Assembly: GCA_030248295.1 (NCBI GenBank)
Contig: JASANH010001721.1
Coordinates: 186,001 to 250,000, forward strand
Origin: Mesodorylaimus sp. YZB2_4
Lineage: Eukaryota > Nematoda > Enoplea > Dorylaimida > Dorylaimidae
DNA: 64,000 nucleotides
Direction of reading: 5' to 3'
This document shows, in pieces, positions 1 to 64,000 of the stretch (position 1 is its first letter; every line of letters begins with the position of its first letter). The notes beneath the pieces were generated by a model that was not told the DNA's origin, did no database searches, and worked only from the letters and a program-made list of their open reading frames with translations. Made by a program: the position numbers and the translations under genes.

Positions 1-82
1 TAACAGCGAAATAGGTCGAAATGAGTCAGGATCGTTTTTTCCACCTGACTTTGGAATTGCTGTTATCTTCGCTTTTTTCCAG

Positions 83-193
83 GGTGCATGGAATATTTCT
101 TCCGCAATGGTCCTGGTTTGGTTTGAACAATTTGATGGTTCGATCAAAGCTGGAGCAGAACTTCTTGTGTTTAGGAAGATTATGTCTGACCAG
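83..193 (+). CDS. possible internal exon of a gene entering from the left
   Basis: A pyrimidine-rich tract ending TTTTTTCCAG precedes 37 open codons that stop at CAG followed by GTATTC. The reading includes MVLVWFEQFDG and ends KIMSDQ. No partner exon with a matching phase was found downstream, so it may be the edge of a gene outside the window or chance. Confidence 0.25.
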
Positions 194-791
194 GTATTCT
201 CCTGGACCAGGCAGGGTCCCCCTTTCTGCATTTTTTCCTCCATTTTTGTTAGTCTGCTGCGTCTCGCGGGTTCACGTTCACTGTCTTCGTGTCTTCCTTG
301 AGAGTGTCCATCGCTTCTTTGGGTTTCCCTCATCTCCGCTGTCCGTTGCTGCATTGGATACCGAACCCAAACCCACATGTCTGCATCATCTAAAATGTAT
401 TATTAAGGAAAAGACATTCTCGAACAATTTCTTATCGCGCTTGAGCTGATAGCTAGAACATCAAAAAGCTATACAGGCAGCTTGCACAGTCAACTTGTTT
501 CGTAATCGCAGTTAGGACAAAACTCTAGTCAAACAAGGGCTGTGCAAGGGCTTCAGTAATATAGGCGAACTAGAATCTGCATACTTTCAGATAGTCTCTG
601 CACACGGATCCAACCACAACGATAAGAGATGTCAGCTGGCACACTTGTCAGATTTGAATTTCCCGCTCGGTGTAAGCGCAGCCTCTGTGAGGTAAGTAGG
701 TACTACCTCCTGTTTCTTTGCATAAGTTTCGTTGCTTTGCGTTTTGGTTGGCTCGACAGAAATCTGCGAAAACCTGCAGAATATTGTGAAA

Positions 792-2165
792 ATGGAAACT
801 AATATAATCCGTAACGTGTGCGCACAAGTTTTCGAAGTCCAAAGTAATTTTATGCGGTTGAAGTCGGCCGAGTTCCAAGCACACGAGTTTATTCAGATTT
901 CCGCCGTCGTTGCGGCCAGTGCCTTTCCACGTTCAGCCTCGACCATTCCAAATTTAGCGGCCGAATTTCAAATCAACGACACGATCATTTTGGACGTATT
1001 TCATGATGAGGACTACTATGTCCCATACCAGGTAGCACGAATTTGATTTTGTTCGAGGTAATCTTACGAGATAGTAAGCTAGTTCAGGGGACGAAGGGAG
1101 TTCGAAGTTGTTGATCATACTACAGTAGCGTTCAATCAAATCGCGCACTCAGCCCGATTCTTTGTGGTGTCGCGCATTCGTCTGAAATCCTTAGGAAATG
1201 TTTCAGTTTTATTTTCGAATTTTAGATTCGCGCGATGTACTTCAATCGCCCGAACGAAACGCGCCTCGTCGCCGATGGAATGGTAATCGATATACGATAT
1301 ACGAACCCGTTTATCACGGATGCGGAGTACCGCTAAGGTCGTTGATTGGCGAGAAAGTGTTTTGCACGTTGTGCCCCAAGGAGCCACGTGTTGGAATGTC
1401 GGACTGGGAGGTAAGACTTGTCCTTCTGGGTCCCTTCCGCTTTGACCTGAATGTTGCTTTGGCTAGGTCATTCAAGTCGAAGTGGTGGCTGATGTTGCGG
1501 TGCCGTTGGAAGACTGTTTGCCGTCGCAACAGTGGGATGGAGCGCATTGCGGCGTCCAAAATGTCTTAAGCCGTCAGTGCTTTCGCGAGGTGCAATGCAG
1601 TCAATATTTGAACGAAGAAACCATGAAAGGCCTCAAAGATGCTTTCTTGTTCGCGGTGGAGCACGCTAATTCAGAAGGCTTCAAACGGTTGATCTCGAAG
1701 CACCCGCAGTTTACAGAGTTCATGGTTGAAGAATTAGGTTTGTCTGAAGTCTTAGACACTGCGATCACCGCCCAGAATCTCCAGGAAGTTTTGAGTATCG
1801 ATGTCAATGAGGGCTCTCGTGCCGAAGTTGAAGAGCCTGTGTCGACGGCTAGAGGACTTTGTTTGCTGACGGCTCCGACTTCCTTGCCAGACGAAGTGAC
1901 CAATGGCGAAAATATGGCGTCGCACGGACGAGGCGATCAAGTGAACGAATTGGAAGAAGCAGTTGCGCCTTTGTCGATGTCTGAGGGCAGTTCGCGCCCA
2001 TCGGCCGAGTGGATCGCGGACGAAGGAAATCGAGGTCTAAGGCATACCATGCACAGCCGGTGCAATGATTTGAGGATGGAAACGCGCCGCTACGACTCCT
2101 TGGGAAAGGGTTCAACGAATGTGGAAGCGGGTCGCAAGACGCAAGAAGCGGGTCGCAGCGAATAG
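792..2165 (+). CDS. hypothetical protein, three exons, about 380 aa
   Basis: Exons 792-1031, 1207-1410 and 1467-2165 join in one frame. The introns have GTAGCA...TTTCAG and GTAAGA...GGCTAG ends. The start is the ATG in AAAATGG; the frame is open further upstream, so an earlier exon is possible. The middle part carries Cys pairs (FCTLCP) and the string GMSDWEVIQVEVV. The last exon begins with an ordered stretch of about 100 residues with several acidic helices and then becomes a low-complexity Glu/Ser/Arg tail. I do not recognise the family. A second acceptor at 1225 would end the protein early, so the second exon start is the weakest point. Confidence 0.45.
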
Positions 2166-4326
2166 GCGGGTTACTCTCGCATCGGTTTTCAACCGACTGG
2201 ATCGAATGGCGGTGGCAGATATCAATGGCCGACAAGCTATACCGGCGCATGTATGGGAAAAGGCAAACCGGGCTAACGACAAGTCGGATATTTGAGGCGC
2301 GGAAGACGTAGCAAAGCGAGTTGAGATAGAAGATATGATAAGCCCCAGTACAAGAAAAATTTGATTTCTTGTTGAAGGTTTTGTCGCGGTACTTGTTTGA
2401 TTTCGTTGATTTTTTGAATGTCTATTGAGTATTAGAAGTTCGGCATTTTGAAATCGGAGGACGGTTGTACGGTGTCTCAAGTAAAGGTCTTGGGCGTTGA
2501 TTTTTGGTGCCTGCCTTCTTCCTGAGCACTCTAGTTAAACGCTGATTACGCAGTATGGATTTGCTTTCTGGCCCCAGTCTCCGGGGAGACAAATAGGCGC
2601 GGCCATGTATGGTGTGACTCCTTACGATGAAGGACGGTTTGTAAAAACCACAAATGAGCTATGACGCGCGATACTTCTGAGGATTTGGACGCTGGCTATC
2701 GAACAATTTTGCAGTGCTCGCAAACTACCAGTGAGGAAACCAGTGACGGTCTCTGCCTCGTGGATGGCTGTGACTTGCTTCATTCCAGATGGGCCAAAAC
2801 CCTAAGACAAGTGGACGGTTGGGAAGTTAGATTATTATCCATCTTCATGAACTCTGCTCGACTGCGTAAACGCTGTTTTAATATCGCAATCTCAATAAGA
2901 ATTCTAGCCACACGCTGATGAGTATGGTGAGAAATGTTTGGAGCCCCATGAGATCCTTGGTAGGGCCATGTGACGAAAAGTAAGATGCCCTTTCGGATAG
3001 GGGGAGCCGCTTGAGCTGTGGGTGTTTCCTGATCGTATCAGTATCGATGGCCGGAGGACGTATCATGCTTCGAATTCAGTGCTGTTTGTGGCCGTTAGGA
3101 AAGACGATTCAACGTCTGTTCAAGACTGTCGTTTCTGTTTTTTTACGGACTAGGACTCGAAGAGGTTCGGATATCGAAATAGTATCCTTCTATTATGTGA
3201 CACAACCTGGACTTCCGATATACTTTACCTCTTTCCGCACCAACGTTAAAAAATGCGAACTTCGCAAAGGATAGCCTGTCAGGTAACCAGAGCTGGTTGC
3301 CAATCCAAAAAGATGCTATCAACAAGCTCCCGTTTGCACAAAGCATTCTGAGCGTCCGCGATGACATCTTTGGCGCGTGCCTTCTTGGATTCTCTCTTGC
3401 TTATTGCCAACTTGCCAAACAGCGAACAACGTAAAGAATGCTTCTTCAAATAACCATTCTAGGCACGCGTCCAATTTACACACGGCAAAAACCATGTCCG
3501 TGAATAGCATTTAGCAGCTGTTGGCCTGGCCTTTATGATCGAACCAGGCCAAGGCTGTTTCCAAGTTGACTAATAACATCCGGCTGTCCTCTATTCTGCA
3601 AACAGGTACACGCATACCGTACATATAGGCTTCAGCGAACGATTTTTAAAAAAGTTATATGTTTTTAGGCTGACCTAACGGCATTTGATTTTGTTGGGCG
3701 ATAATCTGCTCTGAATCATCAAAAAGTGTACCATGGCCTTTATAGACTGGTACAGTCTCTAAGATAAAATTTGATATTTGCTAGTTATGACTCCACGCGA
3801 CTAGTTTCTGATAGGCGGGCGGGCTTTCTCTAGTGTAGATTCGATGCCTCATTACGGGTCACGATGTTATTGAAAAACGCCTACTGCCACAATGAATGAC
3901 TGACTGGCGCATCCTCGCAGATGAGTTTATGAATTGTTATTTACGTTACCCCAGTCATGACTCGCCCATTCATTCACTGTATTACACGTACGGACTAAAA
4001 AGTAGCCTCATGTCTCGAGAAAATATTATTACGGGAACCACATAATTCCCTTTCCTGTTAAAGCAGAACGAACCATTTCATTTAAAACCTAGGCGCTAAT
4101 CACGCATCAGTTAAAAAAATTTATCCACACAAAAAAGAACAAAAATCATAAAAAAAGCCCCTGTCAGCCTGATACACGAAAGCTAAATAGGCAAGCTAAC
4201 TGCACTGAACAAGGAAAGCAGATATAACTGATTAGATCCGAGTGCAGAGATTTATTGCAAGTGACATTTGGTAACCGATAAGGATCCAAATCAAACAATC
4301 TTATTTCCTCTTTCACCTCTGCGAAC
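2166..4326. other. intergenic, no supported gene
   Basis: Only short ORFs without splice-site support or domain resemblance are present. The part from about 3.6 kb on is AT-rich. The end next to 4327 should carry the 3' UTR of the minus-strand gene. Confidence 0.5.
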
Positions 4327-5649
4327 TCAGTGAACGGTAGTGCCACTGGACTGGAACGATGTGGTCTCCTTGGCGGCAGTCACGCCATTGACTACGTACT
4401 CGCGATCAGTCGACGAGGAGACCGTGTGCTCGACACTGGCCACATTGACGACGGCGTTGTGCTGTGTAGTGACCACTTCGATGACTTGCTCCTGGCTGAA
4501 TGGAGGGCGCGATGGTTGCGTGGCTTCGATATTGATACTCTTGGTCGATATGATCAACGGTTCGTCTTTGACCAGAGTGGTGACCTCCATTTTGGGACTG
4601 GCTCGACCTTTCTGCAGTTCCAAGCTGGTATCCTCTTTGACTCCGTTAATTTGCTTGAGCTCCTCGTCGACGACCAGAGATGGGATTGGAGGCGGAGGGT
4701 AGTCGGGTGGCAACGGCGATGATTCTGGTTCCTGCTTCTTTGGCGTGCTAACGACTTCCTTGACGCGCTTGCCGTGAACCAGGCGAACCACGTAGGTCTT
4801 CTCTTCGTCCAAGTGCTCATCCTTCAGTCCATGTTCGGACTGGTGATTCAAAACTTCCACTTTTTCGGGCATTTCGACCTCGATATTGTAGTAGTTGTGT
4901 TGTTTGGGATGGGGCGCGGGTTTGAATTTTGTCTTGGCTGAACCGTTTTTGGCAGGCTGGGGCGGCGAAGGCACTTTCTCCTTTTGCTGCTCCAAAACGG
5001 CTACCAGTGGGGTTGCCACTAATTTGGGTTCGCCCGTGCTATCGTCAGTTTGTTCGACTTGCTGGGCGCTGGTCAGCTGGGCGATCCAGTACGTCTTCCA
5101 TTTGCATTCTTCGTCAGCCGTATAACGGTATTTGGGCCCCTTGCCCATTTGAGGCGGGTTAACCTTGCCTTCCAGAGTTTCGGCGATGGCTTGGATCAAA
5201 TCTTTCAGATTCTGTTCGTCCTTGGCCGCGAACCAGTGTATCTTGTCCCGATCTTGCGATTCTGGCACTGCCCAGAGGTTGTTGGCTGCGATGAAGTTCA
5301 CCTCTTCTTCCGTGATCGCTGGTGGGCCATACTTGTTGGCCGCTTTGCCAAATGCCAGATACAAGGCAACATCTTCCAATTTGATTTGGAAAACAGGATC
5401 GCGAAGTTTAGTATCTTCGAAAACCTTCAGGGTCGAGTCGTCGTAGATAATGGCCTTGACTTCCCTCCAGCACTTCTTCCCCAATAGCCGTCTCAGGGGA
5501 GGGATCTTGGTGGTGGCCGTCAAGGAGTACTTATACAGGGGCAGATTACGCTTGATGTTGGGCGCATTAGCCGCTGGTGGCGCCGTGACCGGAGGAGTAG
5601 TCACCGGCGTAACATTGACAACAGTTTGCTCTTCTTCAGTCAACGTCAT
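4327..5649 (-). CDS. intronless PH-like domain protein with proline-rich tail, 440 aa
   Basis: A single uninterrupted ORF runs from ATG at 5649 to TGA at 4327. Residues 1-30 are Thr/Pro/Ala-rich. Residues about 33-160 alternate beta-like stretches and end in a helix (DLIQAIAETLEG), the general shape of a PH or PTB module (CWREVKAIIYDDSTLKVFED, then FQIKLEDVALYLAFG). The rest is low complexity, with PPDYPPPPIP near residue 320 as a possible SH3 or EVH1 ligand and a Ser/Thr-rich end. No signal peptide or membrane helix is visible. The PH-like reading rests on pattern alone. It may be a cytoplasmic adaptor. The function is unknown. Confidence 0.7.
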   Translation of the reverse strand: MTLTEEEQTVVNVTPVTTPPVTAPPAANAPNIKRNLPLYKYSLTATTKIPPLRRLLGKKCWREVKAIIYDDSTLKVFEDTKLRDPVFQIKLEDVALYLAFGKAANKYGPPAITEEEVNFIAANNLWAVPESQDRDKIHWFAAKDEQNLKDLIQAIAETLEGKVNPPQMGKGPKYRYTADEECKWKTYWIAQLTSAQQVEQTDDSTGEPKLVATPLVAVLEQQKEKVPSPPQPAKNGSAKTKFKPAPHPKQHNYYNIEVEMPEKVEVLNHQSEHGLKDEHLDEEKTYVVRLVHGKRVKEVVSTPKKQEPESSPLPPDYPPPPIPSLVVDEELKQINGVKEDTSLELQKGRASPKMEVTTLVKDEPLIISTKSINIEATQPSRPPFSQEQVIEVVTTQHNAVVNVASVEHTVSSSTDREYVVNGVTAAKETTSFQSSGTTVH

Positions 5650-8048
5650 TTTTTCGAATTTCGATTTTTGAACTTTAAAATTGGAATTCCTTAAAAAAGG
5701 CTAAAAGTTATTTGAGCGACTTTGGTAAGTATAGACCGCACGGGTGAATAGCTAGACGAGGCACTGGCTGGAATATATTGGGATGAGCAAGGAATTGGAA
5801 CTATGCTCACCAACCACTATCTCTAACCGGGGGCGCGCAACCAGGGTGGTTCCCAAGCGGACTGACTATTAGTAAGCTGAGCAGAGCCAGCCTTCTACGC
5901 GCAGGTGAACACGGAATGGTGCGTAGTATCTGAAAATAGGCTTAGTCATGCAAGAAGGCACGGCATACGCCGTCAATGAATCGTCGAACAGACAACATGA
6001 CTGATGCGCTATAAGAACCACATAACGTACGCGAAGGCGGTGGCAGGTACTGAACACACCAATTCGACAGGAAATGTCTATTCGTCAGCAAGCGTCGGAA
6101 ACGGTTAAAAAAGATAGATACTCTCACCTGCCTCAACTCGTTACCCAGACCAAACAGCTAATCCAACTCTCATTGGACAGCAGTTAGCAAACCACATCAA
6201 GCCTAAGGTACCCATCGTGTGTATGCGGAGGAGTCGCCCGGCCGAGATAAGAATCGGGTGGATATATGAACGAGACTAATGGCATTTCCGACTGCCTCAA
6301 ACTAAAAACATCCCGGCTTGGCTCGCGGCTTGAAACGACTAAACAACATACTTCAAATTCCAGGCTCATAGTTCGAAGGGTAGTGAGTTGGAAGTGAAAA
6401 CGAAAAGAGCCAACCAGCCATCGGCCACTTATATTTCGCGCCTTCCTAATGGCCGCACTGGCTTATACTCGTCTCATTTTCCACTTTGTCAGCCAACTTT
6501 CGAAAGAAAATTCGAGCCAGCAGGATCGGAACGACAACAGCTGCTGCCGACGATGCGACGACCGGACGTCATAACAATTGAAATTGAGAGAGCACATGTT
6601 TACGGACTCGCACATTGCACTGGCTGACTGCCCAAGAGAGCAGCACGACTCCATGCGCTGGTCACTCCAAAGACCAATCGAGGGGTGTTTATTTTGGGAG
6701 CTAGGGTGTGATTATTTATATCGTCCTTTTTCAACCACCCTTCACCCTCGACCCGTTTCATTGTGACTTGCACATGGCCAACGTACGAGCATGTGCTAGA
6801 AACGTGAGCAAGAGTGGAAAAGAGTCGAGTTGCCGCTATAATGGCATCATTTTTATTCGTCACCCATTTTAAAGGGAGAAGCGCCAATGCTCTGTAATGG
6901 CGCATTGAATGTGATTTTTTACCATCGCTGCATAAAAATAGGTCTTAGGTCGCCGAACGAGCAACGATAAATAACATGTCTGATTCATTTCGAGTCTACG
7001 CGATTGAAAGTTTCAGAAAAGTTAAGCGTAAACGATGCACGGGCAGGCACCGAAACCGCCTTTACCCACTCACTTTGTTCCGTGAGAATCATCATTGTTG
7101 GGTCAAACGGCATTTACTTTTCTGATTTACGATATTGAGGAAGGGAGGATAAAATGTTATCAAATTTGTGTATCCTTATGTTAGTGGCTGTCTAGTCGAT
7201 ATAGCTAGTACTGATGACTAACTGGTATGCTGTGCGAGTATCGCAATGGCACTGCTACGAGCCCGATAAACACTCCGACGTGCAAACAAGCTATGCGGTA
7301 AACTCGGTCGCATCTATCAAGCCGGGTTGAGAAAGATTGTCGTCAAGTTCACCTGAAAAACCGCTGTCTGGAGCAATAATGTCACTGCCAGTTCAAAGGT
7401 AGACACAACTTGTTGAGAACATGCTGTTTGTTGAGACGCGGGGGGCGATAACCTTACGACAGCCTTTGTCTCATCAGGGACTAGTCGTTGGTTGACAAAT
7501 GGCTTTCCCATTATTCGGACTGACCTAATTGGACTTATCACGCCCGCCAAGAGGCGCTCCCATTCTCCAAGGCCAAATGCATAGATTATGGCAACTGGCA
7601 GCCAGCAATGAATGACAGAGACGAATCCGCTGGCAGCCGAATAGACGATATAAAAAGTGCGCTTTAGCCGTGAATAATGATTATGACATTTTATTGGCAC
7701 TCGACTTGCAACCACGCACTCAACTTTTTTCGCGTTCTTCGGGCTTCTTGTGTCTAACGGAAATTGACCCTCGTCATACAGGTGCAATAGACCTGTGAAG
7801 TTCAAATCCGTGGGCGTAACCACGTGGTGGGAGCCCGTTTCTTATCAAAGACGCTAAACATTCTTCTTGTCTTATTTTGATGCCAAAATTTCGCCAGGGC
7901 AGGGCGGGAAAGTGGAGATACAGTAAGTAGCGAAAACAAATATAATCTCCCTGCACACGTCAAGTCTGTATCGTTCTGCTTCGCAGAGCTGCCGCGTATA
8001 GGCCACGCTCCTAAAGGCAAGACTGCCTGTCTGTGTACTATCCATAGA
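5650..8048. other. intergenic, no supported gene
   Basis: This holds the upstream region of the PH-like gene and the presumed promoter of the secreted peptide at 8049. A 168-codon minus-strand ORF at 7317-7823 shows no domain or splice context and is taken as chance. Confidence 0.45.
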
Positions 8049-8345
8049 ATGAATTGGTTGCTGCTCTTATTGCTTATCGTTCTTGTCATAACTGCTGTCG
8101 AGGCATCACCCATATTCTCCCATCGATCACGCCGAGGTACCCTCAATGATCATCTCACATCAAATCTGGAGGAATCACCGTCAATGAGCATTAGCAAGAG
8201 ACATAATCCCAAACATCGCCGTCGTGATGTTAGCGACCTGAACCATTCGTTGAAAGTGCTTCAACAGATGCAACAACACCATCGCATGCGCCATCGACAG
8301 CAGAAGATCGAACAGCAGACGAGGCGGTTGACTGACCTGGGCTGA
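8049..8345 (+). CDS. secreted prepropeptide, candidate CRF/DH44-like diuretic hormone
   Basis: The 98-residue ORF starts with a textbook signal peptide (MNWLLLLLLIVLVITAVEA, cleavage before SP). Basic cleavage sites follow at HRSRRG, ISKRH and KHRRRD. After the last site a 39-residue segment runs to the stop: DVSDLNHSLKVLQQ, a helical Gln/His/Arg-rich middle, then RRLTDLG. The final Gly sits directly before the stop and would allow C-terminal amidation. Length, the S-L-x-V-L opening, the basic amphipathic helix and the amidated end are those of CRF-like diuretic hormones (DH44), though the middle is about four residues shorter than insect forms. That it is a secreted prepropeptide is well supported; the DH44 assignment is inference. 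It appears to lie in one exon. Confidence 0.7.
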   Translation: MNWLLLLLLIVLVITAVEASPIFSHRSRRGTLNDHLTSNLEESPSMSISKRHNPKHRRRDVSDLNHSLKVLQQMQQHHRMRHRQQKIEQQTRRLTDLG

Positions 8346-9876
8346 CAGTCTGCTCACTCAGCCTAGATGTCTATTGCCGACCAGTCGTCTACTCGGATCG
8401 ATCATAGGCCTCCCGAATGGATTTTTTCCTAAATGTGATAATCGGAACAGTATGCGTGGGAACACATTGCTCTATGGGTTTACATTCTTTCCGAGTGTGC
8501 CGCAGCTATACTCCAGTGCCTATACATCGCCCGGCGTGGTCGAACGATACCGTAGATCTCTATGCTTCTAAGTGATCTTTGGTCATGTGTCACTCAATAC
8601 AAAGGCTATATTCGCATCTAGTCTGACCGCTAGACAAGTGTTGGATGTCCATGAAAACTTGTTACAGCTTCTGCGCGCGCCTTGTTTCGATCGGTTCTAT
8701 TCTTGCTCCTGGAAGATTATTAGTGATGTGTGGGTTTGATCGTCTCGATTCGGATGTTTAGGCAGACAAGTGACGCAATAAATCTATATTTTCGACATGA
8801 TCATTGTGCCCAATTTTAAACTGACAGATATCTGAACACAACGGAGACATATCCATACGGACTGGATAAGTCTAATGCAAAAGTATAGAGGGCGCCATGC
8901 TTGATATGGCAGGAAGATATTTTGGTCTAAAAATTTCAGTTATGCAGACGGTTCAAGAATCTGTGAACTTAAAAAAAGCGCTGAAGGGGTCTAGGATAGC
9001 GCGATAAGAATGCAACTCTCCTAGGTCATCATTCGTATTTGCAGACGCGAGGTATCTAGTACGTCACATAAAACTGGTATGTGGATAGCAGGTATTCTGA
9101 ATCGCCCAAAGCCCAGTTATGCAGTAGATCGCCAGTTCAAGCCTAACCAAGCCAGTCACCGGCGGATGTACTGAACTTCATGGCATAGGCAACTTACGCA
9201 TGCGTTCAGCAGGGTATACTGTTGGAGCACACGGTACCTGCAAGTAGATAATACAAGAATAAAAAATAGAGCTGAATAATTTGTGCTGGCTCCCTATACT
9301 TTTTCTCGCTTAGTCGCTTTTGGTTCACCTGTGATCGGTATCTTATCAGATGTCTGCTTGGGTCGGCACTTTTACTAGACGTCAAAGGGGTGCACAGATA
9401 AGTTAATGTTGGCTGTTCCTAGTATCTCGCCGGCTCTATGCTGACACAAACGATGCTCTATACATAAAAACCTTGCGGTGTTTTTGAACCTGTTGCAACA
9501 CGGGGTACCAGCACGGTTATCTTTATCCTTAGCACGGCAGTCCCTACGTAGGAACCTGAGCTGTCAATCAGGTTTGACTGTGACACATTTGGACCTTCCT
9601 CACACAACCAGCTTGTGTGCTTTTTCAAGTTCCGAGCACCCCTGAATACACGTGCGCTTCGGCAGAGACAATGCTTATCTTAAGCAGAACTGCTACCTAC
9701 CTACCTGCTGCTACCTGTTCTACTGGAGAAAAATTCCATAACTTTTTTCCGCATTTGCGTCACATTTACCTCCAAAAGTGGACGGGATATTTTACGCCTG
9801 CTTAACAAAGTAAGTTTTTATGAAAAATATTTAGTCACACACTACCATCAAAACCAGCACTATCCATTTAGGGCAA
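8346..9876. other. intergenic, nothing recognised
   Basis: No ORF with splice support, no RNA gene and no clear repeat was seen. The proximal part is presumably the 3' UTR of the peptide gene. Confidence 0.45.
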
Positions 9877-10570
9877 TCACTTTTCGACGAGTGCATGACT
9901 GGCATAGGGCATTTTGTCTGTGCTCCCGTAAGCTGATCCACCTCTACAATGAAAGCTTTCCAAGACTTCCTCCACTCGAAGTTTCTAGTGTTTCAAAGCA
10001 GGGCAAAACTCACATCAAATCCTGCCTCGACGATGTTGATGCAGCTGTTTCGACATCATCACGCGAGCTTTTCTTTGGAGAGCATTTTGTGAAATGCATG
10101 GGCGAACTTAGGTGCGCCATGGCGTGGTACTGCACTGCTCCGACGCCGCATGATATCCCAATACAGCCGCATATCATTATGATCACGGAAAAGGCAATGA
10201 GAATAACTGAGCTAAAGAAATATTTGAATGTGAATGATTGGTGAAACTAAAGTAAACTATGTACAGGGACAAGTCAAAAGCACACTTACAGTGGATTTTG
10301 TGGCCAGTGCGAGTAATACTCATCTTGATCCCGCAGACTGTTATGTTCTGCTCCCTTGTTCGAAAACATGGCTGCCCCTCCTCCAAAGAACATACCTACT
10401 CCAAGTAAGAACAGCATCGCCCCAAAGAATGCGAAGCACCGCCTAAAATATGAATCTCCTTTGAACAGCATTCGTTTCTGCACATCTCACGTACTGTACC
10501 TTATTGGGAAGATCTTTTCGTACATCCAATTCCATTGCGGTCTGTAGTTGGAGCTGTAGAATGCGTGCAT
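9877..10570 (-). CDS. two-helix membrane protein, four exons, 162 aa
   Basis: Exons at 10500-10570, 10290-10442, 10014-10211 and 9877-9943 give 163 codons including TGA. Introns are 57, 78 and 70 bases, with donors GTACAG, GTAAGT and GTGAGT and acceptors TTTTAG, CTTTAG and TTGTAG. The protein begins MHAFYSSNYRPQWNWMYEK. A first Gly-rich helix is FAFFGAMLFLLGVGMFFGGG. A short loop with DEYYSHWPQNPL follows, then a second helix, VILIAFSVIIMICGCIGIS. The tail is Ser/Thr-rich and polar. Both ends probably face the same side. No family was recognised; a small tetraspan-like or TMEM protein is possible. Agreement of phase, splice sites and hydrophobicity makes the gene itself convincing. Confidence 0.75.
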
Positions 10571-11082
10571 CACGCTCGTCTACTACCTCGCCCATCCCAC
10601 TACTAAACCTCGACCAACACATGTATTTTTAGATAGTTGACATGAGCCTGAACGGAAGCGAGCACTCAATCCAGTTATCGAACCCTGAGCAACCGCAAGA
10701 TTTCCGTCCTTACTTGGAAAACACAAGAGAGCTCAAATGACGCTCGTCCTCGTTCCGCCCTTGTCCTTTGCCCTATTAAAGCAAGCTAAAAAACTAGTTT
10801 CCGTCTCCCGAGCTTTCTCTGAAAGCTGTTCTTCATTGGATTAACTAGTCCGCTTTGGCCATTTGCGAAATGGGTTCAACAAGGGATAGCTATCAGGTCA
10901 GATTTGGTAACATGGCTACAAGAACTCATAGAGGGCGCATGGCCAAGAAAACTGGACATGAATGCGCGAATCAATGCCTAGGAAATGCCACACGTAGGCC
11001 CAACGAATTAATTTAAAAAAAACAGCCATGATAATCACCTATCCCTGCAGATCAACCTATCAAACTATTGTGTGCTTTAGCT
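10571..11082. other. intergenic, nothing recognised
   Basis: This lies between the start of the two-helix gene and the 3' end of the acyl-CoA synthetase gene. It probably holds the promoter of the former and the 3' UTR of the latter. Confidence 0.45.
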
Positions 11083-14000
11083 TCAATTTGCTTTATCATT
11101 TGTCTCCTTGTACAAGCTTTCAACCACGTTAAAGAACTTCTTCCGCAGCTGTTGTCTTCGATTCTTCATAGTCGGAGTCAAGAGTCCGTTTTCGGGCGAG
11201 AATGGCTCAGGCAGCAGATGAATGGCTTTAACTTGCTCCAGACTCGACAGTCCGCCTTGTTTCCCTGTTATGTGCATTTGTGAGAGGACGTGCGTCCGGA
11301 GGGAATTATTAGCGCAAAGAGCGGCTAGGTCCAGATTATCAGTTGATCCGTCAGGAGTCTGAAGCTTAATCCACTTTCTCGCTTCAGTTTCATCAGGTAC
11401 GACAATTGCGACGAGATAATTTTGCAGACTACTGCCGTCAACGAAGAGTTGAGAGATAAAGGGGCATTTGGAATATATGTTCTCTATTTTCTCTGGGGCT
11501 ACATATTCACCTTGAGATAATTTGAAGATCTGTTTCTTTCGATCGATGATCTGCAAACATCCATCCGGTGTCCATCGGCCGATGTCCCCAGTGTGCAACC
11601 AGCCATCCTTGTCTAAAGTTTCGGCAGTTTTCTCTGGTTCCTAGAATACATGAAGACGCGTCTTGGTATGGACCTACAGTAGGTGCAAAGCATGCACAGG
11701 ATAACTTACCTTGTAATATTCCTTCATAACAGTCGGACCACGCACACACACCTCGCCCTGATTATTGGAAGCTAGGTAACCCAGCTCGGGCACGTCTATC
11801 AACTTCACATGGGAATTTGGTGCAGGCGCACCAACGTGACCGACACTTGGATCACCAGCGAGTGTAATTGTTGCTGCTCCTGCGCATTCAGTTTGACCGT
11901 AACCTTCCAAGAGGACGGCTCCGAACACGGCCCTCGAAAACATCATGACGTCCGCTGAGATAGGGGCTGAACCAGTGCTCATAAAACGCACGCGGCCACC
12001 CAATATGGCGTGTATCTTCTTGAACACGACTTTGTCCCAAATCGAGTCATTGCCCCAATCGCCCTGTTCGATCAATGCCTTCTTACGCCTGAGGGCAAAC
12101 TCAAACAAAGTTTGCTTGATGCGGCCGCTATCAGATACGTTTTTCTTTATGCGGTCGACGAGACGGTTCAGGAGTCGAGGAACGATTGGGAAAATGGTCG
12201 GTTGCAGAGCTTGAGCGTCATCCATCTAAAAAATGGGAGGACCTAATGGAAAGCAAGACAGCAACCAATCTATGGCACTAAGCGCTTGTGCAGAGAATTG
12301 CAGTGATACTAAAGGCACCGCAAGCTTGGCGCCGAGCACGATTCACACATCACTTACCAACTTCATAATGTCACCTTGATAAAAGCCAACGCTGGCACCA
12401 CAGGCGAACATTCCACACTCCATCACCTGCTCGTAGATATGCGCCAATGGCAGGAACGAAATCATACAATCATTTTTATTGATCTTCACACTAAGATCAA
12501 AATATTTAGTAATGCCGGCCACCCCCGCCACTAAATTTCGATGGGTCAAGACAACTCCTTTTGGATGGCCAGTTGTACCACTCGTGTAGCAAATCATGTA
12601 CACATCTTCAGGCGACGGCGTGTGGAATGGTCGAAGCTCGGCGCGTCCCTTTTGGACCAGTTCATCAAATGTCAACACACTCATCCCTCCTTCTCGCACT
12701 GCTTCCTGAAGTTCATTGCTCAGTGCGACCTCGCGCTTCATAAGTACCAAGTACTCCACTTTAATCCCATCTCCACCTCGACCACTTGCTTTGCATATTT
12801 CAACCAAATGGGTCAACCGTTGCTCAGTATCGCAGAACACCACACGCAACTCGGTCTGTTTTAAAACATGTTTCAATGAGTCGTCATCGAAAGTGTGATA
12901 GATGGGTACACATATCATGGAGTTGGCCACAGCTGCAAAATTGGCCAGCATCCATTCGGGGCTATTGATAGCATAGATGCCTACCATGCTGTTGTTGTCT
13001 GAAAAGAGGCAAATGTGTGTTCACCGTGTCCCCTGGATCTATGGGCACGCAATCCGATGCCGATTCTACAATCAGCACAAAGACAAGCCGAGGCGAGGGC
13101 GAGTCCACAAAACGGAACTCCTATAACATGATGAAAAATGCTTAAAGGATACGCTTGATAAATAATCAGTCATGGAGGTGACCCAGGGAATCCCTGGGAG
13201 GTCCCTGGAATTCCTTGGGACTTCCGTCGGAGCTTCGTCTGATTTCCCAGCCTCGTTCTTTGTCCCAGCGAGATCTCACGGAATCTCCGGGAGGTGTCCT
13301 ACGGAGCCCCCCGGAGGTCCCTGGGATTCCTAGGGACGTCCTTGGGAACTTCGTCTGATTTCCCAGCCTCGTTTTTTTGTTCCAGGGAGGTCCCAGGGAA
13401 TCCCCGGGAGGTCCATCATAACTGCGCCGCCGCCCCTCCCCCATCCCACATTGCAAATGGGGTGCTCTTGCAGTTTGTCCCCCAATCTCCTAAGTCCAGT
13501 CCATCCTAGCCTAAGCCTAAGGCTAAGACTAATCGTAAGCCTAAATCCAGCCTATCATAGCCGAAGCCGAAGCCTATTGGGGGGGACATAGTGCAAAAGA
13601 CCCGCAAATGCAATAGTGTATAATGTTATGTTAGTTATGTTAGAGTATGTTATTTAAAGCGGGGATTCCCTTGGACACCGCCGGGGGATTCGGACACCGC
13701 CTGGGGATTCCCTGGGACAGGCCGGGTCCGCTGACGCACCAATGTAATGAGTCTGGGGGCGCACTGCTGAAGAGAGTGACCGATGGAGATTTCGCGCCAC
13801 GCCAGAAACGCCGGCCAGCCTGCCAAGTCTTCTAACCTATATAGTACATGGCTGAAACGTCACCCTGACGGGTGACGCTCCCAGCTGCCGGCTCCGTGCA
13901 GAGTATCGATTGCCAGTCGAGTCTCTACAAAATGTACCCACTCACCTGCCTCCAACCCCAGTTGGATTAATCCATTCGCCAATGCCAATGCCTCATCAAA

Positions 14001-14231
14001 CACCTGGTCGTAAGTCATCCACACATATCCTTGCTTCGGGCCTTTTCTGTATCCTAAACACGGTCCTCCATTTGCCGACGCCTTTCCACGACTGATAATA
14101 TCGTAAAAGGTGTTAACATTCGGAGCGGGACATTGCACAATCTCATTTTCATCCACCAATATTGAGGCATGGATTTTCTCAGGGCCAGGTAGCACACGCG
14201 ATTTGGTAATTACAGGTGCAAAGATCGGCAT
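11083..14231 (-). CDS. long-chain fatty-acid CoA ligase (ACSL family)
   Basis: It activates long-chain fatty acids to acyl-CoA using ATP, on ER, mitochondrial or peroxisomal membranes. Exons 13946-14231, 12358-12998, 11710-12225 and 11083-11640 join to 666 residues with correct phase. Visible motifs are the AMP-binding P-loop YTSGTTGHPKG (about residue 233), GYGQTE in the third exon, and the GWLHTGDIG...IDRKKQIFKLSQGEYVAPEKIE block near the C terminus. The length and opening resemble the ACSL1/5/6 group, but the usual N-terminal membrane anchor is not evident in the first exon. The first intron (12999-13945) is unusually long and holds three kinds of repeat. It lies downstream of mucolipin and PINK1 on the same strand. 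Confidence 0.93.
13175..13425. repeat. two-copy tandem repeat, period about 116 bases
   Basis: The string CTTCGTCTGATTTCCCAGCC occurs at 13233 and again at 13349. Around it, both units contain many GGGAATCCC- and GGGAGGTCCC-like palindromes. More GGGGATTCCC pieces follow at 13660-13720. The repeat is wholly inside intron 1 of the acyl-CoA synthetase gene. Confidence 0.75.
13510..13575. repeat. degenerate GCCTAA telomere-like tract
   Basis: Runs such as AGCCTAAGCCTAAGGCTAAG and later GCCTAAAT, GCCGAAGCCGAAGCC form an imperfect six-base repeat. The unit matches GCCTAA (TTAGGC on the other strand). It lies in intron 1 of the acyl-CoA synthetase gene. Confidence 0.6.
13849..13935 (-). repeat. 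diverged copy of the hairpin repeat element
   Basis: The + strand reads GGCTGAAACGTCACCC, then GGGTGACGCTCCCAGCT, an imperfect hairpin, followed by AGAGTATCGATT. This order matches the 182-base element at 27929 and 32306. It starts about 11 bases inside the 5' splice site of ACSL intron 1, in the same orientation to transcription as the 27929 copy. Confidence 0.6.
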
Positions 14232-14758
14232 TTTTACGCCTGCTGTTCACATCCGCCAAAATACACACTGGCTCAGTCCCAACGCAGGTAAAATTCTAAA
14301 GTAGTGCTGATGCTCAACTAGTTTTACGTTGTATCTAATTTCATCCCACCCCAGATGCTATACACAGAATCTAGTTTCCGTATCTCTTTCGTAGGAGTAT
14401 TCAATAATAGGCAGACCTCTTCTGCCAACTCCTATCGACAGGTGTACAGACTTCCAAGCAGGCAGGTGCTTTTATGATTCTAGTCACACCTTCGTTTCAA
14501 CCGGTGTCGTACAGTTTGAACAGCCGTTTACTTCACCGTACACATAGAATCTGAACACCGAAAGGACATGCAACAAGTCACAGTATGGAAATACACAGGT
14601 TACGTACAAAATGCATGAAAACAATGGGAATCACGCATGTAAATCGTGTCAAATACACACGAGGAAAAGTGTAACATACCAATTTGCTACAATTTATTGT
14701 ACCACTACCGGCATAAAATGAAGAACCACTTGTACAAATTCGCATGACGAGAACGAAC

Positions 14759-17700
14759 TCAAGCGTGAGAAGGAGTGGATACAGAAGCAGCTTGACCACC
14801 AATTATGACTGGCTCGTCCTCAAATCGTACGTAAGCATGTTGAGGATCGTCGGTATGATTGCTTCTAAAAAAAGTTCATCCAGGAGTTGTCAGGCATGGT
14901 CGCAAAACGATCAAGGTGACTCCCTCGGATAAACTAGCTTAGCATATAGTAGGGTTAGCTTACCTTTGCCGTGACAAGCGCCTTCGTACACGAGGCAGAT
15001 AGCCACTAGTTGGCGATGGGCTTTCACCCAGCATCGAGCCTCGAACCGCGCCCGCTGCAGCGCTCATATCGCCGTTGAACTGCGCCACTCCGATAAACGT
15101 ATCCAGCTCCGATTGTGCGTCTTGCTCATACTGCTGTCGATCCTATAAGACAAACCAACCCCAGTAGATGATGCCATCCACACCTGAATTGCTCCACTTA
15201 CCTTCATAACCTCATAGGCTTCCATAATGATCGATATGAACAGCGACAACACCACGTACGTGAACAGGGAGATGAAGGCGTACAGGTACAGCCGGCCAAA
15301 CCACAGTACAGCAGAACTGGCTGTGGACGTGGTTGAAAATGTAGCGAACATGTCATCCCCGTTCAGAAGAGCGAACAAGCATTCCGAGGTCATCATGAGT
15401 GTTCGGAACTAAAAAGAATCATCGTCAAATATCTCCTCTGCTATCGAAACTTACATCCTCACCTTCATGTGATAAGGGCCTAAGACGACCCAGCCGCAAA
15501 ATACAAATCCAGCGTACAGCAAACCAGCACAGGCCATAAATCGGAGAACATTCGGCAGCGATCGTTTCAACGTGATTATAAGTACGTTGTATTTCGGGAA
15601 AAAGGCCAGATAGCGCAAAACCCCAGCCCATACGATCAATGTGCCGACGCCTAACAGCATTCCTGTGGCTGTGAACAGAGATGAATCAAAATGCTAAAAC
15701 AGAAATTTGAAATTCACCACTCCTGCCTCCACCGCATCACAAATGCTCCTTAACTCACCTGGTATTCGATGGTTAATTTAAATATGGTTCCCAAAATCAG
15801 GAAAACGTCATTCACTAAAATCATAAGGTACCAAAAATTCACGAATTTTAAGGCATCATCCCGGGTCAGATCGTGGCCGTAATGGAAGTTGAAGAAGCAA
15901 TGAGTTCTCTAAAATGATAGACAGTTAAACACCCAACCAACACACTACATAGAGCGCCCTCCAAAAAGTAACGCTTACGTGGTACAGCCTACGAGCTCGA
16001 ACAACCGCTCGCAAGCACAGGACCATTGAAGCGATACACACACCCAATACGGTCGTGTCCAAGAGGGCTACCAGAACAGACATGGCCACATTGTACGCTG
16101 AAACAATACACAAGTCCAGCCAAACAAACTATAAACTACATCTTCTTCTTACTCGGATACTCGACGCTTCCTTCGCATTTCATGTAGCTCTCTATCGTAT
16201 TTAAAGCTACCAAAATCTCGCCAGTGTGCCCCGAATTATCATAAATGATATCAACCGCCAAATGGAAGCAGTCGGGCTCATCGGCTGGTTGCAATCGTTT
16301 CAAATGAATTGTCTTCAAGTTCAAGGTTAAAATAGTTTTCACAAACCTGAAATCCAGCTAATTGGACAAGCCCCTTGAAACTTTTTAATGACACTTACTT
16401 CTGCCTGTGTATGGTTATATTGTTGTCAGCCAAATAATCTTTGATTGAGAACGATGGCGAATCCCACTGGCTCTCGTTCAAGTTCACTTCGATGCAGTCT
16501 AAAAGAGAACCATACTGACTGCCAAACATGCACCCAACTCATCCTCTGCTACATACTTGTTATAGTATGCATATCGTAATGATAGGTATGATTAGCCAAG
16601 TGGCTCTCGGCCGCTTGAAGTTGCTCAACGCACAAACGCATAGGAGGCGCGACACAAGCCGTCAAAGGACTCAATTCAGAGTCCAAATGTGGTCGATTGA
16701 AATGACAATCATAGACCAACGTGGCAACGGAAACGTTTGGTAAGATATAGTACTAAAACATTAGCACAGTCTGCAATGGACAAAACGGGCCAGCAAATAG
16801 AAACCCACCTTTTTGACCGCATATGTCAAATGCGAATAGAAATCCCCAATCTCATAAATCGAAAATGGTGGTTGAGCGGGCGGATAGATCAGCAGATCTC
16901 TGTCGCCAGTCCAGTTGGCCAAAAATAAGTGCCGCAATGCCATCTGTGTGTTCGACGAGAACGTAGCGTGACCCATACGCAGATCGCCGAAAATGATCAG
17001 CTGAAAGGTAATAAAGTATGGTTCCTACTCAGTTCCTGTAAAAAAGAATGAGAACGTACTTGAGTGGTAACAATAAAGATCTTGACCACTTGCAATGCCA
17101 ATTTCCACGGGAATCTTTTTGTAGTGCGATATTTCTCCAGTGGGTTCAGAAAGAAAAACCGCAAAGCTCGTTTCATTTCTTCCGCATTCCAATAGATCTC
17201 TGCCGACGATGGAACGAGTCTAAGGAAAGCTGTGATTTAGACCGACGTGACTTCATAAGAGACGGAGATCTGCGGGTAGTCCACGCCCTAACAAACCCAA
17301 ATCCCTCTCCTCCATGCAACAAAAAACTAACTCACCTTTCTGGTCCAGGCTGCGCTGCCTCATTGTCAGTTGGTGTTGAGCTGAGCGGTGCTCCATGACC
17401 GCTTGAAACGCGACCACCAGTCGGTTCCCGCGTCCTTGCGGCACTCGTATTATTTCCTGCCCCTCGATCTTGTAATCGGCCAGACGCCTCTTGATGATCC
17501 GGCACCGCTTCCGACGTTGTGCTTGAATACAGAGCAGCCATAATGGCTTCCGATGTGTCCGCTTCTGGCGTCGATGTTTCTGATCGGCGATCAGTAGAAC
17601 TTGTACGCAACTCGTCGCTTCCCGTCAAGGTCCGTTCCGACGGCTGGTCGGGCGTGATCCCTAGCCTCGCTTCGTCACAGGATTTCCGCTTCTCGTCGCC

Positions 17701-18197
17701 CAATGAAGAGGCATGTCCATTGTCTACTTCATCGTCATGAACGCCACTATGAAGAACTTCGACTTCTGAAAACGAATTTGAGAACGTGAAAGACGCACTC
17801 GCAGCTTTAACGAGGTGTTCACACGGGGAAACACCGCCTATGATTCTGTTAGCGTTTCAAAAAAGGCATGAGAAAATGTCTGCAACGCACAAGACCAGTC
17901 AAAAAACATGCGAACGCCCACTCGTCTAGCTGGCGAACCATACCTTCTACAGAACAGAAACACCCCCCTCAACGCTGGCTTGAAATATACCCACCTTCCA
18001 CCAAGCAGAAAGTAAATAAGCTTCCTTTCTAAATCATCACCATTATAGTACATACAGCACGCATGCACAGTCCAGCAATCATCATCATTCATCAGAACAC
18101 TCGCCTCATTCCCAGTCACCAAGCCTGACTCACCTTCGTCTTCTGAAGCTCCTGTTCTTGATGCAACACGGGCTAAATGTAGTCGAGGCGCCGCCAT
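14759..18197 (-). CDS. mucolipin, endolysosomal TRPML cation channel
   Basis: A six-helix channel releasing Ca2+ and Fe2+ from late endosomes and lysosomes. Thirteen exons close to 775 residues: 18134-18197, 17336-17765, 17060-17219, 16809-17000, 16557-16752, 16399-16498, 16153-16346, 15979-16097, 15759-15908, 15463-15693, 15202-15408, 14964-15142, 14759-14864. After a Ser/Thr-rich N-terminal region come the conserved LRFFFLNPLEKYRT and PWKLALQVVKIF before and in helix 1, and a luminal domain with N-glycosylation sites. Helices follow in the 16.1-15.5 kb exons, with LRYLAFFPKYNVLIITLK. The pore is LFALLNGDDMF, matching the human TRPML1 INGDDMF filter. The last helix is YVVLSLFISIIMEAYEVMK. 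The long acidic and Ser-rich insert in exon 2 is unlike vertebrate mucolipins. The gene starts 226 bases after the PINK1 stop on the same strand. Confidence 0.93.
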
Positions 18198-18422
18198 GAA
18201 TTAATCCTTGAAACAGACACCTACATTCCTAACAGTTCAATGCCATGATTCATCAAAGATAATCAAGGCCAGCACCTCCGTTTCATCAAAGTCACCCAGA
18301 TACGGTCCCAAAGGTTTACTATTCTCATCCTGTACACAAGAAAACTATCAAAATAAAAATTTTGTACCTAGGGCATATACTATCGTTAGCACTAGTTGAC
18401 CTGTCGTAAAATACAAACATGC

Positions 18423-21094
18423 TTAACCTTTCACAAAAAATTGCAAAGCATCGACCAAAGAATTCGAATCAAGACGACTTAAAAAAGTCATTCTCAGCTG
18501 CTCTTCGGTTTTGCTTAATCTCCATCTTTCGGACGAGTCCTTGAGTTTGCCATTCACTATGCATTTACCCAATATGGTCTCCGCAGCGTACAGATTTGCT
18601 ACATTGATCAAGGCGAATTTCCAAGTAAGAAATCCTTCGATGATATCACCATTGTTACCCGCTTGAAATAAATTGAACTGATCAAGAAAATCGTGTAAGA
18701 ATTGCATACGAAACAGGGACAAGGCGACGACATTGGCGGCAACTGCTGCTGTCGGTCTCTAAAACAATATTAGAACTAACATACCATACCAGAAGCTAGA
18801 CCCATAGAAGACGAGACTGGAACTTCCTTGGGCAAGGTTTAGCTCCTGATGGGCTTGCACACACAAAATTTACATTCCAGTCATTTTTGATTTGAAACCT
18901 GTTTTCTGTCTCATTTTTTCTCCTAATAAGAGGAACAAGGAGATGATCAAACCAAAATAAGTTGGTCCTTTTATCATCTCTCTGACACCAAGTTGCCTGC
19001 TATGAGTGGGGGCAGCACGCAGGTCGATTAACCCTAGGGGACTGCCCACTTCTACAAGCCTATATTGGCATTGTCCTGCGAAGCCTTGTCTGACCACCCA
19101 CTAAATGTTCACGTTGCACTAACAGTAAGACCCTCTTGCCTCTCTACTAACCTCATCCGGATCGCGCTTCAGCAACTGGCAAACCAGGCGACGGACCATG
19201 ATGGGGATTTGACTTGGCAAAGGCGTCAATTCCTCTTCGCTGTAAGTAACATTCGACAATCCAACGGGCGGTGGATAATAAAAAGGGTTATCGCGTGTGA
19301 ATATTTCGTATGCCAACGTTCCCGCAGCCCACAAATCTGCTTTGCTAAAATCCACGTACGAATCCAAACCAGGCGCGGCGCACACCACCTAAAGTAAAAC
19401 AAGAAAAATGCCGTTTAGAGAGTATTTTCTAAACATACTTTCGGATGTGCGGAATGAGCAAAGTCCAAGGTCATCCAAGAACAAGAAAGAATGTGAAGAC
19501 GAAAGCGTTTAATAACCGCTTTTCAATCTTCCAGTTTGGCAAAGTCCTGCTCCTGACTACAGCATAGTAAAAAAGTAAATACCTCGGGTGCTCGCAGAGC
19601 GCAGTTTCCACCCAAATCCACGCCATCACGAGGATAAGGCAGCCTTAAATCGCCATTCGACAAGCAAGAACCGAAATCCGCCAACACCAATCGAGGAGGT
19701 TCGTCCGGACGATCAAAATCGACCAGAATGTTATTGGATTTCATATCGCGATGAGCAATTTGGCAGGAAACCAAATACGTGATCGCCTCCAATAGCTGGC
19801 CGAATAATAATCGAGCTGTACGATAGCTGTACTTGTGCAGTAAAATGTACTGGCGGAGAGTCATTGAGTACCTGCACGGGAAGACGACTGGATCAGATGT
19901 TTGTAGAAGAGCGCGACAAACAAGACAGCATTTTTGTTACCTTTTCATGACCATGTACAATGTCTGGCCACCCAAACCAAGGGACAATGCGGCGGACCAC
20001 TTTTCTTCTGCGAAAGGTAATGGCCGAATCTCGTCGATGAAAGCGGTTTTCAAGTCCACGATATTTGGATGAGAATGCGGGATTGGACGATTCCTAAACG
20101 CCTCATCCTGTTCATTAAGTCCCGTAAATATTTAAAAATTACTCACCATTTAAGCAATCCTTGGATATCCCTGGATGTTGCAGGAACTAATTCACGTTCT
20201 CGATCCATTGTTCGCAAAATTCGATCAGCACTTTTTGTGAATTCGAAATTGAAGCATAGTTTGATGGCCAGCGGGTATTTTTCTTTTCTTGTTAACCAGC
20301 GCTCATATTCATGGTCAGTAAAAGCAGGCGAAAACGATGCCACCTCAGCATCGTCTTTGTCCATGTTCGAAAGATTCTCCATCTCCGCAAAGCCCGAAGG
20401 ACCTGCAAAAAAACACTAAAAATCACGAAACATAAAAATTTCAAGCAAAATCACCTGGTACTGCCAATTCATCTTTCTCCTCTGGTACTCGAGCTTCATA
20501 AATTACCCCATTACATCCTTGAGCCATCCAAAACCCAATATCGTATCCATCCAAACTTTTCGGCCATTCTTCATTCGTTCGAATTCGGCTGTGATTTTTG
20601 AACAAATCCTGAAAAAAAAACTTATTCAGCAACTTGAAACACATGGATAAAACAGAGATTACCCGGACACGTTCGAAAGCACTATCGAGTCCCACATCCT
20701 TATTCGCTAATGCAAACCCAGCCAAGGCAGCTGATAAGCTGATTCGATGATGGCTGAGCCGCTGATTTCGAATACTACCCCGAAGCCACGGTGCCAAAAA
20801 TGCCGCTCGTGAATTAGTTCGAACACTGTTTCCAATAACACGACCCAACAAAGTACGATGCCATAAACTGGTCGTTGATCGTTGAACACCTGAGCGAATG
20901 GCTTTCACCAACAAGTGGCGATGAGCCATTGAGGGTGGCGGGCGACGAAGAATAATCGAACCCGCCGGCCAACCGGTCGATCGAACAATGCCCGAAATGA
21001 CTCGACCGAGAATACCATGAGTAGACGTCAACTTATTGACGGCAAACGATGCCAAACGCGTGACTCGTTTCCCGAACTGCCGAAACGTGGACAT
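18423..21094 (-). CDS. PINK1: PINK1, mitochondrial Ser/Thr protein kinase (one frame break)
   Basis: It senses mitochondrial damage and phosphorylates ubiquitin and Parkin at the outer membrane. Exons: 20663-21094, 20455-20608, 20147-20402, 19941-20107, 19583-19871, 19152-19388, 18423-18758. The first exon is Arg-rich and almost free of acid, a good mitochondrial targeting sequence. The kinase core has QGCNGVIYEAR (Gly loop), TLRQYILLHKYS, AHRDMKSNNILV (catalytic loop), LADFGSC and RAPE. After it come KADLWAAGTLAYEIF and the PINK1-specific C-terminal region (RPTAAVAANVVALSLFR to RMTFLSRL). Joining exon 3 to exon 4 at the only GT-AG pair leaves the frame one base out, although both exons are plainly PINK1 and every other junction fits. 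The full model would be about 620 residues. Confidence 0.92.
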
Positions 21095-22264
21095 GATGGT
21101 CTGAAAAACAAAAAGGTAGGCGCAAAAATGTTAATTCTTTTTTGATTTCCAAGAACACAGCGTGCTCGCGTAAAATTTTTAAGACAGCAAAGAGCTAAAT
21201 AGATGGTTACAGTAAAGCTAACTAGGTAGCAAATTGTTATTTACCTTTTTTTACCAGAAAAAATCTAAGCAGCTTTGGAAGAGGTCACAACTAGACCTCA
21301 CGCATTAAATTAATTGCGCACGTATCCCTCCCCCATTTAAACTTTGAGTGGCCTCCCTCACTTCGTTAGTATGCTTGGAAAAGCTGCTGAAAAGTGTTTT
21401 CTAATACAGCAAACGCGCATTACGCACGGTGGTGATTGGGCCTGATCTACAGCACCTACATGTCTCCTTAGCAGCAGGGACTCAGCTGTCCAAGAGGTCA
21501 CGTTGCTGGCTGGCCATAAGAAGTTGCTGAATTCCATTATCTCATCGGTCACACTTGGAGCGGGCATTGTTGACTCTGGCTTTGCAGCACCGCCCATGGG
21601 GCCGGGCCGTTCTCCAATGCTAGCCTTGCTGCAAACCGGTCAGCACTACGGCCCTGGAGGATGCGCGGAAGAAAGTTCGCCTGGAAACCATGTTCAGGTC
21701 CTCTGCGTCGCGGAGTGAGCAATCTGGGCCCTGATGGCTTAGTAGTACTGCTGCACCTCGGATCGAAAAGTAGGTGCTTCGAATCTGATCGAGACCCCTT
21801 TGGCCGACTCCCACGGCTTTTTCCATGTCGAACTCGCGATCAGACATCGCCCGTTCAATGTCAGACTTTCTTCGAACAGTGCTGCTCTGGGCTTAGCGGG
21901 TTCAGAATCGGTGCAGCATAAAGTTCGCGTTCCAGGCAAATGTAGCGCCAGAAACCTAATGTGGTGAAGGTTATGATGGGCGCAAGTAGATGTGGCAGGA
22001 CGAAGGGACCTCCAGGAGAGGAGGCTACTTACTCGTTGGTTGCGGCACCTTGTCCAGACCGAAATGCGACAGCAGATGTTTTGCAGATGTGACACTGACC
22101 ATTGCGTTTTACTGCCGTTTGGTCAAGCCTTTTATCTCTGCGATAGATGAGCAGGTGGATAGATTATTCTTTCCAGTTAGATAAAGCGCACACTACAACA
22201 GTTGACCAGCGAGAAGGTACGCATCAGATCTGAAATACAGGTCAGTCACTTGCCATCACGTCCT
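21095..22264. other. intergenic, several overlapping open frames without support
   Basis: Frames of 70-118 codons overlap on both strands at 21358-22095, but none shows a domain, and splice sites do not link them. This could be a decayed gene or repeat. The upstream region of PINK1 lies at the left edge. Confidence 0.4.
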
Positions 22265-23035
22265 TCATTCTTCCGTCTCTTCTTTTGATTCCCCTTCCGT
22301 TTCCTGGGTTTGGCTTGGTTCGCTGCCCAAGAGGCCCGCTGCAGCAAAGGCACTGACCAAACTGGAACACACAGCGGCCACACGAACGTCGTTGCTGTCT
22401 TCAGGCACCAAATTATCGAGGAAATTCCACATGATCTGACTTGGGCGAAATCGGGGATCGTTTTGTGACGATTTCTTGCGTCGTCGACTCGGCCGCTTGG
22501 ATTGCTTAGATCGCCGTTCTTTCTTACTTTCGCTCGCCCGACGAGGCTCCTCGTTCGCTTCCATTTTCTCCGCCTCTTCGTGGTACTTGCAACACTTGCA
22601 GCACCCGCATTCGACGATCGGGTTCTTACCAGACGACAGTTCGGAAACTGTCAATGGTGCGGGAGAATGTGGCTCGACGATGCCAGGGAAAGTGATGGCC
22701 GATGACGTCGAATCCGGCTGGGAGACCTTTCCCTCTTTCGATTTCACCTCGACTTGATTCTGCTCTTTCGTCAGTTCTTCTTCGTCATCCTCCGATTCGG
22801 GTCCAACGGATCGAAACGCATCCGACTCGTCTTGAACTTCTGGAATCAGCTTTTCGGCCACTGGCGCCGCCGTCTTTTTCAAGAAGTCGCCCACCTCTTC
22901 CTCCGAATCCGATAGTTCGTCCAACGATCGAAATGCATTCGATTCGTCCTCGACCACTGGGCTGAAATTCTTCGGCACCAAGTCAAGTTTCAGATAACGG
23001 TCCTTATCCTTGCGGTTCTCCGAGTTTCCTTCCAT
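22265..23035 (-). CDS. acidic, Ser/Lys/Arg-rich protein, 256 aa, unknown function
   Basis: A single open frame, with the start chosen at AAGATGG (MEGNSENRKDKDRY); the frame stays open to an ATG at 23074. Two internal repeats, EDESNAFRSLDELSDSEEE and QDESDAFRSVGPESEDDEE, look like casein-kinase sites or a short linear motif used twice. A Cys cluster ECGCCKCCKYHEE lies in the middle. It is followed by a basic stretch (SKKERRSKQSKRPSRRRKK), a likely nuclear localisation signal. The segment QIMWNFLDNLVPEDSNDVRVAAVCSSLVSAFAAAGLL could be helical. The C terminus is Glu-rich. It is divergent with a CK1-family kinase gene, which is suggestive but no proof of a link. I do not recognise a family. Confidence 0.7.
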   Translation of the reverse strand: MEGNSENRKDKDRYLKLDLVPKNFSPVVEDESNAFRSLDELSDSEEEVGDFLKKTAAPVAEKLIPEVQDESDAFRSVGPESEDDEEELTKEQNQVEVKSKEGKVSQPDSTSSAITFPGIVEPHSPAPLTVSELSSGKNPIVECGCCKCCKYHEEAEKMEANEEPRRASESKKERRSKQSKRPSRRRKKSSQNDPRFRPSQIMWNFLDNLVPEDSNDVRVAAVCSSLVSAFAAAGLLGSEPSQTQETEGESKEETEE

Positions 23036-23252
23036 CTTGAACGTGCAGAGACGAGCAAACGAACGACCGCACACCGACGCGCACGCAAGTGGACTGACCA
23101 GCCGCCATTACGCTCTGTCTCCTTTACACCACTTGGCACTGTCATTTCGAAGCTCGCTGATGGTATGAATGTAACATCCATTCCACCTTCAGTCCAGTCT
23201 GTCAACTCGCAGCGTGGAGTGAGGTCGTGCGGCGGTTTGGTGAGCAAGGAGG
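23036..23252. promoter_or_regulatory. shared divergent promoter region
   Basis: About 217 bases separate the two start codons, so both 5' UTRs and promoters must overlap here. The stretch is more GC-rich than the intergenic average and no TATA box is evident. Confidence 0.55.
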
Positions 23253-24432
23253 ATGGCGACGACCCGACAGAAAGAGGTTCGAGACCCGGATCGATTTATC
23301 GCGCTTAACGAGACTGTGGACAATCGATGGCAGGTGGTTCGTGTTCTGGGCGAAGGGGGTTTCGGCGCCGTATACGAAGTGAAGGACGTGAAGGCCGGGG
23401 CAGCCGAGACCTACGCTATGAAGGTAAGCCGAGACTTTTGCCCTGTTGGGATTTGCTAGCATAAGTTGAAGTTTCCAGGTGGAATCGACAAAGGCACCCT
23501 CTCACGAGCAGGTCCTCAAAATGGACGTTAACATTCTGCGTCGATTGCGAGACAAGTCGTCGAAGCACTTCACAAAGTTCGTGGCTGCCGGAAAGACGGA
23601 TCGGGTGCACTACATGGTCACGTCGTTGGTGGGCCCCAATCTCAACGATCTCAAACGAAAGAGCAAAGGCAAGTTCAAGCCGAGGTCGGTGGCGCACGTG
23701 GCGATCGAGAGCCTGCTGGGACTGAAGGAGATGCACGAAATCAAGTAAGACTCGGCAGCGTTTTCTAACCTGCGTAATGTTCCATTCGCTTTCAGCTATC
23801 TCCACCGTGACATCAAACCCCCGAATCTGGCCATCGGTCGACCACCCAAGTACCGCGAACTGTATCTGCTTGACTTCGGACTGTGTCGGCAGTACAGGCA
23901 CGACGACGGCCGCCTGCGACGACCCCGCGAACGAGCAGGCTTCCGAGGCACGATGCGCTACGCTTCGATATCGTGCCACCGAAACGAGGAGACATCGAGG
24001 GCGGACGACCTGTGGTCCTGGCTCTACGTCATCATCGAGTTGACGGTCAGCCAACTGCCTTGGGAGGAGGAAATGATAGCGGTAAGTCCACGCTGATCTT
24101 TCATCCATTCAAACATGTTTCAACTCACGATCAGTTTTTCTTTGCAGGCTCGCTCGCTACCGTTGAGAGATCAGATCAAACGCGTAGGGGCCATGAAGGA
24201 GGCCATGAACAGTCATCCCGAAGACCTGATGAACGGGTGCCCACTCGAGTTCCTCGAATTGCACGCTCACCTGTCGACGCTAAGCTACTCGTCAGATCCC
24301 GACTACGCCTTGCTGGAACGAGCCTTGCGCAAGTTGGAGGAGCGTAGGAAGAAGCCGGAGAAGGATGGTGACCAGCTGGAATGGGAAGTGTTCCTCGAGT
24401 CCAGCCGCCATCAGAATACCAAAGCCCTGTGA
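23253..24432 (+). CDS. CK1-family kinase, tau-tubulin-kinase-like
   Basis: Four exons, 23253-23423, 23479-23744, 23796-24081 and 24148-24432, give 335 residues, essentially one kinase domain. Visible are VLGEGGFGAVYEVKD (Gly loop), YAMK with the ATP-binding Lys at about 57, YLHRDIKPPN with the catalytic Asp at about 151, and LLDFGLCRQY (Asp at about 172). Then come RGTMRYASISCHRNEETSRADDLWSW and QLPWEEE. The activation segment and the RxxFRGTxRYAS pattern are those of tau-tubulin kinases. The catalytic loop has KPPN where most CK1/TTBK kinases have KPSN. The usual long C-terminal tail of vertebrate TTBK is absent, as in the small worm TTBK-like kinases. It is probably an active Ser/Thr kinase of cytoskeletal or germline role, which is inference. 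Confidence 0.92.
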
Positions 24433-25373
24433 CGAGTGATTGGGACTGTCAGATGTCTTGATTCGATACGTGTTGTGCATTTACTATCGTGCATCCGTGA
24501 TTGCAATGGAGTCTGTCCTGCGATGCTGTGACACTTGATTTGAGAATTTTCTGATTTACAATGACTTGCTCAGATGACTCGAAAAGTAGAATCAGTATAA
24601 TGAAGTGCCTAATGGGATTGGTAATGAGCCATCTCGGTGGTGTAGTTGGAGCTTCACCCACACCATCGAGTACATATCTCCAGAGACAGATGTTTGTCAC
24701 GGTTTGCTTGGCAGAGATGGAAAGTGGTCGGCCTGGGCTTAATCTAGCTATCAGAGAATGCAGTAGAGTGAGGTGCAGCTCTCGAATCTTGGACCCGGCT
24801 CTGCTCACAGAACTCTTCCTGAGAAAGGTTACCTAGCGGGGTAACCGACATCGCGGGGTGCGACTATCGCGGAGCGTTATTGAGCAGTGCATTCAAAGTT
24901 GACTCTAGTCGTTGGCAAGATAATGTCCAATAATAAGCCCCTAGGCCCGCGGGAAAAGGGCCAAAGAAGACTCTCCTGAAACGACTAGGATGAGTAAAAA
25001 TACCTAAAAGGAAACTGGCGCCAAGATACCGTTTTCCATGGGCTCTTATTGTGGATCCATATGGTACCGAATGGACAGCCATACTTCCATATTGGATTTC
25101 AAGAGGCAGCTGATGCGTGGTCGCGATACCATCCGCTGGGGAACGGGTGGTCTCAAAATACGCCAGGCACTTATTGTTCGCCGCCGGATGCTGATGTGTT
25201 TCTGTCTCTTCTGGACTGCTCATCGAACAATGAAGGCTGTTTGTGCATATGCGCCAACTGAGGCTACTCCGTCTATGATGCGGCCAGCCTAGGCAACCAA
25301 ATAAGCAATTTTCCCAACATGCAACACTAGCAGTCATGTCAGTAGGTACAAGATGGCACAGAAAGCACTGCAG
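24433..25373. other. convergent intergenic region, no supported gene
   Basis: This lies between the 3' ends of the kinase gene and the membrane-protein gene. A 157-codon minus ORF at 24864-25337 and shorter plus ORFs overlap it without domain or splice support. Confidence 0.45.
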
Positions 25374-26949
25374 TCACGGATTATACAGCTCGAAATCTTC
25401 AGCTCTTTTCCTTTTGCACTGTTCTTTGTCCATTATCGACTTCGTATCATAGACCATCTTGACCTCCATACACACGCCCATGTAGCAATACCGTTGAACG
25501 GTCGAATTAGTGCCAAGACTGCACTTGGTTCCGGACGGCATTCTTTCCCATGCGTGGTCACCGTTGCACATGTACGCGCAGCCATCAGCCGTCTTTCTCT
25601 TGTATCCGAATGGACAAAGGGGCTCGGAGCTGTAACTCTTCTGGTTACACGATGCGCATAACCAAAGTTGGAATGGAAAGCCTAAATTCAAATTAGGTCT
25701 TTGAATTAAAGAAAAAATGAGACACATAAGCACCTGTGCATGGCATAGCAGTGTTTCGTTTCCTGCCAACCTTACATCGAAGATGTTGGAGCCAAACTAC
25801 AGCCCCCACTTCGGAGTGATTACAATATCGATCGATTTGCTTCGTTGACTTGCATTCTTCTCGAGTGACCTTGGCCGTCGTCTCCACATCGTCCAATGAT
25901 CGTAGCGGGTTCTCGTTGACGACACGCAAGCATGGACTCCACTCGTCACAGTTATCCATCCAAGTTCCATTCTCGTACCAGCTCGGATCATCGGCTCCTT
26001 CATAGATCTGATTGCACTGGCCATTTTGAGAACACACGCCTAGTCGAGGATGACCTTCGTGGATGACTCGGCATAAATGCGAGTGATCGGAACTGACAGA
26101 AATCAAACTCGAGCGTGTAATATCACGTATCGTCCAAGATGGTCCTTTGGCCACTTTTAGTTCGTAAGCGAGCCGTGTGCACTTGGCTCCAGTTTGGCAA
26201 GTTGACACGCTAGGTGCGACACCCATGCTGCAATCGTCGAATTCTCCTGCCGTTTTCTTTCGATCGACGCATAAGGCTTCGTAGATCGAGCTTACACGCT
26301 CGCCTGTGTACTTGGTCGTCGTTTTGGTCGCTGTCTCTCTTTTTGACAGGTACAATGCAACAATAGCACCGATGCAGATGGCCAAAACGAGTGCGACGAA
26401 GATGGTACAGCCTAGGAATAATAATCGGTGCTGGACGAACCAATGCTTACTGCGCCCTCGACGACTACTCTTCGATCGTTTGTGCCCTCGTCCATCGGAA
26501 TGATGTTTACGCCCTTTGGTTCGGCATTGCTTGCCCCGACTGGGCGGTTGGTTCTTGTTCTTTGGCGGCGATCGGCGATACTCGTTCGGTGCTGGCAGTA
26601 TCCGAGTGCTCCTATCCGGTTCCGCTGCGACGATGGGCGCAGTACTCGGCAACGATGGCAAGGTCTTGGCCATTTTGAATGGTATGCCGGGCAGCGTCTT
26701 CTTCGAGAGTGCGGCCGGGGAACAGTGCTCGTAAAGAGTAGCTGATTTCGGACTCGGCAACGTCGGTTCGGCTTCTCGCTTCGTTTCCTTTGTGCGTTTG
26801 GATGACGAGTACAAATTCTGGCGAAACGATGCAGTGGTTTGAACTGACTGCAGCTTGACCTCAGTTCGAGGATGCGGTCGATCATCGTTCAGTTTCACGT
26901 TTCCGAGTCCATGACGTTTACCGGGCATTCTTGTCGGATGAATCACCAC
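25374..26949 (-). CDS. type II membrane protein with Cys-rich ectodomain, 507 aa
   Basis: Exons 25734-26949 and 25374-25681 join in phase across a 52-base intron. An alternative start is MPGKRHGLG at 26928. Residues 1-175 are cytoplasmic in character: basic, Pro/Ser-rich, with a Lys/Arg/His cluster (KSSRRGRSKHWF). One helix follows at about 180-205 (LLFLGCTIFVALVLAICIGAIVALYL). There is no signal peptide, so the C-terminal 300 residues should be extracellular. They hold many Cys, N-glycosylation sites (NGT, NHS, NST) and a final module with PSGTKC and YCYMGVC. That module is like the Cys-rich domain next to the disintegrin region of ADAM/ADAMTS proteins, but no protease HExxH motif is present. 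The ligand or role is unknown. Confidence 0.8.
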
Positions 26950-27586
26950 TAGCAGAACCGATCACTGCCAAGACGAGTCCCGTAATGCTTGCGCGTCCCA
27001 GAACAAAAACTATGTGGCGTGAAGTGTAAAGTTCACTTCGCAGGTAAAGATACAATCATTAGTTGCTGGCCGAAGTGATGTAACATCAAATTATAGTAAA
27101 AGTGTTCGGGCGCGCGCTAAAGGCCTTCCTACTACGGTATATGCGTCAAATATGAACAGTGGCTATAGTGCTGGCAAAGCATTTCGGGATTTTTTGAACC
27201 ACTTTATACCCATGAGACCGACTAGGATAACTTCTGATGCTAGCGTAAGAGTAAGTCTACCAAACTTTTTGCATAAAATTGACTTGTGGAGGTATCAAGG
27301 TAAACTGTTCAGTCCAGCAACGGCGTATAAGATGCGTTGAGCACTTTTGTCCACCCTTATCACCCTGGAGCATAGCGATGTCGCCCGCCAGTGACGACGC
27401 ATAAAAAGATTTGAGCAACCAATTATGCCGCACTGTTTCTTACAGATGCGCAAATAAGAGAACATGAAGCACATTCATTGTTCGGCGTAACCAGACTAAC
27501 CTAAGAACACTGAAGATGCATCCCGAACCTGCTCCTTGTTGATCCAGCAGAGCACCATCACAGATCACACCCTGACAATTAACAGT
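26950..27586. other. intergenic, nothing recognised
   Basis: Upstream region of the type II membrane protein and 3' UTR of the dehydrogenase gene. No coding or repeat signal was seen. Confidence 0.45.
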
Positions 27587-30103
27587 TCACACTTTAGCAT
27601 GTTTCGCAAATGGTGCCTTGACCCCTAATTCTTGAGCCAGCTTGTCCTGAAATAAAAATAGATAAGAGGGGAATGTGGTCAGGGCACAATTATGCCTACC
27701 GCAAATGCAATTTGATTAGCATGGTAAGGGATACCACCGGCATCATCGCACAGTTTCATGTGCTCGCGTTCCGGATCACCGGCTACCAGCACTTTCTTTG
27801 TTTCATGTTCAGCCTAGAAACAAACACAAGATGTAGCCAGTGCAAGAAAGCTGGAGAATGGAGTAGCCGCCACAAGGTAAATCGGCTGGTGCTCGAAACA
27901 TTCTCAGGCTTTGCAATCAAGCGAAACAGGCGTAGGAGGGAGGCGGCCGACCGACGTTAGCGGGACAAAAACTCCGACTGGAGCATGATAGTCTTGCGAA
28001 TACACCTACGGCTGAAACATCAACCCGAGGGGTTGACGTTTCCCAGCCAGGGGAGAGTATCGATTACTCTCTCCCACTCGCCATGGTCTACCAGGCGCGA
28101 GGGTTACAGCTTCGTCGTTGTAAGAACCTTCAGTTCTAATAACGACGAAAAAGTACACATTCTAATGCCACCCAGCTATGCATATCATACCAGTGGCAAA
28201 GATCGAAGTATATCGATTAGAGCTTGGAGCCTTTCTCGGAAATTAGGGGCGAACGCATCTGGATCGATGGCAGCGAAACATTGACCAAGGTTTGCTGGCC
28301 GGTCAGCAGTGAGCCACTTGCGCACATGCGGTCCCCAGGCACCGTCACCAAGAATGCCACAAAATATTTCGACCAAGGCTCCAAGCCCGTAGCCCTTGTA
28401 GCCGCCTGGAAAACCTAAGTTTCGTCGCTGTGATAAGTTTAACCCCAGGCACTAACCAGAGATTTCCGTTCCACCCAGAGGTAGCAGACCACCGTGCGTT
28501 AGAACCTCTTTCGGATTGGTAGTTTCCTGAAAGCACCATCGTGGACGGCGCATAGCTCAGAGCATAAAACTTACCTTGCCTTGACCATCGGCAGCCCACC
28601 CACGAGGAATCGGTTCACCCTTTCGGTCCGCTAGTTCGATTTTGCCCACAGCAACTGTAGTGGTGGCCATATCCAGAACAAACCCGTCATTGCCTTTTGC
28701 TGGTGCTGCAAGTGTCAGGGGATTTGTGCCCAGACAAACCTATGCAGCACTTATTAGATATCCGACCTCATCCCAAGCTCGTCAACAGCTCTACCTTGCC
28801 AGCTCTAGTCGGATACACCAAAGGGGACGTGTTCGTAAATGATAAGCCCTAAACAAAAATGACAATTTTAGATGAATAAAATAGCTCAAAGTCAGATTGA
28901 AAAAAATAGAATAAAAAACATGACCCAGCTGGAATCGAACGTGCACCCTGAGATTAATCTTCAGTTGCCGATATAGTGTACTACCACTGTTACACTATCA
29001 GGACCTGATACCACGATGGCGCAAGATCGATTCCCGCTCGGGGGCTCATGGTTTTCATTCTGATCATTGCTTTTGATCATGGAGAAGGTTATGCTCCTTT
29101 ATCTTTAAAATGTTTTGTACATGGGGCATCGAAGAAAGCGCATCAGAATTCACCAGGCCCCTAGTACAAGGAGAAATGATTTTTTGCTTCGCGAAGCTCA
29201 CAGTCAGACTAGTCCACCGAGGTCCGACCTGAGTCTTTTGCATAAATCTGTTTTTAGGAGCAATTAGAAGTGAGAATCGATCAACAGAGCCTTTTAGACG
29301 CTCCTAGCCCGTGCAAGACAAATCTTATGCAACAGATCTCGGGGGGATGCCCAGTGTCGGCGCCGTGCAGAGGCCCTCTTGTAGAGCCTCTACAAATGCT
29401 AGTGCCTTTACAAACAAGCAAGAAACACCCACCAGCAAACCATTTTTCTGGGCAGTCATTGAGTACCAGCCAGCGATCCCATAGTGATTGGAACCTTAAA
29501 CATATCTCCTTCTCATATCACATTTCCAAGTCACCCATCAGTTCTCCTACCTTTCGCCACAACCCAACCGACACCGCTCTCCTTGGCCTTCTTGATCGCG
29601 ATTTGCATAGAGAAATTTCCAACCACAGGGCCAAGCAAGTTATTGCCATCGACCCAGGCCGTTGCTGTTTTCTCTTTTAGAATGGATGGTTTGCCAGAGG
29701 CGGCGCACATGCCACTTCTGATATCGTTGATGTACATACCTGCAATACCTGCTTGGCAGCTGGTTGCAGGAAGAAGCAGCAAAGACACTTACCTAATCTG
29801 TTAAGCCCGTGACTGTAGTGACCTCGATAATCCGCCTCCAAAAGCACATCTGCCAGCTGGGAAGCGTGATTGCGATCAGCCTTCACCTTGGCCATGCAAT
29901 CGAGGATGAAGCGATTCATCTAAAGAGACCTCAGATTGCTCCCATGAAACCCCAGCGCTTCTTCTCTTGCTGTCCCAAAGCAAACTCACCTCACTTCTTT
30001 CCACCACTGCTTCCTTAGCCGTGGAAGAAGAAGCATTTCTGGAACTGCAAAGCCGCAATCCCAAATTGGAGAGTAATTTGCATCGAACCGAATTTCCAGC
30101 CAT
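27587..30103 (-). CDS. malate/L-lactate dehydrogenase, LDH2/MDH2 family
   Basis: An NAD(P)-dependent 2-hydroxyacid oxidoreductase of the family unrelated to classical LDH and MDH. Ten exons: 29990-30103, 29793-29919, 29551-29739, 29433-29494, 28795-28848, 28575-28739, 28457-28526, 28191-28414, 27700-27813, 27587-27646. They give 392 residues. The frame is open to an ATG at 30235 (436 residues). The chosen start opens MAGNSVRCKLLSNLGLRLCSSRNASS, a likely mitochondrial presequence. Family motifs are ADYRGHYSHGLNRLGMYIND, SNHYGIAGWY, LSFTNTSPLVYPTR, DMATTTVAVGKIE, GGYKGYGLGALVEIFCGIL and KVLVAGDPER. Intron 4 (about 580 bases) holds a tRNA-like unit and intron 8 (about 380 bases) a hairpin repeat. 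For exon 3 the later of two acceptors was chosen because it removes three codons absent from the family. Confidence 0.92.
27929..28152 (+). repeat. hairpin-rich interspersed element, copy A
   Basis: The 182 bases at 27929-28110 recur inverted at 32306-32487 with few differences. Successive stem-loops can be drawn: GGCTGAAACATCAACC with GGTTGACGTTTCCCAGCC, and GGGGAGAGTATCGATTACTCTCTCCC. Just beyond the shared part is TCGTCGTTGTAAGAAC with GTTCTAATAACGACGA. The copy lies in intron 8 of the dehydrogenase gene, antisense to the host transcript as written. Confidence 0.75.
28921..29005 (-). tRNA. tRNA-like unit in an intron (degenerate or SINE head)
   Basis: Read on the minus strand, TAGTGTAACAGTGG fits a pol III A box and CGTTCGATTCC all but one base of a B box. 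A four-base D stem (AGTG/CACT) and a mostly paired seven-base acceptor stem (GGTCCTG with CTGGGTC) can be drawn. An oligo-T run follows within five bases of the end, as in pol III genes. The T stem is poorly paired and the central arm is too long, so no anticodon can be named. It lies in intron 4 of the dehydrogenase gene, sense to the host. Confidence 0.4.
29349..29400 (-). repeat. short repeat relative with TTGTAGAG palindrome
   Basis: CCCAGTGTCGGCGCCGTGCAGAG followed by CCTCTACAAATG resembles 13880-13935 (CCCAGCTGCCGGCTCCGTGCAGAG, then GTCTCTACAAAATG). It includes a perfect TTGTAGAG/CTCTACAA stem. Both copies lie within about 90 bases of the 5' splice site of their host introns. Confidence 0.5.
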
Positions 30104-31299
30104 CCTTCCCAAACTTGTATCATGAGATGCCAATGTGTTCCAACTGCTCTGAAATGAGAACGTGACTTTGTACACGCTCGTAGACAACCAGCCGTTCTCT
30201 CCCGTTCGTCGTTGCTGCACGTAACAGTCGTTCACAACATCCCGCCGCTAGCAGCAGCTGCTAGCACTACTGTATGTAAACACCGAGTAGCACTGCTCTT
30301 GCAACGGATCGATTCTGACTGCACGAGGAGGTAGTACGAAACGCGTCTAGCTGCAGTAGGAGTACTTCCAGCTGATCAGCGCCAGAGAGGCACTGCGCGA
30401 AAGACTTGTATACTCGCGCTTGTGGGTTCTAATCTGTCTCCCCCCTGTGAAATCCTAGGCTCGCCCTAGGCACAACACCTAATACACCTGTATCAGTCAT
30501 TTTGGAACATCCTGCAGAAAGCCCGTCGACCCAAGATTAATAAAAAGCTTCCATAGTTGCAGCAAGTTAGCATTGCTTCTTTGCTTTGTTTTATCCCGTG
30601 CGCACAGTATGGGCAGTAAATCCAAAACACTTTCGCTCTAACACACAATCTTCAGTTTTAGGGCCAACGGCTACGAATTCGAGTTCATCCGGCCTTCCAA
30701 ATCGCCCAAAAAACTAACATGCCCTAAATTCCCGAGTCCGAGGTAGTCAGGTACAGTTCTTTGCCGCTCCTGAGTCCCTAGGTGACAGACTCGACCGTCA
30801 GACTTTGAATCCTGAAGAGACTGACCTGACCCATGGTTCTTCCCAAATCCGTAACTGGTCCTTAACCCTTCGCCAGCTAAACGGCCTCCCGAGCTAAGGC
30901 CCAGGAAAGAATAAGAGTGGGCAGCTTTTTACGCTTCCGCATACAACAAACTCACAATCCAGAGCCAGTCTCGGGCTCCCGTAGCCAAAGGCCACGCATC
31001 AACCCGACTCGCTGACTCTCCACATGCATCCTGTTATGGATACTAGTTTTCGCTAAGTAACCACGAACTGGGTAGCACCCCTCCGGAATATTGAGATAGC
31101 CCCAGAGTCTAGTTCAGAAACAAGACTGTACGGACAGGTGACCTCGCAGTGTCACAAACCTACGAAGCATTCATACCAGATAAAATAATTAGGCCTCATT
31201 ATACACTGTACATCAATCAGCTGCCGCCTTGACCGTGTCAAGCGAGTCCTCGCATTCAGTACGCCCTTTTACATATTTACAATCCTAACTGCCTTATCT
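30104..31299. other. intergenic region between dehydrogenase and LRR genes
   Basis: No gene is supported. The left part is the dehydrogenase 5' end, with open frame to 30235. A CCTAGGCTCGCCCTAGG palindrome at 30446-30470 is shared with two sites in the neighbouring LRR intron. Confidence 0.45.
30446..30470 (+). repeat. CCTAGG palindrome repeat, copy 1
   Basis: TGTGAAATCCTAGGCTCGCCCTAGG contains CCTAGG-CTCGC-CCTAGG, a six-base stem with a five-base loop. Near copies occur at 31757 (same strand) and 32070 (inverted). Confidence 0.55.
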
Positions 31300-33698
31300 T
31301 CACATTCCGAACCTACGATTAGTTATCTTGGCAGAGCAGTCTGGATTGGGCACACGGTCCCTCAGGTACGATACTAATGGCTGGTCCTGTCGATTAGCAC
31401 ACGTTGCTCGACATATTCTCAAGCGGCCTGAGCATAAGGCGTGTTCGGCCATCCAATCGTAGTCTTCACAGATCAGGTTACCATTGTTCGATATGTCTAT
31501 GATCAAGGTCGATTTCTGATCGAGTAGATCACCGATCGAACTATCGACTCTCTGGAGGCCAGTGGAAGTCACGGCGATGGTGAGGTTGGGCGAAATCTGA
31601 AATGAAGGAAGGACAGACATGTCGGTCGGTATCTATGAGACTCAACAGAAAGCATTTCATAACTCATAACGATGACAGCGCCACATCTGTTTGCTGCGTC
31701 TCTACCACTGCGACATATGGACCTGAAGAATAATTTTGGACTCCTGTGTGCGCTGTTTAATCCTAGGCTCGCTCTAGGGCTAGCTCTCGTGAGTCTCGGC
31801 CAGGCACAAGACCGAGATCGAGGTCGAGCTGGTTTGGTTTGCGGGCAACAGTGCAGGACTGGTCTTGAGTTCTTTGTCTGAACTGCTCTGTGTACACTTC
31901 GGGCTCAGGTCAGTCAGAACCCATTCGACGGCCGATATGTTCAGCCGCTCCCCGACTTGACAGTCTGTGCGACCCTTCTGGTGCGCTGATAGTAAGCTCA
32001 AGACGAGGTGTCGCGTACTGCATAGGATTGTTCCTGCGGCTTGAGCCATCCTCACGTCACCCCTAGTCTATCCAGGGCGAGCCAAGGATTTCACTAGGGC
32101 ATGCCTGAGGAAGGCTCAAGCCACAGGATCAGTCGCACGCAAGCGTCAGCGAGGTTTGAAGACCCTAGTCGAAACTGCAAATCAAAGCAGTCACTCGACC
32201 TCGAGCTCGCTCCAGTCTCGTGTACAGCTGTGATCTAGAAGAGGCGGACCAGTACTCTGAACCAGTGCACTGATAGGTGCAGATAAGATATCCACCTATT
32301 AAACTGCTGTAACCCTCGTGCTTGGTAGGCCATGGCGAGTGGGAGAGAGTAATCGATACTCTCCCCTGGCTGGGAGACGTCAACCCCTCGGTTTGATGTT
32401 TCAGCCGTAGGTATAGTCGCAAGACTATCATGCTCCAGTCGGAGTTTTTGTCCCGCCGACTTCGGTTGGCCGCCTCCCTCCTACGCCTTCCAGGCTTGGT
32501 TACACTGCGACCACGGCATTGTCTGACCCCCTACTTCAAGTACCTTGTCAATATCAGACACAGTCAGAACCTTCAAGGCCGCGCTGGAATCAAAGTACAA
32601 ATCTGTCAATGTCTGTTGCTCAGCAACAATCGATAAATCAAGGCTTGATAAATTCGTGCTCCTCAAATCAATCCATGATACTGTCAAATCAGAAAACGCT
32701 CCATCTTCAATCCTCGAAATTGGATTACTATTTAAAATAAGTGCTTCAAGACCCGTGCCATCGATGAAATCACCTTTGGCAATCGATTCGATAAGATTGC
32801 TCGCTAAGGAAAGTATGCTCAAGGCCGATTGATGCTTCAAGATACTTCGGGGCACTGAAGTCAACCCAACCATGTCTAAATAGAGCCGAGATAGTGATGG
32901 GGGAAGTTGATCCAAAGCCCCATTCGCGATGCTCATATTCAATGGATTTCCAACTAACGATAAGCTCTCCAATGCCGGAAATAGCAACAGTTGCTTAGTG
33001 GATATGGCCGAAATGAGGTTATTGTTCAGGTTTAAACTTTTGAGGTTTTTCAGATTCCGCAGAGGCGTAATGGGAAATTCAGATAGCATTGCAGCATTGA
33101 GAGTCAACTCTTGTATTGCTTCCAGTCCCAAGAAAGCATCCTCATCAATGTTGGTGATGTGGGTGTGGCGGATCCAAAGTGTCGTTAGATTAGGAAGAGT
33201 GCTGAAGTCCCCTCGGTCCAAGGTAACAGTCTCATGAGTATTGTCTATGGATAAGCCCCTCAAAGACGATCCAAGCTGGTTCAGGGCCGCTGGTAGTGGA
33301 ATCAAGCCAGCTAAACCAGTCACTTCCAAGTGTGCAATGAGGACTTCATCGAATGCCGTGTCATCCCAATTCTGATAAATCGTACTTGACGAACTGGAAA
33401 CTTGAGTCAAAGCCAGAATGCCAATAGATGCGAAAGCCACGAAGTGTCGATCCGGAATGTAAAAAACGTTCCCAGTTATTTTTAACTTATCAGTGATTAT
33501 ATATCTGGCGTCTGGCAATGGTGTGAATACGGGCAATGTTGCAGCAGCTCCACATTCTACGCGGAGGAATACGAGGGGTTGTGGGGGCAACGCGGGCGTA
33601 CATCGGCACTGGTCACTGAATGGGCACGATAAGGCTATTGTAGAGTGGAGAAAAAGACAAGCAAGAAGATTTGAAGCCAGCAGTCTTGTAAGCAACAT
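31300..33698 (-). CDS. secreted leucine-rich-repeat protein, paralogue 1, 483 aa
   Basis: Exons 32544-33698 and 31300-31596 join in phase across a 947-base intron holding several repeats. A signal peptide (MLLTRLLASNLLACLFLHSTIALS) precedes an N-terminal Cys cap, CPFSDQCRC. About ten LRRs follow, clearest as LKSLNLNNNLISAI, LESLSLVGNPL, LSILSLASNLIESIAKGDF and LEALILNSNPISRIEDGAF. The last exon carries the C-terminal cap (ICEDYDWMAEHALC...ATC). No membrane helix is visible, so it is probably secreted. The ligand is unknown. The related gene at 38613 shares the caps, the repeat order and the exon boundary, so the two arose by duplication. Confidence 0.88.
31757..31779 (+). repeat. CCTAGG palindrome repeat, copy 2
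   Basis: AATCCTAGGCTCGCTCTAGGG matches the 30446 copy with one change inside the loop-proximal stem. It lies in the LRR intron. Confidence 0.5.
32070..32094 (-). repeat. CCTAGG palindrome repeat, copy 3, inverted
   Basis: The reverse strand reads TAGTGAAATCCTTGGCTCGCC, like the 30446 copy including the TGAAATCC lead. It lies in the LRR intron. Confidence 0.5.
32306..32487 (-). repeat. hairpin-rich interspersed element, copy B
   Basis: The reverse complement of these 182 bases matches copy A at 27929-28110 along its whole length, with scattered substitutions and compensated hairpin arms. The short peptides opened by both copies (beginning MIVLR and containing SQGRVSITLSHSPW) differ at several residues, so the shared open frame may only reflect recent common origin. 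It lies in the intron of LRR paralogue 1. Confidence 0.75.
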
Positions 33699-34407
33699 CC
33701 TAGCGAGAAGTGACAGCGCGTACTATACCTTGTTTGCACATGGGGTGATCAAGAGCGAGTGGAAAGCAGCCAACGCCCAAGCCGAAGATGCGGGTACCAC
33801 CCAAGTTTACTCTTGATATGCATGACACTATGACGACTTATTGACGGCAGAAAGGAATAGATTGCGTTAAAGAACTATAGCGTATCGGAACCTCTTGTTG
33901 ATTGTTCTTTCTTGGACCTTGGATGGTTGGCGCGCACGACTGACCGTGGCACGGACTACATAGGTCTGTACATGGCATGCAGGAGTCAAAATTTTGTGGG
34001 GTGGTCATGTGTTACGACCTGTCTAGGATGATAAGGTGCCACCCACCCGCCGTGCCACACCTTCCTGCCTCATGACGGGGAACTTTATTGCACAGATCTT
34101 AAAGAGGATATAAAAAACATATTTCATTTTCATTACCCGCAGTCGAGTGTTTCCGACAGCGTACACGGGGAATTCATACTGACACTGCTTGTGGGCGATA
34201 GCAGAAAAACTAGATGGTAGCGCCATCTGGCGGTCACTTCTGGCTGTCTGCTAGGCGCGCCAAATCGTCTCCCGTCGTTTTGGCGCGAAAATGGGTTAGT
34301 TTGTTGAGTTGAAATTTGGAAATACTAACCCTGATCGGCAAGATTTTTCTGAATAATATAGTCATTTGATCGACATCATTTCTAATTTCTTTGTTCGAGA
34401 ATCCAAA
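33699..34407. promoter_or_regulatory. divergent promoter region, LRR paralogue 1 and HMCES
   Basis: About 700 bases separate the minus-strand LRR start from the HMCES start. Neither strand shows a supported ORF. The promoters of both genes should lie here, but no specific element stands out. Confidence 0.4.
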
Positions 34408-36150
34408 ATGTGTGGTCGCACTGCCTGGTAGGAAATTACACAATAGGCCCATTTTTTGCTCGTTTCTCACTAATCTACTCTGTTTTTTGTATCAGCACAT
34501 TGGATCCGCAGCAGCTTTGCAAAGCGTGCAGGGCAAATAAGATTCGAGGGTACGAAGGCGAGGTCAAATGGCGTGAAGCTCCAGGAAAGAAGGATGCTTA
34601 CACACCGCGATACAATCTGGCTCCTAACGTGTACAAGTAAGTCTCGTTTTTTTTGCGCCTCCGTGAAATTCTTAGGAGTTGTCTTTAGACAAAAAAGAGG
34701 CCGTCAATTTTCTCTCCATTTTGCAGCTGATAGATAAGCTCTGCGACGTAGGCTTGTGATGGCTATTTGAAACCTCGATAACCCGGCGCTTTTGCCGTTT
34801 GGTCCCCACGTAAAGGCTGGTATAAGGCTGGCTGAAGCCTAATATCAGCCTAAGCCTGACTCATATGCCAGCCTAAACCTAAGCCTAAGTTTAATACCAG
34901 CCTAAGCTAACCTATGTTGAAGACCAAACAACAAAAGTGCCGATGACCCTGTGTTATAAAGATCCACGATCAGCCACAATTTTAGTCCGATTCTGGTCTC
35001 TGGTCATCACTTCGTCGGTGCCGGTGACAAGGAGACCGACACTGGAAGCACCGAAAGTTCGGAAAAGACCGACGAAGAGGACATCATAGCGGACGACTTG
35101 GTTATCCAACCAATGCGTTGGGGGTTGCTGCCAGCGTATCACAACGAGGCAACGAAATTCAGTTACAGTACTATCAATGCTCGAGCTGAAAATATTATGC
35201 AAAAGCAGACGTATCGGGTCCCTTTATCGAAAGGTCGCCGCTGCGTAGTTTTGGCTGATGGGTGAGGCACCATTTGTACTTGCGTAGCTTTTTTGGCGAC
35301 AATGACCATATGATGAATTGCAGGTTCTACGAGTGGAAACGTGGTCCGAAAGGCAAGCAGCCGTACTTTATTTACTTCCCGCAAGGAAAGCCAATCGCCT
35401 GGGATCATCCGGAAAACGAAAACGGTGGGAAAGTCTGGACGGGTCGACGCCTGCTAACTATGGCTGGAATATTTGAAATCAATCGCACGGTATGCGTCAT
35501 ACAAATTTTTTGCCCGCCTACATTTCAAATAGAACTTTTTAAGGGGGAGTATCCCTTGTTCACTTATTCTATTATCACTGTGGACGCTTCGGACAAACTG
35601 GCTTGGATGCACGATCGCATGCCTGCTTTACTGGACGGCAATGAAGCTGTGGGAAAGTGGTTGGATTCAGAAAACGTTCCGTTGGAAGAAGTAAGATTGT
35701 TTATCTGGATTGTGGCCGAATATTTTCATCTGGAGTATGGGCAGAGGGAAGCGAAAATTCCCCATCTCCTTTTGGATTGTTCGAACATGCACGACTTTCC
35801 ACATTTTTAGGCTTTAATGTTGCTGAAACCTATCGAGAACGTTGCTTATCATGCTGTCACGTCTGCGATGGGAAACGTGCGGAACCAAGGACCAGAATGC
35901 ATCGTACCGCTCCAAGAAAAGAAAGTGTAAGTTGCCTTCTCGCCGTACGGTCCCAGGTCCTAATCCTGCTATATAATTACATTTTATGTGCTTTAGAACT
36001 CCTGTGGCCGCTTCGAAGCAGACCAAAACGTTATTGCATTATTTTAAACCGCAACGTCAAGCTCAAAAAAACGATGGAACAAAATCGGAAGAGGGCAGCA
36101 GCGAAGAAAGTGAACAAGGTTCAGCTCCGAAAGCACCAAAGACCACGTAG
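34408..36150 (+). CDS. HMCES: HMCES, SRAP-domain abasic-site DNA-protein crosslinker
   Basis: It shields abasic sites in single-stranded DNA by a thiazolidine crosslink to Cys2. Exons 34408-34427, 34496-34636, 34986-35261, 35324-35489, 35544-35690, 35811-35926 and 35997-36150 give 339 residues. The protein opens MCGRTAC, with the catalytic Cys directly after Met, on a 20-base first coding exon. Other SRAP signatures are YNLAPN, MRWGLLPAYH, STINARAEN, RRCVVLADGFYEWK, FTYSIITVDAS, HDRMPALLDG and ENVAYHAVTSAMGNVRN, including the active-site Asn, Glu and His. An acidic insert (GAGDKETDTGSTESSEKTDEED) sits before IIADDLV. The tail holds TKTLLHYF, a PIP-box-like motif that would contact PCNA. The gene lies between two divergent LRR paralogues. 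Confidence 0.95.
34815..34920. repeat. degenerate GCCTAA telomere-like tract
   Basis: AGCCTAATATCAGCCTAAGCC, CAGCCTAAACCTAAGCCTAAG and CAGCCTAAGC form a loose array of the six-base unit seen also at 13510. It lies in HMCES intron 2. Confidence 0.6.
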
Positions 36151-37018
36151 AAGAAATCAGCGTCCCCTTTCCTCATTCGGGTTGTAGTATTGGTCTTTCT
36201 TTTCGTTCAGGTTCTGCACTAAAGGTGCTTTTCATATTTGTAGGAAGTAGGGATCGTTTCAGCTATGTCAAAGTTATTGTTTCGATCTAGGTGAGTTAAG
36301 CTCGGATAGGACGCCAGTAGTGCCTGTGTACTTACAAACTGTATACGTCAAGTATCCTGTAAATCTGCTGTCTCGGCCTTTTTAGGCTCGAATGATAGAG
36401 ATATAAATTCACGATGACACTATGACCTGTTTTATTTGGGAATATACACGCTCTCCACGTTGCCGCGAAGGCCGCGTGTACATTCCCAAAGAAAACAGAT
36501 GGTAATCATACTGCACACGGCCAGTCCAACTTACAGAATTGTAGCAGCGCGTGGATAACACAGAGTCATATTACTCGTATGACCATTCGGCCCAAACCAT
36601 AAAACGATTCCGCACCCTAATACGCACTAAATCGCTTTTTCTAAAATCAGTCGAGCACCCTAGACACCGGATCAGGTCGGGTTTGCACACAGCCGCTGCC
36701 ACACCCTGAGCCCCCGGAAAGTCCTTGACCCTGTCAGGGGCTCAGCGACTATTTTCTCACAGTCACCTTTACAGCCTAAGAATGCATAGAAACTCTCTCA
36801 GATATGGACCCTTCCTTATGCAGAAATCACTCAGAAAAATAGGTCTTTGTCACAGCTTATAATTTGTCTGACATTCTTGGAACTAAAACGTGGTAATGCA
36901 AGGCTCTATGCATGCATGCATGACACAAAGTCTGCAAATCCTGGAATGGAACAGATAAACAGATTCCTCGTCGCATGAAATACCAAGATGGACCCTCGTG
37001 GATACCATATGGGCATGA
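36151..37018. other. intergenic, 3' of HMCES
   Basis: No gene was seen. The first few hundred bases are probably HMCES 3' UTR. Confidence 0.4.
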
Positions 37019-37180
37019 AATCCCACGAAGGCCCACATGGGATCATATTATCCCACATGGTGCGCTTATGGGTCCGCATCCCACATGGTCGCCATGTGGG
37101 ATGGCACAGTGGCCACGTGGGCTGTCGTGCGTGCGTGCGACTCATGTGGGCATAATCCCACAAAATCCCACATGCTATAT
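37019..37180. repeat. dense CCCACATGG / CCATGTGGG motif array
   Basis: At least eight copies or near copies of CCCACATG, CCATGTGGG or CCACGTGGG occur in about 160 bases in both orientations. One pair forms a perfect 11-base hairpin, ATCCCACATGG-TCG-CCATGTGGGAT, at 37077-37101. Every motif contains a CANNTG core. Confidence 0.7.
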
Positions 37181-37389
37181 AACATGTTTCACACATTAGA
37201 AACGCATCAGACGTGAGGGCCATGATGGGATTTTCGATTTTGGGAATCTGGGTATGACAAGGTTCCTGTGACTGCTAATAGTAGTAACTTCCAAAATTGC
37301 TGTATTTTTGACTCGTTTGACCAGATCTTTCAAAAAAGTGCCCAACCAGATCCGGGGTCTACCATATAGGTGGCGTAGTGCGTCGATGC

Positions 37390-37760
37390 GATGCTATGAT
37401 TGGAGCACTTTGGAGGAATCTGGGGAGACATGCAATGCCTTCTGTTTTTATGAAAGTTTATGATTCGTGTATAAGATCAATTTTAGAATACGGTTCCGTG
37501 GCGGGATCCTGATTTAAAGGCTGACATTGATCAATGGGAACGTGCTAGTAGGTAGGCACTTGGGCTAGGTTCTTATCCTAATGCCTTTGGTAAAGTTGGT
37601 TGGTCCGCTTTTTGAGAGAATGAAACGCTTGAAACTGTCCCAGTTTATAAATTTTATAATGGTATTCATGACTTTGGAAAGGCCCGTTCAATTCACAAAT
37701 CTGATGTTCGTGCTCGAACATACGAAGCTCATGATCTGGTTGTTCTCAAGTAATTGACTG
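37390..37760 (+). mobile_element. decayed 3' end of a non-LTR (LINE) reverse transcriptase ORF
   Basis: Translation gives MKVYDSCIRSILEYGSVAG, then after a stop and frame change ADIDQWERASR, a stop, and ALGLGSYPNAFGKVGW. This is the order seen after the RT domain of CR1/RTE/Jockey-type LINEs (YxxxIxSILEYGSxxW ... E..Q.RA.R..LGL). In-frame stops and frameshifts show that it is dead. Ends and clade cannot be set by eye. Confidence 0.65.
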
Positions 37761-38612
37761 AGTGCAGAAAACAGTTCTCTCCTACGCAATGACTAAGGCT
37801 TGTTTGCGCCCAGCAGGCTCAGAGTTCTTTTGATATTCCCTGAGTGACCTTTTGGGCGTAGTCTAAGCGCTGATAAGTAAAGCAATGGCGCTTATCTGTT
37901 TTCCGACGCCTTCATCGTAAGTGGCAAGCTATACTGTATATGCCAGAGGGATCCCCGTCAGCTTTACGGAGCTAGAAAAGTATTCAGTAAAGCAGCACCA
38001 TAAAAATCCGAAGTCACGAAGTACAGGCTCAAATCAGTGGCACAGTCTCAATGTTGTCGACAATGGAGTACAGTAAGTCAAGCTAACCACAATTTGCAAA
38101 AAGGAAGTTAATCTGACAGAATAGAATTTAGACTTGAATTATCCGAGTCTTCAGTCGAACCGAGGGTGCCAATTTACTAGATGCACGAAGTACAGTGTAG
38201 TATACCTTGCCGAAGACTATCTGTAGCTGGCCCGTCAAAGAAATGTTGGTTCTACACAGTGTCTCTGGTAACCGCAACAGGACTGTGCTTTTCCAGAAGA
38301 CTGCATCGGTGACACGATCCCCGAAATCGACGTCAGCAATGGTCATCTATGGGCTCAGCTGCCAAATTTTACTGCTCACAGAAAGCCACAGTGACGTACT
38401 GTACCGCTGTGTGCATGGGAGTGGGCGTGGCTGATTGATCTTCTTAAGACGGGTTTCATTCGGGTGCTTGTGCACTCGTTCAGCCAAATCTTTATTTGCA
38501 GACTATTTGAAATAAGCCTTTGACTAAACGGCGAAAGTGGGTTTGCTTGATAAAAACTTGGGCGAAGACGCTCTTCGCATGTCGCATCTATGGCTATAAA
38601 CCCTCGTAACAT
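37761..38612. other. intergenic, upstream of LRR paralogue 2
   Basis: No coding signal. The right end should contain the promoter of the LRR gene at 38613. Confidence 0.4.
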
Positions 38613-40230
38613 ATGGCCATGAACTCATTTGCGTATTTTGCAGCGGCAACAATGGCTGTTTTCACTCTTGTGCTAACACTGTTCCTGGCTGGGTTTCGAC
38701 TAGCCTCACAGTCGCCATGCCCTTTCAACGAGAAATGTGAATGCGAGGAAGCCAGCCCACCCGTTGCTTACATGTTTGCGAACGTTACCTGCACTTCACC
38801 AACATTGCCCGACTTCGTCTCATCAACTCACAAGTACACGATTCAAGAGAGGTTTTTTATCAAGGACAATGTATCAGTCATCCCAGCAAATCATTTTGTG
38901 GCATTCCAGTCGATCGGAGAGCTCTACTTGGAGCAAGCCAAGAAATCTGACCCCGCCATGCTGCAGTGGGATCCGCTAGCCTTCACTGGTGTCACTGTTA
39001 CCCGGTTGACCATCACGGGGGTATCGGGACTGTTTCCATCCGGTCAACCTGCGCCTGCTTGGGCAGCACCGATTGGACGTGCGGGCTTACAAGACTTGTC
39101 CATTTTAGGCTGTCAGACACCTGTCTCCTTGTCCGACGTCAGTCTCTCGGACTTGGTGAACTTGACTTCATTCGAGGTCATACATAGCCCCGTGGTTGAC
39201 ATCACAAGTAAAAGCTCGATACGCCTCCATGATTTAACCCTGTTTAATGCCTCGTTATCAGAATTCTACCCGAGTTGCTAGCGGACATTTCGATGAGTGG
39301 AAACTCTTTGGCTGCCTCAGTCGAAGCGGGCGGTTTGGATAATCTGCCTGCTAGATTGTCTAAGCTAAATCTCGACAACTGTGCCCTCGATGCAGTGCCA
39401 AAACGGATTATTAGTAATAACGTCATCAGAGAATCCTTATCACTGTCGGCCAATCCGATTCAGGCAATTCGTAAGGATGATTTTTCCAACACTGATAGGC
39501 TACGTCAGTTAAAACTGTCAGGATGTCCTATTTCTAAAATCGAGAAGGGTGCATTGGATCCTCTGCACCGAGTAGAACTACTCGATCTATCGGGCACCTC
39601 CCTACCGTCTGTTGACTTATCACTATTTCAGTTTGTGGGGGTGACGAACCTCAGGGTGAACCTCGATTCGTCACCCTTTTTGAAAAGGGTCACTGCATCT
39701 GTTACTTTTACTGTAAGTGTTAGCTCCAATATGGGGCTAAAAATCTGTGTTACTGTATGTGTGCAGCAGGTCATATTTTTTAGTTTCGCCTTCATGATAC
39801 GACAGTGTCATTTAAGTCAACCGGACTCGAAACTATTGATCCTAGCATTGGCCAGCTTGTTGCTTCGACTGACTGGAATCTGCAAATCGATTTCTCATGC
39901 AATACAAAACTGAAATGCAAGAGTCTTGACTGGATGGCCAACTACGGTGATCAAATTAGAGACGGCAAACTTATTATCGAAGCTGCCACCTGCGCTGATC
40001 AAGGCGACGTGCCGCTGAAAAATTATTTGAGAAATCTCGATAACTCGACCACACAGCCGACCACACCGGCAGTGCCTACTTCTCGTCCATCATCCACCCA
40101 CCCCCAACTAAGTACCGTGACGCAAGGTGGTGGGAAGGTGTCGACTAATGCAGTGTGGGTGGCCAGATTTATAATGGCCCTTCATTTCCTCATGCAGCAG
40201 TACCATTCCACCCAGGTCGGCCCTCGTTGA
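38613..40230 (+). CDS. secreted LRR protein, paralogue 2, frame-broken (possible pseudogene)
   Basis: Two exons, 38613-39712 and 39784-40230, with GTAAGT and TTTTAG ends at the same place as in paralogue 1. A signal peptide (FTLVLTLFLAGFRLASQ) precedes the Cys cap CPFNEKCEC and LRRs. Near 39262 the frame changes: the first part ends at LFNASLSEF and hits TAG at once, while the frame starting LPELLADISMSGNSL continues. Against paralogue 1 about 33 residues are missing exactly there, so a deletion of roughly 100 bases broke the frame. The C-terminal cap and a Thr/Pro-rich stalk follow, ending in a weakly hydrophobic tail (VWVARFIMALHFLM) that could be a GPI or membrane anchor. A local sequence error is an alternative. 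Confidence 0.75.
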
Positions 40231-41963
40231 AATTCTATAGTGCCCGCAGGATTTACAGTACGCGCATAGGTGCTTGTTTGTACTTGCTGAACTCTTGGTC
40301 ACTATGTGTGGCGTATTGAGGCAGTGTGATTATCTGGGAAACACTAGTTCCATTTTATTCCTTGCCCGCATATGTTTGATCGAAAAGGACTGTGATAAAA
40401 AATATCTTTCCGTTGTGTGCCTGCTGCACTGTGCTTTTGTCAATGACAATATGCTGTGTGAATCTATGAGCAAGAATTCAGAGGGCCAGTGGCTCAGGAC
40501 TATAGCCAGTGGCTCAGGAGCATAGCATGGTACGTATCACATTTGCTATTTGCGCATTGCTAGAGACGGACAGCGTCGACAGAATGAGGTGCAAGGGAGT
40601 CAAAAGATATTACTTGCTTCATTAAAGACTACTAGTACCTCACACGCCACTCTGCTCTGCTGACACGATTAAGGAGCCAACACTAGCCATCATAAGGATC
40701 ATTTAGAGGAGCGAGTACCCCATGCCAAATTAATTGTTAGCAATCAGTAAGTCTTCTAGCGGTGGCGTCCCTGCGTGCAAGAACGTTATTTACTGAACCT
40801 CTTTTAGCACTGATAAGATGTGTCTCTAATTGGGGCCCTCTCTTATCAGGCGATTCGCACTTTGGTCAGCTGACTGCTTGGTAAATATTTCAGATGGATA
40901 TGATTGATATCTGACCTCACAGTCGGCGTGCCAACTTAACAATAAGCTGTATGAATGCCAGAATCCTACACTACATCGTAGACTACATACCGCAGCATAC
41001 GGGTATACAATATCTATACCCTGAGTCCACTCTTCCAGCATACGCAAACGCTGCTCTCACTGCTGTCAAATGTAATCCAAGCGGTGGAGGACACAAGTGA
41101 AGCCAGGGTTTCGTGGTGAGTCGTCACAGGACCGACTGATCGGAAATGATAGGTACAGTACATTCTGTATCTTCGATCACTCACTCCTCGAATAGAGCCC
41201 CAAGTTTTGGTGCGCCCCTCAAATAAGTCCCCTGGTCTTATGGTATGCATGAATGGTACGCGTCATTGTCAGGAAAACATCTGAAAGAGAGCAGTAGGTA
41301 CATTGGCTTCGAATGCCATCCCTAGGAGAACCCTATTCGGCGTGTTGCACTATCAGATAAGTTCTCGACCAAGCTTCTCCACCAGATAAATATTAAGGAG
41401 TGTAGTGAGGCACTTGACACCATGTGAGTGATGTCAACCCGCAACGAGCCATGCTGCTTCCGTATCTCGTCCTGGGTCAGCCATACATGGACGAGATACA
41501 GAAGCAGCCATTCACTACGACGCCCGACTCTCGACTGATTCCGAGAGGGCTACCAAAACAGGCACAGAAACACCAGGTTAGTCCAGGCCATCGAGAAGCA
41601 GTCCAGGTTAGTCAATTCCTGTACACTGCACCCTGACGGCACGATCGAAAATGAGTTTTTCTCACCATATAACAACGGCGATACTTTAAACGCCGCTCAT
41701 GATGATGATAGTGGAACCGTAGTAGCTAAAATAGAATAGCTCTGGCGAGGAGTATGCTCCTTCGGCAAATTTGAATTCGCTCGCCTGTTTTAGAGGTGTC
41801 TGCTAGGAAGCGGGAGAACATGAACTCGCGCCCGCTGATCGTTTCAGTAGAGTCACTCGATTTGTTTTGTGGTGTTTCAACTTATGGTTCAACTATTTTT
41901 TGGCCATCTTTTGTATTTTACCCGCGATCTGAATACACTTTTTCGAATTATCACATCAGCCAA
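40231..41963. other. intergenic, carries one strong hairpin and a duplicated segment
   Basis: No gene is supported. A 20-base inverted repeat lies at 41453-41508. The stretch 41491-41600 resembles 43437-43520 (GACGAGATAC/GAGAAGCAGCC, later AAACAGGCACAGAAACACCAGGTTAGT). Confidence 0.45.
41453..41508. repeat. 20-base inverted repeat (hairpin)
   Basis: GCTGCTTCCGTATCTCGTCC and GGACGAGATACAGAAGCAGC pair with one mismatch around a 16-base loop. Confidence 0.7.
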
Positions 41964-42714
41964 ATGGCGGCAATCAAACTTGGGTGCGGAATCATGACAC
42001 TGCGCATGGCCATATCGATTACTCTGATCACAAAGTTGGTCTGCGTATCTACTATCGTCATCCTGTTCTCGATCTTCAGTACCCATTTTATAACAAAACG
42101 TCCTGAAGTCAATCTTGTTTCACCAAACGCTAGCCATTTGGCTGGAACGACTGCTCGGGTTCACACAAGGAACGTCGCCAGATTGGTCGGTGATCTCGGA
42201 ACTGGGAAATTTTATCATCGGTTACGATAGCGATCATGGCGTTTTGGTCTTCGCTGGCTTCGTTGCTTATACAACCGTCGAAGTGGCAGCTTTATTATTT
42301 TCCATGGCGGCTATTTTCCTCGATCGTCCGAAATACCTGAAACCGGAAATGACTTTGAATTTGGCTCACGTGCATTTGCAACTGTCGACTGCCGTCGTCC
42401 TGACTTCGACGATCGCCTTATTCGGTCTCGAGTGGCTCGTTCAAATGATTAGAAATGGAAAACATATCGAAGGGAAAGAGTTGACTGTCGGGCAAGTGGA
42501 GGAAATCCGTCATCGGTTACCTTTCGTTTTTACGTTATTCCTTCTGGCCTTGGTTATGGGAGCGGGGGCCAACTTTTGGTTTTACGGCGTCTGTAAGACT
42601 TACTATCGATATCTGCGCACTAAAATAGCTGCGGAGGGCAACGGCGGGGATGTGGCCAACGTGGATCGTCTGGTGGTTGGCCCAGCATCTAGTCGGCAAA
42701 CGAATCGAGTCTGA
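41964..42714 (+). CDS. four-helix membrane protein, two exons, 231 aa
   Basis: Exons 41964-42078 and 42134-42714 join in phase across a 55-base intron (GTACCC...GCTAG). Reading straight through would need a frameshift, and the intron removes it. The start is MAAIKLGC. Helices are about 15-37 (AISITLITKLVCVSTIVILF), VLVFAGFVAYTTVEVAALLFSM, STAVVLTSTIALFGLEWLV and FVFTLFLLALVMGAGANFWFY. Both termini are probably cytoplasmic. The tail (YRYLRTKIAAEGNGG...) is polar. The topology is that of small tetraspans (claudin-, MARVEL- or tetraspanin-like), but no diagnostic motif such as CCG or W-GLW-C-C is seen. The family is unknown. Confidence 0.72.
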
Positions 42715-43204
42715 GAATAAAATCAAAGCGAGTTTCCATTGGTTGCCGAAACTGAAGGGTATGATACAAAATGCCAGTTGGAAGTACTCGTTTGCATTTT
42801 TCTTATATTCTGATCTGATGTTTCAGTCCTCGCTTCCGGTTGTCCTGTTAGTTTGAGTAAAGTGAGATGGATATACTTGTTTACTACTCTGCATATGAGC
42901 CTGGAATTGCTATCGCAGACCGTTCAGTCTCGAGTCGAAAGTATGCTCGCCGCGTGGTTTTTTTCATCGAAAACGGCGCCGACGTGGCGATGTTTATGGA
43001 CGCAGCGTGCAGAGTGGTCGGCTTACTCGAGCAGACTTACTTGTTATTGCAGTATTTGCAAACTGTACTGTACCCGATCACCATACATGTGCCTTACGTA
43101 CAGTGGTGAGTGTTCGAGGAGCGTCGGATGCTGCGCTAGAAGACTATGGACTATCCTCATGTTTGGCCGTGTTTGGCCTACTGCATACCTGGGCCCATAA
43201 TCCA

Positions 43205-43680
43205 TAATCATCTTCAACTCGTGCTGGGCGTGTCGTGCGCCCAGCTCATCCCCCTCGTAAATCTTGACCATGACCTCGTCCAGGACTCAGATGACTCGAG
43301 TTGGATCAGGGCTGGCACTTCGCCCAGACCAAGCATCAGTCTCCAGCCTAGGTGCTTGTCCTTGAGGTAGGATAAGAACGTTGCTGTGACTGCTGCCACT
43401 GTGATCTGGCCGCCCTGCCACGCGATAAGTGCCGACCCGGACGAGATAGAGACGCAGCCGTTCACTCTTGACTGATTCAAAGGCACTCACAAACAGGCAC
43501 AAAAACAGCAGGTTAGTATCAATGCAAATCGAGAACCAGAGTAGGTTAGTCAATACCTCAACACCACGAAGGTCATGGTCATGGCCAACTGGAACATGAG
43601 CAGAATGCGACCACGGATGTGCACAGGAGAGCATTCGGTGATGTTGGAGGCTTCTGAAAGCGGCCTTGGTGAATAGGGCG
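43205..43680 (-). pseudogene. sugar/inositol transporter fragment (SLC2 family), decayed
   Basis: Pieces in order on the minus strand are ECSPVHIRGRILLMFQLAM (43560-43680), FLSYLKDKHLGWRLMLGLGEVPALIQL (43296-43414) and VMVKIYEGDELGARHAQHELKMIMDYG (43205-43290). They match the E-x-S-P-x-H-I-R-G loop, helix 6 entry and central loop of SLC2 transporters, closest to proton-myo-inositol (SLC2A13/HMIT) types. A GT-AG intron can be drawn between the first two (43415-43556). The PESPRWL motif expected next is missing, with a frame change, and no other helices are found. It looks like a truncated copy. A second, shorter echo lies at 41491-41600. Confidence 0.55.
43437..43520 (+). repeat. segment duplicated from 41491-41600
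   Basis: GACGAGATAGAGACGCAGCCGTTCACTC...CTGATT...AAACAGGCACAAAAACAGCAGGTTAGT is shared with 41491-41600. Here it falls in the putative intron of the transporter fragment, so the 41.5-kb copy is probably another piece of the same degraded gene. Confidence 0.5.
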
Positions 43681-43700
43681 TCAGGGGTGTAACGACCAAG

Positions 43701-46700
43701 CCATGCTGCCCATGGCAGTGCAGCCCGCAGTGCGGCGGTAGGCTCGATCACCCACAACGCGGTTAAGAAGAAAGGAGACCCTTGCAAGGGACTGTTCACG
43801 AGGTCCCGTCTGGGGCAGCGCCGACAGTCAAGCAAACTGAAGACCAGCCAGAACTATTCTACTGCATAGAAGAGCAAACAGGCGGAGACTTCAACGGGAA
43901 GAACGGATGCGACGTGGTGTGAGGTCGGGTAGTAACAAAGGAAATTAACTCGTGAACGCTTTGTTTAACTCGTGCCCGACTCGGCAAAGCTAGGATCGGG
44001 ATGACTGCCTTTCTGCACCACCTTGCATTGGCATCATGAAATCTACCGCAGGCACCAGTCGGGAATGGTCAAGGGCGCTCAAAACAGCTCAGCCTCTGCA
44101 CGCCTCTGCTCGAGACGTTGAAGTTGATGCAACAGCTACCCAAGATCGGGTAAGAGAATGGGTTTGCTAACCACCTGTTCTGCTTCATGCATCTGCATCG
44201 GGACTTGGCCGTTGTCCTCCCGTCCCCGCCCCACGCCTAAGTGGGCTGCGTAGATGCGGAGCAACATGTGAGGCAACTGGTTGGACAGAATGGGCGTATT
44301 GCCTACTCGTGTTGCTCATCGAATGTTATCCGCACTAGCAGGCAATGAAGATGGGTCGGGGTTAGATTGGCTTCTTCCCTTGTATGGCTTGGAGAAGAGG
44401 CTGGGTGAGAAAGTGACTTCTTTACGAAGTTGGTTCGTAGTGCCACGAGCAGATCTATGTTAACTGTTTTCGAGCTGACGATCAGACCAGTGATAAGCCT
44501 TATTGACTGGCTGTGTGTGGCCAGTCAGTACGGCTTATCACTAGATGGCTGCCAGGAGGATGGGGCATTTTCACATTTTCGTTTGCTGGCTTAGCATCCT
44601 GATTTGTCCGTACCAAAATGCCAGATGAAACTGAGGAAAAGAGAACAAAGAAAACAAAAGTCCGATTGTCAGGTAATTATTTTGCATCTGGCTCTGGTGC
44701 AGGCCTGTTCGATCATTTGTGACAGAACCCTTCGTTCGCTGAATCAAGGTCACATTCGGAAGTCAGGTTGAGCTCTTGCATAATAATGGGGGCTGCATTA
44801 ATATTTTGTTAGTGCCCTACTGATACTGTATGTACTATCTATGATCATTGTTGTCTGATGATGAGATCGCCGTGTCTGAAAGACATGTGCAGTAGGGAAT
44901 TTGTTGTTTTGTTTAATTGAGGCTAATATGGAACTGGTTGACGTAAAATCGATTGCGACGAGATCAGCAAGGACTAGAAGCGATCACGATGCATCTGTTT
45001 ATACATACTGTTGTACTACTATACTGTATTCTGATGGCTGATCTTGTGTTAAATTGTGGCTGACGGCTAGAGTATGATGTTTCTTTTGACAAACACGCCT
45101 CGTTTTCTCTATAGCAAAAGCATAAAGTCGGTTTTCTACCCTGGATGCATTACGTACGACCACCCCAGAAGAATTGTGATCTGACTACTATTATGGCATA
45201 ATACATATGATGACGTACATCTTAATCGTCTCTGTCAACTGATGGACGCCTTTTTGGTGGTTTCCTCTACTTCTCTGGCAGCTAATAAATATTGGGCTGC
45301 ATTTGCGGTTCTTAGCTATCCCTCGCATCGAACATACCTAATGTGCATTGGTGCATTATCCGTGCCAGTGCTACGCTGTCATGAGAACTATAATTGATAG
45401 GTGCTGTACGTACCGACAAGGGGTTCACCTATTCGTACCAGCGAGAATTATGTTCCGCATCTGCTTGCACAAACTATGGCCAGGTACGGTATGCCTAATT
45501 TGTAGCATTGTATTACAAAGGTGCCGTAATGACTGATCTTGAATCTTCCTCGCAGGATTAGTGGCACGTGTTCTCTGACCTGCGTAGCGTGCCAAGGCAT
45601 ATTAGCTTATGCCTATCTTTGTGTTCAAGTCGATTCGAGAGGGCATCGATGGTGGCTACTCTTGACATGTGCCCTGTCATTGCCCCCTCTCCCACGCGAA
45701 TAACACACTCAGTGACGCAATCCTTCCTAAATTAATTCTTGCATACGAATACCGAGGAGTGAAACGACCCCAACCTACAGCTGCTCCTATAAAAAATGAA
45801 CTCTAGTTTTATAATCTTAAGAAAAGCCGACCTTGTCTTAATACCAATGAATTCTTACTGCGGGTCGTGTAGGTTTATTTGCGCCTGTTTGTGAGGTCCC
45901 GAAATTCCCCTGAGTATGACTGATCGTTAGCACTTAAGCAGAAAGAAGCAGCTGTCCAAGGAGGGGAACTCAGCTTAATGAAAACTGCTTTCAAACTTCA
46001 TTGACTTCCTCAATCACTTTGCGGAGAAGGCTAAAATATTTGCTCATTCGAGAGGCTGAGCTCGATTAAATCCTCAGAGAAATAGAGAACTTGGGAATTT
46101 CGTTCATCTTGCGATTACCTTGTTGACTTGTCGAGGGAGATAAGGTGATCTTGTCAGGACAACTCCCACATATCCGCGAGCTCATACTGCTGTGATTAAA
46201 ATGTTCTGGTTCAAAGCATCGTCCAACTTTCAGCCATTCGTGAAATCTCTTTGGCCTATAATGAACGAGGTGACTGCGGCTGTGTCTATTTGAAGTTTCT
46301 CACACAGTGACCCGAATGATAACTTTGTATTTCCCAGCAGCCCTTCATTATGTACATTGCAGCTGACCACCCAAAACAGCCTGATCTGTATTCCAATCGG
46401 TCTTGCATACCTAAGCGCTCTTTTCTTGCTTTACTAATGCCTACGCGATTTTTGATGCAAATTGTTCGTTTGACATCGCGTGCACATTGAACGCGCGTCG
46501 GACTGCCTACGCTGTTGTCGTATAGAAGGGCAGGTAAATGCGGATTGTCCGAAGAGGGATAAATGCTAATGCGGGTTTTGTTTCTCGAAGACGGATGTTG
46601 CTCCAGGATACAAGCCGACCAAGCATTTCAAAAACTCGTAACTATCCAAACATTGTGCCTTCCTTTTTCATCAACTATTACTCTTGTGTGTCCTGCTCCT

Positions 46701-49700
46701 TGAACTCGAACATATGCACGCTTAGGGTCCTCTTCCAGTGCCGCTCAATAATTTTGAATGGGTTTACTGGAAATGCTCTACATTTGTGCCTTTGTTCCTT
46801 GACCTTTCCTCATAGAACCAATTTTACTTCTGAAATCGAATAGTTTTTTAGCTTGTGACCTTTTAATGAGTTTAAAGCTTTTTGGTTTTGAGCTCCTGTT
46901 CTGACTCTCGTGGCTTACTACCCAGTACTAGTATGTCGGTCTTATCAGCATGGCCGTCTGGTTTGCCTGTGAAGCATAATCGCTGTTATAAAAATCATTT
47001 GGTTTGGATGTTAAAATCAGTGTTCTTGGCCCATTACCCTCTACTACTCTCCCGTATGATATCATATTTTGTGGATAAGACCTGGAGAAAGCCATCTCGT
47101 CTCACTCTTGGTCCCCACCCCACTCATACTCGCTAGGAATTTTACAGCAGTTTAAGTTTCCGTAATCCATACGTGGCCTGTAGTCAGTGCCAATCGATGT
47201 GGATTGGCTGGCCTAAATTGACTGTGTGCTCTTTCGTCTGTTCCTTAATTTCCCCTGCGGAGCTGAAAGAAAGCGACGACTAAAAGAGACGCTTACACCG
47301 TCTTTGATTTGCAGACTAACCTAAGTCTCGGGGAAGGAAAGACCTAAGATAAGGCGCGTCTTGCAAGTTGCCACAGAGTGCCGAATCAACAGTAGCGATC
47401 GTTTACTCCCACAATCTCGCCCTTGTTTCCAATTTTCTCTTCGCCCATAATTGGTTAAGAGCGCGTGGCGAGGCTGAATTGGCAAACTCATATTTCTCGG
47501 GGGTCACTTCTCACGACAGCTGTGCATGCGCTATGCCGAAAGCGGGCTGCATCGTAGCTGTAATAATTTATAAACGGGCATCCTGTCACCCGAGTTTCGT
47601 CTTTTTCTGAGGGTCGCTCCTACTTGAAGTTGTCCAAAGCATATTGACTTGTGGCCACCTCAGAAGGGTCTAAAATTCCAACCATTGCGTCTATGTTAAC
47701 ACCACATATTCAGGAGGCGACAGGTACACTTTATTTCAGTTTGTGCAGATGCACATTGTTCTCACGTACAGTACTGTCGCCATTGTCGAACGGGTGCGTG
47801 AGAAGTGCGATCTTGCCTCAGGCTTGGTAAAATGAGGAAGCTTGTGAATGCTTTTGATCAAAGTTCTTTCATGTCGGTCGGACGACCACTCGTACTTATT
47901 TCTCTCACAACTATCAATAGAAGAGAATCATCTTATTGTTAGCTGAAAGCACTAGGTTTTCTGGCTCGGTCGAGCCTCAAATTCATGCCAGTGCCAATGT
48001 AAAGAACCACGATGGAGTTTCATGCAAGAATTTTCACTGGAATTGCACTTAGCTAGCCTCTTATCCGACCACATCCATGAGCTCGAGCTATGAATAAACT
48101 CATTCCGATAAATGCCCACCCTTGGAGCCATAGGCTAGCATTTATTGGAACCTTATTCTGAACTGCTCTCCCTTCCGTGTGGCCATCACGACTCGTTTCG
48201 TCTGGCAAGTATCATGCAATACTTGTTATCCTCATTCTTATTGACAATTTGTCAGGCTCAATCAGACTACGTCACACGTTTATTTTTCCCAAAGCTATAT
48301 CCATGGAACCTTTGGAACCGGAAATAATATCACTTCGGAAATGAAATAGCCTCGATGAAATTGTTGTCCTTTCATCAAGAGGTCACTTAGTACTCATCGA
48401 AGCAGCACATCGCTTTGCATCCAATTTCTTGCAATCTCCGAGTATCTAACGCGTTTCGCGATTGGAGACGAAAATCATTAGAAGGCTGATGAAACACCTA
48501 CAAGTTTTTATGATCTTTTTTCGGCTCCTGCTGCTTGATGATAGGTCACCTAGTCGATGCCGGGCTCATTCTTTTCCTGCCCTCCTAGCTAACATTACTG
48601 CCATGCTGCACTTTCTGAAAAAGCTTACGTCTTTAAGGCCTTTTGCCTAACTGCCCAAACAAAAGCCGTTGTCGGAAAAGCTCACGCTTTGTACCTGGTT
48701 GACTCTCATACCTCCTGCCTTATTCCACATTGTTCACGTTGTTTCCGCTTCTTCAACCTCCTATATTTGACATTTCTAGTTTGACACGCGCTAACTTATC
48801 AATTTTCATAGTCTTTACTTTTCTCCCATGGTGCAGGTGCTTCGTCAATAGCCTGTGGCTACAGTCGGGCCACGAAAACAAGGGGAGGACATAAAGTCGA
48901 GTCAGGCTAGCCACTAAGATAGTTGGACTACGTTTGGCCCAGGAGCAACTGTTTCCTTTGCACCTAACGCAATTATCCAAACGTTTTCTAAGCTGTGCCA
49001 TTATCGGATGGAGGAGGGAAGGTCGGGAAGGGGTGGAAGGGAAGGGTACCTAATTCTGACTAGCATCAAAATCGTTCCGCTGCGTTGATTGGTTGTGGGC
49101 TTGTTCGGCTTGGTTGGCTTCCCAGGTGTATACCATGCTAAGAGGGGAGAAGGAATTGATGTCAACCCTTGGGGGATTAAAGTAGGCGTATCGTTTTCGT
49201 GATCATTTTAAAAATAAGTTAAGATTGTCATGTAATTTTGTCTTTTTTCTTCTTTCATTTCTTCATTCTCCTCTGCGACTGTTATACATCAGCATGCAAC
49301 GAGTGGCCGCCTCGTTTTCATCTGTCTAACGCAGTCACACACGCAATTGGACGGTCGACATTAGGAGCACGCTGGACCAATATCAATCAGTCTTGGTCGT
49401 TTCGCTCTGAACTCATCGGTTTTTCGTTGATTTATATTTTCTTGTACACGCCCACGTGACCGAATAATTATGGGAAAAGATTACAAACATGTTACCAAAT
49501 CGATCCACCAACCAGAGGTGCTTGCACAGTGCTCACGTCAGATAGGACAGCACCCAAATCTTACAGCTAGCTAATGGCTCCCGTTCCACTTGGCTCACGC
49601 ATATAGCCAGTCCCCGATAGGCTAGCCAGCTATTAATCGCGCTTCTGGGAGCCAGTGTTCAACCGGAAACACAGCAACGAGGCGCGGAGTTACGTTCACA

Positions 49701-49735
49701 TTCTGCAAGAGGAAATGGCAGAACGTGCTCAAAAG
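43701..49735. other. six-kilobase gene-poor region
   Basis: No ORF above about 100 codons has domain or splice support on either strand. Apart from the hairpin at 44489 I see no repeat array, RNA gene or transposon motif. It is the longest empty stretch here and borders the GPCR gene, so distal regulatory DNA is possible. Confidence 0.45.
44489..44542. repeat. 23-base hairpin with eight-base loop
   Basis: AGTGATAAGCCTTATTGACTGG(C) pairs with (G)CCAGTCAGTACGGCTTATCACT with two mismatches around TGTGTGTG. A G-U pair on one strand accounts for part of the mismatch. Neighbouring sequence does not extend the stem. Confidence 0.75.
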
Positions 49736-49781
49736 TAAGCTTTGACGACGATCTACTTGTGTCGACGATTTTTTTTTCAGG
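49736..49781 (+). other. probable 5' UTR intron of the GPCR gene
   Basis: CAAAA is followed by GTAAGC, and 46 bases later a T9 tract ends in CAG. The upstream exon has a short reading frame (ATGGCAGAACGTGC...) that would end just after splicing, an upstream ORF. Confidence 0.5.
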
Positions 49782-49922
49782 TAGAGCAGTGCTGGGCCAA
49801 TTAGGCGACTCGCTGTCATGGTCTGGAACAGCGAATGACGCAGTTCATTATTTATTATAGTCCAAGTCAAAAAATCTGAAGCACAAGTTTTCGCCGAGTT
49901 AAAACTCGAGCAGGCGGTCATA

Positions 49923-51440
49923 ATGCAGTTGGCTCTGGCTGAAATGGAGGACGAAGATTTGATGACTCCGTTGGAGATGGACCCAGAATTGGCCGCCCAT
50001 TTCGGCTTGAACGCGTGCGAATGTAATGACATGGGCGAGAAGGATTATTCGGCCTCCTACGCCATGTACAATTTTGTGGTAGTCATCATAATTTTACCAT
50101 TCGTGGCTGCCTTTGGTATTTTTAGTAATTTTATAAACTGTTACATCTTTACTCGACCCTCGCTTTATTCCTCAGTCAATATCTATCTGCTAGCTTTGAG
50201 TTGTAGCGACCTTCTGGTCGTATCGACGGGCGTATTCGTGTTTTACTCGGACAGTGTCCGCGTCTACTTCCCCTCGTTCACCGATGTGGCCACGCAAGGT
50301 ATCATTTGGGTATTGCCGTTAGGATTCGTCGCTCAGACGTGCAGCGTCTATTTCACGGTGGCTGCAGCAGCCGATTGCTATGTCAAAGTGTGCTGGCATC
50401 CTTTGAGCACATATTGGTGCACACCCCTTCGAGCCAAACTGGTCACACTGGCCATTACTACATTCAGCGTTGGCTATAACGCTCTTCGTTTCTGGCAGTT
50501 TCAACTGAACTCGTGTTGGGACGTATTGCATAACGCGTCCAACATCGAAGTGTGCCCTACCGAGCTCTATTACGAGATAGGTGTCATATACAATGTCTAC
50601 ATGTACATGGTCTTGATGACTGTGCTTCCATTCATGCTTTTGAGTTTCCTCAATGTGCTCATTGTTCGCACTGTCCAGCGCATGCGTCACAGGAATAAGA
50701 AATTGATGGCTGGACTGGTCATAGCTTCACCTGCGGCCGAAAAGAACGGAACAGTTGGACGCAATTTGGGTGACGATTTGAATGATAAATCGCCGATCAG
50801 TGACAACTTCGAGGTAGCGAGTGGCGCTGCACCACCAGTTTCGGGCGATGACAGTGTTGTGACCATGGTCATGGTGGTAATTTTATTCTTGGCGTGTAAT
50901 ACTTTGGCCCTCATTGTCAATATCGTGGAGACATTTTTCGATCCGGACCCGCTAGTTGTGCAGTACATGACGGATACGAGTAACCTACTGGTGGTCTTCA
51001 ATTCCTCTGTCAACTTCGTTATCTACATGTTATTTGATGGAGTATACAGAGCCGAATTCAAGAGTTGCATCTACTGTAACCTACCATATTTTTGTCTCCG
51101 TGTTCGCGTTCCTTCCGTCTACGAAGGGAACATAAAAACGAATGGTGCTTCGTCGCCTATTTTGTATTCAAATAACCACAAGCCGCTAGAGACAATCGAC
51201 GACGAGGTACCGCGACAGAAATGCGTGACTGGAATCGGAGAGTATCTGTCAGTGCCAACATCGCCGTCAGCTGTTCAAATGCCCACAAAAACGTTAACAA
51301 GATTTTGTTCACTGGAAGAAGATCGAGATCAGTTCGCCATGATGCCACTCATGCTGTCTTCCGATAATATTTATCAAAAAAGTGGAAAGAAATCCAAGTC
51401 GAGACATGTGCGAGTGGAGGCGATCAGTTCGCCTTCGTGA
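49923..51440 (+). CDS. class A peptide GPCR, FMRFamide-receptor-like, with DCY in place of DRY
   Basis: A 505-residue single coding exon with seven hydrophobic helices. TM1 is FVVVIIILPFVAAFGIFSNF, TM2 NIYLLALSCSDLLVV, TM3 ends VAAAADCYVKVCWHP, and TM7 is NSSVNFVIYMLFDGVYRAEF. CTPLRAKLV after intracellular loop 2 and NSSVNFVIY in TM7 are hallmarks of invertebrate FMRFamide/FRPR-type receptors. The DRY arginine (3.50) is Cys at residue 152, and the canonical NPxxY is NFVIY, as in its relatives. Intracellular loop 3 and the C-terminal tail are long and Ser-rich. The Cys at 3.50 could reduce or alter G-protein coupling. The coding region has no intron, though most neighbours have several. Confidence 0.9.
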   Translation: MQLALAEMEDEDLMTPLEMDPELAAHFGLNACECNDMGEKDYSASYAMYNFVVVIIILPFVAAFGIFSNFINCYIFTRPSLYSSVNIYLLALSCSDLLVVSTGVFVFYSDSVRVYFPSFTDVATQGIIWVLPLGFVAQTCSVYFTVAAAADCYVKVCWHPLSTYWCTPLRAKLVTLAITTFSVGYNALRFWQFQLNSCWDVLHNASNIEVCPTELYYEIGVIYNVYMYMVLMTVLPFMLLSFLNVLIVRTVQRMRHRNKKLMAGLVIASPAAEKNGTVGRNLGDDLNDKSPISDNFEVASGAAPPVSGDDSVVTMVMVVILFLACNTLALIVNIVETFFDPDPLVVQYMTDTSNLLVVFNSSVNFVIYMLFDGVYRAEFKSCIYCNLPYFCLRVRVPSVYEGNIKTNGASSPILYSNNHKPLETIDDEVPRQKCVTGIGEYLSVPTSPSAVQMPTKTLTRFCSLEEDRDQFAMMPLMLSSDNIYQKSGKKSKSRHVRVEAISSPS

Positions 51441-52533
51441 CTATAACCCATGGTGTGTCATTCTTGTATTGGTGTCGCGTACAGTACCTGCTGAGGAACC
51501 TTGTCAGAAAAGTATTCAGTGTTCATTGTTCCACCTGTCAGTCACACCAGAATTACGGTACTGTAATCGCTCTTCATGCAGTCATCTGATCTTTTCGCAA
51601 ACATTACTGGAGATTAGTCATCATGGTGTGGCCAGCTCAGTCACAGCCTGCCAGTTCATGGTGGTCAGCCATGCATTCAGTCACCAGGACGCGTCGTACG
51701 TGCGTTAAGAGAGCTCATTAGTCTCCTTCCTGCTTCCTCACCGATGTGCACCTGTTGAAAGACTTGGTTTTTTCGATCTTATTCTTGAATAGACAGTATA
51801 GGGCATTTCTTCTGATGAAGATGACGAGCCTGTATGACCGAGTTTTCCTTGTAGCTAATGCAACCATTGTTATCACGGACGGCCTCTAACTGAAGGAAGG
51901 TCGTGTGAGCGTGGCCAGGGGCTGTGGGACAATCAATTTCCTCAACGTGACATTGTAGGAAATCTATCGACACCCTTTGTCCTCACTGTTCCTCAGTGAT
52001 GCTAAGTTCATGGTTCCTTCTTTCCCCTACCCGTACATCGATCCTAGAATGATCTTGTTTGCAGACTGCCCTGATGTCTCGAAACGGAAACATTCCTCGA
52101 CTTGACACTGCACGCTCGATTCTCATAATCTGATTTAAATGTGACAAGGACGGAAGGCCAATCAAGCAAAGGCGTCGACTCTAGCTCTCTTTGAAACTAA
52201 AAAAACCCAGACCAACGTTTTAAGCTTAAATTCAATGCAATGAGTTCAGAAAGGCGTCAATCAGATTGGCGAGACTGCTCCTAACTGCATTACTTCCTTA
52301 TTTGGACACAACATTTTAGGATGTTTTTGTGGCACTTTTGATTTTGTCTTTGAGAGAGCAGCTACATGATTGAAGGAGCAAACAAAAAGTTCGCAGAGGC
52401 CCTGAAAAAGTTGCATGATACTTATTATAAAGTGCACCCAATGCATATTCCAAATCATGATTACACTGCACCCTACTTAAAAATCACAGCCCTCTACAAC
52501 CAGAAATCAACCCCCTTTCATCGATATTACCAT
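51441..52533. other. intergenic, convergent 3' ends
   Basis: Between the GPCR and thiolase stop codons. No coding evidence; both 3' UTRs should lie here. Confidence 0.45.
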
Positions 52534-54256
52534 TCACAACTTCGACATTTCCTGGTCATTGGTACCCGGTTTCCCATATATGGTGATCACTGCAGCACCT
52601 CCGATCCCGAAGTTGTGCTGAAGACCGATACGACAATGACCAGCCTAAAAAATCGGAAGCACCTGCCCTTGCACCCACGTAATGTGCACATCTTATTACT
52701 CCCACACCTGTCGTTCTCTCGCATCGCCTCTTAATTGCGTCACCAGTTCGTAACATTGCGCCAAGCCCGTAGCCCCGATCGGGTGTCCCTTGCCTTCAAG
52801 TCCGCCAGATGGATTGACGCAAATGCCGTCACGTGTTCTGAAAATTGAAAAGGATGTAAATGAGCTAATGGAAAAAGCGTGTGGCCTTATTACTTGAAGT
52901 ATCTCTTGCCATGCTCGTTCTCTACCCATTGACCTGAGCGAAGATAATTGCTGCCTTGACCCTCTTGGCAGAGTCCCAGTGCCTCGTACATAAAGAGTTC
53001 GTTGCACGAGAAGCAGTCATGAAGTTCGACCACATCCACATCTCGAGGGGACAAGCGGGCTTGCCTAAAAGACGGCGTGAGTCGATGCAAAGGCATATCT
53101 GTACAATGGCATCATCGAGCAGGTCCTTGACATTCATACTCTATCACACTGGTATGTCTCGTGTGGTGCACTTGTTGACGCTCGCACCAGAGCCCGTCAT
53201 ACCTAATCGACCTTTCCTGCCAATCAATGTACTCACTCACTCGAAACACTGCTGAGACGCCCGCTGAGCCATTTCGTAACCACTTAGAGCTCTGACAGTG
53301 CCATGGAAGCTGGACTTCAAGTCCGTGCACATGCGCTGTGCCAAAATCGGGACTGCTCTTCGCTTCTGTCCTCCACTATTCTCCTTCAACCATTCTTCAT
53401 TGCACACGATGGCACAGGCGGACCCGTCTGCAGTCATCGATGACTGATGTCTTGTGATCGGGTCGTACAACGTTGCATCATCGCGCGCCATCTTCGGATC
53501 CAACGATGGCCGCCCGTAGAACATAGCCTTGGGATTATTCCGAGCGTGCTCTCGGTTCTTACTCGCAATCATAGCGAAGTCGTCCTTGCTGCATATTGGA
53601 TAGGTCTTCATGTACTCCCGAGCGGCATAGGCGAACATTTTGATAACATCCGAGGTCATTTTGTTCATTGTGGGCAAAATCGAACTATCACCAGTCAGCT
53701 CAGTCAAACGATCGAAATGGCGAGCGACTGGAGACAGCTTTTCTGGGTATCGCTCCGACAACCCGCGCTCCATTTTCTCAAACCCCAGTGCCATAACGCA
53801 ATTGTGCTGGCCCGACTCGACCAAACTTTTGGCAAGCATTAGAGCTGATGAGCCACTGCTGCAGTTATTGTTCACGTTGAAAATAGGAATGCCTAGAACA
53901 CTGAAACCGTCTCACTGACCCCATACTCTCTTATTCATCTTACCTGTCAGACCCAGTCGATAGGCAGCACACTGACCACTAGTAGGCTCCCCGTAACAGT
54001 AGCTGGCCACCACTGCATCAATACTGCTGTAGGTCAGGGAACAGTCGTCCAAGGCTGCCTTGCCTGAGGGAAAACGACCTGTCAGCTGGGAACTGTTTCG
54101 ACGCCTGCCAGGTTGGCCCACTGCCCACCCTGTAGCCTGGACCCCGTCTCCCCTCGTACCTGCCTCGTACGCCATATCGGGATAATCCCACTTCCTCGTA
54201 TTCGGTCTCTCGAACTTGGTCATGCCCACACCAATCACGTACGACTTGGCAGCCAT
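52534..54256 (-). CDS. peroxisomal SCPx-type 3-ketoacyl-CoA thiolase, no SCP2 domain
   Basis: It cleaves 3-keto-acyl-CoA, typically branched side chains, in peroxisomal beta-oxidation. Exons 54160-54256, 53944-54063, 53241-53892, 52894-53064, 52708-52837 and 52534-52644 give 426 residues. An alternative start lies at 54277. Motifs: [14 protein letters not shown] at the N terminus, [17 protein letters not shown] with the nucleophilic Cys, [43 protein letters not shown], and [17 protein letters not shown] near the end. The protein ends in MSKL-stop, a canonical PTS1 peroxisomal signal. Vertebrate SCPx carries a fused SCP2 domain. Here it is absent, as in the nematode thiolase DAF-22, which makes ascaroside side chains. 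A shared role is inference. Confidence 0.94.
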
Positions 54257-55854
54257 CTCGATCAGCACCTGCAGCAAGCCACGTGACTCCCATTCTCTCT
54301 GGTTAAATCAATGAACCGAAACTGTTCCTTTTCAATCAGTCACCAGTCACAAACCCTTTTCTTCCACTTTTTACTCTCCTACCGCAATATACGTATAGTA
54401 AATCGCATATGTATTCCCGTTACGAGCACGAAACAAACAAGCACGTACCCAAAACTGTATTTAGGCTTCACCGGCAGCAGAGGTCGGCTGGGCGATCACC
54501 GAGTCGCATTCATCGTTCACCTCTCACTTACTAGCGTAATACACATTTTAAGAGTAGCCTAACCAAATATAACAGACCAACCAAAAAAGTAACCCGAAAA
54601 ACGCAGACAAAAAAACATTATCATGACCGTACTAATCCACTGGGTATTACACTTTGAAACGCAGTCTTTCTCGAACCGGCCAAAAACCAAATCAGCGCAG
54701 CAATAAAAGAAACAGCGCTGCACTCGGGCATACAGCGAATCTCCATCATAAATTTGTACACACACGAAAAACCAACAAAAAATTTCTTTCTCCTAAACCA
54801 AAAATCCTCAAATATTTTTGTCTCTCCTATCTACACGACCTGAATTCGTTCAAAATCTTAACCCTCTAACCAGACAATACACGCGTACGAACGCATTTCA
54901 CCAAAAAGTACAACATGCCAATCAACACATTGCCTAAACACCAAATCCACAAGAACACCAAAAAAGCATTCAATCCAAGGTTTGTACCGACTCGCAACTA
55001 CCTCCTCCTCCTACCAGCAACAATTCCAGAGGCTCCACAAGAAACTGAATTCAAATGATGAACAAAGTAAGATGACGCGAAAAGCAAATGAATAAAGTTC
55101 AAACAAAAAATCTACGAATAATGAAAATCAAAAATCAAACAGAGGCAAGAATATTTCTACCCATTAAAAGCGATGACTCTGCTGCTTTCTTTACTAGTAT
55201 ACCAAAAAAAATCGCTTGACGTATCGATGCTTAAACGAAATAAAAAGAAAAAACTAAGCAAAAAAAGGTAAATAAAGTCTAAAATTCTACAGTCACCATT
55301 CTCCCGCCGAGGATGCAGTACCGATTGTCAACCGGATCTACTCTACCCAATCAGAGCCATATCACCTCCCACACAATCCTATAATGGTTCACCGAGACAC
55401 AAGACGCGTATGATTCGAGACCATCAACGGCATCCTTCCAGCAAAGTCCCCACCCTCCCAGTCCCACCACCCAACCAGAATTATTGAAACGAGTCAACAA
55501 GCAAACCGGGGTTCATCGATTGGTTTAAAAACCGTAATTACGAAGCCGTCCAAAAGTCATTTTAGACAACCCGACTCTAAATACCGCGGACAATATCAAC
55601 GGGTTCAAGTTCTCAAAATTGCACCGGGTCAGGGAACTTCGACGAAGGAGTTGGATAATTGATACCACCTTGGTACAACACAAAGCCGTCTACCCGTTAC
55701 GATATCTTGACTAAACATTTGTTTGCTCAGTGGCCCTCGTTACTGCCCCTCTTTGATCTTCTCTACACCACCCTCTCTCCCAACCTTCGTGCATAGGGAA
55801 GCCTAAACTTATAAATGCAGAAGCAGGGCACTCAAAAAAGGAACAAAACCTGAA
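54257..55854. other. region between thiolase start and BCL11 3' end
   Basis: Between 54.5 and 55.3 kb the plus strand is strongly A-rich, so the minus strand is T-rich. This fits a long 3' UTR of the BCL11-like gene. No ORF is supported. Confidence 0.45.
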
Positions 55855-58800
55855 CTATTTCCTGGCCGACCTGGATCGTCTCGTTTCCGGTTTCGAAGGC
55901 GTCACAGGTACGGCCTCCTGCTGCTCGGCTATTTTCATTTCTTCATCTTTGTCTGATCTCGGCAATAGAGCTTCCTTCTTCAATGGGGGTTCCTCCAAAG
56001 CATTCTCGCCGTCCGCATCATCCAGTGGTTCGGTGTCTCCATCGACCGCATCTTCTTCCTTTATTGCCAGCTTCCTCTTACCTGACGATCGAGTGGTTCT
56101 GATCGACAATTTGCCACCAGCAACGGGTGATACTTCATTAGGTGCCACCGCCCCATTGGATGGATTCGTATCAGCCACGACGATCCCGCTGTCGTTGGCG
56201 GGCTCGTTATTCAAAATTCGTCTTTGCAATTCGTTCAAGGCTTCCAAATTCGAAAGTGCCGATTGCTGAGATTGTTGCGTCGATACGCCCCCCGCTTGTG
56301 AGAGCAGTTGCGCTTGCAACCAAGCCATGATCGTCTGATTGGTCGTATTCTCTCCTGCCATTCCTCTAGTCGGCAAAGGAAGACCACCGCTAGCAAAAAG
56401 AGCTTGAGCAGCGGCAGCGGCATTCGTAACTGTACTTTGACCACTGGTCGATGCAGATTCCGGGGGAACTGAAGGCGCCTTGGGAGTCGGAGACGGAGTC
56501 GTTGTGGCTGAAGTTTCTACCGCGACAGCAGCACCAGCAGATGCACTGGCTGAGTTCTTGGATCGCTGGTTTTGTAACTGCTGTTGGCGAAGGGTTGCAT
56601 TGTTGTTTACAACACATTTCCGCATATGCTTCTCCAAAGTGCTGTGCACCGAAAACGGCATGTAGCAAATATAGCAATGGAAAGTTTCCTGCAACAAATA
56701 CGTTAGTCTCTACTTAGAATGCATTTCCAACAAGTTTGCCCAATCCCATACCTTTCCTTGCTGGCCGTGGGTTTTCATATGCCGGGTCAGCTTGCTGCTT
56801 TGGGCGCAAGCGTATGGGCACAATTGACAACGATAAGGCTTTTCCCCTGCAACGAGACAACTTTAAAAAGCGTTCAATGAAATGACCAATCGACTTACCA
56901 GTATGACTCCTCAAATGTACGATCAAATTGGACCGATTGGTGAAAACCTAAAAAAGGTGAAATACACTAACAGACCCAATAGCACAACCGCAAGACATAC
57001 CTTTCCACAGTATTCGCACGTATCCGTGCGACGATCCTTCTTACTCCCAGACCCTTGGCCAATTCCAGAAGTCGGCGAGTCGAGGCTTCGCGCTCCACCT
57101 CCTCCATTTGAAGACTTTTGGCCGCCAGAAAGTGGACCAAGTAACGATGGTGTATCGGTTCCAGAACCCGTGGCGTCGTCCCTGTCCCTAGGACTGTCTC
57201 TGGCGCTCATCGATCCAGCTCCCGCATTGGCTGTGGCCCCTCGACCTTGCGTCTGTTGACTGGCAGCAGCTCCGATCAATTCAGCATAGTAGCAATCTAA
57301 TAGACTGGGTGCCGCCGACATCCACATATTCAAAAATCCTAACCCACCGTTCGCAGTACTGCTGGGCGTGGAGAACGATTGCTGAGCTCCATTTTGTGTA
57401 GTTCGTCCACTCGTTTCGTGCTCATCTTCATCGCCGTCATCTCCGTTCTCCATAATGGCCGAGTTTGTCACACGAGCCACCTCATCGTCGTCGGCATCTT
57501 CGTCCACAACGATACGATTATTTCCTGATCCAGAGCCACTGTTGGCATCTCCGTTATCTTCATCATTATCCTCGTCGTCTTCCGAGGATGACGTACCTTG
57601 AGTATGATTCGCTAAGGCCCCTTTATCGTTGATATCCGTCCTTGCATCACCATTTTGCTTTCGGTGCCACAGTAAATGCTCCGTGAACTTATCCTTCCTG
57701 GAAGTGGTGAAGTTGCACTGAGTGCACTGAAGTTTCTCTAAAACGTGAAACCGCGTCAGTCAGATAATACACACTCATCCTGAGTCCAACCTTACCTAGC
57801 TTCCCATCTTCCATTTTCCTAGCCTCAGCCAACGACAGCTGGCTTGATGTCCTCGATAACGGGCTAATAAAAGATTCGTCAAGAGGGGCTGTTGTCGGCC
57901 GACCACCGCCACCCGCAACCATGGTTGGTAGTCCAGCACTGGAAGACGACGTCTGCACTGTATTCGACTTCACAGCCAATTCCTTCAACTTGGCAGAATA
58001 CAACGACTCGAATGTCATCGAGCCACTGCTCGCCGAAGTCGTTGCTGGCGCACGACCCTTCTCTTGACCAGAGCCACTCGAAGGGACAGTCGAATTGCCG
58101 CCCGCTGTCCCGCGACTGATGCCATTGTTGCCCGCGAATAGGGTAGCGGGGAATATCGACTGCGCTCTTTGCTTGCCCCCTTCTTGACGTTTCCTTCCTT
58201 CCGTATTTCCATTCCGTCGTCCCTCTTCGCCCGTTTGAATAGCCGATGGCCATTGCGCTAACCATTCGCTGATATTCGTAGAAACGGACGTATCATTATT
58301 CGTCGATGCGGCTTGCGCGTTTCGCAATATGTCCAACAAAAGCATGGCCGACTCCGTTCCACCATTAGTCGGTGCAGTGTCGTTATTGGCTTGAAGACGA
58401 TTCCCCACCGAGGACAGATACGTATTCAAATGACCATCGATCGCTGTCTCGGTGCAAAGGCGAACACCGTGCACATTCTGCGCGTGTTGAACCAGAATGT
58501 ACAAATCGCGCATCGGTTCTTTGCACGTAATGCATGTGTACGTAAGCAAATCTGAAAAGGAAACAACAAAAAATGTATCCAAATTATGTATTTTACAGAT
58601 CCCTATCATCTCATTTTGTTTCTACTTCAGAAGACTGATTGATTACTGCTGCATAGCTTGAAACTGACAGTTCCCCCCTCCCCCCTCCACAAAGGACTAG
58701 TTACCAGGCTAGCGTGCTGGGTAAGCCATTCAGGTTAATCATACACACCAAAATAGCCAAGTTAGAAAATTTACGAGCACGTTTTTGTACACCCGTACGC

Positions 58801-60339
58801 ATCCCCCACAAACACGAATAGGAGTACAAGAGGGCACTCCCTTGACATAAGGTGAAGAAAGAAACTAGTTTTCATTTCAAATAAATGGCCGCCTCTTGTC
58901 AACCTAATGTGCATCTCATCCACGACCATTTTTTACATTCGCGACCCCCATTTCCTATTTTTCAAATTGTCCTATCCTGGCCGGCCAATAATCGAGGTCT
59001 GCTCGTCCACAGATCTATTACGTTCGGTCAACCACCATCGCTCCCAATGACCAACACAAAGGTATCCCCCCTCGGCCAGCACGAACCACGCCAGGTTCAT
59101 TCTTGTCCGGTTAATCACAACGGGATCCCACGCACAACACCTGACCATAATTTTAAAATTGCATTTGACCCTCGTTCGCCATTGGTCAAGTGGCCGATCT
59201 CAATGCGACTAGCAGTCATTAAAATGAAACGACCTCGCCCCGACAGACCCCAATATTGAAATTACACATCCCACATCCTCTCGGGTCCTTCTATAATCGT
59301 AAGACATCGGATCAAACCCAAGCCGTGCCCCGGGTTCTGATCAACGCTGCCCTTTTGGTACCATCTAATCTAGGATTTTCTGCCTAAGCCCCAAGGATGA
59401 GCCCTAACCCGCAAACCGCGTGCCCTGATCCTATCTGCAGACACATAGCAACTGCTCACCAAACTCTGAGGTATCAGTTTGCGCGTCTCGGACACTCATT
59501 CGAGGCGACGAATTAGTAGAACTGGACGCTCCGCCGCCATCGTGCCCCACGAACCGACGAGGGCCATTGAAGGAAGCACGAAATTGATGATGGGCGTGTT
59601 GACGACTGGCCAACGGATAAGAAATACAAGGCGGTTGACATTTCAGCAAAGTACCGCCCTCTCCATTGCCACCGTGCTCATCGCAAGTGGAATAAGGCGA
59701 GGACGATAAATGCTCTTTATCACAGCGCATCACCTAAAAGTCAACACCTCGACTCACAAACACAAAATGATAAACACTGACAGGGTCTCACTTTATGATG
59801 AATAAAATTGGTTATATCGGCCAAACGAAACTGCCTTTGACATTCGCCGCACGTCAGCAAATCACAGCCGGAAAGAAGAGGATTAACGATGGAAGAAAGT
59901 ACAGGAACAGACGAGACGGGCGCCAGGAAATTACTGTTCGCCACTGTTGCCGTTATCGAATCCAAGGCGTTTTGATGTTCTTTTCTGGACGGATCCGGCG
60001 ACGATTCCAATGCCAGACTCGAAGCCAATGAACGCGACGACAAGGTGGGCCCACCGCCAGCGGCGGGCGAAGAAGCGGAAGCGGCTGTGAGCAGCAGCAA
60101 ATCGGCTATCGACATATTCGACGATAAGGTGGTGGAGGACTTCGCGGGCGAGACACCCGCTGATCTCGGATACGCGTGCCGATTCGGCGTCGTCTGCTGT
60201 TTCGATCCGTTTGACGAATTGCTGACCATGGCTGCACTGCTGCTTCGAGCGGGACGACGTTCATCAGACGAAGACAAAGGCGATAAATCCGTATTCACCA
60301 TGATCTGACGTCGTTGTTTTTCATTTTCATCAGTGAAGT
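55855..60339 (-). CDS. BCL11-family zinc-finger transcription factor (5' incomplete)
   Basis: Exons 59792-60339, 59460-59733, 57796-58551, 57001-57737, 56899-56947, 56752-56846 and 55855-56688 join in phase, over 1,080 residues. The N-terminal CCHC finger ([24 protein letters not shown] then C) and the second finger ([25 protein letters not shown]) match BCL11A/B. The C-terminal three-finger cluster is near identical: [52 protein letters not shown] and [23 protein letters not shown], the last His being Cys. The usual central pair is replaced by one finger, [22 protein letters not shown], followed by an acidic tract. An acceptor at 60340 (TTTTTTTGCAG) shows that a first coding exon lies upstream. 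I could not find it; vertebrate proteins start MSRRKQ. It is a nuclear, neuronal-type regulator by homology. Confidence 0.93.
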
Positions 60340-63300
60340 CTGCAAAAAAACTGATTCATTAGACTATTCGCAAAGTATGCGCGCGTACGATCAGTGCGGC
60401 TAGTGACTAGTGGGAGCACAAAGAATTGCGACCGACTTGAGGCGCCAGTCGGGGCAGATAGTTTTTGCAGTGCTCATCGTGTCCCAGTCTATCGACACGG
60501 AAACCAGCACGGGCCATCGGCTGTCCTCCACCCAGTGCCAGAACATAAAAAATAGATTGGCCGAAATTTGAACATCCCTCGGCGAGATGACGGGGGTCGC
60601 GGTCATCAACCAAACCAATCGTCAACAACTGGCGAGTCGCCGCCGGGCGAATGTCCAGCGTTCGATGACAGCCGCCATTCGCCAGTCAGTGCCGGCGTGT
60701 CGACAAAGTTTGAAAAATAAAATTTTTTCTCAAAATGGCCGGGCGTGACCCGCGTCCGTTCGCCCGTTTTACTCGCGAGCTGGACGGCCATCAGAAATAG
60801 CAAGGAGGCGCACACTTAAATGGTTATGGGTGAACTATAATTTTTCGTCCTCGCCCCCGTCTTGTCTTTTTCAACTTCTCCTTCGCGCCTATAAGATAAC
60901 GCCAAACGCAGCCACAGGCCATTTTCGTTTCGTCCATATTTGGAACGCGAGTTAGCGAATTCTAACCGTCGACTCCGCAGCGGGTGACTCGCTCAAAACT
61001 GGTGCCACCACCCCGGGGACACGTTCGTCCGTCGCCGCTGCCCGAGGTCGACAATGCACAACAGAAACGAGTGAAACGAAACGACCATCCTAAATCCAAG
61101 GTCATCCCAACCACCATCGACGAAAAGACTAAGTTTGAATTAAAAAACCGGCCTGCCCCCTTCCCGCCCTTGGACTACTGCCGAAACCAACACTGCTCTC
61201 GTCCAAACATGCATGCAGCGCTGGCTGTCCCCGAGACTCGGGACACAAGCCCAGTGCATGCCAAGTCAGAGACCACTACCAGGTGATAAGAGGGAACCGA
61301 GAGAACCCCGCAAGACCCAGCTTCCGCCCTTTCAAGTGTTTGGCGAGACCAGAGGGGGTAAGGTGAGTTATACGAGCATTGTTCTTTTTTATGCTAGCGA
61401 ATCGGCTTCTCGATGCCCGTTTAGCGTTGAACAGCTGTCGCCGATCGTCGCCAGCGCAGAAGGACGTATAAACTAGTTTCCTCTCGACATCACATTTTCA
61501 CATTTCACTAGCGACTAGAGGACGACAAAAGAGTGGCTAGGTTTGTCCAGTCCGTTCGGCAGCTGCCCACGGCACCCATTCGAGATCGCCCACGCAAAAA
61601 TAGCATTTCCCGCGTCCGGATTTTTTAAAACTGACACAATGCCAGAGACCACCCTGGTCCTTCCTATCATCCCTATTCACTACCATCCAACTCGCCACAC
61701 CTAAATCAACTTTCTGGTCCTGATCCCCCCCCGCCCCCAGCTCGTGTACTAGCTTCATAAAAAGCGCATCGGCTCGTAAGCATCGGTTCGAGTCCGCAGA
61801 ACCTGATGGTGATAGTCCAAACTCGCCTGCTCTCTGTTCAAATTTTCGAACGCAATCTGGTCGAGTCGGAGCGATGGGAGCGCAATGCAATGCGAGCAAC
61901 TCATACCAGTTGTGGTTGGACATAAAAAGTAGCGCAGGTGAGCATCGATGAGCGAGTAGGATAGTGGCCACCTTTCGAATGGCAAGCATACTTTTATCGC
62001 TCAAAGATTCACACCTTCTCCAAGCCAAAGCTAAAGGCCATCAGAAATTCTAAAACAACAGTTGCACTATAAATGACCACAAACACGCCATTAATTCAAA
62101 GCACAGAATCGAATAAAATAGAAGGGTCACCTTCGCAAGAGCGCTTTCACAAGAATGCCTTCTCGCCTGCTAAGCATAGGCCGGTTACCTTCGGGCCAGC
62201 ACAGACTATTCTCGTCAGCTGTAGTCGAACTCTCATTTCTTATTCAAATTGCCTTTTCCCCACTTTGAGCTAAACTTGGCCTGGCCAGTGGATAAGTTGC
62301 TCAAGGTGCATCAGCAGAGACTAGTCCCAAACATAGCCTCTTTATCGCCGCCCGCGCCAAGACACGTGCCATTTTTGGGATATCCTGCGTAGCGCCCTAC
62401 CCCCTTGCCAGCGTCCCTAAGATGACGACCAGTGTCGTTGAACGAGGTCACATGCAATGATAACCGAGCGCACTAGAGGCGAGCACGGGATAGAAGCCCC
62501 AGCGAATACCAACGTCGTAGAGATAAGCTAAAGATAGAACTAGCTTTTAAAAAAAGCGGAAAGCGCGTGAGCAAGGCTGCCACGCGACTCTTAATGACGA
62601 CCACTAGCCATTAGCCTTTGCTCGGCGAAAAAGGAGTGGTCAATGCCAGGACCGAGGCTGACATGGAAAATAACGCGCTTAGTGCTCAGCTATCGAGCCA
62701 TCAATACGAAACGAAAACAGATCGGCCAGCCTCATTTTTCCTTTTCCCGTCCACTAACCGTATTGATTGTCGACTACTGGCCACAATGCTCGTCGCCCGA
62801 GCAGCATCCCCCCACATGCTAATATCGGCCATAACACTACCTGACCTAGACCACTGATGGAATTTAGGAAATCACACGCCCTCTGTCATTTGATGGATTC
62901 ATTGCAGAACTCAAATCTAAATTGACAAAATCACTGACTATTCAACGACAGATGACTGACCAACGACCTGTCACTTTCCTTTGTATCATCATTCGATAAA
63001 CTTCTAATTTACTGGACAACCCTACCAGATGAATTCAAGGTCGATAGTCACGCGAAAGTGTAAGCGAAACCAGCTGGCGTGACTAAAAGTTGGATGCCCA
63101 AGGGACCAATTACATTGTCTCTAAACACGTCCATAAGCAATCGAGTCCACACCCACCTGTGAACCCGTACAAAGCACCAGGCCTCTTCATTCAAATATCG
63201 AGAATGATTCAGAGGACACTTTCACTAGAAAACATTGAAAGCCCTTTGATTCCTAGTGTGCTCGGACTCGGACAATGTATACAGTCCGTAAATAGTGGCC

Positions 63301-64000
63301 AGCCCGTAGCATCCAGGCTTTTTTCTTGCCTGAGGCCTTGGATAGAGTATGTGGCGTTACTCAACACAACCCAATGCCTGGTCGAATGTACAGTGAATAC
63401 AGTAGCACTGACCAAGGCGAGGGTGGGCACGAATGATTGATGTTCGTATTTGGCCGAACGGACAGCATTTATGCGCGTCATGCCCATCTTCGGCGCATCG
63501 TTTAATTCAGAAAATGAAAATTTGATGGTTCATGACCAAAAACTGCCCACAAATGGCCCCAGGCAATCTACTCGTCGGTCATTCCATCAGAGTAGGAAAT
63601 GACGGGCGAGAGTTCGTTACCTTTTGCAACGTCGGAAAGTTAGAAAAGTGCCATTGTAAAAACATGCAACCAACTATCCGAGGGCCGTTGGTCTGGAATG
63701 CAATTCGACCTCAAAACTTCTCTACCATCGTGTCCACGGACCTTCAAAGAGACACCCTCGTCTATGCACTCATAACATGGAACGGCCTTTGGCTATCCTT
63801 TTTTGTCTTTCACAAGAGTCCAATAGGGAATTTTTAAATGCGAGAATGCGGACACGAGGCGATGACCCTAACTCAACAGCGTCGATTTGACCGATATGGC
63901 ATCCTCGTCAAAGGTTGGTGGGAGAAAACAGGGCTGGTTGACCAAGCGGAAAGGTGATGGAAACGACAGGAAATCATGAAACATCTTATTGATCTGGGAT
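60340..64000. other. upstream of the BCL11 gene, no supported gene
   Basis: It probably holds the first intron, first exon and promoter of the BCL11-like gene. A 163-codon minus ORF (61537-62028) and several plus ORFs near 61.0, 62.6 and 63.5 kb lack splice or domain support. Part of the 60.6-61.3 kb stretch is GC-rich. Confidence 0.4.

Follow-up and report, generated by a model that had tools for sequence, protein, structure and literature searches.

Is a hormone of the CRF/DH44 type encoded in a nematode genome? The question is raised by a short gene in the window, i.e., the whole stretch of 64,000 nucleotides analysed here, which a preliminary description proposed as a candidate CRF/DH44-like neuropeptide precursor. 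According to the accessible text of earlier reports, the CRF system appears to be lost in nematodes (PMC6158228), nematode genomes yielded no DH44-receptor homologs (PMC3961327), and none of the annotated neuropeptides of C. elegans is clearly homologous to CRF or urocortin (PMC4915151). The terms CRF, corticotropin and DH44 do not occur in the main text of PMC8764417, which surveys the NLPs of nine parasitic nematodes. A literature search of titles and abstract openings, mostly of open-access papers, found no report of a nematode CRF/DH44 peptide. A nematode with both CRF-like ligands and CRF-type receptors would shift the loss of the CRF system to a later branch.

The candidate precursor is a single unbroken frame of 98 amino acids plus TGA on the plus strand (8049..8345), with the ATG at 8049 and the stop codon at 8343-8345. 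Around this ATG the frame is already open from 7881, and the full frame has 154 codons. The N-terminal sequence of the precursor is MNWLLLLLLIVLVITAVEAS, and includes a probable signal peptide at approximately residues 1-20 (8049..8108, +), a hydrophobic stretch with an inferred cut point. Hydrophobicity peaks at a mean of 4.02 over the 10 residues from residue 5 (Kyte-Doolittle), in agreement with the signal peptide claimed in the preliminary description. The three basic cleavage sites claimed there are also readable as sequence motifs on the plus strand, RSRR at residues 26-29 (8124..8135), KR at residues 50-51 (8196..8201), and RRR at residues 57-59 (8217..8225), the last of which abuts the C-terminal peptide. 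A fourth dibasic run, RR at residues 92-93, was not listed there and lies within the predicted mature peptide; internal basic pairs are present in DH44 peptides too. The C-terminal peptide has the 39 residues ascribed to it (60-98), and its final residue Gly98, the putative amide donor, is immediately followed by the stop codon (8340..8345, +). Based on a 17-row family alignment and on profile comparison, the mature product is predicted to be an amidated peptide of 38 residues, D60 to L97 (8226..8339, +). His, Gln, and Arg are abundant in it, and its motifs are H-S-L-K-V in the N-terminal part (8244..8258, +) and T-R-R-L-T-D-L in the C-terminal part (8319..8339, +). The former is read as H-S-L-K-V-L at residues 66-71, which is the S-L-x-V-L-type opening described earlier. 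Among the ATG-initiated ORFs of at least 60 amino acids on both strands of the window, 17 of 161 end in Gly; within these 17, the precursor combines the highest N-terminal hydrophobicity (4.02, followed by 3.23 for an ORF that has no dibasic run) with the largest number of dibasic runs (four). Homology is stronger evidence for the window gene than such a count of ORF features.

When taken alone, the window gene has no CRF match in Pfam or the PDB, which agrees with the earlier expectation that ordinary similarity search would miss it. Comparison of the window peptide with CRF/DH44 by hhalign gave a score of 17.5 (probability 20%), and 18 of 500 shuffles matched CRF/DH44 as well as the peptide itself, a result nominally surpassed by that with NPY/NPF (3 of 500). 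In a shuffle test with four peptides, 3 of 1000 shuffles of the window peptide were as good end-to-end and 38 of 1000 were as good locally. Because the CRF/DH44 similarity of the window peptide is weak, its membership in this group runs through its paralogs.

These paralogs were sought in the whole genome (145 Mb, 1067 contigs). The window precursor as query found five places including its own locus, among them a paralog on contig C15 (E value 4.1e-4; reciprocal E value 0.0159) and, as fourth match, C14 (E value 2.46). The peptide from C15 found seven places and that from C18 found 17, in each case with its own locus included; the window locus was not among the latter. With its own locus set aside, the E values of the C18 query extend from 1.1e-5 to 2.18, and the tail of this distribution is weak by E value alone. 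The 17 places from the C18 query, the window and C84:140998 make up 19 candidate loci, of which 17 were fetched (C90 and C102:94804 were left out), and all 17 end in Gly-stop. Whole precursors were read for six of the 19 loci (the window, two on C15, C18, C158, and C27), and the C-terminal end for the other 11 fetched. The five whole precursors besides that of the window are uninterrupted ORFs of 120-134 amino acids. Those of the C15 pair and C18, with 131-134 amino acids, begin with a hydrophobic stretch and close with a peptide that runs to Gly-stop, and those of C18 and C27, unlike the window precursor, are without a dibasic site upstream of the peptide. Several family loci are carried by each of the contigs C10, C15, C84, C89, and C102, which suggests local duplication within the family. 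The sole invariant column of the 17-row alignment is the final Gly. The member on C158, modelled with this alignment, forms one helix over residues 2-42 (mean pLDDT 95.0; pTM 0.56). The mature peptide is thus helical in the model of this member, and a helix is not specific to CRF.

The 39-residue window peptide scored 18.8 bits against an HMM built from the other 16 members, and none of 1000 composition-preserving shuffles was as good (maximum 12.1 bits). When the six frames of the window were scanned with the same HMM, the 154-codon frame of the precursor scored 8.8 bits, with a best domain of 11.0 bits and a bias term of 15.2 bits. By whole-sequence score it came second (E value 0.19) to an unrelated minus-strand frame (E value 0.13); ranked on best domains, it came first (E value 0.038). 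In the 17-row alignment, the window peptide is one residue short near the C-terminus and has 26% identity to the first row, compared with 23% for C84b and 28 and 30% for the C15 pair. As judged from its sequence, the window peptide is a divergent member of the 19-locus paralog family.

All CRF/DH44 and control peptides used in the comparisons were reference sequences entered by hand. The 17-row family matched 14 such CRF/DH44 peptides with an hhalign score of 27.4 (probability 87%), which became 27.8 with the window row dropped; the mean of 200 column shuffles was 8.4 and their maximum 16.5. The row identity in this alignment is 11%, and the length of the mid-helix differs. The scores with five control families were 6.0 for PDF, 6.8 for calcitonin/DH31, 6.5 for PTH, 10.8 for the secretin group, and 5.5 for NPY/NPF. 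Random CRF subsets of two, three, and five sequences (40 draws each) had lowest scores of 11.9, 14.8, and 17.9, so that subsets of control size surpassed the best control (10.8) in 120 of 120 draws. Against the insect DH sequences alone the family scored 22.2. When single peptides were compared with 13 CRF/DH44 peptides, none of 500 shuffles was as good for 14 of the 17 members. The Pfam CRF model matched six of the 17 members (best E value 0.025) and no other Pfam family matched more than one; all six are among the 13 members other than the window, C15 pair, and C18 peptides, which have no Pfam CRF match. By these sequence measures, the paralog family is similar to CRF/DH44, and specifically so relative to the five other peptide families.

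Other searches were weak, uninformative or negative. An HMM built on the CRF/DH44 reference set gave 2.5-10.6 bits on the first four peptides (6.9 for the window), too weak to be used alone, and cockroach DH44 as a genome query found one place (E value 2.04). The Pfam CRF model, searched against the genome, gave no match at E values up to 10, with every candidate lost at the first filter, and this search is uninformative. PDB profile searches with the four-peptide and 17-row alignments returned no CRF chain: the first four peptides matched 19 unrelated chains, mostly dihydroorotate dehydrogenase, and the 17-member profile matched one unrelated chain, as did a search with the C18 peptide. The proposed assignment as a CRF/DH44-type precursor is supported through relatives, namely by the family profile, the Pfam CRF matches of six of 17 members, and the two receptors described below. 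The profile check that the preliminary description had proposed for the window peptide has a divided result, in that the peptide alone is without CRF-family support while the family profile matches CRF/DH44. It was further held there that a lack of profile support, together with another clear DH44 gene elsewhere in the genome, would count against the assignment; the lack is found for the window gene alone, whereas the clearer CRF-like genes elsewhere are its own paralogs.

In insect DH44, as in the family, a secreted precursor carries a long helical peptide as its C-terminal part. The hhalign alignment joins the two up to the last Gly, which is preceded by N/T-R-x-L/I-x-x-x-hydrophobic, and places T-R-R-L-T-D-L of the window peptide on N-R-A-I-L-K-N-V of Drosophila DH44, with one residue fewer in the former. 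At the other end, H-S-L-K-V resembles the DH44 S-L-S-I by eye, whereas hhalign puts H-S-L on L-S-I, two residues off the match by eye, and the N-terminal register is uncertain. The S-L motif and the amide are about 31-32 residues apart here, compared with about 41 in standard DH44, and the middle part is rich in Arg, His, and Gln. Manduca DPII and Tenebrio DH37 have 30 and 37 residues, respectively, and the window peptide is near both in length. A further difference from insect DH44 is the number of candidate loci, 19 in this genome; for a stress/osmotic hormone, such a radiation would be unusual. As to the vertebrate peptides CRF, urocortins, and sauvagine (Pfam PF00473), the vertebrate set alone matches the family profile (hhalign score 23.8), although the Pfam model itself reaches six of 17 members with a best E value of only 0.025, and the window member is not one of them.

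The preliminary description also proposed looking for a DH44 receptor in the same genome. The HRM domain has 22 genome matches at E values up to 0.1. Counted by exon, 15 of these are over the curated Pfam cut-off, and they sit on 13 contigs (C249, C16, C111, C2, C133, C260, C13, C25, C32, C114, C44, C6, and C85). C. elegans has, besides two latrophilins, the hormone-type class B receptors pdfr-1, seb-2, and seb-3, according to the accessible text of PMC4915151. If most of the HRM matches are separate genes, hormone-type class B receptors would be more numerous in this genome than in C. elegans. The best 7tm_2 matches, C58 and C72, were set aside as latrophilin-like from a reading of their frames. 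Five receptors were joined by hand from exon frames, and four of them were compared with solved structures. The C133 receptor is closest to human CRF1R (196.9 bits) and CRF2R (187.6 bits), the next class being represented by GLP1R (128.1 bits) and the calcitonin receptor (126.3 bits), and the C13 receptor is closest to CRF2R (190.3 bits) and CRF1R (189.2 bits), with the CGRP receptor next (136.3 bits). C44 is ambiguous between CRF1R (134.1 bits) and the calcitonin receptor (129.9 bits), C2 is nearest to the calcitonin receptor (104.1 bits vs 87.3 bits for CRF2R), and C6 is nearest to VIPR1 and PTH1R of the reference receptors. Identity between the C133 and C13 receptors is 73%, and in the transmembrane region they have 37-38% identity to human CRFR1; SEB-3 of C. 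elegans has 28-30% identity to mammalian CRF receptors in the accessible text of PMC4915151, a whole-receptor value that is not like for like with the transmembrane one. A receptor tree of 10 rows left the position of C133/C13 beside CRFR1 without resolution. In a tree of eight rows, with two long branches dropped and limited to the transmembrane part, C133/C13 join CRFR1 at 93/88, a support that falls below the 'shown' mark of the tool and is rated neither shown nor rejected. By score margin, at least two receptors encoded in the same genome, C133 and C13, are classed as CRF-receptor-type GPCRs. The presence of ligand family and receptors in one genome would make their pairing directly testable.

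A comparable system in C. elegans is formed by NLP-49 and SEB-3, likewise a nematode neuropeptide and a class B receptor, the latter having been called CRF-like (PMC4915151, accessible text). The NLP-49-2 sequence, taken from the available part of PMC6158228, had C455:36578-36652 as its sole genome match (68% identity over 25 residues; E value 6.2e-5), and matched none of the 19 family loci at E values up to 10. NLP-49-2 has its own counterpart at C455, distinct from the 19 CRF-like loci. An NLP-49-like gene, seen as a peptide exon at C455, coexists with the CRF-like family in one genome.

Several explanations are to be weighed. We consider it quite likely that the window gene encodes a shortened precursor of the CRF/DH44 type and that its family has expanded; our confidence that the window copy is itself an active hormone is lower. 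The copy might have decayed or taken on another role, such as that of a basic antimicrobial-like peptide, with its paralogs remaining hormones. Its identity to the first alignment row, second lowest at 26%, the residue missing near its C-terminus, its richness in His, Gln, and Arg, and its weak direct similarity to CRF would all fit such a fate, which we nevertheless think unlikely, as the copy has kept an open frame, a hydrophobic N-terminus, its three cleavage sites, and the Gly-stop, and as the family HMM recognises the peptide above shuffles.

The two remaining explanations concern the family as a whole. Nematode-specific amidated helical neuropeptides could have come to resemble CRF/DH44 by convergence only, through an amphipathic helix, basic residues, and a terminal amide. 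This would account for a best Pfam CRF E value of just 0.025, and for an hhalign alignment with 11% row identity and a mid-helix of different length. Convergence appears distinctly unlikely when set against the scores of 5.5-10.8 for the five control families, compared with 27.4 for CRF/DH44 and at most 16.5 for column shuffles, the 120 of 120 draws in which CRF subsets of control size outscored the best control, and the CRF-type receptors in the same genome. Alternatively, the peptides may be real ligands of another class B system, either SEB-3 or an orphan receptor, and so be class B-like without being CRF/DH44 orthologs. In its favour are 15 HRM matches over the cut-off, with five receptors assembled; C44 is barely closer to CRF1R than to the calcitonin receptor (134.1 vs 129.9 bits), and the C133/C13 receptors may conceivably be orthologs of SEB-3, which is called CRF-like in the accessible text of PMC4915151 and was outside the receptor comparison. 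It is a most improbable solution all the same, in that NLP-49-2, the SEB-3 ligand, has a separate counterpart at C455 outside the 19 loci, and no other tested class B ligand family matches.

For a CRF/DH44-type precursor, the proposed pathway would begin with entry into the secretory pathway directed by the signal peptide, followed by cleavage after RSRR29, KR51, and RRR59 by prohormone convertases. A carboxypeptidase and amidating enzymes would then convert the last Gly to a C-terminal amide, giving the 38-residue amidated helical peptide. The C-terminal half, with TRRLTDL-amide, would bind the extracellular domain of a class B GPCR of the CRF-receptor type, the N-terminal part, with HSLKV, would reach into the seven-helix bundle of this GPCR, and activation would most likely raise cAMP. 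By analogy, the role might be osmotic, stress, or arousal control. We infer expression, processing, amidation, receptor pairing, signalling, and physiological role, with convertase cleavage, amidation, two-domain class B binding, and cAMP signalling drawn from established neuropeptide biology. We also speculate, as a very unlikely scenario, that the CRF/DH44 system escaped loss in this nematode lineage, with CRF-type receptors retained and the ligand multiplied to about 19 short hormone genes, and that, if the animal is an arthropod parasite, some of the peptides may act on diuretic or behavioural hormone receptors of the host and not just on those of the worm.

As for the genome itself, the nematode cuticle collagen model (Col_cuticle_N) has 133 matches at E values up to 0.001. 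On this basis the genome is assigned to a nematode, and a tardigrade origin, also weighed, was discarded. The 22-mer of the SL1 spliced leader was not found, either exactly or with up to two mismatches. The absence of SL1 is unusual compared with the best-known nematodes, and is a hint of a divergent nematode lineage. Elsewhere in the window, a long uninterrupted frame at 49839-51440 (+) encodes a rhodopsin-class GPCR (7tm_1, E value 3.1e-18; Srw, 1.3e-7), possibly a neuropeptide receptor. A leucine-rich-repeat protein is encoded at 32481-33722 (-) (LRR_8, E value 2.6e-28), and frames at 38610-39913 (+) are similar to it by eye; the two are perhaps a local duplication.
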